Of a stretch of DNA of 60,991 bases, positions 1-60,991 are shown piece after piece. Where the stretch lies: positions 1 through 60,991 of the forward strand of contig MWCY01000017.1 in the NCBI GenBank assembly GCA_002070275.1. Reading direction: 5' to 3'. Numbering within the stretch: position 1 is the stretch's first letter; every line of letters starts with the position of its first letter. The translations under genes were made by a program, and so were the position numbers. The DNA is from Candidatus Hydrogenedentes bacterium ADurb.Bin170. GTDB taxonomy: Bacteria > Hydrogenedentota > Hydrogenedentia > Hydrogenedentales > CAITNO01. The notes beneath the pieces are model-generated. The model was not told the origin of the DNA. It worked only from the letters and a program-made list of their open reading frames with translations, and did no database searches.

Positions 1-965
1 TCGGGAGGCAGAATAGTAAGTTCTTCCAGAAGTGTCTCCGCGTCTTCTTCGTCTATGATTTGATCTGATTCCGGGGATTCCCGGGACGCATCTTGCTCCG
101 GAGCGCTTTCCTGCATCTCCTTTGCCGCTATTTCCCGTGGTTCCGGGATGAGAGGGCTCTCTTCCTGCTGCCGCGCAACAGACCTCTTCTGCTCAGAAAA
201 CGGTTTATCCAATTCATTGGTCTGTTCTTTGAGCTCCGGCTCGACACTATGTTTGGGAGGCGACTCGCTTTCCTGCTTTGGAAGTGGAGCCTCTTCTGGT
301 ATGCCATCCTGCGCAGTGTGTTCAAATTCGTCTTCAGAAGGAGCAGTTTTGTTGTCTTCGAAGTTTTCGATGCACAGCACTTCGGCACACAAGAGGTCAT
401 ACTGGTAAATTTGGATAAGCGCACGTTTTCGAGAAAGACGGCTTTCTGACACTTTGCAGGAACTGCCAAGTTGGCTCTGGATTGTTGCGGCAAGTACGCT
501 CAATGCATCAGGAGAATTAAGGAATACAGAGTGGCGTGTAATCGGATAAGGAGACTCTTTGGAGCTGTGGCGCGATTCCACCGGAAAGGACTGCTGATTG
601 GTTTCATGATTTGCAAGCAGGGACCGGATTAAGGCATTTACTTTTAGACAGTCCTCTTCCTCCAGCAAGTCACCCAGAGCTGCCATTGTAAACTCCTGCG
701 GCTCGGGAGAAAATTCGTAGTTACGGATTATTGTTGCCGGTACAGGATCCTCTGGCAATTGTTCTGGAAAAGCATTATTGCTGTGGCTGATTTTCTGAAA
801 GGGGGCAGACCATTTGTCCGGAACGAGGTCTTTCAGGCTAATAAAGAGGGCAAAAATAAAAACGGATAGAAAGGAAAGAACTGCAGCGGAAAAATAAGTA
901 TGCATAACAGCGCGAAACAAAGGAGAAAAGTTAGGACTTTTCTTTTTTTGCTTCTGTTTCGCCAT
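1..965 (-). CDS. Membrane-anchored protein of unknown function (3' end outside window)
   Basis: The frame stays open from the ATG at 965 to the left edge, giving 321 codons without a stop, so the C-terminus lies outside the window. A short Lys-rich start (MAKQKQKKK) is followed by one hydrophobic segment at about residues 19-45, which predicts a single-pass inner-membrane protein with most of the chain outside the cytoplasm. From about residue 200 the visible part is Glu- and Pro-rich and looks disordered, like a spacer leading to an unseen domain. An AGGAAA site sits 6 bases before the ATG. It starts 19 bases after murI and is probably the last visible member of the wall-related operon. I do not recognise the family; a divisome or wall-binding role is only a guess from position. 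Confidence 0.6.
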   Translation of the reverse strand, partial: MAKQKQKKKSPNFSPLFRAVMHTYFSAAVLSFLSVFIFALFISLKDLVPDKWSAPFQKISHSNNAFPEQLPEDPVPATIIRNYEFSPEPQEFTMAALGDLLEEEDCLKVNALIRSLLANHETNQQSFPVESRHSSKESPYPITRHSVFLNSPDALSVLAATIQSQLGSSCKVSESRLSRKRALIQIYQYDLLCAEVLCIENFEDNKTAPSEDEFEHTAQDGIPEEAPLPKQESESPPKHSVEPELKEQTNELDKPFSEQKRSVARQQEESPLIPEPREIAAKEMQESAPEQDASRESPESDQIIDEEDAETLLEELTILPP

Positions 966-984
966 TAAAAATTTCCTGTTTCAA

Positions 985-1812
985 TTAAGAGGTAGAACAG
1001 ATATCAACCCATTGTACCGACATTAAGCTGGTTCCCCAAAACTTTTCGCCAGTAGACCGGAAGGCCTCAGGAGAATCGGTCACCAGAAACAGAGGTTGTG
1101 TCACTTCTTTTTCTTTATTAAACAGAAAATTTTTATCCAGCGACTCCACAACATCTTTCGCTGTTTCTTCCGCACTGTCAACAAGCATTACATCCTCGCC
1201 CAAAACAGCCTGTATGGTGTTTTTCAGAAGCGGATAATGAGTACACCCCAGGACCAGGGTGTCAATTTTTTTCTTTTTCAGGTCCTCCAGGTAGTGTCGG
1301 GCGACATGAAAAAGAGCATCCCCCGAAACCCAGCCTTCTTCAGCAAAAGGCACGAAAAGAGGACAAGCCTGACTGTAAACGTCTATGTCGGGGCGTTGTG
1401 CCTTTAAAGTCTTTTCGTAGGAACGGCTGTTAATTACGCCTCTGGTACCAATAACACCGATTATCCCGTTTTTAGTTCGACTCAAAGCAGCAGTTGCTCC
1501 AGGTCTGAGAACCCCCAGAACTGGGATATCCAATTCTTTTTGAAGCGCCTCCAAAGCGAAAGCGGTTGCTGTGTTGCAGGCAATGACCAGCATTTTTATT
1601 TTATATTTTAGGAGCACCGCCGCACAGGAACGGGCATAGCGAAGTACGGTCTCAGGGGCTTTAGATCCGTAAGGCACCCGTGCCGTATCACCAAGATAAA
1701 TGATTTTTTCAAAAGGCAGCAACTCGGAAATTTTCCGGCAAACAGTTAATCCGCCTACTCCAGAGTCAAAAATACCGATAGGTGCGCAGCTGCTAGCATT
1801 CAGATCGTTCAT
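985..1812 (-). CDS. murI: Glutamate racemase
   Basis: Cytoplasmic enzyme that interconverts L- and D-glutamate and supplies D-Glu for peptidoglycan stem peptides. The 275-residue length is normal. The N-terminal FDSGVGG motif (Asp16) and the two catalytic thiols, Cys79 in ACNTATA and Cys190 in GCTHYP, are all present, which separates it from aspartate racemases of other subgroups. The start lies 2 bases after the stop of the GerMN gene, so translation is probably coupled. It sits in a run of wall-related genes (degenerate amidase, GerMN protein, murI), which fits its role. Nothing looks unusual. Confidence 0.96.
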   Translation of the reverse strand: MNDLNASSCAPIGIFDSGVGGLTVCRKISELLPFEKIIYLGDTARVPYGSKAPETVLRYARSCAAVLLKYKIKMLVIACNTATAFALEALQKELDIPVLGVLRPGATAALSRTKNGIIGVIGTRGVINSRSYEKTLKAQRPDIDVYSQACPLFVPFAEEGWVSGDALFHVARHYLEDLKKKKIDTLVLGCTHYPLLKNTIQAVLGEDVMLVDSAEETAKDVVESLDKNFLFNKEKEVTQPLFLVTDSPEAFRSTGEKFWGTSLMSVQWVDICSTS

Positions 1813-1814
1813 TA

Positions 1815-2474
1815 TCAGGATTCTGTCATTATCCAGTTAGGCGCCGGGTAGAGCGGGTAAGATAAATCAAAATTCAGAGGAAAAGTCTCCTGCGGAGCCA
1901 TGCCGTCAAAAAGAAAACGGACAGCTGTCACTTTTTTTGAATCAGCCCCGAGCAATGCTTCATGAGTCATCGTGTTCACAATCCCGAAAAACATCATAGT
2001 CTCCGTTTCGATGCTTCTAGGAACTGTTTGCAGAAAAATAATTTCGGAAGAAATATCTAAAATGAGTTCACCATCATCTTTCAGGTAGACCCCGCGAACA
2101 CGGGTGTCGGAAGGGATGTTAGGTAAAGAGTGCTGGCCGTCAGGACCTGAAATCATCTTGAGCAAAGCTGACCTGCAATTTTCAACGGTTGTTTCGGCAC
2201 TCTCAATCATACATTTTTCCGGGACAAGACCGATGCCGGCCGCCGAGGTGAAAAAAAGGGTGATTTCCTTTTTTTCGGTCAGGACATCGCGTGAAGCAGA
2301 TGACTCCTGCTGTTTAAATTCTTCCGAGTCTTCTTCTGCCAGTTTAAAGGGATTGCGCCCCTCAGTAAGCATATGTCTGGACAGCAGCAGAACAAGAAAG
2401 CATAGAATCAGCGTGGCAAATGCCCACAGAATCAAGCCAAGCTTTTTAAAGATGTGACTGGTAGAAAACTGCAT
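1815..2474 (-). CDS. GerMN-domain membrane-anchored protein
   Basis: A protein of 219 residues with one transmembrane helix at about residues 11-35 and a C-terminal domain (about 65-215) resembling the GerMN/sporulation-germination domain: a beta strand (EITLFFT), a helix with CRSALLKMI and PDG, and a later strand with DGELILDIS. In other bacteria such domains occur in germination protein GerM and in lipoproteins near amidases, and are thought to bind wall or protein partners. There is no sign of sporulation genes here, so a general envelope role is likelier. A GGAAT site precedes the ATG by 6 bases. It lies between the amidase-like gene and murI, with 2 bases to murI. The domain call is moderate; the function is unknown. 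Confidence 0.7.
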   Translation of the reverse strand: MQFSTSHIFKKLGLILWAFATLILCFLVLLLSRHMLTEGRNPFKLAEEDSEEFKQQESSASRDVLTEKKEITLFFTSAAGIGLVPEKCMIESAETTVENCRSALLKMISGPDGQHSLPNIPSDTRVRGVYLKDDGELILDISSEIIFLQTVPRSIETETMMFFGIVNTMTHEALLGADSKKVTAVRFLFDGMAPQETFPLNFDLSYPLYPAPNWIMTES

Positions 2475-2511
2475 TGTGTATTCCGATTTATAAGATTAAG
2501 GCACGGTTCTT

Positions 2512-3738
2512 TTACCGGAGGCTTTCGGCAAGCGCCCAGGCGATTCCAGAAGATATACGCGCGATTTCCTCAGGATTCTTCAACAGGTGCAATTTTTCCG
2601 GATCATTCAAACATCCTGTCCCGATTAAAATAACCGGTATTTTGCTTTCCCTTTGTAAAAGCAAAGGCGCCTGATGCACAAAAACTTTTTCCCAAGTGTT
2701 TGTTTTATTTAAGTTGCTTTGAAGCCTGATGCCAAATTTTGCCGCCTTTTCAGCGCATTCTTGCCGGGTAAGTTCACTTTTATTTTCTTTTTTTGCATCT
2801 TCTTTTTTCACGTCACTAAAGGGCGGCTGATCTGTCCAAATTGAAATAGAGGATACAGGGATGTTTGGAGAATAATTACTCTCCAGCGACACGAAAAAAG
2901 CACCTCCGGCTTTTTCAGCTGCCGAGACCCGTTTGCCGGGAGAGAGAGCAACATCTGCTTCTCTGGTGAGAACTACAGTTAAGGACGTTTTTTCTTCAAG
3001 AACAGCTTTGATTGCGCCAGCGAGCTGCAAAAGAATCTCTTTTTCTTTAAATTCCTCTGCAATAACAATACCGGCATCCTGTCCGCCGTGGGCTGCATCG
3101 ATCACTAGGCAACCTTTAATATTTTTCATACCTGAAAAATCGCCTGCTGTTGCATCAGAGGGCAGGCTTTCTTCGGAGTCTTCTTCCTGCTCGTTCTTTT
3201 CAGGTTCACTTGAGCCTTCATCTGACGCAGTTTCCGTGGAAACAGAAGCAGGTTGCGGAAGATCGGGTACTGATTCCAAAAGGAGTGACTCGTCGAGATC
3301 CATTACTTCAAGGTCTTTATCGGCCCCGGGTTTCATCTCTTCCGCTTTAATCTGTATTCCAAAAGCGTTGTGAAAAAAAAGTTCGGTATCGGTTACAGCA
3401 ATGCTGAGTGCGTTATTTAATAATGTACAGGGAACAGATAAAGAAAAACTTTGATTTTCTAAAGCTACCTCACGGTGGTTTGTGATTAGCGTCGCTGTCT
3501 TTCCGTTCAGGCTCGCCTCTATCTGGTCAGTCATATTTACGACCAGCCCGCCCAATTCTGTGATAAGGGTTTCCAGATTAATGTAATTTCTGTTTTCATG
3601 CACCAGAAAGGGCATGGGAACGGTTTTTATTGCGTTGTTCAGTTCAGCTGTAAAAAGGCGCCCTTCTTCTGCCTGGACAGGCACCGGCAGAGGACTAATT
3701 GCGAGAAGAAATAAAAACAGCCAGAGAGAGCAACGCAT
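2512..3738 (-). CDS. Secreted amidase_3-fold protein with lost catalytic residues (probable pseudo-amidase)
   Basis: A signal peptide (residues 1-23, cut near VQA) leads to a copper-amine-oxidase-N-like stalk domain (about 28-130), an acidic Ser/Glu/Asp-rich linker (about 135-205) and an N-acetylmuramoyl-L-alanine amidase (AmiC/CwlM, amidase_3) fold (about 208-405). The first zinc ligand (His217 in DAAHGG) and the Glu ligand (Glu232 in KEKE) are kept. The usual histidine of SIHAN is Glu286 here (SLESN), and the catalytic Glu of the usual VEMGFLSN is Gly373 (LIGTGCLND). Known active members need both, so hydrolysis is unlikely, and a wall-binding or regulatory role is inferred. It has its own predicted promoter at 3844-3872 and starts the GerMN-murI gene group. 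Confidence 0.8.
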   Translation of the reverse strand: MRCSLWLFLFLLAISPLPVPVQAEEGRLFTAELNNAIKTVPMPFLVHENRNYINLETLITELGGLVVNMTDQIEASLNGKTATLITNHREVALENQSFSLSVPCTLLNNALSIAVTDTELFFHNAFGIQIKAEEMKPGADKDLEVMDLDESLLLESVPDLPQPASVSTETASDEGSSEPEKNEQEEDSEESLPSDATAGDFSGMKNIKGCLVIDAAHGGQDAGIVIAEEFKEKEILLQLAGAIKAVLEEKTSLTVVLTREADVALSPGKRVSAAEKAGGAFFVSLESNYSPNIPVSSISIWTDQPPFSDVKKEDAKKENKSELTRQECAEKAAKFGIRLQSNLNKTNTWEKVFVHQAPLLLQRESKIPVILIGTGCLNDPEKLHLLKNPEEIARISSGIAWALAESLR

Positions 3739-3843
3739 ATAAACTTAATTTCCTTTGAGGAAGACAAGAGAAAAAAGAACCTGCAAACTGCTTTGGCACG
3801 GTACATTCTGAAAAAGAAAACGACATTAGCGCATACAACAGGA

Positions 3844-3872
3844 ATTCTACCGGATTGCCTGATTTCAATCAA
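3844..3872 (-). promoter_or_regulatory. Predicted sigma70-type promoter for the amidase-like gene
   Basis: Read on the minus strand, a TTGATT -35 box (3867-3872) is followed by a 17-base spacer and a TAGAAT -10 box (3844-3849). This lies about 105 bases before the amidase-like ATG at 3738, in the 211-base gap after holA. A weak A/T-rich inverted repeat with a T run sits near 3882-3906 and could end holA transcription. The rest of the gap shows nothing else I recognise. Confidence 0.4.
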
Positions 3873-3949
3873 ATTACAGAGAAAAAAAGACTAATTTTTA
3901 GTTAGTTTTCACAGAAATTCTGAATGCCCCGGCAAAAGGAAAGCTCTCT

Positions 3950-4987
3950 TCATCGGGCTGGCGCTGCACGTCCTCTGGAAGCAGCAAGTTTAATGATCAT
4001 GGTTTCCAGGAGCAGCGTTTTGTCGGCACCGCTGTTTCTGAATTGAAAATTAGTTCTGGTGCAGAGTTGCAGAGCATTCTGCATTTTAGTCACATCCCAT
4101 TTTTTTGCCAAGGGCAGCACTTTCTTTTCCACAAAGGGCTTGTTTAAACTGACCTTTGTGCCGGGATGGGCTTTATAGGCACTTTCCAGAAGCCAATTGA
4201 TCATTCCGAGAATCTCTTCATGAGATTTATTAATTGCCAGCAATTCATGAAGATTTTCGAGAGCTTTTCCAGTATCAGAAGCCGCAATGGCGTCGGTAAG
4301 TGCCCACACAGTGGTTTCGGCAACATCGGCACAGGCCGCCAGCACATGCTGCTCGTTGAGTTTGGTTTCCTGTTCTGCGAAGGAACAAAGGAGATTAATG
4401 GCATTTGCCATATCACTCATGCTATTCCCCACCCGCTCAATCATAAGAGCAAGGGCGCCGCTGCTGATGGAATAGCCTTTTTGCTTCAGCTGCTCCTTAA
4501 TCCATTGCCCGTATACACGGTCTTCCATTTGAGGACATTCAACCACAAGCCCTTTTTCTTCGCAGAGTTTATAGAAGCGCCGGCTCCTGTTGGCCTCGGA
4601 GGCTAAGAGAATTAAGAGGCAGAAATCAGGCGGATCGCTCAGGCATTCCAATAAAGGAATAACAGGGCTTTTTTTATCGGAAGAAAGTGCAAAAAAAAGT
4701 TCTGCGTGACGCACAACAATCACTTTTCTTTCTACGAGAAAAGGGAGCGTCAAGACTTCAGAGGCGACATCGCCAGGGGAAGACTCCCCTGCCTGAAGCG
4801 TAGTGAGCGCCAGATCTTTTTGATCTTCGGGCACATACATCTGCAATAAATCATGAAGCGCTGCTTCCGCAAGCCACGGTTCAAAATCAGCCTTGCCAAA
4901 AGGGGCTTTGCCGGAAGTGAGCAGAATAATGGAGGGAGGCTTGTGCTTGTCTAATTTACTTACGAGATCGCCAACGTTGATAATCAT
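3950..4987 (-). CDS. holA: DNA polymerase III subunit delta
   Basis: Clamp-loader subunit that opens the beta sliding clamp. The 345 residues match the family length. The N-terminal domain begins with strand-forming ILLTSG, followed by the typical FLVERKVIVVRHAE stretch (about 83-96) and a C-terminal collar with the YKAHPG region. As expected for delta, there is no Walker A motif. The ATG directly follows the lptE stop (TAAATG), so the two are translationally coupled; bamD, lptE and holA form one run. An lptE-holA pairing is seen in many Gram-negative genomes (established knowledge) and supports both calls. Confidence 0.88.
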   Translation of the reverse strand: MIINVGDLVSKLDKHKPPSIILLTSGKAPFGKADFEPWLAEAALHDLLQMYVPEDQKDLALTTLQAGESSPGDVASEVLTLPFLVERKVIVVRHAELFFALSSDKKSPVIPLLECLSDPPDFCLLILLASEANRSRRFYKLCEEKGLVVECPQMEDRVYGQWIKEQLKQKGYSISSGALALMIERVGNSMSDMANAINLLCSFAEQETKLNEQHVLAACADVAETTVWALTDAIAASDTGKALENLHELLAINKSHEEILGMINWLLESAYKAHPGTKVSLNKPFVEKKVLPLAKKWDVTKMQNALQLCTRTNFQFRNSGADKTLLLETMIIKLAASRGRAAPAR

Positions 4988-5578
4988 TTACCAGGGCTCC
5001 AGCACCCGATAAACGATTTCTGATGCCAACTGTTCCAGCGCCTCGGCAGCAGCACGGTTTTCTTCTTCTGAAGTGAAAGAACGTACAGGGTTCATATAGG
5101 TCTCCGCATTACCGCGAAGTCGCCCGCTGGTCAAGCCTGCTGCTCTTGTGTAGAAAGTGGTTTCTCCGGAAACTGCGGGTTCCTGCCACAGTACTTCGCC
5201 AGTCTTTTGATCTGTCAGCCGGATAGAGGCGATAACAACAAGCAACGCCTGGGTTGTCTCATCCTTGCGATCATAGATCAGACCTTTGCGCTGGAAGTCA
5301 ATGATCATTCCTTCTAAAAGAAGATCAGCTTCTTCAGGTTTTTTTACGCGAAGTCTGGAATCAGCAGTAAACTTTCGAATGACTGCATTCGTCAAGGGAA
5401 TCTGCAGCCCGTACTCATTCGTTTTGTCATAAAAGGGCGAGACGCTGATCGACTGATAAACCGGGTCTAAAGAGCTCCGAGCCGTGTAACCGCAACCGGC
5501 ACTGATGACCATTGCGCATCCTGCCAGCAAAAGCCCTACCCAGTGCAGAGGCTTATCGAATATAGAAGCCTGCGTCAT
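4988..5578 (-). CDS. lptE: LPS-assembly lipoprotein LptE
   Basis: Outer-membrane lipoprotein that plugs the LptD barrel and helps place LPS in the outer leaflet. The N-terminus is hydrophobic with a classic LAGC lipobox (Cys21) and a second possible one ending at Cys29 before GYTAR. The remaining 170 residues have the LptE features: SISVSPFYDKTNEYG near residues 45-60, a central AVIRKF helix, and EADLLLEGMI strands. The start codon overlaps the bamD stop by 4 bases (ATGA), and the stop abuts holA. The position between bamD and holA supports the call even though LptE sequences diverge strongly. Confidence 0.85.
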   Translation of the reverse strand: MTQASIFDKPLHWVGLLLAGCAMVISAGCGYTARSSLDPVYQSISVSPFYDKTNEYGLQIPLTNAVIRKFTADSRLRVKKPEEADLLLEGMIIDFQRKGLIYDRKDETTQALLVVIASIRLTDQKTGEVLWQEPAVSGETTFYTRAAGLTSGRLRGNAETYMNPVRSFTSEEENRAAAEALEQLASEIVYRVLEPW

Positions 5579-6570
5579 AAAGCGGATCTGATACCTTCGG
5601 AATATTTATCACCTACATGTTCAACACCATTGTTTTTTTCGAGCCACTCTTTGGCAGCGTCAACTGCTTGTGTATCAGCAAATTCATTGGCGATTTTTTC
5701 GTAGTACAGTTTAGCAGCAGGGAATTCTCTGCGCCGTTCGTAAAACTTTGCGCTATTCAGATAGTGTTGAGCGATAGAATTGCGCATTTCTATGCGCATC
5801 TCCCCGAGTTTTTCGTTTTTCTCGTCGCCAGGGAAATTTGCCTTAAAATCATCAATAGCATTCACGGTAAGTTCGCTGGGTGTCTGGTCATAGGCCGGGC
5901 TGTAAGAGTCTTTGTAATAGCACATGGCAAGCCCGTAAGATGCGTCCTTAACCCATTCTGTGGTGGGATAATCTTCAATGACCCGCTTATACTCGAAAGC
6001 GGCATCCTGAAATTGTTTTCGTGCAAAGTGGCATAAACCGATCTTATATTGTGCTTCGGCGGCTTCAGCGGCAAAAGGCTGGTTCTCCACTACCATGGCA
6101 TAGATATCAGCAGCCCGTTTGTAGGGTTTCTTTTTGAAGAATCTGAATTTTTTTCCTGCAAGCGCTTCACCACGTGCATAAAAACGGTCGCCCAGCTCAT
6201 ATTGCATTTTTATGGCGGCATCATATTTGTCTGAACCCGGATAATTGGCGAGGAGCTGCTGGAAGGTCTTGGCGGCGTTCCACCATTGCCTTTGCGCCAT
6301 CAGCACTTCACCGCGCAGAAAAAGGTTGTCTGCTGCCAGAGGATCATTGCCGTAATATTCAACAAATTTATCGCACTCTCTCAATGCCTTTCTGTAATTG
6401 CCGGCAACGAGAAAACTTCTTGCATATTCAATCTGAAGTTCAGCCGTTTCTTTCGGCATTTTTTTCAGATTGATAAAACGCCCTGTTTGCGGTGTCCAGG
6501 ACCATTGTGCAAAAGCAGCTTCTGTAGTCAGTAACAGTGCACATGCTGCGAAGAAAACAGCCTTACGCAT
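5575..6570 (-). CDS. bamD: Outer-membrane protein assembly factor BamD (YfiO family)
   Basis: TPR-type periplasmic scaffold that, with BamA, folds outer-membrane beta barrels. I choose the ATG at 6570 (331 residues) because an AGGAG site lies 7 bases before it; an in-frame ATG at 6600 has no such site. A signal peptide ends near AFAQ, with no lipobox cysteine, unlike the lipoprotein BamD of proteobacteria. At least four TPR units follow (for example AAKTFQQLLANYPGS and AAFEYKRVIEDYPTTEW). The C-terminal part adds another repeat and ends at ATGA, overlapping lptE. A predicted promoter and a palindrome lie just upstream. Other TPR proteins are possible, but the order bamD-lptE-holA favours this one. 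Confidence 0.85.
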   Translation of the reverse strand: MRKAVFFAACALLLTTEAAFAQWSWTPQTGRFINLKKMPKETAELQIEYARSFLVAGNYRKALRECDKFVEYYGNDPLAADNLFLRGEVLMAQRQWWNAAKTFQQLLANYPGSDKYDAAIKMQYELGDRFYARGEALAGKKFRFFKKKPYKRAADIYAMVVENQPFAAEAAEAQYKIGLCHFARKQFQDAAFEYKRVIEDYPTTEWVKDASYGLAMCYYKDSYSPAYDQTPSELTVNAIDDFKANFPGDEKNEKLGEMRIEMRNSIAQHYLNSAKFYERRREFPAAKLYYEKIANEFADTQAVDAAKEWLEKNNGVEHVGDKYSEGIRSAL

Positions 6571-6607
6571 GGAAGTTCTCCTAAGGTAATCAGCCCTCAT
6601 CCAATCG

Positions 6608-6629
6608 GTTCAGACACCTGTATCTGAAC
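6608..6629. promoter_or_regulatory. 22-base palindrome at the predicted bamD start site
   Basis: Arms GTTCAGA and TCTGAAC are perfect inverted repeats around an 8-base centre. On the minus-strand RNA the pairing extends to 9 pairs, including one G-U, with a CAGG loop. It begins about where the transcript from the predicted promoter at 6636-6665 should start, so it may be a repressor operator overlapping +1 or a stabilising 5' stem-loop. No T run follows it, which argues against a terminator for the protease gene. Confidence 0.45.
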
Positions 6630-6635
6630 GGTAAC

Positions 6636-6665
6636 ATAGTAGCAGTTAGAAGGCAGTAAATACAA
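6636..6665 (-). promoter_or_regulatory. Predicted promoter for the bamD-lptE-holA run
   Basis: On the minus strand, TTGTAT (6660-6665) and TACTAT (6636-6641) are separated by 18 bases. The expected start is near 6629, at the edge of the 22-base palindrome and about 60 bases before the bamD ATG. Confidence 0.4.
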
Positions 6666-6687
6666 AAAGACCTGCCTATTGCCGCCG

Positions 6688-7857
6688 TTATTCGGCGCGG
6701 ATTTCACTGACCGAAAAGCGAACCTCCTTCTTAATCCCCTGCCTGTCAATAGAAAGGCGAACAGAGTCTCCACAAAAGAGGTCCCAATTGATAAAATCAA
6801 TGTCCTGAGGATATTGAACAGGATACCCGTTCACTTCCTCTATGACATCACCCAGCTGCAAACCGGCGATATAAGCGGGAGAAATCTTAAGGATTTCCGT
6901 CACTACAACGCCTGAACGGCTTTGAATCTGAAGTTCCCGCAGGCTGTAGGCGTTCATTTCTTCGACAGCTTTTCCATGAAAGCCGAACCAGGGGTTTCTT
7001 CGGCGCCCGAACTGGATAATCTCCTGCGCAACTTTTCTGGCCCGATTGCTGGGAATAGCGAAGCCTATCCCCTGATATCCGCCGCTTTGAGAAAAAAGCA
7101 TGGTGTTAATTCCCACCACAACCCCTTCCGCATTAACCAGCGGCCCGCCACTATTGCCCGGGTTGATGGCCGCATCCGTTTGAATCATATCCTGATATAA
7201 ACGGTCACCGCCCCCTACTTCCCTTTTGACCCTTCTGTGGTTGGCAGACACGACCCCGACGCTGACGCTGGGTTGGGGATCTGTAATCATAGAGCCGAAG
7301 GGGTTGCCAATGGCAATGACCCACTCTCCAATATAGAGATCATCGGAGTTTCCCAGAACGGCATAAGGAAGGGGCGTATCTGTTTTGGCTTTAAGAACAG
7401 CGATGTCTGTGCGTTCATCTGTCCCTACCACTTCAACATCAAGATTTCGTCCGTCTGCAAGCGTGACAGACGAAAAGTGATCGGCATTCTGCAATACATG
7501 GTAGTTGGTGAGAATATGTCCCTGCTGATCAAAAACAAAACCTGTACCTATTCCTTCTACTGCTTTTTTCTTTGTGCGTGTCATTCCCGGTGCAAAGTCA
7601 AAAAGCCCCATGAAGTTATCAAAAAAAGGATCTGCTGTCTGCACTCTTTCATACCCGACAACATTTATGGTTACAACTGAAGCAGCGACTTTCTCTATGG
7701 CTGTTACGATTGCATTTCTTCTGGAAGCGGCAACGTTTTCCTGAGCATTGATTGCAGATGGAAAACACAAAAGCACGGCACACACGACTTGTGCGACAAG
7801 TACACCAAGTGAAGAGGCGCGCATGGGGTGAAAAGTAAAAAGACCTTTAGCGCTCAT
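6688..7857 (-). CDS. HtrA/DegP-type periplasmic serine protease with PDZ domain
   Basis: Envelope quality-control protease. A signal peptide covers residues 1-38 (INAQ). The trypsin-like domain (about 45-280) has the full triad: His120 (NYHVL), Asp151 (RTDIAV) and Ser236 (GNSGGP). One PDZ domain follows (about 295-385), with the GVVVTEILKISPA carboxylate-binding region. At 389 residues with one PDZ it resembles DegS/HhoB-sized members. The ATG overlaps the recR stop by 4 bases, and a GGAAGGG site lies before it. It is followed by bamD, another outer-membrane biogenesis gene. An internal ATG at residue 12 is a possible alternative start. Symbols degP, degQ and degS cannot be told apart from sequence alone. 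Confidence 0.93.
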   Translation of the reverse strand: MSAKGLFTFHPMRASSLGVLVAQVVCAVLLCFPSAINAQENVAASRRNAIVTAIEKVAASVVTINVVGYERVQTADPFFDNFMGLFDFAPGMTRTKKKAVEGIGTGFVFDQQGHILTNYHVLQNADHFSSVTLADGRNLDVEVVGTDERTDIAVLKAKTDTPLPYAVLGNSDDLYIGEWVIAIGNPFGSMITDPQPSVSVGVVSANHRRVKREVGGGDRLYQDMIQTDAAINPGNSGGPLVNAEGVVVGINTMLFSQSGGYQGIGFAIPSNRARKVAQEIIQFGRRRNPWFGFHGKAVEEMNAYSLRELQIQSRSGVVVTEILKISPAYIAGLQLGDVIEEVNGYPVQYPQDIDFINWDLFCGDSVRLSIDRQGIKKEVRFSVSEIRAE

Positions 7858-8453
7858 AACGGCAATCGCCCTTCCAAAGCACGAAGTAACGTAACGTCAT
7901 CCGCATATTCAAGGCCACCGCCCATAGGCACGCCATGAGCAATTCTGGTTGCTTGAATCCCGAACTCCGCCATGCGCTTTGCCAGATAGAGCGCGGTGAC
8001 TTCGCCTTCAGCAGTGGTATTGGTTGCAATAATGACCTCTTTTACATCGTTTTTCTGAACACGTTCAATCAACGTATCAATTTGCAATGCCTCCGGACCT
8101 ATTCCTTCCAAAGGATTAATGACACCGTGCAGAACATGGTAAAGTCCACGGTATCCCCCGCCCTTTTCAATTGCCAGAACAGCTGTAGGTCTTTCAACCA
8201 CACATATAGTTGTGCAATCCCGTTTGGGATCCTGGCAAATAGCGCAAGGCATGATATCGGTAAGGTTTTTGCAGAGAGGACACCACCCAATAGCGCGCCG
8301 CGCTGCGATAAGGGCGGCAGAGAATTCTTCTGAGATTTCAGGCGGCAATGTCAGCAGATGCAGGGCATAGCGCTCTGCCGATTTGCGTCCTACACCAGGC
8401 AGCCGTCTCAGTGATTCCAAAAGCCGCTCAACAGGCGGTGACTGCATAAACAT
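7854..8453 (-). CDS. recR: Recombination mediator RecR
   Basis: Part of the RecFOR pathway that loads RecA onto gapped DNA. The 199 residues show the family architecture: N-terminal helix-hairpin-helix (RLPGVGRKSA, about 17-26), a C4 zinc finger from WCPLC through AICQD (about 57-75), and a Toprim domain (about 80-175) with NTTAEGE, then the C-terminal GVPMGGGLEYAD. The ATG has an AGGGA site 7 bases upstream. It starts 12 bases after def and overlaps the protease start, so def-recR-htrA form an operon. Unlike many genomes, dnaX and ybaB are not adjacent. Confidence 0.97.
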   Translation of the reverse strand: MFMQSPPVERLLESLRRLPGVGRKSAERYALHLLTLPPEISEEFSAALIAARRAIGWCPLCKNLTDIMPCAICQDPKRDCTTICVVERPTAVLAIEKGGGYRGLYHVLHGVINPLEGIGPEALQIDTLIERVQKNDVKEVIIATNTTAEGEVTALYLAKRMAEFGIQATRIAHGVPMGGGLEYADDVTLLRALEGRLPL

Positions 8454-8465
8454 GGAAAATCCCTT

Positions 8466-8987
8466 TTAGTCAGTGATAGGCTTGGTAGTGGTTTTCCCGG
8501 ATCGCACCAGTTCTTCCCATTCTTTTAGCACGGAACTTTTGGAGATCAGATCCAAACGATCAGGAAAAACCTTACCTTCCAAATGGTCACATTCATGCTG
8601 TATGATTCGGGCAATATAATCCTCCGCTTCAAACTCAAAGGGACTTCCGTCCAGATCCTGAGCACGAACAAGAATGGATTTTGCACGAGGCACCGTTGCA
8701 TATAACGAAGGAAGGCTTAAGCAGCCTTCTTCACTGTATTCACAGCCATGTCTCTCTAGGATTTCTGGATTCACCAGGCATACCGGATCGGATACATAAT
8801 CGCAGTAGACAATCAGGCGAATACTTTTTCCCACCTGCGGGGCAGCCAGCCCAACACCTTCATTATGGTACATGGTCTCCAGCATGTCATCAGCCAATTG
8901 CTGTAATCGTTCTGAGAAATCTGTTACAGGAGCAGCCACATCCATAAGCGGAGGGTTAGGATAAACAACAATTTTTAGTAAAGCCAT
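8466..8987 (-). CDS. def: Peptide deformylase
   Basis: Metalloenzyme that removes the formyl group from N-terminal Met of new proteins. The three signature motifs are intact: GVGLAAPQVG, EGCLSLP (Cys ligand) and HECDH (two His ligands and catalytic Glu). I choose the ATG at 8987 because GGAGG lies 5 bases before it; an in-frame ATG at 9011 adds 8 residues without a site. The product is 173 residues, a usual length. It is followed by recR after 12 bases. No fmt gene is visible nearby. Confidence 0.96.
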   Translation of the reverse strand: MALLKIVVYPNPPLMDVAAPVTDFSERLQQLADDMLETMYHNEGVGLAAPQVGKSIRLIVYCDYVSDPVCLVNPEILERHGCEYSEEGCLSLPSLYATVPRAKSILVRAQDLDGSPFEFEAEDYIARIIQHECDHLEGKVFPDRLDLISKSSVLKEWEELVRSGKTTTKPITD

Positions 8988-9074
8988 AGTGGCCTCCAAT
9001 TCAAAGCTCATAATCAGTTATTTAACGAAAAACATGTGCCAATCCGTAAACATTCCACCGGGTTATCCAACAAA

Positions 9075-10562
9075 TTACCCGGCATAATCGTCTTTAAATG
9101 CATTCTCTCTGTCTTTTTCCTGTCTCCAGTCAGCAAAACGAAAAACGGTAAGTCCGATAATGCCCAGCAAACAAATCGTCAATCCTACCAGTTGCGACGG
9201 CGTGCCCAGCATACGCTCCGCTTTGATAATCACCGGCATGGTTCCATTATTAATAAATTGCGGCGCAATAGAAAGTTTCCAGTTGTTGATGCGGATTTTT
9301 CTGCTGCCGGTAAGTGTAAACGAATCCTTTGATTGGGAATTATAAAGTTCAGTAGTAAAAAGAAATTTTGGCACAGGCAGGATTTTTTCTCGTGAAAATG
9401 AAAGGTGCAGATCACCGGCAGCGCAGCTTTCGCCCTCTCGCAGCGCTAAAGGCGTGCCGTCCACCTGAAGGCATAACGCTTTAAGAGTAGATTCTTCTGC
9501 AGTAACAACAAAGGACTTTTCCAGTACCTGCAACAAAGTGCACCGCAGAAAATGATTTTCGGAAACAGGCAGATCCAGCCACTCTTCCTCTTGTACCAGT
9601 CGGGAGACTTCAGGAATACCGTCCTTAAAAAAAGTGCAAAGAGTGCTGTTCTCCTGCCAGGAAATACAAATAATGTGGTTTTTCTGTTTGCCCGGATCTA
9701 AGAGAACAGAAGTTCCGCCGACGGTATCGCTGCCCGGGTATTGCAGAATTTTACGCGTATCTTTGTCTTTTATTTCTATTGAAACAGTTAAAGCAGAAGA
9801 GTTTTCAGAAGTTTCATATCCCAAAAGGGTGTATTCAGTTCCGTCGGAAGTAATTAACCCATCCCCAGGGGTGAGTGTTTCAAACCAGTGCACTCTTTCC
9901 GCTTCTCTAATGCCCCACTTTCCGGCATAATGCTGCAGTTCCTGCAGTTTATGCTCTGCTTCCTCCTCACTTTGCACCCAATGCCATTCCGCAGAAAAAT
10001 CTTTCCCCGGTCTGAAAAAAGAAGCATTTTCAAAAAACAATTTGTTTATCGCTGCATTTTCTGTATCTTCGACCTGCATAACCATGTGTGGAGTCCCGCG
10101 TTCGTCACGAACGAGTCCGCTCCAGGGCTGCACCGCCACAATATCAATCAGCGAATCATAAATATCTATTTTCTGACCGGGACGTACTGCTTTTTCCAAA
10201 GAGGATTCGCCCCGTCGAAGAGTCAGAACGTACTTTTCTTTGATTTTTTCACGGGACAGCTCTTTTTCCAATGAAAGATAAAAAGGCAGCTGCACAGCGT
10301 CGAAATGCTTTGAACGGTCAAAGAACTGCGCAGCTGTTTGAAAATGATTAAGTCCCACAATTTCCATCGGCATATTGCGCAAGGCAGTTGCCAGCATTCC
10401 TTCTGTTGTTGACTCACGCAAGACCCAACGCTCAGTCTGTCCGGGTTTTAAAACAATATACCCGGTAAATTTCCCCATTTGATGGACAATTCTACCGGAG
10501 ACAAAAAGAAGAATTCCAAGGTAGAGCAGTGCGAAGAATAGTTTTGTCGTGAACTGTGGCAT
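9075..10562 (-). CDS. Two-TM membrane protein, possibly ResB-like
   Basis: A 495-residue protein with one transmembrane helix near residues 7-24, a large extracytoplasmic region of about 430 residues, and a second helix near 455-473 before a charged cytoplasmic tail. Early elements (IVLKPGQTERWVL, LPFYLSLEKE) and the final TM with preceding PVIIKAERMLG recall the ResB/Ccs1 cytochrome c biogenesis family. The usual four helices and conserved histidines are not all evident, and no other c-type cytochrome maturation gene is in the window, so this is tentative. It is transcribed after pdxA and the FG-GAP gene, 36 bases behind the latter, probably in the same operon. Confidence 0.5.
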   Translation of the reverse strand: MPQFTTKLFFALLYLGILLFVSGRIVHQMGKFTGYIVLKPGQTERWVLRESTTEGMLATALRNMPMEIVGLNHFQTAAQFFDRSKHFDAVQLPFYLSLEKELSREKIKEKYVLTLRRGESSLEKAVRPGQKIDIYDSLIDIVAVQPWSGLVRDERGTPHMVMQVEDTENAAINKLFFENASFFRPGKDFSAEWHWVQSEEEAEHKLQELQHYAGKWGIREAERVHWFETLTPGDGLITSDGTEYTLLGYETSENSSALTVSIEIKDKDTRKILQYPGSDTVGGTSVLLDPGKQKNHIICISWQENSTLCTFFKDGIPEVSRLVQEEEWLDLPVSENHFLRCTLLQVLEKSFVVTAEESTLKALCLQVDGTPLALREGESCAAGDLHLSFSREKILPVPKFLFTTELYNSQSKDSFTLTGSRKIRINNWKLSIAPQFINNGTMPVIIKAERMLGTPSQLVGLTICLLGIIGLTVFRFADWRQEKDRENAFKDDYAG

Positions 10563-10598
10563 TTACACTTCGCTTTATCGTTAAAAGGCTTGAAACAA

Positions 10599-11855
10599 TC
10601 ACTTTTTGTTGTTTTTTAGAAAACTTACTGAATTAGAAGAGCCCAGAGAGACAGCAAGATCCAGATACCCGTTTCCGTCAAGATCTGCCGTAGCCAGTGC
10701 CAGAGGTTCGCCTTCTTTAAATAGATATTCCTCCTGTCGAAATTTCTGAGGCATTGTTGTGTTGCCTGATTCGTTTATCAGCACTACAACGCCGGGCAAA
10801 GCCTGGCAAGCCAGCGCAAGATCAGCAGCCCCGTCATCATTAAAATCAGCAGCTACACCGTCCTTGATGCCGTATTCCAAAACATTCTGTGCTTTGCCTA
10901 GAGGAATATCCTGCGAAATTGAAAATTGATAGGGACGGCCTCCGTAAAAAATTGAAATGTTATCACCGGCATCTGCGTGTGCGACAATAATATCGCCACT
11001 GCCGTCACCATTAATATCTTTATACAGTACAGAGACAGGGAGTTTTCCTCTGGAGTTGAACCTCGCTTTTTCTGTAAATTCCCCTTTGCCATTTCCCTGC
11101 AAAAGAGCAATTTCTGAAGTGGCATAGAGCGAAACAATCAAATCAAGGTTTTTATCGTCGTCAAGATGCGCACAGCATACAGAACGCGGCGCTCCCTTTA
11201 AGGGGAAGAAAACAGGCTCATTAAATACATGATCCGGGTGTCCGGTCATGAGCATGATGGTATCGTTGCTCCACCCTGTTGCCACCAGATCACGAAAACC
11301 ATCATTGTTAAAATCACCAACCGCCAGAGAAGTCAATCCCGGCACAGTGTACAAAGGTTCCCCGGCACCATCGGTATGCCGTTGATAAGGATCGCTGGTT
11401 TCAGGTGCTTTAAACTCAACCGGCTTAAAGATGCCTTCGTCTTTGAAGTTAAGAAAGACAGAAATAATCCTGTTGCGCCCCGTATGAAAATTGGCAGAAA
11501 TGATATCCGGCCATTTAAGTGAATCGACATTCGCCAGAGCCAGTGCATAGGGACCGAATCCGGTCTTTAAAGACGGGTGGCGTCTTATGTAGTTAAAGGG
11601 TGTATCGGACAGAAGCACCGAAAGCTCATCATTAGCCGGTCTTTCCTCCCGGGCATCATGCAGCTCTCCCCTATCCGCTGTCACAATATCCGGGATGCCG
11701 TCGCCATTTAAATCAGCCAGAGCAATTGCACAGGGATGGGAACCTACCTGAAAACTGCGAGGCAACAATGAAAAGGTGCGCACTCCACTTTCCCCGGATG
11801 CACCAGCGCAGAGTAAAAGAAAACTGGCAAATGCCCATGTAACAGAGAAACGCAT
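10599..11855 (-). CDS. Secreted FG-GAP/VCBS-repeat beta-propeller protein
   Basis: After a signal peptide (residues 1-20, ASG) the chain holds about seven repeats, each with a calcium-binding loop of the D-x-[DN]-x-D-G-x-x-D type: DLNGDGIPD (48-56), a degenerate NVDSLKWPD, DFNNDGFRD, HLDDDKNLD, DINGDGSGD, DFNDDGAAD and DLDGNGYLD. This predicts one seven-bladed, integrin-like propeller, extracellular or periplasmic, with no enzyme domain. Such domains mediate binding; the ligand cannot be read from sequence. The ATG follows the pdxA stop by 1 base, an odd pairing with a vitamin B6 gene, and GGGAGG lies 12 bases upstream. Confidence 0.88.
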   Translation of the reverse strand: MRFSVTWAFASFLLLCAGASGESGVRTFSLLPRSFQVGSHPCAIALADLNGDGIPDIVTADRGELHDAREERPANDELSVLLSDTPFNYIRRHPSLKTGFGPYALALANVDSLKWPDIISANFHTGRNRIISVFLNFKDEGIFKPVEFKAPETSDPYQRHTDGAGEPLYTVPGLTSLAVGDFNNDGFRDLVATGWSNDTIMLMTGHPDHVFNEPVFFPLKGAPRSVCCAHLDDDKNLDLIVSLYATSEIALLQGNGKGEFTEKARFNSRGKLPVSVLYKDINGDGSGDIIVAHADAGDNISIFYGGRPYQFSISQDIPLGKAQNVLEYGIKDGVAADFNDDGAADLALACQALPGVVVLINESGNTTMPQKFRQEEYLFKEGEPLALATADLDGNGYLDLAVSLGSSNSVSFLKNNKK

Positions 11856-11856
11856 G

Positions 11857-12894
11857 TTATGCTGTTGCCTCCCTCTGTTTTAAAGCATGCATTGCCCACT
11901 GTGCAGACAGAAGCAAAGCGGCACACATGCTTTCTGCCCGGGCTTTTCCTGTACCTGCAATGTCAAAGGCTGTTCCATGATCAGGTGAAGTCCGCACAAA
12001 AGGGAGTCCGAGAGTTGCATGCACACCTTCATCCATGTTTATCAGTTTGAAGGGAATATGTCCCTGATCGTGGTACATCGCCACGACGACATCAAATTCT
12101 CCGCTGCTCATCCGGGAAAAAACGGTGTCCGGGGACAAAGGACCTGTGCACTGTATATTTTCCTGACGGGCGCGGTCGACAGCAGGCTGAATTTCCTCAA
12201 GTTCTTCTGTTCCGAAAGCGCCCATTTCGCCGGCATGCGGGTTTAATCCTGCTACAGCAATGCGGGGCGATTCAAAGCCCATTTGGGTTAAGGTGCGATA
12301 GCACTGCTTGATAGTTCTGTAAATCCGCTCTTTTTTTACTGCTGCCACTGCATCCTTCATGGAAAGGTGGGCGGTAATATGAACAATGCGCATGTTGCTT
12401 GAAAAAAGACTCATATAACACTCTTCTGTTTGAGTAAGCGCTGCCAGCATCGGCGTGTGTCCGGCATACGGGCACCCTCCTTTGAGCATTCCGTCTTTAT
12501 TTACAGGACAGGTCACCATGCCATCTATTCTTTTTGCTGAAGCGTCCTCAGTCGCCGCACGAATCCAGAGAGCAGCATTGGCACCCGCAAGCGGGTCAAG
12601 CTTACCTGGTGTATAAGGGATAGCCCGTGCTCCGCACTGAATCACAGGGATATCTGGGGAATCGGTGTGTATTTCCGGAATATTGTCCTTCTCTGTAAAT
12701 GTAACCGACAATTGATATTCCTGGGCAATATGATTTAATAGGGCCGCATTTCCATACACCACAGGGATAAAAGAGTCATTCTGTTTTAGCGTATCTAACG
12801 CTTTAACTAATATTTCCGGCCCTATCCCATTGCTGTCACCCATGGTAATGCCAATAATAGGTTTTGTTCTTTCAGTAAAAATTGAGGTAGGCAC
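11857..12894 (-). CDS. pdxA: 4-hydroxythreonine-4-phosphate dehydrogenase
   Basis: NAD-dependent enzyme of the DXP-dependent pyridoxal 5'-phosphate pathway. The 345 residues contain the family motifs GITMGDSNGIGPE at the start, GHTPMLA and HITAHLSMK in the middle, LNPHAGE, MYHDQGHIPFK (metal and substrate residues) and HGTAFDIAG near the end. The start is GTG, with AAGGA 7 bases upstream. The FG-GAP gene follows with a 1-base gap. PdxA2 catabolic paralogs exist in the family, but nothing around suggests that role. No other pdx gene lies in the window. Confidence 0.95.
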   Translation of the reverse strand: MPTSIFTERTKPIIGITMGDSNGIGPEILVKALDTLKQNDSFIPVVYGNAALLNHIAQEYQLSVTFTEKDNIPEIHTDSPDIPVIQCGARAIPYTPGKLDPLAGANAALWIRAATEDASAKRIDGMVTCPVNKDGMLKGGCPYAGHTPMLAALTQTEECYMSLFSSNMRIVHITAHLSMKDAVAAVKKERIYRTIKQCYRTLTQMGFESPRIAVAGLNPHAGEMGAFGTEELEEIQPAVDRARQENIQCTGPLSPDTVFSRMSSGEFDVVVAMYHDQGHIPFKLINMDEGVHATLGLPFVRTSPDHGTAFDIAGTGKARAESMCAALLLSAQWAMHALKQREATA

Positions 12895-12921
12895 TTCTTT
12901 TTCCTTAATTAATCTTCTGTT

Positions 12922-12930
12922 AGTGTACCA
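12922..12930 (-). promoter_or_regulatory. Predicted extended -10 promoter for pdxA
   Basis: On the minus strand TGG plus TACACT forms an extended -10 element (12922-12930), 28 bases before the pdxA GTG; a -35-like TTTACG lies 16 bases upstream. The 163-base gap to the divergent lipoprotein gene also has a TATAGT at about 13005-13010 that may serve the plus-strand gene, without a clear -35 box. Confidence 0.33.
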
Positions 12931-13057
12931 TTATCTGCAGAGGCGTAAAAACTGCCTCGCATTGAAACCATCAGAAAAAGGACTCGATTATGCGGCTGCT
13001 TTCGTCGTATAGTAACGTTCAGCAATTGTTTGAAGCTCACTTTCGGGAAGTCTCTCT

Positions 13058-13822
13058 ATGAAAAATAGAACTGTTTTTATTGCCGGCCTTTTTTGTGTTG
13101 CCTTTGCTTCCCTCAACTGTTCACAGGAACAGCCATCTATCCAGTATATCCTTCCGCCGTTCGGCGACAATATTCCGGGCAACTATCAACTGGTGGCGGA
13201 AGCGGATTTTTCATCGGAATCTTGTTTAAATTTATTTGAATTTACCGATCCCTCTTCCTGGAAGCCAGATGATCGCCACGGCCGCCCTTGCCTTAATTTA
13301 ATTCAAGGAGTCGGTGCTTATAAGCCTCCTGTCCGCTCTCCATTTTCTTTTGCTCTGCTGAAAGATCTGCAGGTGGAAGACTTTATTCTAGAAATGGATG
13401 TTGAGTCAACAGACCTGGCGGGCGGCAACCATCGGGATGCCTGTTTTATTTTCGGGTTTACAGCCCGGGACTCCTTTTACTACGTTCATGTTGCCGCCGC
13501 TGCTGATTCTCATGCCCACAATATTTTTATTGTCGATAAAAAACCGCGCGTCAATATTGGCGCTTCCGCTACAAAAGGCGTTGGCTGGGGAAAAGAGGTT
13601 GTTCATAGAATCCGCATTGAGAGAACCGTGGCAGACGGCAGAATAGCTGTTTATTTTAATGATATGGAGAAGCCTGTTCTGGAAGGAAATGACACCCGGC
13701 TGGCAAAAGGGAATATAGGTTTCGGTTCATTTGACAACAGCTGCTGTTTTTATGAAATGCGGCTGTATGCACCCGATGTCACCCGGTGTGAGCAAAGCCT
13801 TTTTTTCACTGCCAAAAACTGA
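13058..13822 (+). CDS. Lipoprotein with a concanavalin A-like (DUF1080-type) domain
   Basis: A signal peptide with lipobox SLNC (Cys21) predicts a membrane-anchored lipoprotein of 254 residues. The rest (about 45-245) is a jelly-roll lectin/glucanase-like domain: an opening LVAEADFSS strand, EDFILEMDVES, DACFIFGFTARDSFYYVHVA, HRIRIERT, IAVYFNDMEKPVLEG and a closing GNIGFGSFD. This pattern is found in DUF1080/3-keto-disaccharide hydrolase relatives common in planctomycete-like genomes. Catalytic residues cannot be assigned, so carbohydrate binding or hydrolysis is inference. GGGAAG precedes the ATG. The stop codon directly abuts the uvrA stop on the other strand, leaving no terminator space. 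Confidence 0.72.
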   Translation: MKNRTVFIAGLFCVAFASLNCSQEQPSIQYILPPFGDNIPGNYQLVAEADFSSESCLNLFEFTDPSSWKPDDRHGRPCLNLIQGVGAYKPPVRSPFSFALLKDLQVEDFILEMDVESTDLAGGNHRDACFIFGFTARDSFYYVHVAAAADSHAHNIFIVDKKPRVNIGASATKGVGWGKEVVHRIRIERTVADGRIAVYFNDMEKPVLEGNDTRLAKGNIGFGSFDNSCCFYEMRLYAPDVTRCEQSLFFTAKN

Positions 13823-16684
13823 TTACGTGCGCTGCAGCTTTTCTTTCAGAAACTTACCCGTATAGGAAGCTTTGATTTTGCAGAGATCTTCAGGGGTACC
13901 GGCGCCTATGATCTTGCCGCCTCCGTCTCCTCCTTCCGGACCCAGATCAATGATCCAGTCTGCTGTCTTCAGAACATCCAGATTATGCTCAATAATAATA
14001 ACTGTATTTCCATAATCGACCAACTGATGAAGTACCTCAAGCAGTTTGTCTACATCAGCAGAATGAAGTCCTGTGGTCGGCTCATCGAGAATATAAAGCG
14101 TTTTCCCTGTGTGTCGTTTTGCCAGTTCCGTTGCCAGTTTGACCCGCTGCGCTTCACCGCCAGATAAAGTTGTCGCTGCCTGACCCAGTTTTATGTAATC
14201 AAGTCCCACATTTTTCAATGTTATAAGCTTGCTATGAACAGGGGGTATGTTTTTAAAAAAGTCGCAGCCTTCCTCAACAGTCATGTCCAGAATTTCGGCA
14301 ATATTTTTCCCTTTGTACCTTATTTCGAGCGTGTCTCTGTTGTATCGGGCACCCTGGCAAGTATCGCAGGGCACGTAAACATCGGGGAGGAAATGCATTT
14401 CTATTGTCAGAACGCCATGGCCTTCGCATGCCTCACATCGTCCCCCTTTCACATTAAAGCTGAAACGTCCGGGCAGATATCCTCTAGCCCGGGATTCAGG
14501 CGTTTTGCTGAAGAGTTCCCGGATAGGTCCGAAAAGCCCGGTGTAGGTCGCCGGGTTAGATCTGGGTGTGCGCCCGATGGGAGACTGGTCAATATCTATA
14601 ATTTTATCAATGTGCTCAAGACCGTGCACAGATGCGTGTTTTCCGGGACTTTTGCGAAAATCTGAATAAATTTGCCGGGCGACTGCAGGATAGAGTGTCT
14701 CATTAATCAGGCTTGATTTACCCGAGCCGGACACGCCCGATACGCCGATCATGAGGCCCAGAGGAAACTCTACGGTTATGTTTTTCAGATTATTGTGTGC
14801 CGCTTTGCAAATCTTAAGAACGGCTCCGTTACCTATCCGTCTTTTTTCAGGAACAGCTATTTTTAAAGCACCGGAAAGGTACTTGCCTGTAAGGGACTTC
14901 TTGTTTTTCATAATTTGGGCAGGCGTGCCCGACGCCACCACACTGCCCCCGTGAATTCCTGCACCGGGCCCCAGATCAAGCACAAAGTCCGCCGCACGGA
15001 TGGTATCTTCATCGTGTTCAACAACGATCACTGTATTACCCAAATTTCTGAGTCGTAGGAGTGTCGCCAGCAGTTTCGCATTGTCTCTCTGATGCAATCC
15101 TATACTGGGCTCATCGAGTATGTACAGCACACCGACAAGACCGCTTCCGATTTGTGTCGCCAGCCGGATACGCTGAGACTCACCGCCGGAAAGCGACCCG
15201 GCATGCCTGTCCAGCGTGAGATAGTTCAGCCCTACGCTGTTCAGAAAGCCAAGGCGCTCCCTGATTTCTTTAATAATGCGTTCCGCAATTGCCATTTGTG
15301 TTGGCGTTAATTCTAGCGTGTTAAAAAACTCTATGGCACTTTGAATAGATAAAGCAGTGAGAGAAGTAATGGAATGTACGCCGACCTTTACAGAAGTCAC
15401 TTCAGGTCGCAGGCGGCTTCCCTGGCATTCCGGACATGGCCTGGACGCCATATATTCTCCGATCATTTCTCTGGCATTATTGGAGTCTGTTTCCTTAAAG
15501 CGTCTTTCCAGATTCGGAATAACCCCTTCAAATACTTTGCGGGTCTCATAATTTCGGTTTTCATTGGAAAAACTGAAAAGAATTTCTTCCTTGCCGGAAC
15601 CGTATAGCACTATTTTTTTGAAATGCTCCGGTAGTTTATTCCACGGTGTATCTGGAGAAATCTGATAATGGCGGCACAGAGAACGCAAAGCGCGTCGGTA
15701 CATTCCATCCAGAACACGCCGGACACTCCAGGGGCGCACCGCACCTTCATTGATAGAAAGTTCTTCGTTCGGAACAACTAATTCTGCAATGACTTCCTGA
15801 ACTTCGCCCAGCCCGGTACAGCGCGGGCAGGCGCCATGAGGATTATTAAAGGAAAAGAGACGCGGTTCCAGTTCTTCCATCATCACGCCGCATTCAATAC
15901 AGGCAAGGTGCTCACTTTGCAGAAACTCGTCCGCCTTTCCGCCCGGCGGTTCATGCCAGATCCGGATGAGGCCTTTTCCTAATTTCAGCGCAGTTTCAAC
16001 AGAATCGGTCAGTCTTTTCCGTGCATCTTCCTTGACGCTCAGCCGGTCCACGACAACGTCAATATCATGTTTGACATAGCGCTCAAGCTGGATGTCATCA
16101 TCAACATGATAAAAATTGCCATCTACGCGAACACGAACAAAGCCAAGCTGTTTAACCTCTGAAAAGATTTTCTGGTAGTGTCCTTTTCTTTGGCGAACCA
16201 GCGGTGCCATAATCTGAATGCGGGTATTTTCCGGGAGTGCAAGGACAGTATCCACTATGCGCTGGGGTGTCTGCGAAACAATGGGCTTCCCGCATTTATA
16301 ACAGTGAGGCGTTCCAGCCCGTGCGAAGAGTAAACGAAGATAGTCGTAAATCTCTGTGACTGTTCCTACAGTAGAACGAGGGTTTTTATGCGTGGTTTTC
16401 TGCTCTATGGAGATCGCCGGGCTAAGACCTTCGATGTAGTCGACATCCGGCTTCCCCTGCAGTTCCAAAAATTGACGGGCGTAAGCAGAAAGACTTTCAA
16501 CATAGCGACGCTGACCTTCGGCATAGATAGTATCGAAAGCGAGGCTGGATTTTCCTGAACCGCTCAACCCGGTAATCACTACCAGTTTGTTCCGGGGTAT
16601 TTTTAGTGAAAGGTTCTGTAAATTATGCTCACGGGCTCCGCGAATAATAATGGAGCCTTCATTGAGCGAATTTTTAGAAGCCAT
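13823..16684 (-). CDS. uvrA: Excinuclease ABC subunit A
   Basis: DNA-damage recognition ATPase of nucleotide excision repair. At 953 residues it has all family parts: Walker [10 protein letters not shown] (about 38-46) and GVSGSGKSS (about 643-651), ABC signatures LSGGESQR and LSGGEAQR, Walker B regions ending in ILDEP in both halves, and zinc-binding CxxC pairs including CIECG...CPRC and CEAC...CDTC. The ATG at 16684 has a weak AAGGA 11 bases upstream. It is convergent with the lipoprotein gene with no gap. Upstream lies a 195-base region shared with the Gfo/Idh gene, containing an imperfect palindrome. No uvrB or uvrC gene is in the window. Confidence 0.98.
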
Positions 16685-16750
16685 AAAGAGGCAAGTCCTT
16701 AATAAGAAGCAGAGAAAAAAAGTGACAGGATAGAGCGTAAAACACCAAAA

Positions 16751-16770
16751 GAGAATCGGGACCGAATCTC
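16751..16770. promoter_or_regulatory. Imperfect 20-base palindrome between uvrA and the Gfo/Idh gene
   Basis: Arms GAGAATCGG and CCGAATCTC are inverted repeats with one mismatch around a 2-base centre. It sits 67 bases before the uvrA ATG and 51 bases before the TATAAT of the divergent gene, a reasonable operator place for either. I recognise no known regulator site in it. Confidence 0.35.
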
Positions 16771-16820
16771 ATTATCATGCAGTATTTTACTTCTAATTTC
16801 TTCTTTCAATCAATGGTGGC

Positions 16821-16826
16821 TATAAT
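16821..16826 (+). promoter_or_regulatory. Consensus -10 box for the Gfo/Idh-UroD pair
   Basis: A perfect TATAAT lies 54 bases before the ATG at 16880. The matching -35 position, 17 bases upstream, holds only a poor TTCTTC, so the promoter may need an activator. Confidence 0.35.
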
Positions 16827-16879
16827 ATGTAAAGAATTTCTTAGCGTCAATTTCTACAGTAAACACAGGAAAAGAAACC

Positions 16880-18064
16880 ATGATTTCTAAACCGACGGTC
16901 ATTTCCGGAATTGTGGGTGCCGGTTTTTCAGCAAATTTTCATTATGAAGGAATTAAACGTGTATATAGCGTGAACCCGGATGTCCGTGGCGTCTTTGCTT
17001 TGGATCAGGATCAGGCTGCAGCTTTTGCTGCTAAACGTGGTATTACCCATTTTTCTTCCCTGGATGCCCTTATAGACGCAGTTGATCTTGTCCACTGCTG
17101 CGTGTTGGTCTCCGGTCATGAAGAAGTCGCTGTAGCCGCTCTTAAGAAAGGCAAATCTGTAATCATAGAAAAGCCCTTGACCGGCTATCTGGGCGATGGA
17201 AGCAGTTCTTTTCATGGAGATACTTTTCCAAAAAGCGATGCTTTGGCATACGGTCTGGCAAGTGTTGAGCGTATTCTTGAGGCAGAAAAAAACAGCAAAG
17301 GCAGAATATTCTATGCTGAAAATTGGGTCTATGCTCCCTCCATTCAGCGGGAAAAGGAAATCATTGAAAAAACAAAGGCCCAAATCCTTTGGATTCATGG
17401 AGAAGAGGCACATTCCGGATCGCATAACCCTACTTATGCCCAGTGGAAATTTTCCGGTGGCGGCGTTATGATTGGCAAAGGATGCCATCCCCTTACTGCC
17501 GCACTCTATCTGAAAAATGTGGAAGGGCGCGCCCGTACTGGAAAACCGATTCTGCCCGCTACCGTTACAGCCCGGACCGCCGCTCTGACCAGAATGGATA
17601 ATTTTCAGAATGACGGCTTTATCCGAAATGACTATTTTGATATTGATGATTTTTCTATGATGCACGTAACATTTGAAGACGGCACTTTGGCTACTGTTTT
17701 TGCATCCGATATTATTTTAGGCGGCATCCATAACTGGCTTGAAGTCGCTGCGACTAACCACCGGACTGTCTGCAATATTAACCCCAATACAGCCATGCGT
17801 GTTTATAATCCGCGTCACGAAAATTTCTCCGATATTTATACAGTTGAAAAAATTGAGCAAAAACAGGGGTGGACAGATATGCCGCCCGATGAAGACTGGT
17901 TTACCGGGTATCCTCAGGAAATTGAGGCTTTTTATCGGGCAGCTGCCTTTGGGGAGCCTGTTGAAAGCGACAGTCTTTTGGGCGCAAACACCATTTCAAC
18001 GATCTATTCAGCGTATCTTTCAGCGGAACAGGGCGGTAAAGAAGTGGCTATACGCACTTTTTAG
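16880..18064 (+). CDS. Gfo/Idh/MocA-family oxidoreductase
   Basis: Predicted cytoplasmic NAD(P)-dependent sugar or cyclitol dehydrogenase. A Rossmann domain begins GIVGAGFSANFH (about 9-20), with the family's EKPLTG motif near residue 98 carrying the usual catalytic Lys. The C-terminal beta-sheet domain follows from about residue 140 and includes GGGVMIGKGCHPL (about 193-205), where the His is a likely catalytic or binding residue. The 394 residues are typical. AGGAAAAG precedes the ATG. A UroD-family gene starts 9 bases after the stop, so the pair is an operon. Substrate cannot be deduced. Confidence 0.88.
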   Translation: MISKPTVISGIVGAGFSANFHYEGIKRVYSVNPDVRGVFALDQDQAAAFAAKRGITHFSSLDALIDAVDLVHCCVLVSGHEEVAVAALKKGKSVIIEKPLTGYLGDGSSSFHGDTFPKSDALAYGLASVERILEAEKNSKGRIFYAENWVYAPSIQREKEIIEKTKAQILWIHGEEAHSGSHNPTYAQWKFSGGGVMIGKGCHPLTAALYLKNVEGRARTGKPILPATVTARTAALTRMDNFQNDGFIRNDYFDIDDFSMMHVTFEDGTLATVFASDIILGGIHNWLEVAATNHRTVCNINPNTAMRVYNPRHENFSDIYTVEKIEQKQGWTDMPPDEDWFTGYPQEIEAFYRAAAFGEPVESDSLLGANTISTIYSAYLSAEQGGKEVAIRTF

Positions 18065-18073
18065 AGGAACACC

Positions 18074-19099
18074 ATGCGAGATAAACAATGGAATGATCTG
18101 CTTGCTGTACTGGACGGAAAACGCGTGTCCCCGCTTCCGGTTGGTTTCATTATAGACAGCCCGTGGCTGCCCGCCTGGCATGGCGTATCGGTGATGGATT
18201 ATTTCGCCGATCCCCATATCTGGCTTGAAGCAAATTTAAATGCCTGTTCTACTTTTCCTGATATTTGGTTTTTGCCTGGGTTCTGGTCAGAATTCGGCAT
18301 GTGTTCCGAACCTGCCGCTCTGGGAGCCCGCTGCAGTTTTTATCCTGCAGAGCTGCCCTATGCCCATCCGCTGCCGGATGTTGTGAAACAATTTCCTGAC
18401 CGTCCTGATCCCAAAAGCGACGGGCTCACCCCATTTTTACTGCATCGTCTCTGCTCCATGCGCAGCAAGATTGAGTCGCATGGATACACTATCCGGTTCG
18501 CCATTGCGCGGGGTCCACTGAATATTGCCTCTTTTCTGATGGGAATTTCCGAGTTTTTAATGGCACTGCGTTTGGAGCCGGACAGTGTCCATCAGCTGCT
18601 GCAAAAAATTAATACCTACCTTCTAGAATGGCTCCGGTTGCAAAAAAATAGAATTGATTCCATTGACGGTATCTTTATTTTAGATGATATAGTCGGCTTT
18701 CTGGGGGAGCCTGATTATCAAGAGTTCGCACACCCGTATTTAAAAGAGCTTTTTAACGCTTTTCCTGCTTCTGTCCGCTTTTTTCACAATGATGCTGAAG
18801 GGCTGGTGTGCGCTTCGCATTTGCCGGATCTTAACGTTAATCTGTTTAATTTTTCACACAACCATTCCATAGAACAAATAAGAGCGCTTGCCGGGAATAC
18901 AGTGACGCTTCTAGGAAATTTGCCGCCCCGAGATGTACTGGCGCAGGCATCAGCTGAAAAGGTCTATCAGGAGACAGACAAACTGGCTCGAGCTCTTGAT
19001 GACCCGCGCCGTGTTATTTTTTCCTGTGGCGGCGGAATGCCTCCGGGCGTTCCCACCGAAAACATCCTCGCTTTTCTGAAAGCAGTCCAATCTGTCTGA
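18074..19099 (+). CDS. Uroporphyrinogen decarboxylase-family protein (methyltransferase-like)
   Basis: A 341-residue TIM-barrel protein of the URO-D superfamily, which includes HemE and the corrinoid-dependent methyltransferases MtaA/MtbA/MetE-like enzymes. Recognisable parts are RFAIARGPLNIASFLMG (mid-protein), DGIFILDDIVGFLG, the strand VRFFHNDAEG and SCGGGMPPGVPTENI near the end. HemE's N-terminal arginine motif is absent, so heme synthesis is unlikely. The MtaA-type H-x-C zinc motif reads H-N-D here, so zinc-thiolate methyl transfer is uncertain. A GAGGA site precedes the ATG, 9 bases behind the Gfo/Idh gene. Such pairs occur often in this bacterial group, with unknown substrates. Confidence 0.8.
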   Translation: MRDKQWNDLLAVLDGKRVSPLPVGFIIDSPWLPAWHGVSVMDYFADPHIWLEANLNACSTFPDIWFLPGFWSEFGMCSEPAALGARCSFYPAELPYAHPLPDVVKQFPDRPDPKSDGLTPFLLHRLCSMRSKIESHGYTIRFAIARGPLNIASFLMGISEFLMALRLEPDSVHQLLQKINTYLLEWLRLQKNRIDSIDGIFILDDIVGFLGEPDYQEFAHPYLKELFNAFPASVRFFHNDAEGLVCASHLPDLNVNLFNFSHNHSIEQIRALAGNTVTLLGNLPPRDVLAQASAEKVYQETDKLARALDDPRRVIFSCGGGMPPGVPTENILAFLKAVQSV

Positions 19100-19143
19100 A
19101 AATAGAGAGACAGGAAAGTATTCGGTCGGAAAAAGCGTTTTCC
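19092..19143 (+). terminator. Two short hairpins after the UroD-family gene
   Basis: A first hairpin pairs CTGTCT (19092-19097, touching the stop codon) with AGACAG (19108-19113). A second pairs GGAAAA (19128-19133) with TTTTCC (19138-19143) around an AGCG loop. Neither has a long T run, so factor-independent termination is only possible, not clear. Confidence 0.25.
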
Positions 19144-19192
19144 TCCTGACAGTAACAAATGCTCTCTTCTCTTTTTATTGTCCTGAAACTTT

Positions 19193-19201
19193 TGTTATAC
19201 T
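19193..19201 (+). promoter_or_regulatory. Predicted extended -10 promoter for lgt
   Basis: TGT plus TATACT (19193-19201) forms an extended -10 element 63 bases before the lgt ATG. No good -35 box is seen, which is usual for extended -10 promoters. Confidence 0.4.
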
Positions 19202-19264
19202 CAAAAACTGTAGGTGCAAACCCCGCCTGCACGAACCACAATACCTCTGATTTAAAGGAATTTT

Positions 19265-20125
19265 ATGTACCCGACACTACTCAGCTGGGGCGAATTGCGC
19301 TTCCATTCCTATACAGTGATGATGACGCTTGCTTTTCTTATTGGTGCTCTGGGGCCCAACTGGCTAAATATGCGCAGGAAAGAGCCCTACGCTGCTACTC
19401 CGGCTGGCGGTATATGGATCTTTATTGGTGGCATAGCCGGCGCTAAAATTTATTGGGTTTTCCAGTACGGCGGCTGGGATGATCTAAGATATCTGCAATT
19501 TTTTCTGACGGGCGGTCTCGTGTTTTTCGGCGGTCTGATCGGCGGGATAATTGCAGGCATTGCTTACCTTAAATATGCGAAAACACCCGTGATTCCTGCT
19601 GCTGATATGGTTGCCCCTTTCCTTGCCTTCGCCCATGGCATCGGGAGAATCGGCTGTTTTCTCAATGGCTGCTGCTGGGGCCGTCTGTGCAGTGAAGGAC
19701 TTCTCTGGGGGGTATCTTTTCCCCGTGCCAGCTACGGGCCTTTCAGAGAGCAGGTCAGAAAGGGGCTTATTGACGGCGCAGCTGACTTTTCTCTTCCTAT
19801 CCACCCTGTCCAGCTGTACGAAACATTGGGTCTCTTTGTTTTGTTTGTTGTACTGATGATCATTTACAAAAAACATAAACATACTGGAGTCGTTTCTCTT
19901 TCATATATAACTCTATACGGACTTCTCCGTCTCACTACTGAAGGATTCAGAGGAGAAAGCGTACGTTCTGTTTTTGGATGGCTAACAGTCTCACAGACAA
20001 TAGGTCTTGCCATGTTTGTTACGGGCGGGCTGCTTTTTCTCCTTTTTAAATGCACTATATGGAAAGACCGTAAGAGCGACGATGCTTCTGAGGTTACTGT
20101 TGTCCTGAAGGAGTCTGATTTATAG
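19265..20125 (+). CDS. lgt: Prolipoprotein diacylglyceryl transferase
   Basis: Inner-membrane enzyme that transfers diacylglycerol from phosphatidylglycerol to the lipobox cysteine, the first step for the lipoproteins seen in this window. The 286-residue protein has about seven hydrophobic segments. The Lgt signature HGIGRIGCFLNGCCWG (about 122-137) holds the key Arg, and HPVQLYE (about 179-185) is the later conserved region. The Cys-rich form of the signature is seen in planctomycete- and delta-type enzymes rather than the Asn form of E. coli. AAGGAA lies before the ATG. It appears to be a single-gene unit with its own promoter. Confidence 0.96.
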   Translation: MYPTLLSWGELRFHSYTVMMTLAFLIGALGPNWLNMRRKEPYAATPAGGIWIFIGGIAGAKIYWVFQYGGWDDLRYLQFFLTGGLVFFGGLIGGIIAGIAYLKYAKTPVIPAADMVAPFLAFAHGIGRIGCFLNGCCWGRLCSEGLLWGVSFPRASYGPFREQVRKGLIDGAADFSLPIHPVQLYETLGLFVLFVVLMIIYKKHKHTGVVSLSYITLYGLLRLTTEGFRGESVRSVFGWLTVSQTIGLAMFVTGGLLFLLFKCTIWKDRKSDDASEVTVVLKESDL

Positions 20126-20205
20126 TCATCCTCCTGCGGACAGCCAGTCTTCTTTTTTCTTTTACGCATGTTACCGGTGTATTTTCGTGACTTATTGGAG
20201 CCGGT

Positions 20206-21915
20206 ATGGAAAACTTTCAGATTTCGCGCTTGCTTGATGAAACAGCTTTCTGGCTGGAAATTGCCGGGGAGTCTCCTTTTGCAGTTAGGGCGTATGCTAC
20301 GGCTGCTACAACAGTCAACAGAAGCGACCTTGAAATTGCAGAATTGGTTCTTTCCCATCAGCCTTACAGCCTGCCCGGCATCGGTAAAACACTTTCGTCA
20401 CAGATTGAAGAGTGCGTTCTCCATGGCCGGATAACGTTTCTGGACGATTTGCGGAAGCGTTTTCCTGAGTCGCTCCGGAGCCTTTTGAAAGTGCCCGGAA
20501 TAGGCGCAAAACTCATCCGACTCTTTTATGAACAGTTGGGCATTACCACATTGCCCTTATTAAAAGAGAATTGCCTGAACGGTGAAATACAGAAGTTGCC
20601 CGGATTTGGAGAGAAAAGAGTCCAGAAACTTCTCGAAGCAATCGCTTTTGCAGAGGCACAACAGGGAAAATACCGTATTACGCCTATAGAGGACGAAGCC
20701 CGGGCACTATCGTCTTTTTTATCTTCCTTACCCTGTGTCCTGCGTTTTAAAATTACCGGCAAACTGAGGCGTTTTTCCAACGTTTATGAAAAGCTGGTTT
20801 TTGTTGTTCTGGGGTCGGATATCGGGCAGATCAAAGCAGCGTTGGAGGAAACATTTGCCGGCATCTCCCAAAGTGGTTGTGTTCCTGAAAAGTTTAGTTT
20901 TCGTACGGCTCCCGGCATGCTTTGTGAGGTGTATGTGACAGAAGATCAGGCTTGCTGGGTTCCTCTTTTGATTGAAACAACAGGCAGCGCACAGCATGTT
21001 GCCGCTCTGAAACAGCTGAGTGCATCAAAAGGACTTTTATGGCAGTCTTCTGTTCTTAAGGATGCGCAAGGGCACCCTTTCAATTTCGAGAAGGAAGAGG
21101 CGTTTTATGCTCTTTTAGGAATACCTTACTGTGAACCCGTCATCCGTGAAAATGTGTATTTACCTGTTGTATCAGACACACCGGAGCTGCTGAATTTGGG
21201 GGATCTAAAAGGGCTGGTTCATTGTCACTCCCAGTGGAGTGACGGCGCCCACTCACTAGAATCTATGGCGCTTGCCTGCCGCGATCTTGGCTACACCTAT
21301 ATGCTGATCACTGATCACAGCCAATCATCTAAGATAGCCAATGGTCTGGAACCCGACCGAATTGCGGCGCAGCATCAGGAAATTGACGCGTTAAACAGGC
21401 GCTTGACCGGCATCCGAGTTCTTAAAGGAATCGAATCGGACATTCGCAAGGATGGTTCTCTGGATTATGATGAAGCTATTCTCAGAACCTTTGATTGGGT
21501 GATTGCTTCAGTACATAATGGGCTTGACCTGGATAAAACAGAAGCGACCAGACGGCTGATTCGTGCCATGGAAAATCCATTTACCTCTGCGATAGGGCAT
21601 CCCAGCGGTCGGCATCTTCTCACCCGCCCCGGTTACGAGCTGGATATGGAAAAAATTACAGATGCGGCTGTAACCAATAAGGTGGCGTTGGAAATCAATG
21701 CGAGTCCCAAACGGTTTGATCTTGACTGGCGCCATCTTAAAGACGCTGCTCATAAAGGGGCGCGCTTCATTATCTCGCCGGATGCTCATCGCATCACCGG
21801 CTTTCAGAACGTTCGCTACGGTGTTCAACTTGCGCGAAAAGGCTGTTTGTCTTCCGACCACATATTAAACTGCCTCCCGCCCGAGGAATTTATGGCATGG
21901 CAAAAAAAACCATAA
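20206..21915 (+). CDS. polX: PolX-type protein: HhH and PHP exonuclease domains, polymerase site degraded
   Basis: Family-X DNA polymerases of bacteria join a small polymerase core to a PHP nuclease and act in base-excision repair. Here helix-hairpin-helix motifs (SLPGIGKTLS about 55-64, VPGIGAKLI about 96-104, LPGFGEKRV about 131-139) and a palm-like region (about 175-300) are followed by an intact PHP domain (about 335-560): His339, His341, Asp346, Asp370-His371, Glu410, His437, His465, Asp526 and His528. In the palm, the usual GS-x-RR...D-x-D becomes GKLRR with Lys196 and Val198 in place of the two aspartates, and the third is Glu241. Polymerase activity is thus unlikely while nuclease activity is expected. 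The gene overlaps nth by 19 bases. Confidence 0.88.
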   Translation: MENFQISRLLDETAFWLEIAGESPFAVRAYATAATTVNRSDLEIAELVLSHQPYSLPGIGKTLSSQIEECVLHGRITFLDDLRKRFPESLRSLLKVPGIGAKLIRLFYEQLGITTLPLLKENCLNGEIQKLPGFGEKRVQKLLEAIAFAEAQQGKYRITPIEDEARALSSFLSSLPCVLRFKITGKLRRFSNVYEKLVFVVLGSDIGQIKAALEETFAGISQSGCVPEKFSFRTAPGMLCEVYVTEDQACWVPLLIETTGSAQHVAALKQLSASKGLLWQSSVLKDAQGHPFNFEKEEAFYALLGIPYCEPVIRENVYLPVVSDTPELLNLGDLKGLVHCHSQWSDGAHSLESMALACRDLGYTYMLITDHSQSSKIANGLEPDRIAAQHQEIDALNRRLTGIRVLKGIESDIRKDGSLDYDEAILRTFDWVIASVHNGLDLDKTEATRRLIRAMENPFTSAIGHPSGRHLLTRPGYELDMEKITDAAVTNKVALEINASPKRFDLDWRHLKDAAHKGARFIISPDAHRITGFQNVRYGVQLARKGCLSSDHILNCLPPEEFMAWQKKP

Positions 21916-22574
21916 ACGCTGCTAAAGAAAAAAAAAGAGTCGCTGCCATTTACCGTCTTCTGCAGGAAACCTATCCGGAAGCAGCCTGCACGCTTAATTT
22001 CAGATCTCCGTTGCAGCTTTTAATCATGACTATTCTCGCTGCCCAATGTACAGATGCACGTGTAAATATTGTATGTACGCAGCTGTTCAAGGACTTTCAA
22101 AGCGTTGATGACTTTGCTGATGCAGCACCGGGCGCGCTGGAAAAGGCAATTCATGCCTGCGGTTTTTTTAATCAGAAAGCCAGAGCGATCCGTGAAAGCT
22201 GCCGTATGCTTCGGGCAGAATATAACAGTCAGGTCCCGGACACAATGGATGATCTGCTGCGCCTGCCCGGCGTCGGGAGAAAAATTGCCAATGCGGTCCT
22301 TGGCGAATGTTTTGGAAAGCCGGCTGTTGTTGTCGATACACACTGCAAACGTGTTGCCAACAGACTTGGTTTTACCCGTCATCAGGATCCGGGAAAAATA
22401 GAGATTGACCTGCAGCAGCTCTGGCAGCCCGAGCACTGGACGATGTATTCCCAGTATATGGTTCATCATGGGCGTGCCTATTGTCTTGCGCGCTCTCCAA
22501 AATGTGCAGATTGTCCTCTCTTCTCTTTGTGTCCGTGGCCTGAAAAAGACAAGAGGGCACATGACGCATTCTGA
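21897..22574 (+). CDS. nth: Endonuclease III (DNA glycosylase/AP lyase)
   Basis: Removes oxidised pyrimidines in base-excision repair. The 225 residues hold the helix-hairpin-helix LPGVGRKIANAV with catalytic Lys (about 120), the catalytic Asp in VVVDTHCKR (about 141), and the [4Fe-4S] cluster motif C-x6-C-x2-C-x5-C near residues 196-212. It overlaps the end of polX by 19 bases and the start of the CPBP gene by 14, so all three are co-translated. Functional pairing with PolX in one repair pathway fits the operon. Confidence 0.97.
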   Translation: MAKKTINAAKEKKRVAAIYRLLQETYPEAACTLNFRSPLQLLIMTILAAQCTDARVNIVCTQLFKDFQSVDDFADAAPGALEKAIHACGFFNQKARAIRESCRMLRAEYNSQVPDTMDDLLRLPGVGRKIANAVLGECFGKPAVVVDTHCKRVANRLGFTRHQDPGKIEIDLQQLWQPEHWTMYSQYMVHHGRAYCLARSPKCADCPLFSLCPWPEKDKRAHDAF

Positions 22575-23316
22575 CCCCTCTAAAGCCGCGGTGTTGCCGG
22601 TTGCGGAAGGCCGTACTTCTTTTGCCTGGATTAGCATACTGTATGTCGGTCTTGTTTTCACAGTGGATACCCTCGCCTCCCAAAGAGTATCTTTTCTCTT
22701 TGACTGGACAATGTTTAGTTGGTCATTGTCAGATTTATTGGAGTATCTGCCCGATTTTCAGAAAGGAAGTCCCTTACTCCGCATTGCCTTCCATTTTGAT
22801 CTGTTTAAATTTTTAGCGTGGTTTCTGTTTCCCTTCGTGCTTTGTTGGAAAAATCTGGACAGGCAGTGGCTTCTGCCGACGCATACACAAAAACGCTCCC
22901 GGTTGTTTTATTTCTTTTTCGTCCTCTCTGTCTTTGTTGTACTGATAGCGCTTTTCTTGATTCCGTCGTTGAGGGATTATTACGGAGGCAATACAGGTGC
23001 GCATCAGAAAAGCTGGCTGGAAGTCGGTTTGTCTTTTTTTGTGTGGGAAATGTCCTGGTTCCCAGGGTGGGAGTTTTTATGCCGGTATGTGCTGCTTCGT
23101 GCTGCTCTGCGGATTCGCCCATCGTGGGGCTGGCTCGTGGTTCCGCTTTTTGAAGGTCTTTATCATTTACAGAAGCCTTTCGCAGAAGCAATGGGCATGG
23201 CTGTGTTTTCTTTATTTATGACTGCCTGGACTGTACAGCATAAAAGCATGTTCATTCCATTTTGTGTTCATTTCCTTATAGAGATTGTTTTGCTGATATT
23301 CCTCTTCTTGATTTGA
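22561..23316 (+). CDS. CPBP-family intramembrane protein (CAAX/bacteriocin-processing-like)
   Basis: A polytopic membrane protein of 251 residues with about seven hydrophobic segments. The C-terminal half has the CPBP/abortive-infection pattern: WEFLCRYVLLRAALR (a single Glu in place of the usual Glu-Glu pair, about 175-190), FEGLYHLQKPFAEAMG and a final VHF segment, so the Glu and both His positions of the putative metalloprotease site are retained. I choose the ATG at 22561 because AGAGG lies just before it; this overlaps nth by 14 bases. The frame is open further upstream inside nth but without a site. Peptidase activity and target are inference. Confidence 0.72.
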   Translation: MTHSDPSKAAVLPVAEGRTSFAWISILYVGLVFTVDTLASQRVSFLFDWTMFSWSLSDLLEYLPDFQKGSPLLRIAFHFDLFKFLAWFLFPFVLCWKNLDRQWLLPTHTQKRSRLFYFFFVLSVFVVLIALFLIPSLRDYYGGNTGAHQKSWLEVGLSFFVWEMSWFPGWEFLCRYVLLRAALRIRPSWGWLVVPLFEGLYHLQKPFAEAMGMAVFSLFMTAWTVQHKSMFIPFCVHFLIEIVLLIFLFLI

Positions 23317-23321
23317 GCCTG

Positions 23322-23343
23322 CAGCAGCATCATTTTACTGCTG
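23322..23343. terminator. Hairpin at a convergent junction
   Basis: CAGCAG (23322-23327) and CTGCTG (23338-23343) form a 6-pair stem with a 10-base loop, spanning the 18-base gap between the CPBP gene and the oppositely directed AsmA-like gene. It could stop transcription both ways, but T runs are short on both strands. Confidence 0.28.
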
Positions 23344-26300
23344 AGTCTGGGTTCGTGTGGCGCCCAGAATTCCTCCGCCGGACCTGAAAATGGACATGAA
23401 CATTTGCCGGGGAGTATCCAGCAGTTTCATGGCCTCGCCTGTAAGATCGGCGGCACCGCTTACAAAAGTTACACCAATGGGCGGCAGACCAGCCAATTCA
23501 CTCGTCGGATTGAACGTTGGCCCCGAAAGTTGAAACCCCAGTTCTATGTTGCGCTGTGTCATACGGAAGCCCTGAATATTAAAACTCTCCCGCATGATGG
23601 AAATCTGTTCAGCCAGATCAGGAGACATGGACAGGTCTATTCTGTAATTCATATCCCCTTCCAGAATCCAAATGCCATGACCTGTTATAGTCATTCCGTC
23701 AGATTCAATAGATACATTGTCTGTGAAAATTTGATCCCCTTTAATTTTCAAATCAGAGCTGAGTTTTTTAAACCGCAGTGCAGCAGGCGGCAAAACGCCA
23801 AATTTCTGGGCAAAGCTGGACGTAAACACTTCATATAATTTATGTTCAATGAAATGCCCATTGGTAACTGAAAAACTGCCTTCGGTTTCTAATGTATTCC
23901 CGGGATCATCCTGGTCGACAGTATAAGAAACAGTGCCTGTGCAATTTCCTTCCAGAATCTCCGGCAACTCCAGGTGCCGGATAAGATAAACAGCGGGAAT
24001 CTCTTCCCAGTTCCCTTTTAATGTCATGATATTGTCGCGTTTTTCGTGATGATAGGCCCCATTAACCTGACCATCTCCCATTTTTCCACGGAAAAACGAA
24101 AAATATGTTTCATCAGGATTGTCATGAAGCTGACCGGAAAAATCTTTCCCCTGCCACGGAGGAAGTGAAATACTGTCAGCGGACAAATTGAAAATCCAAA
24201 AAGTCGGCTCCGACGGCTTCTCTTCTGAATCCTGCTCTTCCTCCTTAGCACCCATGGGAAGAATCCATTTTTCTGAAAAGGGCGGCACCTTGGCATCCCC
24301 GGCATGTATGACAAATTCTGTTGTTTTTGGTTTGTTTTTGATAGTGGTTATTGTAACTTCCACGCTGGTATCTGTGCAGTCCAGCGGGTGAATACCACCA
24401 TCGGGAAAAAAAGAAACATGATCGAAGTGGCCGCCCAGTTTGGCAATGGAATCACCCGGCAACGGCCCAACATAATTAGACTCATAAAAACCATTTTTGC
24501 AGGCTCCCCCTAAAGCAGTGTACGGAATATCAACACACTTGCCGGCGCTGTTGACTTCCAGATGCGGCAGATCAACGCGGGTACGAGTGTTCTCCCATTT
24601 CTTATCATCGCTGTACCGGTATTTGAGATCCGCAAGAATTTTCGTGTCTTCTACAAATGCCTCCCCTGTAATAGTCATACTTTTACCGGGCAGAATCTCT
24701 GCATTAAGCGACTTGATCGTTGCGCCTACACCAACAGGTTTTTTTAGCCACCATTCAAATGCGACCATGCCTCGGGTAACATCGGCACTGGCTTTTACAG
24801 TGAGGGGACCGCCTGCCAAATAGGTGCCTGAGGCATGGAAAGCAATATCTCCGGCAAGTTTTAAATTCTTAATGGAATCCTTCAGGATTGTATTTTCCAG
24901 CGCAGAAAGTTCCCCGGTGATTTTGAACTCTGCTTTCTCCTTTTCCAGATCATAGGTTGCACTGCCGTACAAATCCTTTTCTGCAAGAAGAGCGCTGAAA
25001 GGCTGTAAGGAAATTGTCTTTCCATGAAGGCTGATTACTCCGGAGACCTGAGTAGCTTCAAAGCCGGCTTTGGCAGCCTTGATCGAGCCATCAGAAACCA
25101 GCGCAGAAAGTTCAGGGACAGCAGAAACGGAGTCCCAGGATGCGCGGATTTGCTGCAGCCGAAACGCAACTTCAGGGATCTCTTTATTGGAAGGCTGAAG
25201 GGCGAGGGTAATTTCCGGGACAGCAGCTTCGACTTTTATAGAAGGGTGTTCGAGTGCGCCTGTCACCTGACAGACTATATATTCATTTCCGGAAAGGTGT
25301 ATTACAGGTTTTCCTAAGCGATTTAAAGTTTTTGGCAGGTATTCCGCTAAAATGGCGGAAAGAGGCAGGTTTTCTCCGGTTACAGATGCCTGCACCTGGG
25401 GTGAATCTGCCGAAAAATCAATAACGCCTTGTCCTTTGAGATTCAACAGATCTGTAGACAGGTCTCCGCTAAGGACTCTGAGCTGTTTATCTGCGGAGCT
25501 CCATTGAATGACACTGCGCAGCGCTCCATTGATAGAGCTGAAAGCTGCCGGAAGATCCGGAAAGGTAAACCGGGAAATATCAAGGGTTGTCTCAACAAGC
25601 AGAGACTTTTCCGTATCGCCGGAAAAGGAAACATTTCCTTCCAGTGCTCCATCCAACCCATCAGGGACCGGGGTAAAATGACGTAACAGCGCTCCGTTGA
25701 TGCCATCAAAGTGAACCTCTCCACGGACATGTCCGGGGAGCTGCAGATCTCCTGCAACTTTTATTTTTCCTGCACTAGCACCAACGGAAAACGCTGTTTC
25801 CAATGCAACGAGCAGTGCACCTTTCCCCGAATCATTGGTCAGGGAAAAAGAAATGCTGTCAAATGAGAGTATGCTTTTATCGTCTTGCCTTATCTCCAGA
25901 GAACAATCCGACCCTGATAATCTCTGAAAGGGAAGCCTTTCCAACAAGTCTGGCGGCAGGAGAAAAGGCTTCTTTTGGGGCTTTGGCTGTTGCGAAGAAC
26001 TCCCTTTAAAGTAGACGAGTTTCACGCCTTCCAGCACTGCATCGCCCACAGAAATTTTTCCCCGGATCATCGCCGGAATTGAAAGTGCCAATTTGACACT
26101 TTGCGCGCGCATATGCAATTTATCATTATCGCCCAGAGGCAAAAGCAGTGATAGTTCGGAAAGCGTCAGACTTCGGAGGCCCTCTGTTTCTACGGAAGTG
26201 ACGTTAAAATCTATTCCTGTATGTGCTTTGATTGTTTGGAGAGAGTGTTCCCTGGCATTCTGCAGGTGGTATTTTAGGAATACAGCACCAGCCGCCGTTA

Positions 26301-26367
26301 TAAAGGAGAGGATAAACGTCGCAACTATTAAAAAAGAGATGGCATTATGACGCTGCTTAAAGTGCAC
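23335..26367 (-). CDS. AsmA/YhdP-family envelope protein
   Basis: A 1010-residue protein with one N-terminal transmembrane helix (about 10-31) and a long periplasmic part made of beta-rich repeats, the pattern of AsmA-like proteins thought to bridge the periplasm and carry phospholipids to the outer membrane. The N-terminal part (GLRSLTLSELSLLLP, AMIRGKISVGDAVLEGVKL) and the C-terminal domain (NVSIESDGMTITGHGIW, about 910-930) match the family. The best in-frame start is a GTG at 26367, 12 bases after the recA stop; GAGG runs into the GTG itself, so initiation likely depends on ribosomes leaving recA. No ATG is available nearby in frame. Which AsmA paralog it is cannot be told. Confidence 0.82.
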   Translation of the reverse strand: MHFKQRHNAISFLIVATFILSFITAAGAVFLKYHLQNAREHSLQTIKAHTGIDFNVTSVETEGLRSLTLSELSLLLPLGDNDKLHMRAQSVKLALSIPAMIRGKISVGDAVLEGVKLVYFKGSSSQQPKPQKKPFLLPPDLLERLPFQRLSGSDCSLEIRQDDKSILSFDSISFSLTNDSGKGALLVALETAFSVGASAGKIKVAGDLQLPGHVRGEVHFDGINGALLRHFTPVPDGLDGALEGNVSFSGDTEKSLLVETTLDISRFTFPDLPAAFSSINGALRSVIQWSSADKQLRVLSGDLSTDLLNLKGQGVIDFSADSPQVQASVTGENLPLSAILAEYLPKTLNRLGKPVIHLSGNEYIVCQVTGALEHPSIKVEAAVPEITLALQPSNKEIPEVAFRLQQIRASWDSVSAVPELSALVSDGSIKAAKAGFEATQVSGVISLHGKTISLQPFSALLAEKDLYGSATYDLEKEKAEFKITGELSALENTILKDSIKNLKLAGDIAFHASGTYLAGGPLTVKASADVTRGMVAFEWWLKKPVGVGATIKSLNAEILPGKSMTITGEAFVEDTKILADLKYRYSDDKKWENTRTRVDLPHLEVNSAGKCVDIPYTALGGACKNGFYESNYVGPLPGDSIAKLGGHFDHVSFFPDGGIHPLDCTDTSVEVTITTIKNKPKTTEFVIHAGDAKVPPFSEKWILPMGAKEEEQDSEEKPSEPTFWIFNLSADSISLPPWQGKDFSGQLHDNPDETYFSFFRGKMGDGQVNGAYHHEKRDNIMTLKGNWEEIPAVYLIRHLELPEILEGNCTGTVSYTVDQDDPGNTLETEGSFSVTNGHFIEHKLYEVFTSSFAQKFGVLPPAALRFKKLSSDLKIKGDQIFTDNVSIESDGMTITGHGIWILEGDMNYRIDLSMSPDLAEQISIMRESFNIQGFRMTQRNIELGFQLSGPTFNPTSELAGLPPIGVTFVSGAADLTGEAMKLLDTPRQMFMSIFRSGGGILGATRTQTQQ

Positions 26368-26379
26368 CTCAGGCAGTTG

Positions 26380-27429
26380 CTACTCCGCGGGTTGTTCGTC
26401 TGTTTCTTTTGCGATCCAGGGCAAGCCTTTGTTGGCAAGAATTTGCGACACAAGTTTTTCTGTAAGTGCCGGATTGTCTCTGAGATACTGTCTTGTATTT
26501 TCCCGCCCCTGTCCAAGATTTTCTCCGTCATGAGAAAACCAGGCGCCGCTTTTCAATATTAATTTCTCTTCCAGAGCAAGATCCAGAATATCTCCTTCAC
26601 GGCTGATACCCTCATCAAATAAAATATCAAATTCAGCCTGACGGAAAGGAGCACTTACTTTGTTTTTAACGACCTTGACCCGCACTCGGTTTCCAACGTT
26701 TTCTTCACGGTCTTTCAAGCCGGATATTCTGCGGATGTCCAGGCGCATACTTGAATAGAATTTGAGCGCACGGCCCCCTGTCGTCGTTTCAGGACTGCCA
26801 AACATGACGCCAATCTTTTCGCGGATCTGATTGATGAAAATAAGAAGCGTTTTAGATCTGCTGATGATGGCAGTCAATTTGCGCAGGGCCTGAGACATAA
26901 GCCGCGCCTGCAACCCCACATGAGAATCACCCATGTCTCCTTCCACTTCAGCCTTAGGGACTAGGGCAGCTACAGAGTCCACAACAATGATGTCAACGGC
27001 ATTGCTGCGCACAAGACTCTCGCAGATTTCCAGCGCCTGTTCAGCGGTGTCCGGCTGCGAAACCAGCAGATTATTAATGTCCACGCCAATTTTTTCGGCA
27101 AAAGAAGGATCCAGGGCATGTTCCGCATCAATGTAGCATGCAATGCCGCCCGCACGCTGGGCGCTTGCCACAGAATGCAGTGCAAGGGTTGTTTTCCCTG
27201 AAGATTCCGGACCGAAAATTTCTATCACCCGGCCTCTAGGAAAACCGCCCACGCCTGTTGCTATATCAAGAGAAAGACTGCCCGTCGAAATAACCTGTAC
27301 TCCTTCCCGGAAAGAATCATCGCCAAGACGAACCAGCGTGCCTCTTCCGAACTGTTTTTCAAGCTGGGATACAGCAATATCGAGAGCCCGGGCTTTTCCT
27401 TTGTCATCATTAGTCGCAGCTGCCATCAT
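26380..27429 (-). CDS. recA: Recombinase RecA
   Basis: Strand-exchange ATPase and LexA coprotease. The 349 residues have the canonical Walker [10 protein letters not shown] (about 74-82), the VVDSVAAL Walker B region, the L1/L2 loops with [14 protein letters not shown] and [14 protein letters not shown], and [10 protein letters not shown]. Two in-frame ATGs (27429, 27426) follow AAGGAG. A predicted promoter (27460-27488) is overlapped by a TGAAAA-TTTTCA palindrome (27450-27463), the expected layout for SOS control. The AsmA-like gene follows after 12 bases. No lexA or recX is present in the window. Confidence 0.99.
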
Positions 27430-27449
27430 TATCTCCTTTTATGGTTTAC

Positions 27450-27463
27450 TGAAAACATTTTCA
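27450..27463. promoter_or_regulatory. Palindrome overlapping the recA promoter, candidate LexA operator
   Basis: TGAAAA and TTTTCA are perfect inverted repeats around a 2-base centre. The site overlaps the predicted -10 box and the start point of recA, and lies 21 bases before its ATG. Repressors of SOS genes commonly bind there. It matches neither the E. coli CTG-N10-CAG nor the Bacillus GAAC-N4-GTTC box, so a lineage-specific LexA site is inferred from position and symmetry only. Confidence 0.45.
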
Positions 27464-27488
27464 TATGCCTAAGTGTGCCATAAACCAA
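27460..27488 (-). promoter_or_regulatory. Predicted recA promoter
   Basis: On the minus strand, TTGGTT (27483-27488) and TATGAA (27460-27465) are separated by 17 bases, 31 bases before the recA ATG. The downstream half overlaps the palindrome at 27450-27463. Confidence 0.42.
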
Positions 27489-27519
27489 GGCAAATATCAA
27501 AATATTCTCCGGCACCTCT

Positions 27520-27549
27520 TTGATTCCCTCCATAAGCACAGGGTACAAT
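27520..27549 (+). promoter_or_regulatory. Predicted promoter for the beta-CASP gene, close to its start codon
   Basis: TTGATT (27520-27525), an 18-base spacer and TACAAT (27544-27549) form a good promoter. A TATAAT overlaps at 27549-27554. The ATG is at 27558, so the transcript would begin at or next to the start codon, giving a leaderless mRNA. No ribosome binding site is seen before this ATG. Confidence 0.42.
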
Positions 27550-27557
27550 ATAATACG

Positions 27558-28934
27558 ATGAAATCATACGGTATAATCAATTTTTCAGTGCTTGGCGGCG
27601 GCGGCGAAGTAGGCGCTAACTGCTTTCAGCTTGCCTGTAACGGGACACGGATACTTCTGGATTGTGGAACCCATCCCAAGAAAGAAGGACTGGCGTGCCT
27701 GCCTGACTTCAGACTCCTTGAAAAACCGCCCGATTTATGCCTCCTTTCCCATGCGCACATGGATCACTGCGGCGCATTGCCCTATTTGCAGAAATGTTAT
27801 CCCGGTGTTTGCTCTTACAGCACTATTCCTACCCGTGCCATCGCAGACCGTATGATGCGCAGCAGTGTAACCGTTATGGAAATGCTTGCCAGAGAGCGCC
27901 AAATCTATGATTATCCGCTTTATGATCATAGTGATGTTTCGCTCGCAGTTCGGCTGCTTAACGGCGTTCCTTACAATATCCCGGTAGAAATCGGCAACGG
28001 CACGCCTATAGAACTGCGTTTTATCAATGCCGGGCATGTTCTGGGCGGAGCCAGCATTCTTCTGAAATTCCCCGGCCATACCGTTTTTTATACGGGTGAC
28101 ATTTCGCATCGCCGCCAATTTTTAATTGGCAGCCGTGAGCGACTGGATGAAACAGAAAGAGTAGATACTTTGATTGTTGAATCCACCCTGGGAGCCACCG
28201 AAGAGCCTGAATCGTCGTCTTATCAGAGCGAAGCAGACAGGCTTGCCGAAGCCATCCGGGACGTATTGCGCCAGGGTGGCTCCGCACTGCTGCCTTGTTT
28301 TGCCTTGGGGCGCACCCAGGAAATGATCAACGTCATCTGTCATTTACAGAGGAACAACAAACTGCCTCGCGTTCCGATTTATAGCATTGGTCTGGGCAGA
28401 GCAATTTATCAGATCTACGACCGCTATTCTGACTACCTGCATCCCGAATCATCGCTCACGCCCCTTGATCATACGGTTCAATTAAAAAATGTCTGGGAAA
28501 AAGGACTGGTACAGAAACTGCTTCTTAAGCCCTCCATCATCATAGCAACATCAGGAATGATGACTGAAAATACACCTTCCGCCTTGCTTGCACAAAGTAT
28601 GGTGACACAGTCACACCATGGTATTTTTTTTGTTGGTTATCTGGATCCTGAGACTTTGGGCTATCGCCTGCTTCATTGTAAACCAGGCGAAGCACTGCAG
28701 TTCTCCTTCTCTGCCCCTCCGGTTGAAGTGATCCTGGAAAACATCCGGCAATTCAGATTCAGCGCCCACGCCTCGCGCAGATATTTACTGCAGATGATAG
28801 AGCGATTGAACCCTAAAAATGTTGTCTATGTCCACGGCGATCCGGATGCGCTCGTCTGGATGGAAAGCAATTCCACAAATAAGGCACTAAGTTTCATTCC
28901 AGAAACAGGCCACGAATTTGTTCTGGAAGCGTAG
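27558..28934 (+). CDS. Metallo-beta-lactamase/beta-CASP RNA-processing exonuclease-like protein
   Basis: Zinc-dependent nuclease of the CPSF/YsiA type. The 458-residue product starts with the usual strand (INFSVLGGGGEVGANC) and has the HAHMDH zinc motif at 65-70, further ligands in GHVLGGAS and FYTGDISH, a beta-CASP insertion (about 190-380, ALGRTQEM, ATSGMM), FSAHAS and the final VHGDPDA. RNA processing is the likely role. I choose the ATG at 27558 because the family starts there; an in-frame ATG at 27465 would put the start inside the recA promoter. The lpxL-like gene follows after 2 bases. Confidence 0.9.
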   Translation: MKSYGIINFSVLGGGGEVGANCFQLACNGTRILLDCGTHPKKEGLACLPDFRLLEKPPDLCLLSHAHMDHCGALPYLQKCYPGVCSYSTIPTRAIADRMMRSSVTVMEMLARERQIYDYPLYDHSDVSLAVRLLNGVPYNIPVEIGNGTPIELRFINAGHVLGGASILLKFPGHTVFYTGDISHRRQFLIGSRERLDETERVDTLIVESTLGATEEPESSSYQSEADRLAEAIRDVLRQGGSALLPCFALGRTQEMINVICHLQRNNKLPRVPIYSIGLGRAIYQIYDRYSDYLHPESSLTPLDHTVQLKNVWEKGLVQKLLLKPSIIIATSGMMTENTPSALLAQSMVTQSHHGIFFVGYLDPETLGYRLLHCKPGEALQFSFSAPPVEVILENIRQFRFSAHASRRYLLQMIERLNPKNVVYVHGDPDALVWMESNSTNKALSFIPETGHEFVLEA

Positions 28935-28936
28935 GT

Positions 28937-29905
28937 ATGGCCAAAAAAAGCTCTCCCTTTTCAATTTTCTTCTATGGAGTGGTTCTGTTTTTTTTCCAAT
29001 TAACCCGCCTGCTCCCTCTTTCTCTTTCCCGAAAATTTGGAATTTTTCTTGGTGACCTTGCCTTTTTCATAATACCCCGTTTGAAAAAAATAGGCATGGC
29101 CAATCTTGCCATCGCATATGGCGACGAAATGCCGCTGAAAGAAAAAAAGCGGATACTCCGGGGCGCTGCCCGCAATCTTGGTATCATAGCAGCGGAGTTT
29201 TCACGCATTCCTTCTATCGCTAAGGGCGGCCTTAAAAATATGATTTCTGTTGAAGGCATTGAAGAAGCCCTCTCTCATAAACCTGCAGTATTGTTGGCAG
29301 CGCATCACAGTAATTGGGAATGGATGCTCCCCGTCGCTTACGATCTCGGCTTGAGGACAGCCGTTATCGTGAATCCATTTCGCAACGCTTTTCTGGATCA
29401 TTTTGTGAATCAGTATCGTTTGTCTGGAGGAACAATCACCGTAAGAAAACAAGGTGCCGTTCAGGAGATGGAAAATCTTTTTAAAAATGGCGTTAGCCCT
29501 TCTATGCTGGGCGACCAAAGCCCCCGAAATGGCGGTGTCCCGATTAAATTTTTCGGATCTCCCGCCTGGGCGTCTATCGGTCCGGCAATGATCGCCATGA
29601 AAACAGACAGCCCCGTGATTCCGGCATCAATGGCAAGAGACAATAAAGGGCATTATACATTGAAATTCTTTCCGGCTATTCACATGCGAAATAGCGGCCA
29701 GTATCTGGAAGATCTTGTTTTTAATACACAGCGCTGTCAGGATGCGCTGGAAACTATTATTCGCGCTCATCCCGAGCAATGGCTTTGGTTCCATCAACGG
29801 TGGAGAAAAAGAGAACGTCTTGAGAAGGAATGGGCGTTTCGTCTTGAGAAACCATCGCAAGACTCTGATACCGTCCAAAGTCTGAAAGATCAGGAATCAG
29901 CATAA
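28937..29905 (+). CDS. Lipid A biosynthesis acyltransferase (LpxL/HtrB family)
   Basis: Inner-membrane enzyme adding a secondary acyl chain to Kdo2-lipid A or a related acceptor. The 322-residue protein has an N-terminal hydrophobic anchor (about 8-25), the catalytic H-x4-E motif in AAHHSNWEW (about 123-131), and the later GDQSPRNGGVPIKFFG and WLWFHQRWR motifs. It is 2 bases after the nuclease gene, and its stop overlaps the aroD start by 1 base (TAATG), so the three are one operon. lptE elsewhere in the window agrees with an LPS-bearing cell. Acyl specificity (LpxL, LpxM, LpxP) cannot be told. Confidence 0.9.
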   Translation: MAKKSSPFSIFFYGVVLFFFQLTRLLPLSLSRKFGIFLGDLAFFIIPRLKKIGMANLAIAYGDEMPLKEKKRILRGAARNLGIIAAEFSRIPSIAKGGLKNMISVEGIEEALSHKPAVLLAAHHSNWEWMLPVAYDLGLRTAVIVNPFRNAFLDHFVNQYRLSGGTITVRKQGAVQEMENLFKNGVSPSMLGDQSPRNGGVPIKFFGSPAWASIGPAMIAMKTDSPVIPASMARDNKGHYTLKFFPAIHMRNSGQYLEDLVFNTQRCQDALETIIRAHPEQWLWFHQRWRKRERLEKEWAFRLEKPSQDSDTVQSLKDQESA

Positions 29906-30621
29906 TGTCTTTATTCACAGCCTATGCTTCCAAATACTCCGGCCTCCCCTATCTTGCGGTTGCGGTCACAGATCGCGTTTCACCCGACAGCGTGGCACCG
30001 TATAAAGAGAGCCGCTTTCCTCTTTGTATAGAATTGCGCGTGGATTTGTGTGAGAAACAGGATCCTGAATCTGTGAAAAACACACTCCGTTCTTTTGCCG
30101 CCTTTCCCAGGCTGCTTACTATTCGCTCCTCTTCTGAAGGTGGAAACTGGCAGGAGAGCGATGCGGTGCGCCATTCCTTATATTCAGAAACACTTTCCGA
30201 TGCCGAAGGTATTGATATTGAACTGAGTGCCAGGAGTATTTGCGCGCCTTTAATCAGGGAATGCAAAGCCTTGAATAAAACAGTGATCGGTTCTTTTCAC
30301 GACTTCAGTGCCACGCCGTCTATTGAAAAATTGGACGCACTAGTTCTGGAAGGCAAATCTCTTGGTGTGGACGCTGTAAAAGTTGCTGCTCACTGTCATT
30401 CTTCAGACGATTTGAGACGTTTAACGTGTTTTCTCCTGAGCCATCCTCAGGACGCACTTATTGTAATGGGAATGGGCAGGGATGGGACGCCAAGCCGCCT
30501 CTTCTTTCCTTTTTTGGGTTCTTTGCTTACCTATACTTTTGTAGGTACTCCAAGCGCGCCCGGGCAAAAGAACCTGGACGAAATGCTTCACTTTTTGAAC
30601 TATTTACTGCCCGAGTTCTGA
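29905..30621 (+). CDS. aroD: Type I 3-dehydroquinate dehydratase
   Basis: Third step of the shikimate pathway, by the Schiff-base (type I) mechanism. Motifs in order are ELRVD (about 43-47), the catalytic His132 in SFHDF, the Schiff-base Lys159 in AVKVA, MGMGRDGTPSR and GTPSAPGQ near the C-terminus. The 238 residues match single-domain AroD. The start shares one base with the lpxL-like stop. No other aro gene is in the window. Downstream, the 78-base gap carries an inverted repeat before the lipoprotein gene. Confidence 0.93.
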   Translation: MSLFTAYASKYSGLPYLAVAVTDRVSPDSVAPYKESRFPLCIELRVDLCEKQDPESVKNTLRSFAAFPRLLTIRSSSEGGNWQESDAVRHSLYSETLSDAEGIDIELSARSICAPLIRECKALNKTVIGSFHDFSATPSIEKLDALVLEGKSLGVDAVKVAAHCHSSDDLRRLTCFLLSHPQDALIVMGMGRDGTPSRLFFPFLGSLLTYTFVGTPSAPGQKNLDEMLHFLNYLLPEF

Positions 30622-30641
30622 CTGTTTTTTAGCGCTGATAT

Positions 30642-30667
30642 TGTATCAACATGCTTAATATGATACA
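30642..30667. promoter_or_regulatory. Inverted repeat upstream of a lipoprotein gene, operator-like
   Basis: TGTATCA (30642-30648) and TGATACA (30661-30667) are perfect 7-base inverted repeats 12 bases apart, so the centres face the same side of the helix about two turns apart. TATGAT (30659-30664) inside the right half may be a -10 box. The site lies 33 bases before the lipoprotein ATG. Confidence 0.35.
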
Positions 30668-30699
30668 CTTTCCTGAAAGAACAACTTCGAGGGTTACGC

Positions 30700-31410
30700 A
30701 TGAAAAATATCCTTTTACCTTTGGTCCTGCTATGTATATTGGTCGGTTTTGTGGTGGCGTGTGCTCCGGAACCGCCGCCGCCGCCGCCGCCGCCGGAAGA
30801 CCTTCCGCCACCCGAGCCCTCTCCTGAAGAATATCGTCAGCAGGTTCGCAGCATATTAAGCAGCTATTTGATGACCGGAACCTCTGCGCCTGATGATGCT
30901 GTTCTTCCTGAAATTCTCAATCAGACGCAAGCGCGCCGTGCGCAGCTTATTGCCACTGAAAACGGCAGGCAGGCACTTCATCTTGTGACAGCTGATGTGG
31001 ACGAAAGCCTTAAACTGGCACGGGAAGAAGAAAGGTGGCGGAAAATTTCCGGATTGTGCCGGATTTACAAAGCGCTGCAGCCGGATAGCAACCGGTACGA
31101 AAAACTTCAGAGTTACTCAGATGAAATGGTAAAGCGCCCCATTCTGACTGTAACAGGCTTTATTGAACTTGACGATGAACTCTATGTCTTTATCGATCTT
31201 TTTGATCCGACGACAGGCCAAACAAAAGCTTACCGTTGTCGTGAAGGCGAAGAGTTTCACGAAAGAGACAACAAAACGGTCATGCGCCTCGTTCGAATCA
31301 TTGGAAACAAGCAATCCATTGAAGTGGAATATCTGCCGGCAAATTATTCCTGGCTTTGCATCGGACCCAAAGAAAGAAGCCGCCTCGGCCCCGATCGAAA
31401 AGCAGATTGA
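30700..31410 (+). CDS. Lipoprotein with polyproline stretch, function unknown
   Basis: A signal peptide ending in the lipobox VVAC (Cys21) predicts a lipoprotein of 236 residues. Directly after it come a run of eight prolines (CCG repeats at 30772-30795) and more Pro/Glu residues, a stiff spacer away from the membrane. The rest is a helical part (about 45-140, QTQARRAQLIATE, LKLAREEERWRKI) and a small beta-rich end (about 145-225) with LTVTGFIELDDELYVFIDLFDP. I do not recognise the family. GAGGG lies 8 bases before the ATG, and an operator-like repeat lies upstream. A trans-envelope or secretion accessory role is only a guess. Confidence 0.75.
   Translation: MKNILLPLVLLCILVGFVVACAPEPPPPPPPPEDLPPPEPSPEEYRQQVRSILSSYLMTGTSAPDDAVLPEILNQTQARRAQLIATENGRQALHLVTADVDESLKLAREEERWRKISGLCRIYKALQPDSNRYEKLQSYSDEMVKRPILTVTGFIELDDELYVFIDLFDPTTGQTKAYRCREGEEFHERDNKTVMRLVRIIGNKQSIEVEYLPANYSWLCIGPKERSRLGPDRKAD
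30772..30795 (+). repeat. (CCG)8 microsatellite inside a lipoprotein gene
   Basis: Eight perfect, in-frame CCG codons encode the proline run after the lipobox. Slippage in whole units would change the spacer length without breaking the frame. Confidence 0.9.
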
Positions 31411-31458
31411 CATGTCTTTACTCGAGGTACTTTTTATATGGTTTAAAAGGATAGTATT

Positions 31459-33183
31459 TTGCCTAAATCCTTAAAATTACCTCCTTCGGTCATTTATATT
31501 GTCATTCTTGTAGCACTTGCCGGCACTTTGGTGTATATCAACACTTTTCACGCTGATTGGGTCTGGGATGATGTGTCCTCAGTTTTGCTGCACAAACATG
31601 TGCAAACCCCGTCCAGTGTGTTTCAATTGTTTCTGGAAGACCAACATGCTTTCGGGCGTGGACAGGGGAATTTCTACAGACCTCTTGTATCGTTAAGTTT
31701 CCTGATAGACTACCAATTGGCAGGTGGCAGTACACCAATAGAGGGACAGTCATCCTTTGTCCCTCAGATCTCACCCTTTGTTTTTCATCTTACGAATCTG
31801 GCATGGCATCTGGCAGCGGCTTTATGCCTGCTGGGTCTCCTGGCTGCATTAAATGCGCCCTATTTTGTTCTGCTTGCGGTTCCGCTTATTTATGTGCTTC
31901 ATCCTTTGCATACCGAAGCGGTCGCATACATAAGCGGAAGAGCAGATATGATGTCTGCCACAGGCATTTTTGGAGCGCTGTGGTCTTCTGTTTGTTATTT
32001 GAAAAGTGCGGGCAGAAGACGTTATCTGTTTTTTATGATTCTTTGTTTTACAGGCGCCTTATTAAGCAAAGAATCCTCTTTAATCTTTCCGTTTCTGCTT
32101 ACCTTATTACTATTGACGACCCATCGGGAACCGTTAAGTGAATCTCTCTCAGATTCATCGAAAAAACATTGTAAACTACATCTCTTCAGTGCGTCATTTA
32201 TTATTCTGCTGGTATATATCCTGCTTCGCTCAACAGTACTGCGGTTTGCCACGGAAAGTTCTACAGCCAGTGCAGCGTTTTCCGAAAGAGCTTTTGAAAC
32301 TTTTCAATCGCTTGGCATTTATTTAAAACTGCTTTTTGCCCCCTTTCATTTGCACATGGAGCGAACGCTCACGCATGCAGGAAGCCTTCATTTTCTTGCA
32401 GGTTGTCTTTTCTTTGTTGCTCTTCTTGGTGCCATTGCCTGTTCTTTCGCCAAAAAACAATCGTTTATCGGCATTGGTGCCTTGTGGTTTCTGATAAGCT
32501 GGATGCCTATTTCCGGTCTGTTTCCTTTAAATGCACCGATGGCGGAGCACTGGATGTATGTGCCTATGGCAGGTTTCTGGCTGTGCCTCGCAGCAATACT
32601 GAAACCCATTGTGAGTCATCCTCAAGCGAAATTTCTGCTGTATGGCATTCTTGGCTTGTTTTGCCTTTTCCTGGGCACTTTAACCATTCAGCGTAATACG
32701 GACTGGTCTGACAATGAACGCCTTTTTCTGGCTACGCTTCGCGAGAATCCGGAGAGCGCCCGTGTCCATTACAATCTTGCTGTCACGTATAGCGACCTTG
32801 TTGGTAATGACGCAGCTGCAAAGCGCCATTATGAAATTTTCCTGAACTTAAGAAGCAAAGAAAGAGCCCAGCACCCTGATAAAGCCGGTTTGATTATTGA
32901 TGATGAAATAGATGCCAGATTGGCGCTTGGAAAGTCATTAATGAATCTTTCCGCCTATACTGAAGCGCTGGGTATTTACACTCCGCTGATCGCTCTTGCT
33001 GAATTTGAGGTATGGCGTCCCACAGCTGCTCTTGCGGCACTGCGCTCGGGCTTATGCATGCTTGCACTGGGCGAAATTGCTCAATCCAATGCCTACTTCC
33101 AACAGGCGATGACGCTGGAACCTCTTTATGCTCCGGATGTGGAGCGTATCATACGAGGTGAAAATAGTTTTCATATTTATTAA
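31459..33183 (+). CDS. GT-C-type membrane glycosyltransferase-like protein with C-terminal TPRs
   Basis: About ten transmembrane segments (residues 10-410) precede soluble TPR repeats (about 430-570). The first periplasmic loop carries the acidic WVWDD motif usual for GT-C enzymes that use lipid-linked sugars, and LHPLHTEAVAYISGRADMMS (about 150-170) matches the TMTC/O-mannosyltransferase-like family. The role inferred is transfer of sugars to exported proteins. The start is TTG at 31459, supported by AAAAGGA 7 bases upstream; no better ATG exists. It follows the lipoprotein by 48 bases and precedes mpl by 15. The acceptor is unknown. Confidence 0.78.
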   Translation: MPKSLKLPPSVIYIVILVALAGTLVYINTFHADWVWDDVSSVLLHKHVQTPSSVFQLFLEDQHAFGRGQGNFYRPLVSLSFLIDYQLAGGSTPIEGQSSFVPQISPFVFHLTNLAWHLAAALCLLGLLAALNAPYFVLLAVPLIYVLHPLHTEAVAYISGRADMMSATGIFGALWSSVCYLKSAGRRRYLFFMILCFTGALLSKESSLIFPFLLTLLLLTTHREPLSESLSDSSKKHCKLHLFSASFIILLVYILLRSTVLRFATESSTASAAFSERAFETFQSLGIYLKLLFAPFHLHMERTLTHAGSLHFLAGCLFFVALLGAIACSFAKKQSFIGIGALWFLISWMPISGLFPLNAPMAEHWMYVPMAGFWLCLAAILKPIVSHPQAKFLLYGILGLFCLFLGTLTIQRNTDWSDNERLFLATLRENPESARVHYNLAVTYSDLVGNDAAAKRHYEIFLNLRSKERAQHPDKAGLIIDDEIDARLALGKSLMNLSAYTEALGIYTPLIALAEFEVWRPTAALAALRSGLCMLALGEIAQSNAYFQQAMTLEPLYAPDVERIIRGENSFHIY

Positions 33184-33198
33184 CCTGTGAGGTGTCTT

Positions 33199-34593
33199 AT
33201 GGCTGAGCGGCTTCATTTCTCCGGTATCGGCGGCACTGCCATGGTTGCAGGAGCACGTATTGCGCTGGAGGCTGGATGTGAGGTGCGGGGAAGCGACGGC
33301 GTTTTATATCCCCCTGCCTCTCATATGGTTCAAGCGCTGCAGATCCCTGTGTACTCCGGATATTCAGCCGATAACCTTTCCTGGTCTCCGGACACTGTAA
33401 TCATAGGCAATGCGCTCAGCAGAGGCAACCCGGAGGTTGAATACGTGCTGAGCCACCGGCTGACATACACAAGCCTTCCGGAGTGGCTCAAAAGAAATGT
33501 TTTGCACGCACGGCACTCTATCGTAATTTCAGGAACCCACGGGAAAACAACTACGACCGCTTTAACTGCGCACGTACTGAAAGCGCATGATCCAGGCACA
33601 GGATATCTGATCGGCGGTGAAGCACTTGGCTTTTCCCATTCCTCCCATTTAGGCAAGGAAGGCGCCCCCTTCGTTATCGAGGGAGACGAGTACGACACTG
33701 CTTTCTTTGATAAAAGAGCCAAGTTTCTGCATTATTTGCCTAATACAGCCGTTGTCACTTCGCTGGAGTTTGATCATGGCGATATCTATCATGATCTTGG
33801 AGACATTGAAATCGCCTTCCAGAGAATGTTCCGGCAGATCCCTGCTGAGGGTCTGGTTTTGTTGTGTGCCGATAATCACGCCCTTTCTTTAGCCACCCAT
33901 TCTTTTTCGTGCGTGGAAACATACGGTTTTCACGAAAATGCTCTATGGCGTGGAAACTACACTGCTGAAGTCTCAAATTGCCAGGAGATGCAGGTATTTT
34001 ATAAACAAACGCTTTGGGGCTCTGTCCCGCTTCCGCTTTCAGGGCAGCACAACCACCAGAATATTCTCGCAGCGATAGCTGTAGCTGCCTCGCTTGGCAT
34101 GAAACAGCAGGATATCGCTGCGGCAATTGCCTCCTTCAAAGGGGTCAGGCGAAGACTTGAAACTTTTCTTGAATCGCAGGGTATATTGTTTGTCGATGAT
34201 TTTGCCCACCATCCTACGGCTATCAAAGGGAGTATAGCTGCAGCAAAAACCAAATGGCCGAAGCGGCGTGTGATTGCCGTTGTTGAACCCCGTTCCAACA
34301 CAATGGTAACCAACCGGTTTCAGGACGACTTCCGGGATGCGCTCAAGGAGGCTGATGTTGTGTTTTTGGGTCCAATACACAGAATCAGCTCCCTGCCCGA
34401 GTCTGACCGGTTAAATCGCGAGGAAATTGTTCAGTCTCTGACTGCCTGGGGTCGGGATGCCGTTTTTTTTGATGAGGTGCCTGAACTTGTGCACGCCCTC
34501 CACAACACTGCACGCCAAAACGATGTTGTTCTTATTATGAGCAACGGTGCATTCGGCGGTATTTACACCCTTCTGAAAGAAATGTATTTATAG
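33199..34593 (+). CDS. mpl: UDP-N-acetylmuramate:L-alanyl-gamma-D-glutamyl-meso-diaminopimelate ligase
   Basis: Cytoplasmic ligase that reattaches recovered tripeptide to UDP-MurNAc in peptidoglycan recycling. The 464-residue Mur ligase has an N-terminal FSGIGGTAM loop, the ATP motif SGTHGKTTTT (about 108-117), EGDEYDTAFFDKRAKF (about 155-170), which is typical of Mpl and distinguishes it from MurC, then VDDFAHHPTA and EPRSNTM. The ATG at 33199 has GAGGTG 4 bases before it; a GTG at 33187 would overlap that site. A periplasmic amidase-like gene with lost catalytic residues elsewhere in the window is of interest for the same pathway. Confidence 0.95.
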   Translation: MAERLHFSGIGGTAMVAGARIALEAGCEVRGSDGVLYPPASHMVQALQIPVYSGYSADNLSWSPDTVIIGNALSRGNPEVEYVLSHRLTYTSLPEWLKRNVLHARHSIVISGTHGKTTTTALTAHVLKAHDPGTGYLIGGEALGFSHSSHLGKEGAPFVIEGDEYDTAFFDKRAKFLHYLPNTAVVTSLEFDHGDIYHDLGDIEIAFQRMFRQIPAEGLVLLCADNHALSLATHSFSCVETYGFHENALWRGNYTAEVSNCQEMQVFYKQTLWGSVPLPLSGQHNHQNILAAIAVAASLGMKQQDIAAAIASFKGVRRRLETFLESQGILFVDDFAHHPTAIKGSIAAAKTKWPKRRVIAVVEPRSNTMVTNRFQDDFRDALKEADVVFLGPIHRISSLPESDRLNREEIVQSLTAWGRDAVFFDEVPELVHALHNTARQNDVVLIMSNGAFGGIYTLLKEMYL

Positions 34594-34627
34594 GGAAAAT
34601 AAGACTGAAGGGTTAAACACGCACCGC

Positions 34628-35758
34628 TTAATTTGTCATGAAAAGTTCTGGAGAGAGAGGCTTTCCCTCCGGCGGGATAAGGCTGTCTTTAATTAAGTCC
34701 GGAAGTCCTTCCATGGGCGGGGCTGTCGGAAAATTATCTGTTTCAGGCACCAGGCCTTCTTTTAACAATGCCAATTTAGCCTCGTCCATGCCGACATACT
34801 TTTCCTGCATTTGCGAAAATACAGCCTCAGCGCTTTCTTTCACAGTATCGTCCCGCACGCTTTCTTCTGAAACATGTCCGGATATACCGGCTGCCAGGGC
34901 CTCGACATGTTTTGTCAGGCGCCGCAGCGCATCTCTTGATTCTCTGGAAAGCGGTATTTCGCCGTTTTTAACAGAAAGTATGTCTACCGACGCACCGTTT
35001 TTCCTGGCTTCGGTGACTTCCGTTAGCGCGTCAAATATTTTTAGATACTGCGTGTCCAGAAAGGTGTAATAGAGTTTAATGGCGGAAGCCTGAATATCAG
35101 GCATCTCGTTGGGATGCGAGGCGAGACGCAGCATCGTTTCATGGAACATTTTATCCGCATCTTTGATAACACCGGCGGCAACAGCGCTAACCTCTCCGGT
35201 AACCCCTTTCGTTTTCGGTCTTTCCAGCGAAAAAAGAAGCTCAGGCAGCGTCAGGGATAACAGCGATTCGGGCTTGGCGGAACCAAACACCTCTTCCATA
35301 AGAAATTTTCTGAAAACAGGATCTTCTTTCTGATTTTGGATAATTGTAAGTATTTCCCAGATATCTCTTTGGTCTTTAATTAAAAGAGGCAGATACTCTA
35401 ACGCAATCGTGACGTTGTTTAAAACTTGCTGTTCAATTTCAAGAGGATCTTTGCCGAGAGAACTTTCCATTCGGGCAACTTCGACGCCCTCACGGGCAGA
35501 GCGAAGCAGATCGATTGTGCGTAAATGACGGAATGACTCAAAAGTATATTCAAGCCCGGGATTCTCCAGTCCTTTATTGATGCCCAGAGGTCTGGGAGGC
35601 CTTTTGTCTATCTGTTCAGCCACTTCATCAACCATTTGCCAATAGGGATGTAAACTCCGGGCAGTCGGCTCCATTTGTGCGAAGGCACAAACCGCAAAAA
35701 AAATACATAATGAGGAAATTGACACTGTAATCAACAATTTTTGATTCAGCAATGGCAT
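34628..35758 (-). CDS. Secreted helical protein of unknown function
   Basis: A signal peptide (residues 1-27, AFAQ) precedes about 350 residues predicted mostly helical, rich in charged residues, with no transmembrane segment after the signal and no motif I know. Segments such as LRSAREGVEVARMESSLGKDP and LRRLTKHVEALAAGISGHV look like amphipathic helices. It is transcribed toward mpl (34-base gap) and lies downstream of the pilB-like gene by 63 bases on the same strand, so co-transcription with it is possible. A periplasmic role is all that can be inferred. Confidence 0.75.
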   Translation of the reverse strand: MPLLNQKLLITVSISSLCIFFAVCAFAQMEPTARSLHPYWQMVDEVAEQIDKRPPRPLGINKGLENPGLEYTFESFRHLRTIDLLRSAREGVEVARMESSLGKDPLEIEQQVLNNVTIALEYLPLLIKDQRDIWEILTIIQNQKEDPVFRKFLMEEVFGSAKPESLLSLTLPELLFSLERPKTKGVTGEVSAVAAGVIKDADKMFHETMLRLASHPNEMPDIQASAIKLYYTFLDTQYLKIFDALTEVTEARKNGASVDILSVKNGEIPLSRESRDALRRLTKHVEALAAGISGHVSEESVRDDTVKESAEAVFSQMQEKYVGMDEAKLALLKEGLVPETDNFPTAPPMEGLPDLIKDSLIPPEGKPLSPELFMTN

Positions 35759-35821
35759 GGTCGTTTTTCACTTTTGTGTTAAGTAAAAGATTCCACAGGA
35801 AAAAAGCACTGTATTTTAAAA

Positions 35822-37780
35822 CTATATTCTAATAACGCGCAAATATTCTTCCGGGTTCACACTGCCTTCCAGTACTTTCTGAAGGCAGTGGCTTGCAAGA
35901 GTCTGGTAGCCAGCCATTTTAGAGATTTTATCTGCAGACGCCTCGTTAATAATTTCTTCCCTGATCTCCGGGGTAATTTCGAGGACTTCAAAAACACCTG
36001 TTCTCCCGGAGTGTCCTGTGAAGTGGCAAATAGGGCACCCAGTGCTTCGGTACAATTTCTTTGTGTTTGCCGGCAGTCCCAAGGAAGTTAACAGACCAAT
36101 CTCCGGTTTAAAGGGTTTTCTGCAATGAGAACACATTTTGCGTACCAGACGCTGCCCGATAACAGCTGTCAATGCCGCCGCAATAAGAAATGGAGGCACA
36201 CCCATGTTTCTCAATGTGCTGATTGCTTCTATGGCATCGTTGGTATGCAAGGTGCTGAATACCAGATGCCCTGTCATTGCGGCGCGGATTGCAATCTGCG
36301 CTGTCTCAGGGTCACGAATTTCACCGACAAGCAGTACATCTATATCCTGGCGCAGTGCTGCACGTAAGGTGCTGGCAAAAGTCAGATTGATGTCGGGATC
36401 GATCTGTACCTGGTTAATTCCGGGCAACTGATATTCCACAGGATCTTCCAGGGTAACAATGCTCTCTGTCAATGCATCTTTCTGGTTTAATGCGGCATAT
36501 AATGTGGTGGTTTTTCCGCTTCCTGTCGGTCCTGTAACAAGAATCATCCCGTATGGCTGAGAAATGATATGCCTCATTTTTATTTCATTATCAGCGCTTA
36601 ATCCCAGATCTTTTAAACCGGACAAAACCGTGGTCTGGTCCAGCAGGCGCAGCACAACACGTTCACCCAGATAGGTGGGCAATGTTGCTACACGAACATC
36701 GTACTCCTTTTCCCCCAATGTGATGCTTATATGTCCGTCCTGCGGATGCCTGGTTTCAGTAATATCCAAATCAGCTATGATCTTAATCCGTGAAACAACA
36801 GCCGGATGCTGATGTTGGGGAATGCTCATTACATCGTGCAGAATTCCGTCTATTCTGTACCGCACCCGGGATTCAGGGTCGTGGGGGTCGATATGAATAT
36901 CCGTCGCTCCGGAATTGACAGCACCTTCAATAATCGTCGATACCATCTGCACGACAGTTGCTCCGGCAGCCGCCTGAGCAATTTCATGAAAACGTCGTGC
37001 ATTGCTTTCAGCTGCACCATCAGCTGGGTTCTGGGGTGACGACAGCACTTCGCCCTTCTCTGCTGCTTCCGAGGAACTTACAGGAGGCTGCCCGGTACTC
37101 CAGGCTTGAAGCGGAAGAGCCGCCATTTCTTCTATTTTTCCGTCTTTTAATGCCTGATAACGCGCCACTATTTCAGCTTCAATATCTTCACACGAAGTGA
37201 GCATTGCATGGATTTCCTTCCCGAGAAGGACGCCCAAGTCTTTCAGCCTTTCTCTTGCCTGAGGACTGTTGATTAAAACCATAAGCCTGTCATTTTCGCA
37301 GGCAACAGGTACCATAGCGTTCCGGATGGCAATATTTTCCGGAACTGCATTCAATGCATCGACTTCGCTATAGGTCTCTTCAATAGAAACGTATTCCATA
37401 CCAAACTGTCGGGCCAGGGCTTTTGCGATTCCTTCTCTGGTGACCAGTTGTTTTTCAAGAAGGATATTCCCAAGAAGCCTGCCGCTTGTTTTCTGCTCGT
37501 CGAGAGCATCATTCAGCTGCTCTCTGGTAATTAACTCGGTTTCTAATAGAGCATCGCCTAATGAAAACTGCTCGGATCGCCCTGTTCTGGTATGAAATTC
37601 GTAGCGCAGCACTTTTTCAAGGGTTTCAAAAGAAATTTTCCTCTGCTGCAGAAGAATTTTCAGCCATGGCGTGCCTGTTTCCGCTTCGCGTTCACGGGCG
37701 GCCTTCAGTTCTTCCATGGTTATCAGATCTTGTTTGACAAGTCCCTCGCCTCTGAGTAATTCTTCTCTACTGTCGTTCAT
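35822..37780 (-). CDS. Type IV pilus/type II secretion assembly ATPase (PilB/GspE family)
   Basis: Hexameric ATPase that drives pseudopilus or pilus extension. N-terminal MshEN/GspE-N repeats (about 75-210) and a low-complexity linker lead to the ATPase core: Walker A GPTGSGKT (417-424), Asp box TLEDPVEY (443-450), Walker B VGEIRD (485-490), and the His box around GHLVFSTLHTND. A zinc-type tetracysteine is present (Cys550, Cys553, Cys582, Cys585), as in PilB and GspE. The 652 residues are long for GspE and closer to PilB. GAGGAGG precedes the ATG. No pilC, pilT, pilQ or peptidase is near; its substrates may include the pseudopilins at 43820 and 47986. Confidence 0.93.
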   Translation of the reverse strand: MNDSREELLRGEGLVKQDLITMEELKAAREREAETGTPWLKILLQQRKISFETLEKVLRYEFHTRTGRSEQFSLGDALLETELITREQLNDALDEQKTSGRLLGNILLEKQLVTREGIAKALARQFGMEYVSIEETYSEVDALNAVPENIAIRNAMVPVACENDRLMVLINSPQARERLKDLGVLLGKEIHAMLTSCEDIEAEIVARYQALKDGKIEEMAALPLQAWSTGQPPVSSSEAAEKGEVLSSPQNPADGAAESNARRFHEIAQAAAGATVVQMVSTIIEGAVNSGATDIHIDPHDPESRVRYRIDGILHDVMSIPQHQHPAVVSRIKIIADLDITETRHPQDGHISITLGEKEYDVRVATLPTYLGERVVLRLLDQTTVLSGLKDLGLSADNEIKMRHIISQPYGMILVTGPTGSGKTTTLYAALNQKDALTESIVTLEDPVEYQLPGINQVQIDPDINLTFASTLRAALRQDIDVLLVGEIRDPETAQIAIRAAMTGHLVFSTLHTNDAIEAISTLRNMGVPPFLIAAALTAVIGQRLVRKMCSHCRKPFKPEIGLLTSLGLPANTKKLYRSTGCPICHFTGHSGRTGVFEVLEITPEIREEIINEASADKISKMAGYQTLASHCLQKVLEGSVNPEEYLRVIRI

Positions 37781-37808
37781 CGCAAACCTCCTCAGCTAAT
37801 ATACTTTC

Positions 37809-37838
37809 ATTATAGGTATTCTGCAAAGAGATTCGCAA
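37809..37838 (-). promoter_or_regulatory. Strong predicted promoter for the PilB/GspE gene
   Basis: On the minus strand, TTGCGA (37833-37838) and a perfect TATAAT (37809-37814) are 18 bases apart. The start would be near 37802, some 22 bases before the ATG, enough for the GAGGAGG site. Confidence 0.5.
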
Positions 37839-37849
37839 AACGCAAGCAG

Positions 37850-37877
37850 TTGAATAAACACTTTTGTTTTGTAACAG
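37850..37877 (+). promoter_or_regulatory. Possible promoter for the large GT-C/TPR gene
   Basis: TTGAAT (37850-37855) and TAACAG (37872-37877) with a 16-base spacer lie 27 bases before the ATG at 37905. No ribosome binding site follows, so either the leader is very short or the real start differs. Confidence 0.28.
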
Positions 37878-37904
37878 ATAAAAGCCTGTTTGTTTTTATC
37901 TTTC

Positions 37905-40900
37905 ATGCCTCTGTATAAAATGCTCAAGAAATTCTTAAAAAGATGTGATTTAAACACTTCGAATCAAGTACTATTTTCTACAGGGAAAACAACCGTTCGG
38001 CTTTGCAAGTATAGCGGAAGGCGAATTTTGCCGGAAAAGAATCTTTCAAGAATACCCATCAACGCATTTTTCTGCGAATTCTTTCTGATTGTGTTGCTTC
38101 TCAGTGCGCAATTATATGTGCTCCTGTCCTTCGCAGCACAAAAACCTGTGCTCATGAATACGCCTTTTCAGGCGTCTTTTTCACTTCTTACTCCTGCCGT
38201 ATTATTTGCTGGAGGTTACGGTCTCAGCACTACTGACACAGACGAGATCCCTGGGCTCAATGACTTTATTCTTCGAAAAGCAAAATCATTTGATGTAAAA
38301 CAATTCCCCGACAGCTTTGACAAACAGCCTCTTACGAACCCTCTTGGCCTGGATCACCTTTATTTTTTGTATATAATAGGCTGGCTCTGGCGTCTTTTTG
38401 GCGTGCATGAATTTCTCCTGGTCTACTTGTACTTTTTTATGCGCCTGTGCTGCGGGTTGTTTATTTACGGTCTATGCCGACTGGGCACTTCTCGCATCTT
38501 TTCTTTTTTAACCTCTCTTCTTATTGTGACCAGTCCGGCTTATATGGACCTTGATATCTCGCCTCGAGATTTCGGTAAAGCGCCCTTTATTCTCGCTTTT
38601 ATAGTCGTTGGACTATGGCTCGTCTTGCGCAGTCATTCATCTTGGCGCTTTCTTTTGTTATCTCTCTTTACAGGCACCTTACTTGGAATTGGCTATGGAG
38701 TAAGGCCGGATGTATTAATTTGCCTTCCCATGGCGCTGCTTGTAATCGGCGTTCTGGCAAAGATTCGAGCAAGAAAACGTCCTCTCTGGCATTTGGCCGG
38801 CACAATTTTATTACTGGCCTCCTTTTTCTTTTTAACGAGGCCGATTTTCCAGGCATCGGCGCTTGAGGGAAATCATCGCCTATCTGTTCATCTCATTTGC
38901 ATAGGCATGTTGCAAAGCATAGAAAACAACTTGCTTCCTGCCGATCAACCTTATACACTTATGCCCGAAGGTGTTGGAGGTGAAGCGCCCAGTTATTCAA
39001 TTATTAAAACACTCGCGCAGCGAAATGGTGACTCTGAGCCTCTGATTAACGCTTACAGTTCGGAATATGAACGCTTTTCAGGAAAACGGAACACCTTTGT
39101 TTTTATTGATCCTTATCTTTTTTATCACGGAACCGGGTATTCCCATTACGGGCGTGTGTTTCTCTTTCGCCTGATCGAGTACTTTCCTGCTGATTTCATT
39201 CTCCGTGCCTGGCGTGCCACTGCTGTGCTCTTTCAGTTAAATAACATCTATGCCGCCTCTATGCCTAACGCAGACGCTTTTCCAGGCAGCGTGCTGTCTG
39301 CGCTTATAAAACTGCAGCGCTGTCTGACAGACCACACTGCGCATTTCGGAATGGCTTATTTCATTACTGCTCTTATCGGTTTAGCATCTGTTAACCTGCC
39401 GGCGGCACTCATCATATCGCTCTTCTTTCTTTGGTTTGCGGGATACCCAAGCCTTCAATATGAATTCCGCCATGCTTTTTATTTGTCTTTCATCCCACTG
39501 CTGGCTTTAGGGTTCTGCGCAGAAAATGTATTGAAAATATCACGTGCTGTATTTTTAAACAAAACAGTACACACTTCCCCATTATCTGCACGTATTGCTC
39601 TTCGTCGCGCTTTTCTTTTTGTACTGTTGCTGCTCGTTTCTTATGCTCTTCCCCTGACGATCCTTCGTGCATATCAACATTCAAAAGTGACAGCCCTTGC
39701 AGAAGAAATCAAAAAGAGCCCCCGATCTCCGGTAGAAGTAAACATATCTTTCCGCGATAACAGAGTTGTCCTGTCTCCACAAAAGCCTCTGCAGGGGCTG
39801 GCTGCTTCTGAGGGGCTTCTGCCAGGTGAAGTCAATTGGACGTATGCTTCTCTTGTTTTTGACAGCTACGGGCAAAATATACCGGTTACTCTTCATTACA
39901 AAACAGACCGTTTCTTCAATAATTTTACGCATTCACAGGTGCTTGAAGGATGCCGGGACACGAAAACAGGTCATATTGAATTCTGCTTCCCTATCTATGA
40001 AACAGATAATACATACAGCATGGACATGCTGCCTGTATTTCTTCAAACGTATCCAGTACTACGTGAGTTTGTCCACGATGACACATCTCTTGCAGAACAA
40101 AACTGGTGGCGGCGAGGTAAATTCGAAGGGATCTCCTTTCCGGAAGAATATTTTCCGTTTTTTCGGGGATTTACTGAAATAGAGGCAGGCGATTCTGTGC
40201 CAATTCTTCCTTTTCTAACGATACCGCAGGAGATGCAGTGTTTGCGTACACACAAAAGCGGACCCTGGGAACAGGCTTTAAGCCGATGGAAAAACAACAC
40301 CGCACCTGAACAGCCTGCATTGCATTTTGACACTGTCTGGCATATTAAAGACACATTCCCTACAGCAAAATCCTGGCAGCTTCCAAAAACACCTCTCCTT
40401 CCCTCCGATTCTGTAAATATGCTGTGCAATCAGTGGGCTGAATTAATTCACTTTTACCCATTTCTTAAATCCGTCGCTGTAGAAGATATGCTGAATTACG
40501 CAGGCATGCTAAAAGAAAAGGGACAAGACTGGCTGGCTGAAGAGTCCTGTAAAATCGCACAGAAGTGGGCGGACGCAGATCCCTACCCATTCATGAGGCT
40601 GGGGGAATTACAGGAACAGAACAATGAGGCGGAACAGGCCATTACGTCTTATTACAAAGCGCTTCTTGTGTATCCTTATTTACCGGATACAGCGGAGCGC
40701 ATGGATCGTCTGGTTCTGTCCCTTAAAGATCATAAAGCTTGTGCTGATCTATGGAAAAAAATCAGTGCTGCCCGCCCGGATGATCTGTTTGCGGGAATGC
40801 GGCTGGGACTTCATTATGAATCTGCATCTTTATATTCAGAAGCGTTGCTTGCTTTTGAAAATGTGCTGCAGTATCACCCCGACAATCCCGATGTAAGACT

Positions 40901-41090
40901 GTCCCTCGTGCGCTGTTTCGTTACTCTTGGAGAACCCCGGAAAGCACTGCCCATTTTGAAATCTGTTCTGGATATTCAGCCTGATTACAAAGTGCTCGTT
41001 CAGCAGCATGCCGCTATGATGGCAGAGTTACTTTCCTCCAGAGGTGCGCTTTCAGAAGCCGCCTTATTTTTTGAACTTGCAGCGTCTTAA
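37905..41090 (+). CDS. Large GT-C-type membrane protein with C-terminal TPRs
   Basis: A 1061-residue protein: a basic N-terminus, one helix near 55-75, then about ten transmembrane segments to residue 570 with GT-C-like loops (FGVHEFLLVYLYFFMR, SPAYMDLDISPRDFG), a periplasmic beta-rich part (about 590-790) and TPR repeats at the end (about 840-1055, for example AEQAITSYYKALLVYPYLPDTAERM). It resembles the GT-C plus TPR design of the 31459 gene, but is longer and only distantly similar. Role inferred: surface glycan or protein glycosylation. The start is uncertain: ATG 37905 and 37920 and TTG 37890 are all in frame, and none has a clear ribosome site. Confidence 0.72.
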   Translation: MPLYKMLKKFLKRCDLNTSNQVLFSTGKTTVRLCKYSGRRILPEKNLSRIPINAFFCEFFLIVLLLSAQLYVLLSFAAQKPVLMNTPFQASFSLLTPAVLFAGGYGLSTTDTDEIPGLNDFILRKAKSFDVKQFPDSFDKQPLTNPLGLDHLYFLYIIGWLWRLFGVHEFLLVYLYFFMRLCCGLFIYGLCRLGTSRIFSFLTSLLIVTSPAYMDLDISPRDFGKAPFILAFIVVGLWLVLRSHSSWRFLLLSLFTGTLLGIGYGVRPDVLICLPMALLVIGVLAKIRARKRPLWHLAGTILLLASFFFLTRPIFQASALEGNHRLSVHLICIGMLQSIENNLLPADQPYTLMPEGVGGEAPSYSIIKTLAQRNGDSEPLINAYSSEYERFSGKRNTFVFIDPYLFYHGTGYSHYGRVFLFRLIEYFPADFILRAWRATAVLFQLNNIYAASMPNADAFPGSVLSALIKLQRCLTDHTAHFGMAYFITALIGLASVNLPAALIISLFFLWFAGYPSLQYEFRHAFYLSFIPLLALGFCAENVLKISRAVFLNKTVHTSPLSARIALRRAFLFVLLLLVSYALPLTILRAYQHSKVTALAEEIKKSPRSPVEVNISFRDNRVVLSPQKPLQGLAASEGLLPGEVNWTYASLVFDSYGQNIPVTLHYKTDRFFNNFTHSQVLEGCRDTKTGHIEFCFPIYETDNTYSMDMLPVFLQTYPVLREFVHDDTSLAEQNWWRRGKFEGISFPEEYFPFFRGFTEIEAGDSVPILPFLTIPQEMQCLRTHKSGPWEQALSRWKNNTAPEQPALHFDTVWHIKDTFPTAKSWQLPKTPLLPSDSVNMLCNQWAELIHFYPFLKSVAVEDMLNYAGMLKEKGQDWLAEESCKIAQKWADADPYPFMRLGELQEQNNEAEQAITSYYKALLVYPYLPDTAERMDRLVLSLKDHKACADLWKKISAARPDDLFAGMRLGLHYESASLYSEALLAFENVLQYHPDNPDVRLSLVRCFVTLGEPRKALPILKSVLDIQPDYKVLVQQHAAMMAELLSSRGALSEAALFFELAAS

Positions 41091-41150
41091 CGAAAAAGGA
41101 ACCGGGGCGCAGAGTGACCTTCCTCTTGCGACCTTGCCGAAATAACGATG

Positions 41151-43100
41151 TCACGCTTTCGCTTTTAAGGATTGCAATGCGGAAGCAGCCATACTTTTAG
41201 CCAGTTCTTCCTCTCCAAGAAAAACTTCGCCTATCCCCTCCCGTTTCAGCAGATTTGCCTCCATTTCGCATCCTGTCCGGATGATAATTTCAATAGAAGG
41301 ATTCAGTTCTTTTGCAATTTCCGCCATACGTCTTACCTTCATGGTATCCGGTGTGGCAATCACGAGTACTGATGCTTTTGAGACATGCGCCTGCGCTATG
41401 GTCATTTCAGAGGCAGCGTCTCCGGACACAGCAACAATGCCGTCTTTGCGAAGACGCTCAACAATTTCCCGGTCCTGTTCGGCGACTACAAAAGGGATCC
41501 CTTTTTCTTTTAAGCAGGCGCAAATACGGGAGCCCACTCTGCCATACCCGACAACGACAACTTGCTTCGATAGAAACTGCCGGGCTGTGTTACTGGGAAG
41601 CATCACAAGGCTGTCGTCCAAATCAACAGAGGGAAATGATCTTGATCGGGGCAGCAATATGGCTTCGCCAGCGTTCTTTAATGCGCCGGATTCGCCCAGC
41701 AACAGCAGGATGTCATAAGGCTCTATCACCGTCTGCCCTTTAGGAACTATAAAATCATCTCCGCGGCCAATCAGAAGAATCAGCACCTCCGAAGGAATAT
41801 CCAATTCCCCTATTGTTTTACCAACAGCAGCCATATTGGGCAAGACTTCAATTTCTCTTGTCTCCCCTTGCATCTGCCCGCTGCGCTGAATTTCCAATGA
41901 ATATTGCGGGCGCGCCTGCATGGGATCATCGACTTTTAAAAAGCGCGCCACAGGCATCAGCATGATGCCCTGAATGAGCACTGAAGTCAAAACGATAAAG
42001 AACACAATATTAAAAATCATGGAGGAGCCCTCGAATCCCGCCGCAAGAGGAAAAGTGGCGAGAACGATGGGTACGGCTCCCCGAAGCCCTGTCCAGGCAG
42101 TCAACAGCTGTTCCGGCAAGGTAAATTCACTTTTCCAGAGCCCAAGAAAAACAGCAACCGGTCGGGCAACAAGCATAAGGAAGGTGGCAACAAGCAGCGC
42201 CTTCCCGGCTACATGCAGTAATTCTGAAGGGTTTACCAATAGTCCCAGCACAATAAACAGCATGATCTGCATGAGCCACGCCAGTCCGTCATGAAATTTT
42301 ATGACCGCCAGCCGGTAGCGGAAATCTGAACTGTTCAAAAGAATTCCACACACATACAATGCCACGAAACCGTTACTGTGCAGAAAATCAGACAAACCGA
42401 AAGTGATCAGCACAATACCAATGCTTAAAACAGGATAGAGGCCTTCATAACCCAAATGAAGTTTGTTAAAAAGAAGCCTTGCCAGCCAGCCAGCGCCGAT
42501 ACCCAGCAATACACCTCCAAAAATATTGACGACAAAAGTTGCAGCAAGCCCGCCCCAATGCAGATTGGAGGCTGTCAGGATGGTTGTGAACGTCATCGTC
42601 AGCAAAACCGCCATAGGATCATTGCTTCCGGACTCAAATTCGAGTAAGGGCTTAAGATTTCCTTTCAATGTCACCCCGCTGCGCCGCATAATGGCGAATA
42701 CCGCAGCGGCATCCGTTGAAGATACAATAGATCCCAGCAGAAGCCCGGTTAAAAGCGTCATTCCCAGGGCAAGCCAGGAAAAAATACCTACCAGCACTGC
42801 CGTGATTACCACGCCGCCTGTGGCAAGAAAGATTCCCCGCCAGAGGACAGGGGAAATAATTGTCCAATGCGTATCGAGCCCGCCTGAAAAAAGAATAAAA
42901 GCCAGTGCGATAGTTCCACAGAAGTTGGCAAAATTCGCATCATTAAACACCAGCGCGCCCGGCCCTTCAGATCCTGCAAGCATGCCTACTACGAGAAAAA
43001 CGACCAGAGCCGGAATGCCGTATCGATCAGAAACCTGACTGGCAAGGACACTTGCCAGTACTAGCACACCCGCTATTAACATGACACCGGAATCTAACAT
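41151..43100 (-). CDS. K+/H+ antiporter (NhaP2/CvrA-like) with two RCK-type domains
   Basis: CPA1-type exchanger with about 12 transmembrane segments (residues 5-385), including SSTDAAAVFA and the ion-site ESGSND motif (about 155-160). Two cytoplasmic regulatory domains follow: an RCK_C/TrkA-C fold (about 400-475, VGKTIGELDIP, GDDFIVPKG) and a Rossmann TrkA-N fold (about 515-645) beginning VVVGYGRVGSR. Usual proteins carry either one or have TrkA-N first, so C before N is uncommon. It likely exchanges K+ or Na+ for protons, gated by a nucleotide or K+. The nikR gene ends 104 bases upstream on the same strand. Confidence 0.9.
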   Translation of the reverse strand: MLDSGVMLIAGVLVLASVLASQVSDRYGIPALVVFLVVGMLAGSEGPGALVFNDANFANFCGTIALAFILFSGGLDTHWTIISPVLWRGIFLATGGVVITAVLVGIFSWLALGMTLLTGLLLGSIVSSTDAAAVFAIMRRSGVTLKGNLKPLLEFESGSNDPMAVLLTMTFTTILTASNLHWGGLAATFVVNIFGGVLLGIGAGWLARLLFNKLHLGYEGLYPVLSIGIVLITFGLSDFLHSNGFVALYVCGILLNSSDFRYRLAVIKFHDGLAWLMQIMLFIVLGLLVNPSELLHVAGKALLVATFLMLVARPVAVFLGLWKSEFTLPEQLLTAWTGLRGAVPIVLATFPLAAGFEGSSMIFNIVFFIVLTSVLIQGIMLMPVARFLKVDDPMQARPQYSLEIQRSGQMQGETREIEVLPNMAAVGKTIGELDIPSEVLILLIGRGDDFIVPKGQTVIEPYDILLLLGESGALKNAGEAILLPRSRSFPSVDLDDSLVMLPSNTARQFLSKQVVVVGYGRVGSRICACLKEKGIPFVVAEQDREIVERLRKDGIVAVSGDAASEMTIAQAHVSKASVLVIATPDTMKVRRMAEIAKELNPSIEIIIRTGCEMEANLLKREGIGEVFLGEEELAKSMAASALQSLKAKA

Positions 43101-43204
43101 AGAAAAACCATTTTTAACTGCATTTTATGAAGATGTTTTTTACTAAACAGGATCAGGACTGACCAGTGCGGAAGAAAGCTAACGACGCCTGTTAATCCTC
43201 TATT

Positions 43205-43624
43205 TTACCCCAAGTCGGAACCGTCCGTTGCAAAACAAACCTGCGCATACTTTACCCCTTTGAACGTGCGCAGTTTGTCAGAAAGATCCTGCACTTTCTG
43301 CGCCTCTCCACGGAGCACAATCACTTCAAGGCAATTATCGTGATTAAGATGCACGTGCAAGGTCGAAACAATCAGGTCTTCATGATCATGCTGAAGCTCG
43401 GTCAGTTTTTCATTTAACTGGCGGGTATGGTGATCATAAATCATGGTCAAAGAAGCAGCGACTTGGGCCGCCGGATCCTGCCATTCTTCTTTTACCAGAG
43501 CGCCTCTAATTAAGTCCCTTATAGCCTCAGATCGATTGCTGTACCCCTTCTGCTCACAACTGGCGCTAAAAGCTTTCGCCAGGTCCTTGGGAAGTGTTAT
43601 AGAGATGCGCTCAAGATCTGACAC
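43205..43624 (-). CDS. nikR: Nickel-responsive transcriptional regulator NikR
   Basis: A 139-residue repressor with an N-terminal ribbon-helix-helix DNA-binding domain (RISITLPKDL, about 6-15) and a C-terminal ACT-like metal domain. The high-affinity nickel ligands are all kept: His79, His90, His92 (HVHLNHDNC) and Cys98, matching His76, His87, His89 and Cys95 of the E. coli protein. The start is GTG with GGAGG 9 bases upstream. It is divergent from a pseudopilin/metal-transporter operon, whose promoter lies about 45 bases from its own. The likely targets are that operon or itself, but no textbook NikR box is evident. Confidence 0.94.
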   Translation of the reverse strand: MSDLERISITLPKDLAKAFSASCEQKGYSNRSEAIRDLIRGALVKEEWQDPAAQVAASLTMIYDHHTRQLNEKLTELQHDHEDLIVSTLHVHLNHDNCLEVIVLRGEAQKVQDLSDKLRTFKGVKYAQVCFATDGSDLG

Positions 43625-43669
43625 AATAACATTCCTCCTACTGCTGAAAATATCTCTTTTAGAATGACC

Positions 43670-43699
43670 ATATTATCCTTTATGAAAAAAGAAAATCAA
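43670..43699 (-). promoter_or_regulatory. Predicted nikR promoter
   Basis: On the minus strand, TTGATT (43694-43699) and TAATAT (43670-43675) are 18 bases apart, 45 bases before the GTG of nikR. Divergent from the pseudopilin promoter at 43744-43773. Confidence 0.45.
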
Positions 43700-43743
43700 G
43701 AAATAAGAGTGATTTTATTAAAAAAAAGCGTTTCACTCAGGAG

Positions 43744-43773
43744 TTGCAAAGTACATTGATGAAATGATAATAT
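43744..43773 (+). promoter_or_regulatory. Predicted promoter of the pseudopilin/metal-transporter operon
   Basis: TTGCAA (43744-43749), 18 bases, and TAATAT (43768-43773). The start would be near 43780, about 40 bases before the ATG. A 10-base palindrome, ATAATATTAT, overlaps the -10 box, a possible control site of unknown owner. Confidence 0.4.
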
Positions 43774-43819
43774 TATTTTTGTTTTTGTAATACCATCTTG
43801 TGCTGTAGGGAATACTAAA

Positions 43820-44785
43820 ATGCTCAGTTCTTCTCGTCGCGGATTTACTCTAATCGAGTTATTGGTAGTCATTGCCATTATCGGTATTTTAGCGGCTATT
43901 CTGCTGCCTGCGTTGGCAAGGGCTCGTGAAGCAGCCCGACGCTCCTCCTGCCAGAATAATCTGAAGCAGTTTGGATTGGTTTTCAAAATGTATTCCAACG
44001 AAAGCCCGGGAGAGACTTTTCCGCCCTGTGCTCCCTTTGGCAACGGTTTTATGAATGGGATGACCTTATTCAGTGCGCCATCTGCTTTCAGTATTTACCC
44101 TGAATATCTCAGCGATCTTTCTGTGGCAAAATGTCCGTCTGATGCCGGTGTTGATGGAGGAGGGACCTATGTAGCGACCCGCCTTCCTTCGTCAGGTGAT
44201 TTTGAGCAATGGGTTGAAGCGGCACGTGCTTCAGGCGATAAAATGTCGGAAAATTATTATCTTTGTGCACAGTTGGGCCGCTCTTATTTGTATAAGGGCT
44301 ATGTGGCGACTTCTATTGAAGAATATTATGGTATTTGGGGTGCCATGTGCGCCAAACCTTTTATTGAAGTTGTGCCTATCCTCCAGATTTCCGCTCCCGT
44401 TCGTTTTAAAGATTTTACCGGTGATCTGCCTATCACCGCCACCGGCTGGCCCTCTAATGTCGATAGTTCCGTAGCCCAAGGGACAGCGCAGACAGACAAA
44501 GTTCTCAGGCTTCGCGAAGGTATTGAACGTTTTTTAATTACCGACATTAACAATGCAAGCGGCAGCAACAGCGGACAAAGTGCAATTCCCGTGATGTGGG
44601 ATACCTATGGCAATCCAACAGACAGCAATGCAACGGCAGGAGGTGTAGTATTTAATCATATTCCGGGTGGGTGCAATGTTCTTTACATGGACGGACATGC
44701 CGCTTTTGTCCGTTATCCTGTACAATTTCCCATAACCGACGATCCAGGAATGGTTCTTGAAGGCAGCCATTTCGGGCTGCTTTAA
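43820..44785 (+). CDS. Type II/IV pseudopilin (DUF1559-type), first copy
   Basis: A prepilin with a short basic leader ending RRG, then FTLIELL with the conserved Glu at mature position 5 and a hydrophobic N-helix. Cleavage is expected after Gly8 by a prepilin peptidase. The globular C-terminal part ends with the [11 protein letters not shown] (H-x9-DG family) signature. The first 42 mature residues are identical to those of the copy at 47986. The 321 residues are much larger than true pilins, typical of this family in planctomycete-like bacteria, where function is unknown. AGGGAA precedes the ATG. A GC-rich hairpin at its end precedes the metal transporter. Confidence 0.92.
44760..44783 (+). 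terminator. GC-rich hairpin at the pseudopilin 3' end, probable partial terminator
   Basis: AAGGCAGCC (44760-44768) pairs with GGCTGCTTT (44775-44783), nine pairs with one wobble and a 6-base loop, spanning into the stop codon and followed by only a short T tract. As the metal-transporter gene starts 33 bases later without a visible promoter, this may lower, rather than stop, read-through. Confidence 0.42.
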
Positions 44786-44818
44786 AATCGCCTTGCTCAC
44801 TTAAAAGCAACTTACACA

Positions 44819-45649
44819 ATGACAAAACGCGCTATCTCCTTTTTTTTAGTTTGTATAGTCCTCCCGCTCAGTGCCTTTGCCTCAGAGCTAGGTCTGTTGT
44901 CTTTGCGCTTTGCTACCACCACTTCGTGGCTGGAAGTGTGTCTCTATGACCTGCTCGGCACGGAAGCAAAGATTACCCGCATCAGTCCGCCTGGAACGTG
45001 TCCCGGACATTTCGATATTCAGCCGGGTGTCTTTTCTGCACTGCAGGAGTGTGATTATCTGTTTTTCTTTGATTTTCAGGCCTCCATCAGAGAGAAATTA
45101 TCGCAGGGGATTTCAGGCGAAATACGGGCAATTTCCATCCCGTCCCCCTCAGGCATGAGTGTACCAACTCAGTATACTGCAGTCTGTGAAAGTATCCATG
45201 ACATTCTGATTCAGCATTTTCCGGAAGAACAGGAATCGCTGGACAATGCACTTGCGTCCCTAAAAAAGCGTATGGCTGATCTTGAAAACGAAATCAGAAC
45301 TTTGCTTAAAGATGCATCTTTAACAGCGCAGAAAGTGGTTGCATCCGGTCATCAGCGCGTTTTTTCCTCCTGGCTCGGTTTCGATGTTATCGACACCTTT
45401 TCCGGAGGAGATGCTGCCTCACCCCGGCGTCTTCACAGCCTTGTAAAGAAAGCGACAAAAGAAAAAGCAGATTTTGTGATAGCAAACCTTCAGGAAGGAT
45501 CCCAGTATGGGCAGGTGCTTGCCGAGCAGCTGGGTATTCCTCTTGTCGTATTCAGTAATTTTCCTTCCATGGAGGACAGCCAAAGGACATTTGACGCTCT
45601 GGTACTGCATAATATTAATCAGTTGCTGAATGCCGGAAAAAGCCGATGA
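44819..45649 (+). CDS. Metal ABC transporter substrate-binding protein (ZnuA/cluster A-I-like)
   Basis: Periplasmic metal-binding protein: a signal peptide (residues 1-22, AFAS) and 254 mature residues with the long central helix (EEQESLDNALASLKKRMADLE, about 136-156). His64 (with Cys61, CPGH) and His178 (SGHQRVFSSWLG) sit at the first and third ligand places of ZnuA. The usual middle HxWLDP is absent: the matching part reads GMSVPTQYTA, so the metal site differs from classical zinc sites. No charged His-rich loop is seen. It overlaps the ATPase start by 4 bases. Nickel, zinc, manganese or a metallophore complex are all possible; NikR nearby points to nickel. Confidence 0.82.
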   Translation: MTKRAISFFLVCIVLPLSAFASELGLLSLRFATTTSWLEVCLYDLLGTEAKITRISPPGTCPGHFDIQPGVFSALQECDYLFFFDFQASIREKLSQGISGEIRAISIPSPSGMSVPTQYTAVCESIHDILIQHFPEEQESLDNALASLKKRMADLENEIRTLLKDASLTAQKVVASGHQRVFSSWLGFDVIDTFSGGDAASPRRLHSLVKKATKEKADFVIANLQEGSQYGQVLAEQLGIPLVVFSNFPSMEDSQRTFDALVLHNINQLLNAGKSR

Positions 45650-46443
45650 AAAATTTTGCCCGGGTGGAATCAGCAATGTACCGAAGCCAGGGCAAAATAC
45701 TTGTCGGTCCTGCTACTTTCACTGTTGAGCAGGGCGAATGTATCGGAATCCTCGGGGCAAACGGAGCAGGAAAAAGCACACTGCTCAATTTCTTAAATGC
45801 CACTCTTCGCCCCACGTCCGGCTCTATTTCGCTTTTTGAAAAAAATCCGTGGAGACTGTCAGAAAAAGAGCGGTGCCTTTTGCGCACAAAAATTGGAACT
45901 GTTATGCAAAAATGTGATTACAGTTCTCTGGCACCTTTTACCGTAAGAGACTTGCTTTCCATGGGCCGGTTGGGTTTTCATGGGTGTGCCGCCAGATTAG
46001 ATACCGCTGAAAAGAATGCCATCCAGGATCTTCTCGAAGAATTCGGGCTAGCCGCTCTTGCCGACCAGCCTTATCGTCAATTGTCGGGCGGAGAACAGCA
46101 AAAAGCGCAAATAGCCCGTGCCATGGTGCAAAACCCGGTCGTGTTGCTATTGGACGAGCCTACAGCGGGCCTTGATCCTGACTGGCAGGAAAAACTTGTA
46201 CTTTTGATAGAAGCACTTGCAGCAAAGAGAAGCATCACCCTGCTCATAACCACACATGCGGTGCATCATCTGCCCCGTTGCTGCAGTCGTTTGTTTCTTT
46301 TAAAACAAAGAGATATTATTTTTGATGGAAAGCGTGAAACAGCGCTTAGCGATCAACTGTTAAGCGATTTATATAACTGCCCCATGGAAGTACTGCGGCA
46401 CAACAACAGAAGTTACTGCATTTCTAAAGGAGATGCTTTGTAG
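45646..46443 (+). CDS. Metal ABC transporter ATPase (ZnuC-like)
   Basis: ATPase subunit of a cluster-A-I metal importer. Walker A GANGAGKST (about 38-46), Q-loop MQKCDY, signature LSGGEQQKAQ, Walker B VVLLLDEP, D-loop GLD and switch His (TTHAVHHL) are all intact in 265 residues. The ATG overlaps the binding-protein stop by 4 bases, and the permease begins directly after its stop. The set of three genes is complete for a metal importer. The substrate follows the binding protein and is unproven. Confidence 0.9.
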   Translation: MKNFARVESAMYRSQGKILVGPATFTVEQGECIGILGANGAGKSTLLNFLNATLRPTSGSISLFEKNPWRLSEKERCLLRTKIGTVMQKCDYSSLAPFTVRDLLSMGRLGFHGCAARLDTAEKNAIQDLLEEFGLAALADQPYRQLSGGEQQKAQIARAMVQNPVVLLLDEPTAGLDPDWQEKLVLLIEALAAKRSITLLITTHAVHHLPRCCSRLFLLKQRDIIFDGKRETALSDQLLSDLYNCPMEVLRHNNRSYCISKGDAL

Positions 46444-47241
46444 ATGTTGTTTTTATGGCATGCTGCGGCACTTCTTAGCGGTTCCTCCATCGGTTTGCTC
46501 GGTGTTTATGTTGTGGGCATGCGTATGCCCTTTCTGGGTATCGGTATTGCCCATGCCGCTTTAGCAGGCGCTGTAGCCGGGCATGTTTTCGGATTTCCCC
46601 CTTTTATTTGCGCTCTCCTTCTTGCACTTATCGCTGCCCTGCTTATGTCATGGCTTACCACAAGTTCCGCCCAGGCAGATCTGGGTACTGTGACGGGTAT
46701 CATGCTTTCCTTTACCATGGGCATCGCTTTTCTTGCCATGGGCTTCAACCAGGGGGACATGTCGCCTGTACTGTCGATGATGTGGGGCAGCATTCTTTTT
46801 GTCCGCAAAACTTCTCTGATACTAATGGCTGTACTTTCGGGAGTGCTCTTTATTTTTCTTTATCTCTGCAGACTTCCCATGGACAGTCTTCTTTTCAGCA
46901 GAACAGCCGCCCGCATAAGTGGCATGAATGAAAAGAAACTTTTGATGGTGTTTATGCTTATAAGCGCTTTCGTCATTACAGTCAACCTGCAGATTGTGGG
47001 TGGGCTTTTAATGTATAGCCTTCTTACCAATCCGGCAGCGGCCGCATATGCACTGGGCAGAAACATGAAAAGCGTCCGGGTCTTTGCCATGCTCTCCGGT
47101 GTAGTAAGTACTATAGGCGGTCTTTGGATTTCCTATCTGTGGGATCTTTCAACGGGCGCCTGTATTGTTCTAGTTTCTACAGCGCTTTATTCTTTTGCAC
47201 TTATAGCCACCTGGAAATTTAAAAAACAGCCGCTCCAATAA
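46444..47241 (+). CDS. Metal ABC transporter permease (ZnuB-like)
   Basis: A 265-residue permease with about eight transmembrane helices of the ABC-3 (ZnuB/MntB) family: GLLGVYVVGMRMPFLGIGIAHAA near the N-terminus holds the coupling region, and LMYSLLTNPAAAAYALGRN (about 195-213) is the conserved later loop. The ATG directly follows the ATPase stop. A methyltransferase gene follows after 23 bases, so the operon continues. No periplasmic metallochaperone or TonB receptor is next to it. Confidence 0.9.
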   Translation: MLFLWHAAALLSGSSIGLLGVYVVGMRMPFLGIGIAHAALAGAVAGHVFGFPPFICALLLALIAALLMSWLTTSSAQADLGTVTGIMLSFTMGIAFLAMGFNQGDMSPVLSMMWGSILFVRKTSLILMAVLSGVLFIFLYLCRLPMDSLLFSRTAARISGMNEKKLLMVFMLISAFVITVNLQIVGGLLMYSLLTNPAAAAYALGRNMKSVRVFAMLSGVVSTIGGLWISYLWDLSTGACIVLVSTALYSFALIATWKFKKQPLQ

Positions 47242-47264
47242 ATCCTTTAAAGGAAAACAGTAAC

Positions 47265-47882
47265 ATGATGCATTTTCAAACGGATGAAGAACTTGCCATT
47301 TTCTTTGATCAATGTGCAAAAGATGGCTTAATGCTAACCTTTGACCCCGAAGAACAAAGCAAACTAGACTGCTTACTGCCTGAATGGGATATTCGGGAAG
47401 GGCACCGCATTTTTGAGGCAGGCTGCGGTGCCGGTCGGCTTACAGAGCAGTTGGCACCTAAAATTGGTATCAGTGGCGAAATTTTTGCCTGCGATTTGTC
47501 TCCTGAAATGATAGCACTCGCCAAACAGCGTAAACTTTCCGAACGAGTTTCGTTTGTCTGTAGATCCGCCCTCAAAAACAATTGTCCAGCCAATTGGTTT
47601 AACCGCATTCTTTGCTTGAATGTTTTTCCACATTTTTTAGATAAACCTAAAACACTAAGAGAATTTAGGCGGATAATTTCCCGGGATGGCGTAATGTGGA
47701 TCAACCACTTATGCAGCCGGGAAAGTATCAATCACTTTCACTCAAACGCGTCTGATGAAGTGGCAAACCACATCCTTCCGGATGAAGAAGAAATGGGTGT
47801 GTTGCTAAAAGAAGCCGGGTTTGGTATTATGTCTTTGAAGGACAGCGATGCAGGATACAGTCTGAAAGCCATTCCCGTGTAA
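47265..47882 (+). CDS. Class I SAM-dependent methyltransferase
   Basis: A 205-residue cytoplasmic protein with motif I EAGCGAGRL (about 47-55), the acidic motif II FACDLSPEMI (about 72-81), and a Leu/Pro-rich motif IV (ILCLNVFPHFL). Its position 23 bases after the metal permease places it in the same operon; AAAGGAAA precedes the ATG. The substrate is unknown. A role in making or modifying a metal-binding small molecule, or a metal-cofactor enzyme, is a hypothesis based only on context. Confidence 0.85.
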   Translation: MMHFQTDEELAIFFDQCAKDGLMLTFDPEEQSKLDCLLPEWDIREGHRIFEAGCGAGRLTEQLAPKIGISGEIFACDLSPEMIALAKQRKLSERVSFVCRSALKNNCPANWFNRILCLNVFPHFLDKPKTLREFRRIISRDGVMWINHLCSRESINHFHSNASDEVANHILPDEEEMGVLLKEAGFGIMSLKDSDAGYSLKAIPV

Positions 47883-47915
47883 TTCTTTATTTTCCATCAA
47901 ACTTTCCGCATGCAC

Positions 47916-47943
47916 TTGTCTTTTATCTTGCATAATGTAATAA
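47916..47943 (+). promoter_or_regulatory. Possible promoter of the second pseudopilin gene
   Basis: TTGTCT (47916-47921) and TAATAA (47938-47943) with a 16-base spacer lie 43 bases before the ATG at 47986. Modest match. Confidence 0.3.
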
Positions 47944-47985
47944 GATACAGTGCGTTTTAATTTTTTATCTTTTAAGGAAAAGAAA

Positions 47986-48999
47986 ATGAAAAGACAAGGC
48001 TTTACACTCATTGAATTGTTGGTGGTCATTGCCATTATTGGTATTTTGGCTGCCATTTTACTCCCCGCTCTTGCCCGCGCCCGTGAAGCGGCACGAAGAT
48101 CCAGCTGCCAGAACAACCTCAAGCAATGGGGTATAATTTACAAGATGTATTCCGGCGAGGCGCCTGGGGAAAAATATCCTCCTATCGCTTCCTGGCCCTT
48201 CGTTGCTTTCGGACCCGAACCCTCCACCATCTACCCCGAATATTTAACCGATCCATCCATTATAATTTGTCCTTCCGATTCTAAAGGACATCCCAGCATG
48301 CTTTTCTGCTGCGATAATCCCGGTGATGCGACCTGGTACAGTAATCCTTTTCAAAGAACCTACCACAAAGGGGAAAGCTGGATTGAAGCACGGGCGTACA
48401 TGATGCAGGAAAGTTATGCTTATCTCGGCTGGGTCTTTGATCATTTGCAGGACAATCCGCTTTATCTCGCCCCTCTGAGCAGTTGTGCACCTGCCCTGTC
48501 CTCGCTTCTTCCCATGGCATTTCCGCAAATTGATCCTGCAATCATCGCTGAAGCAAACAGTTCCGATGTTCCCATCCAGTTTGCCGTCCTTTTTGAAGCC
48601 TTACTGCCGAAACTTGCACCCGCTATCCTGAATTCCAACGACCGCTCTCTTGAAAGCCCTACCAAGATGGCAATTGACAGTGATTATGCTGTACCGGAAC
48701 CGCACGGCAACGGCGACGGCAACACTATTTACCGTTTGCGTGAAGGTATTGAGCGTTTTCTTATTACTGACATTAATAACCCGGCTGCATCTGCGCAAGC
48801 ACAGAGCACCGTTCCGATTATGGCTGATCTAATCGGCGCAGGGGCAGGTGTCAGCGTCTTTAATCACGTTCCTGGAGGCAGCAACGTCCTTTACATGGAC
48901 GGCCATGTCGAATTTATACGCTACCCGACCAAAGGGCCCATCATTAAACCCACAGCCAGCCTTCTCGGTCTTCTTGCTTCCGGTTTTGATGTTAACTGA
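47986..48999 (+). CDS. Type II/IV pseudopilin (DUF1559-type), second copy
   Basis: Prepilin of 337 residues. The leader is only MKRQG, cleaved before FTLIELL; Glu at mature position 5 is present. The first 42 mature residues equal those of the copy at 43820, although the codons differ throughout. The globular domain then diverges, and similarity returns at [16 protein letters not shown] and [14 protein letters not shown] (H-x9-DG signature). I choose the ATG at 47986 because AAGGA lies 7 bases upstream; a GTG at 47950 is in frame without a site. A VanZ-like gene begins 12 bases later. Export through the PilB/GspE-type system is plausible. Confidence 0.92.
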
Positions 49000-49011
49000 G
49001 TATTTTCGAAA

Positions 49012-49410
49012 GTGAGGCTTTTTTTGCCTTCTTTATCCAAGCGGCAAATCAGCCTGTTATCTTATTTTGCTCTGATTTTATATGGGCTTCTGTTGCTTCT
49101 CGCTTCCGTGCTTCCTGTGCCTGAAGCAGATACATCTGTTTTTTCTGACAACGATAAACTGGTTCATTTTCTACTTTACGGTTTTCTGGCAGCACTCATT
49201 TTTCTTTGCCTGCAGAATACTGATGACACCATTGCTTCCGGGGCTGTTTGTTTGTATTCTGCTGCAGCATCTTCTTTCTACGGAATCCTGCTTGAATGCT
49301 GCCAGTATTTTCTCCCTTACAGATCTTTCGACATACTGGATATAGGTGCCAATACTGCAGGAGCACTTGTTGTCTCCTGCTTTTTTTTATTATTTCGCCG
49401 CGTGTTATAA
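49012..49410 (+). CDS. VanZ-like membrane protein
   Basis: A 132-residue protein with four transmembrane helices. Family marks are DKLVHFLLYGFLAA (about 45-58) and the later E-x2-Q (LLECCQYFLP) with R-x-D-x2-D and N-T-A-G (about 95-115). VanZ relatives are linked to envelope stress or glycopeptide tolerance, but the mechanism is unclear. The start is GTG, without a strong ribosome site, 12 bases after the pseudopilin stop. PBP1 follows after 62 bases. An internal start downstream cannot be excluded. Confidence 0.75.
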   Translation: MRLFLPSLSKRQISLLSYFALILYGLLLLLASVLPVPEADTSVFSDNDKLVHFLLYGFLAALIFLCLQNTDDTIASGAVCLYSAAASSFYGILLECCQYFLPYRSFDILDIGANTAGALVVSCFFLLFRRVL

Positions 49411-49472
49411 TTCAATCAGATTGTCGTATTCTCGTCTCCTTATCTTCTCCATTCTGAAATAGTTTCCGTATT

Positions 49473-51620
49473 ATGACTGAATCACATCCACCTATGCTGA
49501 AAACCAAAAGAGGCTGCATGGGCATTTTTATTGCTCTGCTTCTAGTGGTCGGTGCAGCCTGGGGCGCAGGGCTAGCCCTGTTTTCCTGGATTATCGGCGA
49601 CGCACAGCATGACGTGTCAGAGGCCCTTGCTAATTTTCGTCCGAAGGTGGGCACCAAAGTCTACAGTTATGACGGTCAGATCATCGGCGAGTTTTCCATC
49701 GAAGAGCGCTCTTTAGTCCGTTTATCTGATATTCCTCTTCATACGCAAAAAGCCGTTCTGGCGACGGAAGATTCTCTTTTCTTCGAGCACAAAGGCGTTC
49801 GCCCGGATGCCATTATCAGCAGCATTTTGTATGGACTTCAGCGCGGCACCAGCCCTCGCGGCGGCAGTACTATCACGCAGCAGGTCGTCCGGAACGTAGA
49901 AGATTTAAAAGTCGGACAGGAACGTACGTACCAGCGGAAGTTACGCGAAGCCTTGACTGCGCTTCAGATTGAACGGAATTTTACAAAAGATGAAATCCTT
50001 GAATTATATCTGAACCAAATTTTCCTGGGCGGGAGTGCCCATGGTATAGAAGCTGCATCCATGCAGTATTTCGGGAAAAGCTGTTCCTTTTTAACCATCG
50101 CTGAATCCGCCACTTTGGCAGGATTGATCCGCTCACCGAACCGGAATTCACCCTTCAAAAATCCTGACAATGCCCTGCAGCGTCGTAATGTCGTTCTCAA
50201 GCAAATGTTTGAGAATAAGTTTATTTCGAAGGAAGAGTACGACCAGGCTATGCAGGAAAATCTTCTTGCCTCTCTGGTTCAGCCTACTGTCAACAGGGAA
50301 TCGATTGATTACTCGGTTCAGGGAAACTATCGTGCTCCCTATTTTGTGGAAGAAATAAGAAACTTTGTTTTGCAGCGCTATGAAAAACAGGAAGTCTTCG
50401 AAGAAGGCTTCGAGATTTATACCACTATAGACATGCGTATTCAGAGTATAGCGGAAGAAACCCTTCTTAGCGCATTGGACGAGTTTGACCGTAAAATGAA
50501 CAAAGGCCGTTCTCCTGAAGATGAAAACTATACGGCAGTTTCTGGTGCTCTTGTTTGTCTTGATAATCGCGCGCCTTACAGGGGGCAAGTACGCGCTATG
50601 GTCGGCGGTCGCGATTTTGTGCGCGAAAAATTTAATACTGTCACGCAAGCCAAAAGACCGCCTGGATCGAGCATCAAGCCTTTTATCTGGGCTGCTGCTA
50701 TCGCCTCGGGCATGACCCCATCGACGATCATTGTTGATGAGCCTTTCGTTCGCCGGGCCCCCAATGGAAAAATATGGGCACCTAAAAATTTCGGCGGAGG
50801 CTTCAGCGGACCTGTGCCTCTGCGCTATGCCCTTGAACGCTCCATCAATATTGTTTCCATAAAACTTGTCGAACGAATAGGTCTGCCTCTGATTCAGTCC
50901 TATCTTGAGCGGTGCGGTATTCCGACAGACGTACAAAATCTAACTGTGGGTCTGGGTTCCGGTGGCGTATCTCCCCTCAGCCATGCGGTTGCCTATTCCG
51001 TTTTTGCCAATGGCGGCATGCGCTATGATCCTGTACTTGTCACTGAGATTTTCGACCGTGACGGAATGCAACGTTACAATTATAGAGATTTTTCCCGGGC
51101 TGAACAGGCTTTGGATCCGAAAGTTGCCTATGTAAGCCTCTCCATGCTGGAAGGCGTCTGCAAACCAGCAGCCGATTATGGTTACTACCCTACGGCGTGG
51201 CGCGCTCATGTGCTGAACCGTCCCTGTGGCGGAAAGACGGGAACCACCAATGACAGCCGCGATGCCTGGTTTTGCGGTTTTACGCCGGAGTTCACAGCGG
51301 TTGTGTGGGTTGGCTATCGGGACAATCGCTCTCTTGGACACGGTGCAGATTATACGGGAGGCCGCCTTGCCTGTCCCATATGGGTCAGTTTTATGGAGCA
51401 GGTGCATGAAGGGCTTGGCGTCGAAGATTTTAAAGTGCCGCCGGGCATTGAGTTCTTCGATATTGACAGAAAAAGCGGTACCCGTGGAGGGAAATACAAA
51501 GAAGCTTATGTGCAAGGCACTGCCCCGCCACTCTATACTCCGCCTCCGCCACCTGCCGAAGACCAGGGTATCATGCCCGAAGAGGCGGAAGAAGATATAC
51601 CCCTTTTGCTGGCGCTATAG
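49473..51620 (+). CDS. Bifunctional penicillin-binding protein 1 (transglycosylase/transpeptidase)
   Basis: Class A PBP that polymerises and cross-links peptidoglycan. A membrane anchor (residues 16-41) leads to a GT51 glycosyltransferase domain (about 65-240, catalytic Glu99 in ATEDSLFFEH, GGSTITQQ) and a transpeptidase domain with Ser399-x-x-Lys402 (PPGSSIK), Ser457-Ile-Asn459 and Lys588-Thr-Gly-Thr591. All catalytic motifs are intact. The tail is proline-rich and acidic (PPPPPAED). 715 residues fit PBP1A/PbpC size. The first ATG lacks a clear ribosome site; a second in-frame ATG follows 7 codons later. Confidence 0.96.
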   Translation: MTESHPPMLKTKRGCMGIFIALLLVVGAAWGAGLALFSWIIGDAQHDVSEALANFRPKVGTKVYSYDGQIIGEFSIEERSLVRLSDIPLHTQKAVLATEDSLFFEHKGVRPDAIISSILYGLQRGTSPRGGSTITQQVVRNVEDLKVGQERTYQRKLREALTALQIERNFTKDEILELYLNQIFLGGSAHGIEAASMQYFGKSCSFLTIAESATLAGLIRSPNRNSPFKNPDNALQRRNVVLKQMFENKFISKEEYDQAMQENLLASLVQPTVNRESIDYSVQGNYRAPYFVEEIRNFVLQRYEKQEVFEEGFEIYTTIDMRIQSIAEETLLSALDEFDRKMNKGRSPEDENYTAVSGALVCLDNRAPYRGQVRAMVGGRDFVREKFNTVTQAKRPPGSSIKPFIWAAAIASGMTPSTIIVDEPFVRRAPNGKIWAPKNFGGGFSGPVPLRYALERSINIVSIKLVERIGLPLIQSYLERCGIPTDVQNLTVGLGSGGVSPLSHAVAYSVFANGGMRYDPVLVTEIFDRDGMQRYNYRDFSRAEQALDPKVAYVSLSMLEGVCKPAADYGYYPTAWRAHVLNRPCGGKTGTTNDSRDAWFCGFTPEFTAVVWVGYRDNRSLGHGADYTGGRLACPIWVSFMEQVHEGLGVEDFKVPPGIEFFDIDRKSGTRGGKYKEAYVQGTAPPLYTPPPPPAEDQGIMPEEAEEDIPLLLAL

Positions 51621-51748
51621 TCAATTCCTTCCTGTGCGGCGCCCTCTGTTTTGCCTTAGAGCATGGCACCCTGTCATTTTTTATGATACCATATCTCAAT
51701 TCTTCTTTTTGCACAATTTTTCTTAACTCCTGAAAAGAGGATTTATTC

Positions 51749-53146
51749 ATGACGTTCCGCATTGAAAAGGACTCCCTGGGAGAAGTCCAGGTTCCGCAGA
51801 GTGCCTATTACGGCTCCCAGACTGCGCGTTCGCTGCTTAACTTTAAAATCGGCGAAGAGAAAATGCCGGTAGAGATTATTTATGCATTGGCTGCTGTCAA
51901 AGCGGCTGCAGCCGAGGTTCACAGTGAAGAAGGAACCCTTGCACAGGAAAAAGCAGACGCTATTGTGCGCGCCTGTACTGAAATCTGTGAAGGAAAATTT
52001 CACGACCAGTTCCCCCTTTCTCTTTGGCAGACAGGCAGCGGAACTCAGACCAATATGAACGTCAATGAGGTGATTGCAAACAGAGCAAGCGAGCTTTTAG
52101 GCGGACAACTCGGAGCGAAATCACCTGTACATCCGAATGATGATGTAAATAAAAGTCAGTCTTCCAATGATGTGTTCCCCACTGCCATGAGTATTGCTGC
52201 CGCACGGCTTTTGCACAACCGGCTTATCCCCTCATTGCAGCGCCTGCATACAGCATTGAGTCAAAAAGCTGAGACATTTGCCGAAATTATAAAAATCGGA
52301 CGAACACACTTAATGGACGCCACACCGCTCAGCCTCGGTCAGGAGTTTTCGGGCTATGCCCAGCAGATCGAAAACTGTATTCAGCGCATAGAAAGCACTT
52401 TGCCGTTACTTCAGGAGTTAGCGTTAGGCGGCACAGCCGTTGGCACAGGATTAAATAGCCGGGCAAGTTTTGGCAGCAAAGTGGCGGCAGTACTTTCTTC
52501 CAAACTTGGCATCTGTTTTATAAGTGCACCGAATAAATTTGAAGCGCTGGCATCTCACGATGCACTAGTAATGACCCATGGCGCCTTAAAAACCACTGCC
52601 TGTGCCCTGATGAAAATTGCTAATGATATACGGTGGCTCGCCAGTGGACCCCGTTGCGGCCTGGGAGAAATTCAGTTACCTGAAAATGAACCGGGGTCTT
52701 CGATAATGCCCGGAAAAGTAAATCCCACGCAAAACGAAGCGGTAACCATGGTGGCAGCGCAGGTTCTGGGAAATGATGTGACCATTAATGTTGCAGGTGC
52801 ATCCGGAAATTTTGAGCTGAATGTCTTTAAACCTGTGATCATTCACAATGTGCTGCAATCCATCAGGCTTCTTGCTGACAGCGCTGATTCATTCCGGGAA
52901 AAATGCATTGAGGGCATTTCTGCCCGAGAAGACAGAATTGCTATGCATCTTGAAAATTCATTAATGTTGGTGACCGCTTTAAATCCAGTTGTGGGCTATG
53001 ATAATGCGGCTAAAATTGCCAGACATGCGCACTTGCACCATCAGACTCTGCGTGAAGCGGCTCTGGCATTGAACCTGATCACCGCTGAAGCCTTTGATGC
53101 GGCCATTCAGCCTGCCGCAATGATTCACCCGGCGCCGGACAAATAA
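51749..53146 (+). CDS. fumC: Class II fumarate hydratase
   Basis: Oxygen-stable, cofactor-free fumarase of the TCA cycle. The 465 residues have [17 protein letters not shown] (about 100-116), the active-site region [24 protein letters not shown] (catalytic His in the 180s) and the signature [13 protein letters not shown] (about 315-327). The aspartase relative AspA is the main alternative, but the flanking residues and length favour FumC. GAGGA lies 8 bases before the ATG. It is followed by xth after a 55-base gap, a chance neighbour in function. Confidence 0.94.
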
Positions 53147-53201
53147 ATTATTGTCACCCGCTGTTTTGGCGAAAATCAGATTAAAAAGCCAAAGGAATGA
53201 T

Positions 53202-53984
53202 ATGAATATTTTTACCTGGAATGTCAACGGCCTGCGAGCCGCCTTAAAAAATGGTTTTATGGACTGGTTTTTGTCTGCAAATGCGGACATTGTATGTTTG
53301 CAGGAAACCCGACTGCTTCCGGAAGAGTTGCCTGCCAGTGTTTCTTTCCCTGAAGCGTACCATCTTTCCTGGAATCCGGCGGAAAAACGCGGATACAGCG
53401 GTACGGCGACGATTTCCAAAGAGGTGCCCGAATCGGTGTCCGGTATCGGGCTTGAAGAGTTCGATTCAGAGGGCAGAGTACAGATTTTAAACTATAAGAA
53501 ATTTACCCTGATCAACACCTACTGGCCCAACAGCCAGGATGAGCGTAAAAGGCTTCCTTACAAGCTTGCGTTCGCAGAAGCCATCGGCAGCAAAATGGAT
53601 GCGCTGGTAAAAGAAGGAAAACATGTAATCCTCTGTGGCGATTATAATATTGCGCACGAACCTATAGATCTTGCCCGCCCGAAACAGAATGAAAACAGTG
53701 CCGGATATTACATTGAAGAAAGAGAAGCAATGGCAACTTTTCTGGGTCGCGGTTACACGGACGTTTTCCGGGCACTTTATCCTGAAGAAGTAAAGTATAC
53801 GTGGTGGTCATACCGGGGCGGGGCACGCGCCAAGAATGTCGGGTGGCGCCTCGATTATCACTGTGTCAATACTGCCTTCATGCCGTTTGTAAAGGACATA
53901 TGTATCCATGATGATGTGACTGGGTCCGACCATTGCCCTGTAGAGCTGCTTCTGAAAGATTTTCAGGGACGCCGCACAAAATGA
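53202..53984 (+). CDS. xth: Exodeoxyribonuclease III (AP endonuclease)
   Basis: Mg-dependent 5' AP endonuclease of base-excision repair. The 260 residues show Asn8 in TWNVNG, Glu35 in CLQETRL, Tyr and Asp-Asn in CGDYNIAH, and the final SDHCP with the catalytic Asp-His. Size and motifs match the ExoIII/Apn family. I choose the ATG at 53202 because AGGA lies 6 bases before it, as part of AAAGGAATGAT; the frame is open further upstream with no site. The plsC start overlaps its stop by 4 bases. Works in the same repair pathway as nth in this window. Confidence 0.95.
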   Translation: MNIFTWNVNGLRAALKNGFMDWFLSANADIVCLQETRLLPEELPASVSFPEAYHLSWNPAEKRGYSGTATISKEVPESVSGIGLEEFDSEGRVQILNYKKFTLINTYWPNSQDERKRLPYKLAFAEAIGSKMDALVKEGKHVILCGDYNIAHEPIDLARPKQNENSAGYYIEEREAMATFLGRGYTDVFRALYPEEVKYTWWSYRGGARAKNVGWRLDYHCVNTAFMPFVKDICIHDDVTGSDHCPVELLLKDFQGRRTK

Positions 53985-54784
53985 AATCCTTTAAGACGCT
54001 CGTAAAAGTTATTTTACTTCTTTTGATTTCGCTTTGTTTTTTTGCGCTTCGTTTTGCCTTCTGGGGTGTTCTGTTTCGCTTTCCTGTGGTCGACAGAAAA
54101 ACAAAACGCTGGATTTTGCGCTACTGGGCAAGGACTTTTTCCTTTGTCATTGGAATGAAACGTCAAACCTCCGGTGCTGTACCGGCCCCTCCTTTTTTGC
54201 TGGTTGCCAATCACATCACTTATTTCGACATGCTGGTTCTCGCCTGCGAAACGGGCTGTATTTTTGTCTCCAGAGAAGATGTGGAGCATTGGCCTGTGAT
54301 AGGAACTTTTGCCAAATCCCTTCACATGCTTTTTATCGACCGGAGTAAACGCCGGGATGCACTTCGTGTTAACAGGCTCATTTCCAAGGCACTTACTGAA
54401 GGGGATGGAATTGTTATCTTTCCGGAGAGCAGAGTCAGCTGCGGTATGGCTGTTGAAGAGTTTAAGTCCCCCCTTCTGCAACCGGCTGTAGACCTCCAAA
54501 TACCGGTTCACTATGCAAGCATTTCCTACCGTACCCCTCCGAGTTCGCCTGTAGAAGGGGCGATCGTAAGCTGGTGGCGCCCGGAAAGTTTTGTTGCTCA
54601 CCTCATACGTTTTTTGCATTATCAAGGTGCGACAGCGCTGATCCATTTTGGCGAAAGCCCGATTCCGGGCACAGACCGAAAAGTACTGGCGCAGGAACTG
54701 CATGCTGCGGTACAGGCACAGTTTATCCCTCTGCGGCAGGCTGCCTCGACCTACAACAGCAGTGAATTCCCTGTCCAGCCCTGA
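53981..54784 (+). CDS. 1-acylglycerol-3-phosphate O-acyltransferase (PlsC-like)
   Basis: Membrane-bound acyltransferase of phospholipid synthesis. The 267 residues begin with a transmembrane helix (about 7-30), then the catalytic NHITYFD (H-x4-D, about 79-85) and the FPES motif (about 146-149, Ser in place of the usual Gly). The ATG at 53981 overlaps the xth stop by 4 bases (ATGA), so they are co-translated. Other acyl acceptors are possible, for example ornithine lipids (OlsA). The stop lies 5 bases from the end of a GTPase gene on the other strand. Confidence 0.88.
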   Translation: MKSFKTLVKVILLLLISLCFFALRFAFWGVLFRFPVVDRKTKRWILRYWARTFSFVIGMKRQTSGAVPAPPFLLVANHITYFDMLVLACETGCIFVSREDVEHWPVIGTFAKSLHMLFIDRSKRRDALRVNRLISKALTEGDGIVIFPESRVSCGMAVEEFKSPLLQPAVDLQIPVHYASISYRTPPSSPVEGAIVSWWRPESFVAHLIRFLHYQGATALIHFGESPIPGTDRKVLAQELHAAVQAQFIPLRQAASTYNSSEFPVQP

Positions 54785-54789
54785 CGGAA

Positions 54790-56460
54790 TCAGCTTTCTT
54801 TATAAACAGCTTCCTGACATTCCTGCATCAATGTTTCAGCCTTTTCAATAAGGCGCAAGGCATCCCTAATCAGCGCTCTTTCTCTTTCCAACAGAGAACT
54901 TTGCTCTGTACTGTGCATTTCTATTGCTTTCCGTACATCCTTAAGCATTTTTTTTGAGAAAGAAGCAATAACCCAGTTGAAAATTTTCAGGACAAAAAAA
55001 ACAACGAAGACAAACAGCGCGGTAAGATGCAGAAGGGCACTCACAGAAAGTAATTGCTGGCTATAAAATGATTTGATAATAAATAGAATGGAAAGCAGAA
55101 TTGTCATCCACGGAAGACTATCCAAAGCGTACTTAACATATTTCGAAGAGAATAATTTACTGCATTTTATTAAGTTATCCTGCGCCTTTTGAGCGAAGAG
55201 CCTGCTAATTTCTTTAAAATATTCTTTATAACCCACTCGCGCTTCTTCCGACTGTCTGGTTGAAAATCCGGCAAGCTTCATTTGATAGTCCGTTTTTCTT
55301 TGCATGGCAGCCAGAAATTTTTTTAAGGTGTCTGGAAGGGTTGTTTCTGATTCTTTAATTTCATTAATCAGTTTTTGAAGACTGCCTGCATCAGAAGGTG
55401 CGTTCTGAAGAATCTCCGGCTTAAATAAATGGGACAAAAGATCCGGTAAAGAAGTCAGATAATAGCGCCACTTGAAGACAGTGCCGATAATTCCTGTACC
55501 GCTTCGGGCAATTTCCTGAGTTAACGCTGTCTCCCAGTTTTCTTCACAGGAAAAAACTTTTTCTATAAAATATCCGAGAAACCGTTTTTTAATTTCCTGC
55601 TCGACGGAAAGAATTGCCTTTTCCTGCTTCAAAAGACTTTCTTTTTCTTTTGATAGAGCGACATAAAGCCTTTGAGCGCAGGTATTCAGCAGTTCAAACA
55701 AATTAGCTTCTTTTATTTTTCTGTTGTATTCCAAATCTAAAGTTTCTGCCAGAAAGTTCTTAAGCACTGAAAATTCATACTCATCAGAAACAGGCTCCGC
55801 CCGGCCCGCCACTATTCTGTTCCAGGCGTTAAGAGCATTTACCGGGAAATAGTGGCGGACAGAAAATCCTTCCTGTTCCATATAGCGCTGCCAGTCCTTC
55901 CTGACAGCAGGATCATCTCTATCCACCTGCGTCTGCACACAGACAATTTCTCTTTTGTTCTTCAGCGGCGCAAGGATACGCCGCGTTTTGTCAACAAGAT
56001 ATTTCTGTGCATCAGCGCATAGTAGTATAAGATCACACTGTCTCAGTACCTCCAGTGCTGTTTCACAGTGGCGGGCATTCGTACTGTCCCAGTCCGGCGT
56101 ATCAATAAGCACAATATTTTTCAGCGGAGAGCCCGGTACATAAGTGATACCCGGCAAGCAGTCAAGTTTAGGAATGTATCCGTGCGGATGGTAGACAGTC
56201 GGTGTTGATGTATGCGGGCGAATCGGCGACACTTCTGCAATTTCTGCCCCCGCCAGCGCATTGAGCAATGTGGATTTTCCTACACCGGTTCCCCCTACAA
56301 TTGCAACAATAAGCGGAGAATTTACGCCCTGAAGTCTCGTCTTTATATCTTCTATTGCTATACAAAGGTTCTCTTTTTCCTGAAGTAATCTTGTCCAGGA
56401 ACCAGTGTAAGCAGCAAAGCTCTCAAGCGTATTTAAAAGAGCGTCATATTCTTTTGGCAC
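54790..56460 (-). CDS. Dynamin-like membrane GTPase, second of a tandem pair
   Basis: A 556-residue GTPase: G1 GGTGVGKST (56-64), possible switch-I threonines at 84-86, G3 DTPDWDS (120-126) and G4 TQVD (177-180), followed by long helices and coiled-coil segments (about 255-430), a hydrophobic hairpin (about 450-500) and a basic amphipathic tail. This is the layout of bacterial dynamin-like and YfjP-type membrane GTPases, which remodel membranes. The GTG start overlaps the first GTPase gene by 28 bases, with AGGGA just before it. The shared operon includes an ABC-2 exporter. Exact family placement and cargo are unknown. Confidence 0.82.
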   Translation of the reverse strand: MPKEYDALLNTLESFAAYTGSWTRLLQEKENLCIAIEDIKTRLQGVNSPLIVAIVGGTGVGKSTLLNALAGAEIAEVSPIRPHTSTPTVYHPHGYIPKLDCLPGITYVPGSPLKNIVLIDTPDWDSTNARHCETALEVLRQCDLILLCADAQKYLVDKTRRILAPLKNKREIVCVQTQVDRDDPAVRKDWQRYMEQEGFSVRHYFPVNALNAWNRIVAGRAEPVSDEYEFSVLKNFLAETLDLEYNRKIKEANLFELLNTCAQRLYVALSKEKESLLKQEKAILSVEQEIKKRFLGYFIEKVFSCEENWETALTQEIARSGTGIIGTVFKWRYYLTSLPDLLSHLFKPEILQNAPSDAGSLQKLINEIKESETTLPDTLKKFLAAMQRKTDYQMKLAGFSTRQSEEARVGYKEYFKEISRLFAQKAQDNLIKCSKLFSSKYVKYALDSLPWMTILLSILFIIKSFYSQQLLSVSALLHLTALFVFVVFFVLKIFNWVIASFSKKMLKDVRKAIEMHSTEQSSLLERERALIRDALRLIEKAETLMQECQEAVYKES

Positions 56461-58277
56461 TTTTCCCTGCAGCTCCCAAGTTGTTTTATATGCTCCTCAT
56501 CAAAAAGAGCCAGGGCGCTTTCAACCGCTCCTACTATCGGTTTAGCAACGACTCTATACAATTCCTCCTTTAATCGTTCTTTTTGCCGGTGGTACGCCGG
56601 GCTTAAAAAAATTCTTATTTGCTTTTCCAGGCTACGCTCAATTATGCGGCGCACATGCAGGAGCATATAAAAAACAGGAAGAATGCAAATTATTGGGTAA
56701 ATTGCCGACAGCCCTTTGGATAAAAGAAGTAACAGAAAGATATAAGGCGCAAGGACAAAAGTGGCATCTATCCACTGCAGTGCTGTTATTTTTCCTGATT
56801 GAATCGGCCATCCCTCCTGAAGCCCGGTGCCGAGAAGTGTATCTTCGGGAACAAGTCCTTCGGCATCTTTTTCCAGCGTTTTACGAATTACCTCAACATT
56901 TGCTGAATTGTCCCGGGGTTCTTTAAGCAAGAAAAAAGAGGTGTCCTTCGTCGCCTCATTCAGTTTTTTACGAAACCAGTTGGAATAGATCAGAACACTG
57001 TCACGAATGGCGTCCTGCGCTCTGGCAGCATTTTCTTTGGCACTATCCACCTGAAACTGCTTCTTATTTTTGCCCTGGCTGATCTGTACGTCGTCTTTAA
57101 ATATAAAATTTTTCAGCGGCAAATAAAGAGGAGACAGAAGAGCCAAAAGAAAAGACATTTTTTGAACAATAACGCTTCTGCTTGTTTGAATGCACTGGCG
57201 TATGCCTGTTTTTATATTGCTCCGGCGTTCAGGTGAAAATACCGCAGCAGCTTTTTCTGCCTCTTCCAGGCATTCCGCATTAAAAGCTCTGATCTGTGCT
57301 TCCGCATTTTTGCATCGTTCCAGAAAAGATGCGGTTTGCTCTAAAAAATATTCAAGCGACGCTTTGTAGACCTGTATTTTTACGGTGCCCATATCCATCC
57401 GCTTCAAATAATCAAGCAACGATATTTGGTTTTCCAGGTCCATGATGGGGAGATCAGGCAAGGACTCGAGGGAGTAATCTTTGGGCACTGTAAAAGCGCG
57501 TTCTGCGGTAAACCCAATTGCTCCCATAAACTGATTCAGCTGCGCTTTTGTTATGTCCGGAGTATGGGAGGGCTCCACTCTGTTCATCAGCGGAACAATG
57601 ATGCGTCCCGATTGGTGTGCGATACGGAAAAAAGCTACATTTTTTTCATCGTTATATTTTTGAGGGGTAAGGACGGCAATCATTACATCGCCAGCTGCCC
57701 GAATCTTTTCTGCTATAGACCAGTTTTTTTCAATAACAGAGTCTACGTCCGGAGTATCCATGAGAGCCATGGAAAAAGGCAGATTTTCAGCTGACGCCAC
57801 ATAGAGAAGATCTTCTTTTTCCTGCGGGTTTTCACTTTGCCCCGGAAAAGCCTGATTCCGTGCGTGAAAATCTACAAGAATCTTATTGTTGATGGCATCA
57901 GGAAGCCTTTCTGGTGCTACTGCAAGAACTGGCGCTTTTGTCGCAGCCGCGGTACTTCTAACTTCACTGAGTTTTTTTTGTAGAGTCAGATTAAAAAGTG
58001 TACTTTTTCCGCTGTTAGTTCCCCCTGCAAATACAACAATAAGACAGGCTTTTTCTGAAATCTGCGTGAGAAGTTTTTGAGAGAGAAGCCTTCGCCATTC
58101 TTCAGTACCATCCAGAAGAAGGTCTTTCAGCTCCGCCTGGCCATCCAGCGCTTTTAAAAAGGCATTAAAATAATGCTCAAAGTCTGCCAGTGCGGTTTGA
58201 ATAGAATCTGCAGCGCTGTTTTCTTCCCCTGATAACGCATAAAATTGGCTCGTATCCGGTTCCCACTTCCCACTCAC
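56433..58277 (-). CDS. Dynamin-like membrane GTPase, first of a tandem pair
   Basis: A 614-residue protein with G1 GGTNSGKST (85-93), G3 DTPDVDS (174-180) and an unusual G4, NRVE (232-235) in place of N/TKxD. A helical middle part has a hydrophobic patch at 373-393, then a two-helix membrane hairpin (about 505-542) and a charged tail. The GTG start has GGAAG upstream and lies 29 bases after the ABC-2 permease gene. It overlaps the next GTPase by 28 bases. The altered G4 may change nucleotide specificity. Paired GTPases of this kind usually act as a hetero-oligomer, inferred here from the overlap. Confidence 0.82.
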   Translation of the reverse strand: MSGKWEPDTSQFYALSGEENSAADSIQTALADFEHYFNAFLKALDGQAELKDLLLDGTEEWRRLLSQKLLTQISEKACLIVVFAGGTNSGKSTLFNLTLQKKLSEVRSTAAATKAPVLAVAPERLPDAINNKILVDFHARNQAFPGQSENPQEKEDLLYVASAENLPFSMALMDTPDVDSVIEKNWSIAEKIRAAGDVMIAVLTPQKYNDEKNVAFFRIAHQSGRIIVPLMNRVEPSHTPDITKAQLNQFMGAIGFTAERAFTVPKDYSLESLPDLPIMDLENQISLLDYLKRMDMGTVKIQVYKASLEYFLEQTASFLERCKNAEAQIRAFNAECLEEAEKAAAVFSPERRSNIKTGIRQCIQTSRSVIVQKMSFLLALLSPLYLPLKNFIFKDDVQISQGKNKKQFQVDSAKENAARAQDAIRDSVLIYSNWFRKKLNEATKDTSFFLLKEPRDNSANVEVIRKTLEKDAEGLVPEDTLLGTGLQEGWPIQSGKITALQWIDATFVLAPYIFLLLLLSKGLSAIYPIICILPVFYMLLHVRRIIERSLEKQIRIFLSPAYHRQKERLKEELYRVVAKPIVGAVESALALFDEEHIKQLGSCREKCQKNMTLF

Positions 58278-58306
58278 AAATTTCTCTTCCTTTCATAAGA
58301 AGATTC

Positions 58307-59224
58307 TCATCCGCCAGCCGCACGGTCGGAAGCATATTCACGCCGGTAAGTGGCATAAATGGTTAAAAGAAGCGATACCACGGTGATAAACACTAAAGCA
58401 GCCAGTGCTTTGGGCATACCCACTAAAAAGACTTCCCGCTGAATGTTGCCGAGCACAGTCTCGATGACGGGGTTGTGTCGTTGTGTAGCCAATAACGGCA
58501 GCATGGCAGTGGTATATTTCTTAATTGTAAAAAAGTCTACCAGACCAGGAATGAGGGTTGCAAGGTGCTGCCATCCGTAAAAGAGAATCACTCCAAACAC
58601 AATCGGTCGTCTGGTAAATGCGCCAAGAAACACTGAGAAGGCACCATAAGCAAAGAGCCCTAGCACCATGACGCCGCAATAATGAAGCAGCAGTTTAATG
58701 TCTCCTGCACTCATTAGAGACAGGTTGGAATGGACACAGGAGGCAGCGAAAGTGAGCACAGCGGAGCTGATAAGAATCAGCGATGCGACAAAAATATATG
58801 CGCAGAATCTGCCCAGAACCCAGGCAGAGCGCGGCATTGGCCTGGTCAGTATATAGATCATAGTGCGCATTTCTATGTCTTCGGCAATCAGCATGCCCGC
58901 AAAAAAAAGCGCCAGCAGCGGTGTAAAGACGTTTATGTGCAAGTCCTCGGCAAGCCTTACAAATACATTATTCCCTGATTCAGCAAACTGCGAAGTGGAA
59001 AAAAAAGCAAGTGCCAACGGGACCAGCACCGGAAGAAAAGCGATTAATGCAGCGACAGCCAGACGTTTGCGCCGCGCAATCATGCTCATGGCATGGGCAC
59101 ACGATGCTGAAAATCTCTGGAAATAGCTGCTGTGATCCGGGCGGTTGTCGGGCCTGAAAAAGAGATCTTCTTTAGTGATATTCATACCAGCCGCTGTCTG
59201 AGTGTCGTTGATAAAAGATGTCAT
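58307..59224 (-). CDS. ABC-2-type transporter permease, second
   Basis: A 305-residue integral membrane protein with about six transmembrane helices, a cytoplasmic N-terminal segment of about 50 residues and the ABC-2 pattern LIAEDIEMRTMIYILTRPMPRSAWVLGRF (a coupling region, about 112-140). Probably pairs with the permease at the right edge as a heterodimer. The ATPase gene ends just upstream (15 bases). The GTPase genes follow, so this is one operon. The start has no strong ribosome site; an in-frame ATG 13 codons later is an alternative. Substrate unknown. Confidence 0.88.
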   Translation of the reverse strand: MTSFINDTQTAAGMNITKEDLFFRPDNRPDHSSYFQRFSASCAHAMSMIARRKRLAVAALIAFLPVLVPLALAFFSTSQFAESGNNVFVRLAEDLHINVFTPLLALFFAGMLIAEDIEMRTMIYILTRPMPRSAWVLGRFCAYIFVASLILISSAVLTFAASCVHSNLSLMSAGDIKLLLHYCGVMVLGLFAYGAFSVFLGAFTRRPIVFGVILFYGWQHLATLIPGLVDFFTIKKYTTAMLPLLATQRHNPVIETVLGNIQREVFLVGMPKALAALVFITVVSLLLTIYATYRREYASDRAAGG

Positions 59225-59239
59225 AAAAATACCGGAACG

Positions 59240-60157
59240 CTATCGGGTTAAATAATCAAAAACTGATTGCAGATTATCGTCGGAACACGCTATCCCTTGT
59301 ATCAGTTCTGCATCTTCGAGGGCAATGGAATTCAGCATTTCGTAGGTGAAGTTAGGGTCTCGCGTTCTTACCAGAATGGAATTCTCTTCAATTTCCAGAG
59401 AGCTGACAGCTTCCTGAGTAATAAAGCGTTCAGCAAGGGTGCGCGCTTGTGTGGTTCTGATCCGTATGGCTTGCGGGTATTTGTCTATCAAGTCACGAAT
59501 ATCCCTAACGCGCCCCTGCGCCAGCAAGGTTCCCCCGTAAATAAGCACCACTGTATCTGTTATTCTTTCTATCTCATACAGAATATGGCTGGAAACAACC
59601 ACTGTCATGCCTTTCCCCGCCAGTTTCTGAATAAGGAGGTACATCTCTTCTCTTCCTTTTGGATCAAGCCCGTTCATCGGTTCATCCAAAAAGAGCAGTT
59701 CAGGGCATCCGGTCAGAGCCTGTGCTATCTTTATGCGCTGGCGCATTCCTTTGCTATAGGTATCAATAGCGTCATGCATGCGTTCTGTCATGTTGACTAG
59801 ATCACAGGCGGCTTCGGCTGAAGTAACGGCCTGTCTGTGCTGCATTCCCCAATAACGATTCAACCAGTAAATAAATTCAAAGCCGGTAGAATTCTCAAAA
59901 AAATAATCAGTTTCCGGACAGTAGCCTATACGGCGCATGACCCGATGATTATTTCTTGGTGCTTCTCCGAAGATCCTGATGGAGCCTTTACTTGGCGAAT
60001 AAAGCCCCAGAGCCAGTTTGATAAAAGTGCTTTTGCCGGCACCGTTGGGACCCAGCAGCCCTGTAACAGGAGAGTCCAGGGCGATGTCGAGATTATTCAG
60101 AGCAACTACTTCTCCGAACCATTTTGACAAACCGCATGCTTCGATAATCGGGCTCAT
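59240..60157 (-). CDS. ABC-2-type transporter ATP-binding protein
   Basis: ATPase of an exporter or membrane-remodelling complex. In 305 residues: Walker A GPNGAGKST (35-43), signature YSKGMRQR (134-141, a Lys form of LSGGQ typical for NatA/CcmA-like ATPases), Walker B LLFLDEP (154-160), and His191 in the switch loop. The last 90 residues form the C-terminal regulatory domain of this class. It overlaps the first permease by 4 bases (ATGA) and is followed by the second permease and two GTPases. NosF/GldA-like relatives share this pattern. Confidence 0.93.
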   Translation of the reverse strand: MSPIIEACGLSKWFGEVVALNNLDIALDSPVTGLLGPNGAGKSTFIKLALGLYSPSKGSIRIFGEAPRNNHRVMRRIGYCPETDYFFENSTGFEFIYWLNRYWGMQHRQAVTSAEAACDLVNMTERMHDAIDTYSKGMRQRIKIAQALTGCPELLFLDEPMNGLDPKGREEMYLLIQKLAGKGMTVVVSSHILYEIERITDTVVLIYGGTLLAQGRVRDIRDLIDKYPQAIRIRTTQARTLAERFITQEAVSSLEIEENSILVRTRDPNFTYEMLNSIALEDAELIQGIACSDDNLQSVFDYLTR

Positions 60158-60991
60158 GACATAACCTCCTGCCGTCGAATTTTAATTACGATGATCAGAA
60201 GCGCTATGGCACACACAACAGCTACATATCCGAGACACCACTGCCAGGACGTAGTAAATAGAATTCTTTTTTCGTCAAAAAGGAGTTCGCCTAAGCGTCT
60301 TACAGACATGGGAAAAGAAAGAGCGAGGAGGTTACGCATCCGGAGAAGCCCGGAAAGAATTCCTGCAAAGCTCGTATTGGCTATAAGCACCATAAAAACA
60401 ATGATGGCGGCATAATTCTGCGAAGGCATCAATGCCGATGCTGCCAGGATAGAGAAAACGGCGGGCAGCACAAGTGCGGTAGAATATGCCAAAATCGCCA
60501 AAGGCCACCACCAGCTGGCAGCCAGCGTGGACATGCCCGGGAGCAGCAGATTATGCAGGATGACCAGGCAAATTCCCGGGAGTGCCGTAATAGAAAGCCC
60601 TAAAAGGAAAAGGCTGGCTATTTTCCCGAAGGCATAATCCCGCCAGGTTAAGGGTTTTGAAAAATAGACTTCCATCAGGTTATTGCGCAAGTCGTTGCAG
60701 ATCATCCCCGCTCCTGCATACAAGGTAAGGATAAATACCATCGGCGTCTGGAGGTATAAAAAGCTGAAGAATGTAACACCGCGAATTTCGGCAACATCCA
60801 GATTTGCAAAAAGCGCCTGCAGCGGATTATTGGGATCCTGTGCGATGATGTCGAAGGCAACCACCTGAAGAAGTCTTATCAGGACATGAATATAGGCGAG
60901 CAGATAAAGAACCTTAAATATTTTAAATTTTGTAAGGGTTTTAAATTCCTGTTCAACAACAATGAGCCATCGGAAATGCCGCTGGGGCTTT
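60154..60991 (-). CDS. ABC-2-type transporter permease, first (5' end outside window)
   Basis: The frame is open to the right edge, so the start lies outside; 278 codons are visible. A basic segment (WLIVVEQEFKTLTKF) leads into the first transmembrane helix, then about five more helices with the ABC-2 motif GMICNDLRNNLMEVYFSKPLTW. A GTG at 60864 would make an artificially short protein missing the first helix. The stop overlaps the ATPase start by 4 bases. It is the likely first visible gene of the exporter-GTPase operon; more genes may lie beyond the edge. Confidence 0.85.
   Translation of the reverse strand, partial: KPQRHFRWLIVVEQEFKTLTKFKIFKVLYLLAYIHVLIRLLQVVAFDIIAQDPNNPLQALFANLDVAEIRGVTFFSFLYLQTPMVFILTLYAGAGMICNDLRNNLMEVYFSKPLTWRDYAFGKIASLFLLGLSITALPGICLVILHNLLLPGMSTLAASWWWPLAILAYSTALVLPAVFSILAASALMPSQNYAAIIVFMVLIANTSFAGILSGLLRMRNLLALSFPMSVRRLGELLFDEKRILFTTSWQWCLGYVAVVCAIALLIIVIKIRRQEVMS

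Follow-up and report, generated by a model that had tools for sequence, protein, structure and literature searches.

The window, by which we mean the whole 60,991-nucleotide stretch analysed here, encodes a 408-residue protein that is a member of the Amidase_3 family by homology and fold and whose active-site residues, as read from the sequence, do not add up to a working amidase. The protein is very probably catalytically inactive and, if so, has a fair likelihood of being a pseudo-amidase that has kept a structural role. The best-supported reading is that of a pseudo-amidase, as proposed in the first-pass annotation of this DNA: the protein retains its fold but has lost two of its four active-site residues, and the genome encodes an intact paralog elsewhere. 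Taken together, the indications incline us slightly towards a secreted pseudo-amidase that is maintained as a structural partner of the GerMN protein encoded next to it (Table 1).

Table 1. Positions in the window of the candidate pseudo-amidase gene, its parts and its neighbours
Feature	Position	Strand	Basis
Candidate pseudo-amidase gene, 408 aa	2512..3738	minus	ORF, Pfam scan, alignments
Apparent signal peptide, residues ~1-23	3670..3738	minus	read by eye
N-terminal domain resembling PF07833 Cu_amine_oxidN1, residues 38-134	3337..3627	minus	sub-threshold Pfam match
Amidase_3 region modelled, residues 206-408	2515..3123	minus	Pfam and structure prediction
Ala216 (Gly in 74/74 intact sequences of the order and in 73/73 controls)	3091..3093	minus	alignment
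His217, codon CAC, first zinc ligand, kept	3088-3090	minus	alignment
Glu232, codon GAA, second zinc ligand, kept	3043-3045	minus	alignment
Glu286, codon GAG, replaces the third zinc ligand His; common to G001	2881-2883	minus	alignment
Gly373, codon GGG, replaces the catalytic Glu; window species only	2620-2622	minus	alignment
Protein with a GerMN domain (PF10646 Germane), conserved as the downstream neighbour	1815..2474	minus	Pfam, gene order
murI (glutamate racemase), third in the conserved gene order	985..1812	minus	Pfam, gene order
holA, upstream neighbour fixing orthology	3950..4987	minus	Pfam, gene order

Fold, active site and other wall enzymes

Four parts can be distinguished in the protein: an apparent signal peptide, an N-terminal domain resembling PF07833, an acidic linker and the Amidase_3 domain. 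From the putative signal peptide, which was recognised by eye, we infer that the protein is exported. The match of the N-terminal domain to PF07833 stays below the Pfam cut-off (E 0.0011, 19.4 bits against 24.2), the same model is matched at E <=0.01 in 5 of the 46 orthologs (out of 66) that the scan covered, and the domain reached a pLDDT of 34.9 when modelled alone without an alignment. No Pfam match to an AMIN domain was found in the 408-residue protein. The amidase fold claimed in the first-pass annotation is confirmed by the match of residues 212-404 to PF01520 (89.3 bits against a cut-off of 27, E 4e-25) and by a confident AlphaFold2 model of residues 206-408 (mean pLDDT 89.8, pTM 0.87), computed from an alignment of the window domain with 60 other amidases, 59 of them viral and one from Aquimarina. 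The top PDB matches of the model are all Amidase_3 structures (5emi, E 6.8e-14; 1jwq, E 7.2e-14); it superimposes on 4rn7 with a Z score of 25.8 (2.1 A over 181 residues), on 5emi and 1jwq with 25.1 each and on 7rag, the structure of CwlD with GerS, with 23.2 (1.9 A over 177 residues).

With residues counted from the ATG of the open reading frame, alignments with relatives place Glu286 on the zinc-binding His of the SIH/SLH motif and Gly373 on the catalytic Glu, and the phmmer alignment to 3ne8 keeps the same register over residues 210-404. Codons, ortholog alignments and the 3ne8 register thus bear out the original assignment, in which His217 and Glu232 are present and Glu286 and Gly373 are substitutions. 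A shifted alignment that would give back His and Glu from nearby residues, which had been named as the observation that could overturn this assignment, was looked for and can be ruled out, as both sites lie in ungapped alignment and the motifs VSLxSN and IPVILIxTG that flank them contain no gaps either. The nearest histidine is H355, whose column holds Lys in 63 of the 73 control amidases and is mixed among the order's 74 intact sequences (most commonly Arg in 33, His in 16, Leu in 14 and Tyr in 4); since intact enzymes carry Lys or a mixture of residues at this position, H355 does not appear by alignment to be a displaced zinc ligand. Near position 373, three more residues that are invariant in the family are altered in the window (Y376C, S378N and N379D). 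According to the passages of PMC8496864 that deal with its active site, the matching residues of the amidase CwlD are the zinc ligands His49, Glu65 and His133 and the catalytic Glu199; of these, His49, Glu65 and Glu199 were mutated there to disrupt function.

The search for an active paralog that had been recommended along with the first-pass annotation led to a second Amidase_3 protein of 643 residues (G000:C5:66698-67486) with an intact HEHE quartet in the window's assembly, which is 96% complete. Beyond this paralog and the window gene no further Amidase_3 protein was found in the assembly, and no Amidase_2 protein either. The long paralogs examined in the order, one per genome, are HEHE in 22 of 22 cases. 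M23 (LytM) proteins were tried as a correlated loss and discarded as uninformative, for all 17 genomes of the family have them. The three M23 matches in the window's genome, together with a class A penicillin-binding protein encoded at 49473-51620, indicate that the organism probably builds a wall and remodels it. Elsewhere in the window, an open reading frame at 54790-56460 (minus strand) matches dynamin-like and other GTPase models, and a large open reading frame at 56433-58277 (minus strand) overlaps its start.

Stepwise changes among relatives

Among 68 genomes of the order we located 66 orthologs of the short GerMN-linked amidase, and 61 of them carry the quartet HEHE; the other five are single cases of HEQE (G021), HEEE (G001), HEEG (the window), HEHS (G022) and HEH- (G049, where the ortholog ends at the contig end and was scored accordingly). 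All 73 control amidases are HEHE as well (72 of them come from viral contigs and one from Aquimarina, and they were kept from 81 loci after 8 had been dropped for an incomplete or unclear domain); since the pattern used to gather them demanded HGG, tolerating Gly or Ala before the His, these controls are uninformative on the loss of His217. That the window gene is a mis-assigned paralog can be ruled out, as bamD, lptE and holA flank it identically in relatives where contigs reach. The HEQE case comes from a draft assembly of 63% completeness (L030, G021:C145:2514-3107); here the third zinc ligand has changed from His to Gln, and Gly216 and the catalytic Glu are kept.

The genus of the window is represented by two genomes, the window's and G001, which are grouped with a support of 0.997 in the tree of domains and whose Amidase_3 domains are 40% identical. 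A comparison with relatives had been proposed as a check on the substitutions, and its outcome is divided: Glu286 is shared within the genus, Gly373 is confined to the window species. With two genomes in the genus, the fixation of Gly373 is read from one assembly. G001 has Glu286 and Ala216 yet retains the catalytic Glu (codon GAA), which points to stepwise loss. The ancestor would have been an ordinary secreted zinc amidase encoded beside a GerMN protein, as throughout the order. By the aligned sequences, two exchanges would date back to the ancestor of the genus, H286E at the third zinc ligand and G216A at the residue preceding the first zinc His; the catalytic Glu would have been lost later, in the lineage of the window species, where the surrounding loop was remodelled (E373G with the changes at 376, 378 and 379). 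The product would most likely be a dead enzyme that is exported with its fold intact.

A second group of degenerate domains is found in family f5, where tandem Amidase_3 proteins of about 680-810 residues combine a first domain that is HEHE (12 of 12) with a second domain that is degenerate (12 of 12, with quartets such as YGSQ, HASQ, CAAQ and others). The full tandem loci are L067:65-2293, L062, L063, L065, L069 and L206-L212, and fragments are L070, L106 and L213. A lipobox-like start was noted in the one f5 tandem protein that was inspected by eye. Together with two fragments taken as second domains, 14 second domains lack the quartet, and they form one clade. Column 216 holds Ala in 15, Val in 1 and Gly in 2 of the 18 sequences of the order with a changed quartet; Gly216 is gone in both members of the genus and in 14 of 14 quartet-less second domains, and all 147 intact sequences keep it, a pattern that amounts to about two independent events, since 14 of the 18 changed sequences belong to a single clade. 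The presence of Ala216 suggests that the site of G001 is abnormal too, despite its catalytic Glu. As an example of a pseudo-amidase that has been retained, the conserved pairing of an active with a degenerate domain in f5 is arguably stronger than the window gene. We tentatively put forward, as a possibility in which we place limited confidence, that secreted pseudo-amidases arose at least twice in the order, as the GerMN-linked protein of the genus and as the second domains of f5, each time with a change of the Gly before the first zinc His, nearly always to Ala, and that their function is to regulate active amidases or to bind the wall as their partners.

Retention, decay or residual activity

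Is the gene kept for a function, or is it on its way to loss? In the latter case the paralog would have made the amidase dispensable, catalysis would have been lost and the gene would now be drifting, its frame still open because the loss is recent or because the N-terminal part is still needed. The rate of evolution of the protein gives this explanation some weight. The branch of the Amidase_3 domain is twice as long in the window as in G001 (0.90 versus 0.45), whereas the branches of the N-terminal domain (0.42 versus 0.41) and of five neighbour genes taken together (0.28 versus 0.22) are similar. Likewise, of 63 domain columns near-invariant in outgroups 16 are changed in the window only and 4 in G001 only (binomial p 0.012). 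The corresponding counts are 48 and 41 for the neighbours (Fisher p 0.044 against the domain) and, for the N-terminal domain, 1 and 5 (Fisher p 0.0097). With the acceleration in the lineage of the window confined to the amidase domain, slow decay is an alternative to be taken seriously, albeit in our view a rather unlikely one. The same gene is degenerate in G022 and was not found in G029 and G036, which shows that the short amidase can become dispensable in the order. The decaying gene of G022 (L088, G022:C131, family f7) has the quartet HEHS, 2 of 8 near-invariant residues and a terminal branch of 2.66.

These eight residues speak for constraint on the rest of the domain. They occupy the columns (214, 218, 219, 223, 259, 262, 270 and 368) that hold one residue in at least 93% of the 74 intact sequences, excluding the quartet and position 216 and requiring coverage by the alignment of the window, and they are kept in 8 of 8 cases both in the window and in G001. 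The Amidase_3 domain still scores 89 bits in Pfam, and its terminal branch in the window ranks 7th of 66 in the tree of all domains, which is raised but not extreme. Moreover, the change at position 286 is old enough to be shared with a sister whose domain is 40% identical, and the frame is open in both genomes. The first-pass annotation had taken the open frame as an argument against decay. The frame is indeed open, and in a crude, substitution-only simulation of neutral evolution to 67% amino acid identity it stayed free of stops in just 4 of 200 runs; in view of the accelerated domain, however, an open frame alone is not sufficient as an argument against slow decay. The pattern as a whole fits, without proving it, an active site that has been freed from constraint in a fold that would still be under selection.

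We consider it improbable that the protein is a live enzyme with an altered metal site. His217, Glu232 and Glu286 could make up a His-Glu-Glu site that works in the genus, with another residue replacing Glu373 in the window, and G001 would suit this explanation, being HEEE and having 8 of the 41 columns that are invariant in seven relatives altered, compared to 17 in the window. In the window, however, such an enzyme would have to cope with Gly at position 373 and with the three changed residues close by, and in both members of the genus with the loss of the Gly216 that all intact sequences keep. A sequence or assembly error at codon 373 is very improbable indeed: the codon is known from one draft genome and GAG to GGG is a single base, but G001 reads Glu here, a base-calling error would hardly change four conserved positions of one loop, and the loss of the His ligand, seen in two genomes as Glu286, would stand even if codon 373 were wrong.

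GerMN linkage and comparison with known systems

What, then, could a retained pseudo-amidase be doing at the wall? We believe that the answer may lie in its neighbour. The gene order bamD-lptE-holA-amidase-gerMN-murI is conserved among relatives where contigs reach, and the window, with its amidase-GerMN-murI order, belongs to the GerMN-linked short amidase type. In 52 of 58 amidase-bearing genomes the gene directly downstream, on the strand of the amidase, encodes GerMN; of the remaining 6, the pair is split across contigs in 4 and a GerMN match is missing in 2. Neither a short amidase nor a GerMN match was found in G029 (family f7) and G036 (family f10), where the two may have been lost as a pair. 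It is mainly this co-occurrence that leads us to propose GerMN as the partner, the pseudo-amidase presumably holding or completing a GerMN complex at the wall, as the gene order would suggest. It may also occupy amidase substrate sites, the cutting being left to the intact 643-residue paralog. In the window, gaps of 37 bases between the amidase gene and gerMN and of 2 bases between gerMN and murI make a single transcript likely. The gene had also been credited with a promoter of its own, a claim that we could not substantiate: the 211-base gap upstream leaves room for one, but the sole promoter-like site in the region 2400-4100 (3872-3844, minus strand) compares with 1.9 expected by chance, as do two terminator-like sites in the same scan with 2.2 expected.

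The fold of EnvC is that of LytM (M23) and not that of Amidase_3. The window protein resembles EnvC in being a wall hydrolase homologue that has lost catalytic residues, EnvC being described in the relevant part of PMC4946905 as an activator of real amidases. With AmiA, AmiB and AmiC of E. coli and Bartonella (8c2o, 8c0j, 4bin, 3ne8) it shares a periplasmic type of Amidase_3 domain and, with AmiB and AmiC, the possession of an N-terminal non-catalytic domain; these enzymes, however, are active and are switched on by activators such as EnvC, as far as the sections of PMC10268282 on them go, whereas two catalytic positions are replaced in the window. CwlD of Clostridioides difficile likewise has the Amidase_3 fold (7rag), and it needs a small partner protein, GerS, to bind metal. 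Unlike the window protein, CwlD keeps its four active-site residues and is active, and GerS has a LolA-like fold and not a GerMN domain, again by the portions of PMC8496864 concerned with the complex.

The closest likeness in terms of the active site is to CwlM of mycobacteria, a peptidoglycan amidase homologue in which, according to the passages of PMC4946905 devoted to it, the zinc-coordinating residues are not conserved and whose essential role is regulatory and not enzymatic. The window protein has a degenerate zinc site as well. CwlM, however, is described in the same passages as a cytoplasmic protein that lacks a secretion signal and acts on MurA, whereas the window protein carries a putative signal peptide and an N-terminal domain resembling PF07833 and has GerMN as its neighbour. 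A protein of the CwlM type would also be phosphorylated by a Ser/Thr kinase and stimulate MurA. Thus, an amidase homologue turned regulator is already known, and what sets this one apart is the apparent export, the N-terminal domain and the GerMN neighbour; among the papers listed by searches of the open-licence PMC literature, none describes a secreted Amidase_3 pseudoenzyme linked to GerMN in its title or abstract.

Should the window protein have been retained for a role other than catalysis, it would be a secreted, GerMN-linked counterpart of the cytoplasmic CwlM, and the role of the amidase-GerMN gene pair would become testable. G001, which has one of the two active-site changes, offers a natural intermediate for comparison. 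We suggest that a pair persisting without catalysis would mark complex formation or wall binding as the part of its function that is conserved.

Follow-up and report, generated by a model that had tools for sequence, protein, structure and literature searches.

A heterotypic pair of candidate dynamin-like GTPases in Hydrogenedentota and part of Planctomycetota, adjoining an ABC-2 exporter operon in one genus

Results

The locus and its genes

The window (the whole stretch of DNA analyzed, 60,991 bases) is the complete contig C17. As the initial annotation had described, five open reading frames (ORFs) for a permease, an ATPase, a second permease and two GTPases are all present in one minus-strand run (Table 1). 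Their junctions were also as claimed, namely, a 4-base overlap, 15 bases, 29 bases, and a 28-base overlap, the last being that of the GTPase A gene with the GTPase B gene. The window stops at the end of C17, which truncates permease 1 and leaves the rest of the operon off the contig. A Pfam scan of permease 1 gave no match of its own, and the gene was assigned from its 76% identity to the complete gene of the congeneric genome and from gene order. The ORF frames are conserved across two phyla, which excludes chance ORFs.

Table 1. Features of the minus-strand gene run in the window
Feature	Positions	Strand	Length	Remarks
ABC-2 type permease 1	60154-60990	-		5' end open; 76% identity and gene order relative to the complete congeneric gene
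ABC transporter ATPase	59240-60157	-	305 aa	
ABC-2 permease 2	58307-59224	-	305 aa	
GTPase B	56433-58277	-	614 aa	G1 GGTNSGKST; G3 DTPDVDS; G4 NRVE; hydrophobic paddle ~508-550
GTPase A	54790-56460	-	556 aa	G1 GGTGVGKST; G3 DTPDWDS; G4 TQVD; hairpin 444-491

Both GTPases have a G domain with a P-loop, and G1 is canonical in each. The G3 motif, which had also been ascribed to both, is not the usual DxxG: it reads DTPDxD[ST] in A and B, with the glycine replaced by aspartate. Each of the aligned Hydrogenedentota sequences (25 of B and 26 of A) has the form DxPDxD[ST], and alignments extended to Planctomycetota show no variation at its D, P, D, and D positions. We treat DTPDxD[ST] as a motif variant and do not use DxxG to define the fold. 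The G4 motifs of the window's two proteins are without the usual lysine. Given the missing G3 glycine and the altered G4 of the window, the predicted GTPase activity may differ from the norm; the glycine loss, common to both partners, is an enzymological oddity.

Predicted fold and membrane segments of the GTPases

The profile-HMM search proposed with the initial annotation placed A above cut-off for MMR_HSR1 and Dynamin_N and B above cut-off for MMR_HSR1. Matches to named families were confined to the G domain, and the Era and Der families scored about equally. Sequence-only scans were thus indecisive between dynamin and Era/Der, and the choice was settled by predicted structure. The AlphaFold2 models had a mean pLDDT of 86.3 for B (46 aligned sequences) and 89.6 for A (42 aligned sequences). 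In Foldseek searches against the PDB (E values down to 2.6e-11), the best 50 matches were dynamin-superfamily proteins and their close kin (EHD and interferon-inducible GTPases), including BDLP, Drp1, OPA1, the Cj-DLP pair, MxA, SynDLP, and mitofusin for B and BDLP, IniA, the Cj-DLP pair, OPA1, and mitofusin for A. Global TM-scores to solved dynamins were low (~0.2 to 0.4 by query length) and rmsd was large, as would follow from a difference in hinge angles, so that the match falls short of close structural identity. The GTPase A stalk is helical and that of GTPase B is long and helical, and the predicted structures have a long helical neck and trunk like those of solved dynamins.

It is barely credible, on these results, that the two proteins act in ribosome assembly or tRNA modification, as GTPases of the Era/Der/MnmE type. 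MMR_HSR1, Era, and Der are indeed the best profile matches, and in one genus rpsL and rpsG follow immediately downstream of the pair. However, the matches end at the G domain, Era and Der scored far below curated cut-offs in the Pfam and NCBIfam scans, and long helical stalks and a hydrophobic hairpin are present. Neither Era nor Der was among the best 50 structural matches, and the same Pfam and NCBIfam scans found no KH domain (Era), double G domain (Der), or other RNA-binding domain. The ribosome-binding alternative that the initial annotation had raised against itself therefore fails.

Membrane hairpins had been claimed for both GTPases; the hairpin is clear in A but weaker in B. The hydrophobic hairpin of A has two segments, as it does in 32 of the 42 members. 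B usually has one strong hydrophobic segment around a Gly-rich turn, with some members below threshold, and in the B model the helix is called unbroken from residue 494 to 593. Many members have a B paddle of low hydrophobicity, whose membrane insertion may differ accordingly.

Distribution and apparent co-evolution of the pair

GTPase B was found in 30 and GTPase A in 28 of 40 Hydrogenedentota genomes. In nearly all Hydrogenedentota loci holding both, the order is B then A, with the gene ends overlapping or nearly so. Two loci have an insertion of ~1.3 kb between B and A; in one of them (L085:10431-11899) the insertion consists of two genes for bacterial PH domains. A single-sequence scan of genome contigs for relatives gave no match. 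An alignment-based scan succeeded and returned 385 related stretches, of which 80 were kept, almost all from Hydrogenedentota and Planctomycetota. Outside Hydrogenedentota, A adjoins B in 14 of 38 loci. We checked 18 genomes from outside this phylum, selected mostly for lacking A next to B and including two adjacent controls, and found full-length A in 15, in 13 of which it is not beside B in the assembly. Planctomycetota thus keep A even where it is far from B.

Alignment with hhalign shows A and B to be paralogs (probability, 99.8 over 266 columns), and they form a heterotypic pair in the sense of two different dynamin-like protein (DLP) genes that lie side by side and are conserved together. 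The correlation of A and B distances was 0.94, versus 0.81 and 0.88 with FtsZ, whose sequences were chosen by requiring the GGGTG motif. The partial correlation of A and B given FtsZ was 0.83, and none of 1,000 permutations was as high. It is important to note that FtsZ is a single proxy for the species tree, and the A-B correlation supports rather than proves co-evolution; the two genes are apparently co-evolving. The claim of two paired dynamin-like GTPases is borne out by the structure matches, the conserved pairing, the co-occurrence, and this apparent co-evolution.

No third conserved partner was found near A or B in Hydrogenedentota or in the split planctomycete loci. The local neighbors of the pair are unrelated (GHMP kinase, HDOD, S12/S7, a XylR-type regulator, and a dehydrogenase). 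In four loci of one genus (L077, L082, L089, and L093), S12, S7, and another conserved gene of ~700 to 750 aa, which by position is probably EF-G, come directly downstream of the pair. In a planctomycete-phylum genome (L240:3974-9510), a fused or extended B-like protein of 1,265 aa precedes A, which overlaps it by 4 bases. A B-type protein also occurs outside the two main phyla, in a Bdellovibrionales MAG (L137), where horizontal transfer or misbinning is possible; full-length A was not found in that genome.

We also considered the pair as an anti-phage defense system of the Eleos (LeoA/LeoBC) type. LeoA/LeoBC are likewise paired DLPs, for which a role in vesicle release has been reported (PMC4159319). 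Weak PADLOC matches to LeoBC (1.9e-8) and LeoA point in this direction, and phage resistance has been reported to result from B. subtilis DynA (PMC8844932). Yet the matches cover only the G domain (residues 48 to 175 of 556 in A and 49 to 96 of 614 in B) and not the full LeoA and LeoBC profiles; leoBC is a split gene, and the Eleos genes are island-borne, whereas A and B are lineage-wide. In most of the sampled families of the phylum nearly every genome has the pair, its divergence follows that of FtsZ in the manner of vertically inherited genes, and no defense gene was among the identified neighbors. A defense system of this type is thus very unlikely.

The exporter operon and its link to the pair

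An ortholog of permease 2 was found in 31 of the 40 Hydrogenedentota genomes (the window's genome included; one was marginal, E 1e-5). It is embedded in a conserved run consisting of a ~970-aa CarboxypepD_reg-repeat protein, an ATPase, permease 1, a second ATPase, and permease 2, so that in relatives the exporter is a five-gene unit without GTPases. None of 20 mapped relatives outside the window's genus had GTPases after the exporter. The missing 5' part of the window's ABC operon lies on contig C3, at its end (C3:1-1818), where the sequence is 71% identical to residues 1 to 606 of the CarboxypepD_reg repeat protein. The conserved five-gene run and this upstream part show the exporter to be a unit of its own that the assembly has split. 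As an operon, it is independent of the GTPases and more widely conserved than its link to them.

The initial annotation had proposed that the exporter and the GTPase pair act together and had named gene order in relatives as the test of the link. Across the 40 Hydrogenedentota genomes, 24 had both permease 2 and the pair, 6 had the pair only, 7 had the permease only, and 3 had neither. The two were adjacent in only 2 of the 24 genomes with both (2 of all 40), and both of these belong to the window's genus, in which one congeneric genome was searched (G001; contig JAAYJV010000135.1, Candidatus Hydrogenedens sp.). Outside this genus, the permease 2 ortholog and the GTPase pair are on different contigs. 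The proposed joint system was therefore not upheld. Comparison of window positions 54790 to 58277 with L066:5454-8947 showed that both GTPases have diverged far more than FtsZ or the adjoining ABC proteins: within the genus, identity is 36% for the GTPases, 73% for FtsZ, and 74 to 78% for the ABC proteins.

The exporter and the pair could still form one functional system in the window's genus, for example, one that couples export to membrane repair or vesiculation. The gene order is identical in the genus's two species, the spacing between permease 2 and GTPase B is short in both (29 and ~10 bases), and no promoter-like site for the minus strand was found in the 29-base gap. We nevertheless consider a joint system unlikely even there. 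The adjacency is rare among genomes holding both parts, each part occurs without the other, and the conserved partner gene of the ABC operon is the upstream CarboxypepD_reg repeat protein, not the GTPases. The contrast in identity within the genus moreover indicates that the exporter and the GTPases do not change together. The best explanation is that the pair became attached to the 3' end of the ABC-2 operon in the window's genus only; judging from gene spacing, pair and exporter probably share a transcript there but are not a single machine.

The fast divergence in this genus could instead mean that the pair is losing constraint there and decaying after its relocation. The 36% identity at an FtsZ identity of 73% compares with 48 to 68% elsewhere at FtsZ identities of 75 to 77%, the pair is absent from four other genera of the family (g2, g5, g6, and g7), and the G4 motifs are altered. 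Both frames are, however, intact in the genus's two species, with G1 and G3 kept, and genus g3 is comparably fast (38 to 41% at an FtsZ identity of 75%). Decay of the pair thus seems quite improbable.

Discussion

We think it likely that A and B constitute a heterotypic DLP pair of Hydrogenedentota and part of Planctomycetota, whose link to the exporter is limited to one genus and does not make the two a single machine. The family is without a Pfam or NCBIfam model of its own and is apparently undescribed; a search of open-access papers on planctomycete and Hydrogenedentes dynamins found no account of the pair, which is no proof of absence. What is new is the family and its variant of the G3 motif, while paired bacterial DLPs are a known kind.

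Most likely, A and B would form a joint assembly on the cytoplasmic side of the inner membrane. The two-segment hairpin would anchor A and a shorter paddle would anchor B, with A as the firmer membrane anchor of the pair. GTP-driven pairing of the G domains and bending of the stalks would tether the membrane, which would then be fused, cut, or sealed, as for Cj-DLP1/2, DynA, or IniA. We infer the hetero-assembly, the membrane location, the GTPase activity, and the remodeling outcome by analogy with such proteins. As to purpose, our first guess would be membrane repair under envelope stress, and our second, phage tolerance or vesicle release.

Planctomycetes are without FtsZ, and their mode of budding has been described as unknown (PMC4164004). 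FtsZ matches were found in all 40 Hydrogenedentota genomes, and the pair as an FtsZ replacement in this phylum was rejected on that ground. Since A was present at E 1e-40 or better in at least 18 of 119 sampled planctomycete-phylum genomes (a lower bound), and FtsZ in every Hydrogenedentota genome, the pair is not a simple FtsZ replacement. We give little weight to a bolder proposal, in which heterotypic variant-switch GTPases would drive invagination, budding, or repair and might be a missing membrane-shaping machine of the planctomycete cell plan. An apparently co-evolving, conserved dynamin-like pair in part of Planctomycetota and in FtsZ-bearing relatives nonetheless supplies concrete candidate genes.

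Comparison with known dynamin-like systems

The G3 motif of Nostoc BDLP1 differs from that of A and B, and Cj-DLP1 and Cj-DLP2 carry a canonical G3, unlike A and B. BDLP1 (PDB 2J68 and 2J69) is the top structural match of both proteins (13 to 15% identity), with its G domain, helical stalk, and paddle arranged in the same order. Bacterial DLPs mostly occur as side-by-side pairs, and Cj-DLP1/2 were found to assemble heterotypically and to tether membranes (PMC6104087). The Campylobacter jejuni proteins Cj-DLP1 and Cj-DLP2 (PDB 5OWV and 5OXF), likewise a side-by-side pair of two different dynamin-like GTPases, are among the best structural matches of A and B at only ~12 to 16% identity; their heterotypic assembly is established, whereas that of A and B is predicted. 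Mycobacterial IniA (PDB 6J72 and 6J73), the second-best match of A (~12 to 13% identity), cuts membranes in vitro (PMC6715688). The iniBAC operon also holds two GTPases but differs in being drug induced and in including IniB.

A second adjacent DLP pair lies in the window's genome on contig C5 at ~12.9 to 16.0 kb (L001:97-2265 and 2262-3179), with a 4-base overlap. Its proteins of 722 and 305 aa match Dynamin_N (E 7e-22 and 2e-10, respectively) and, unlike A and B, have a canonical DTPG G3; they belong to a separate family.
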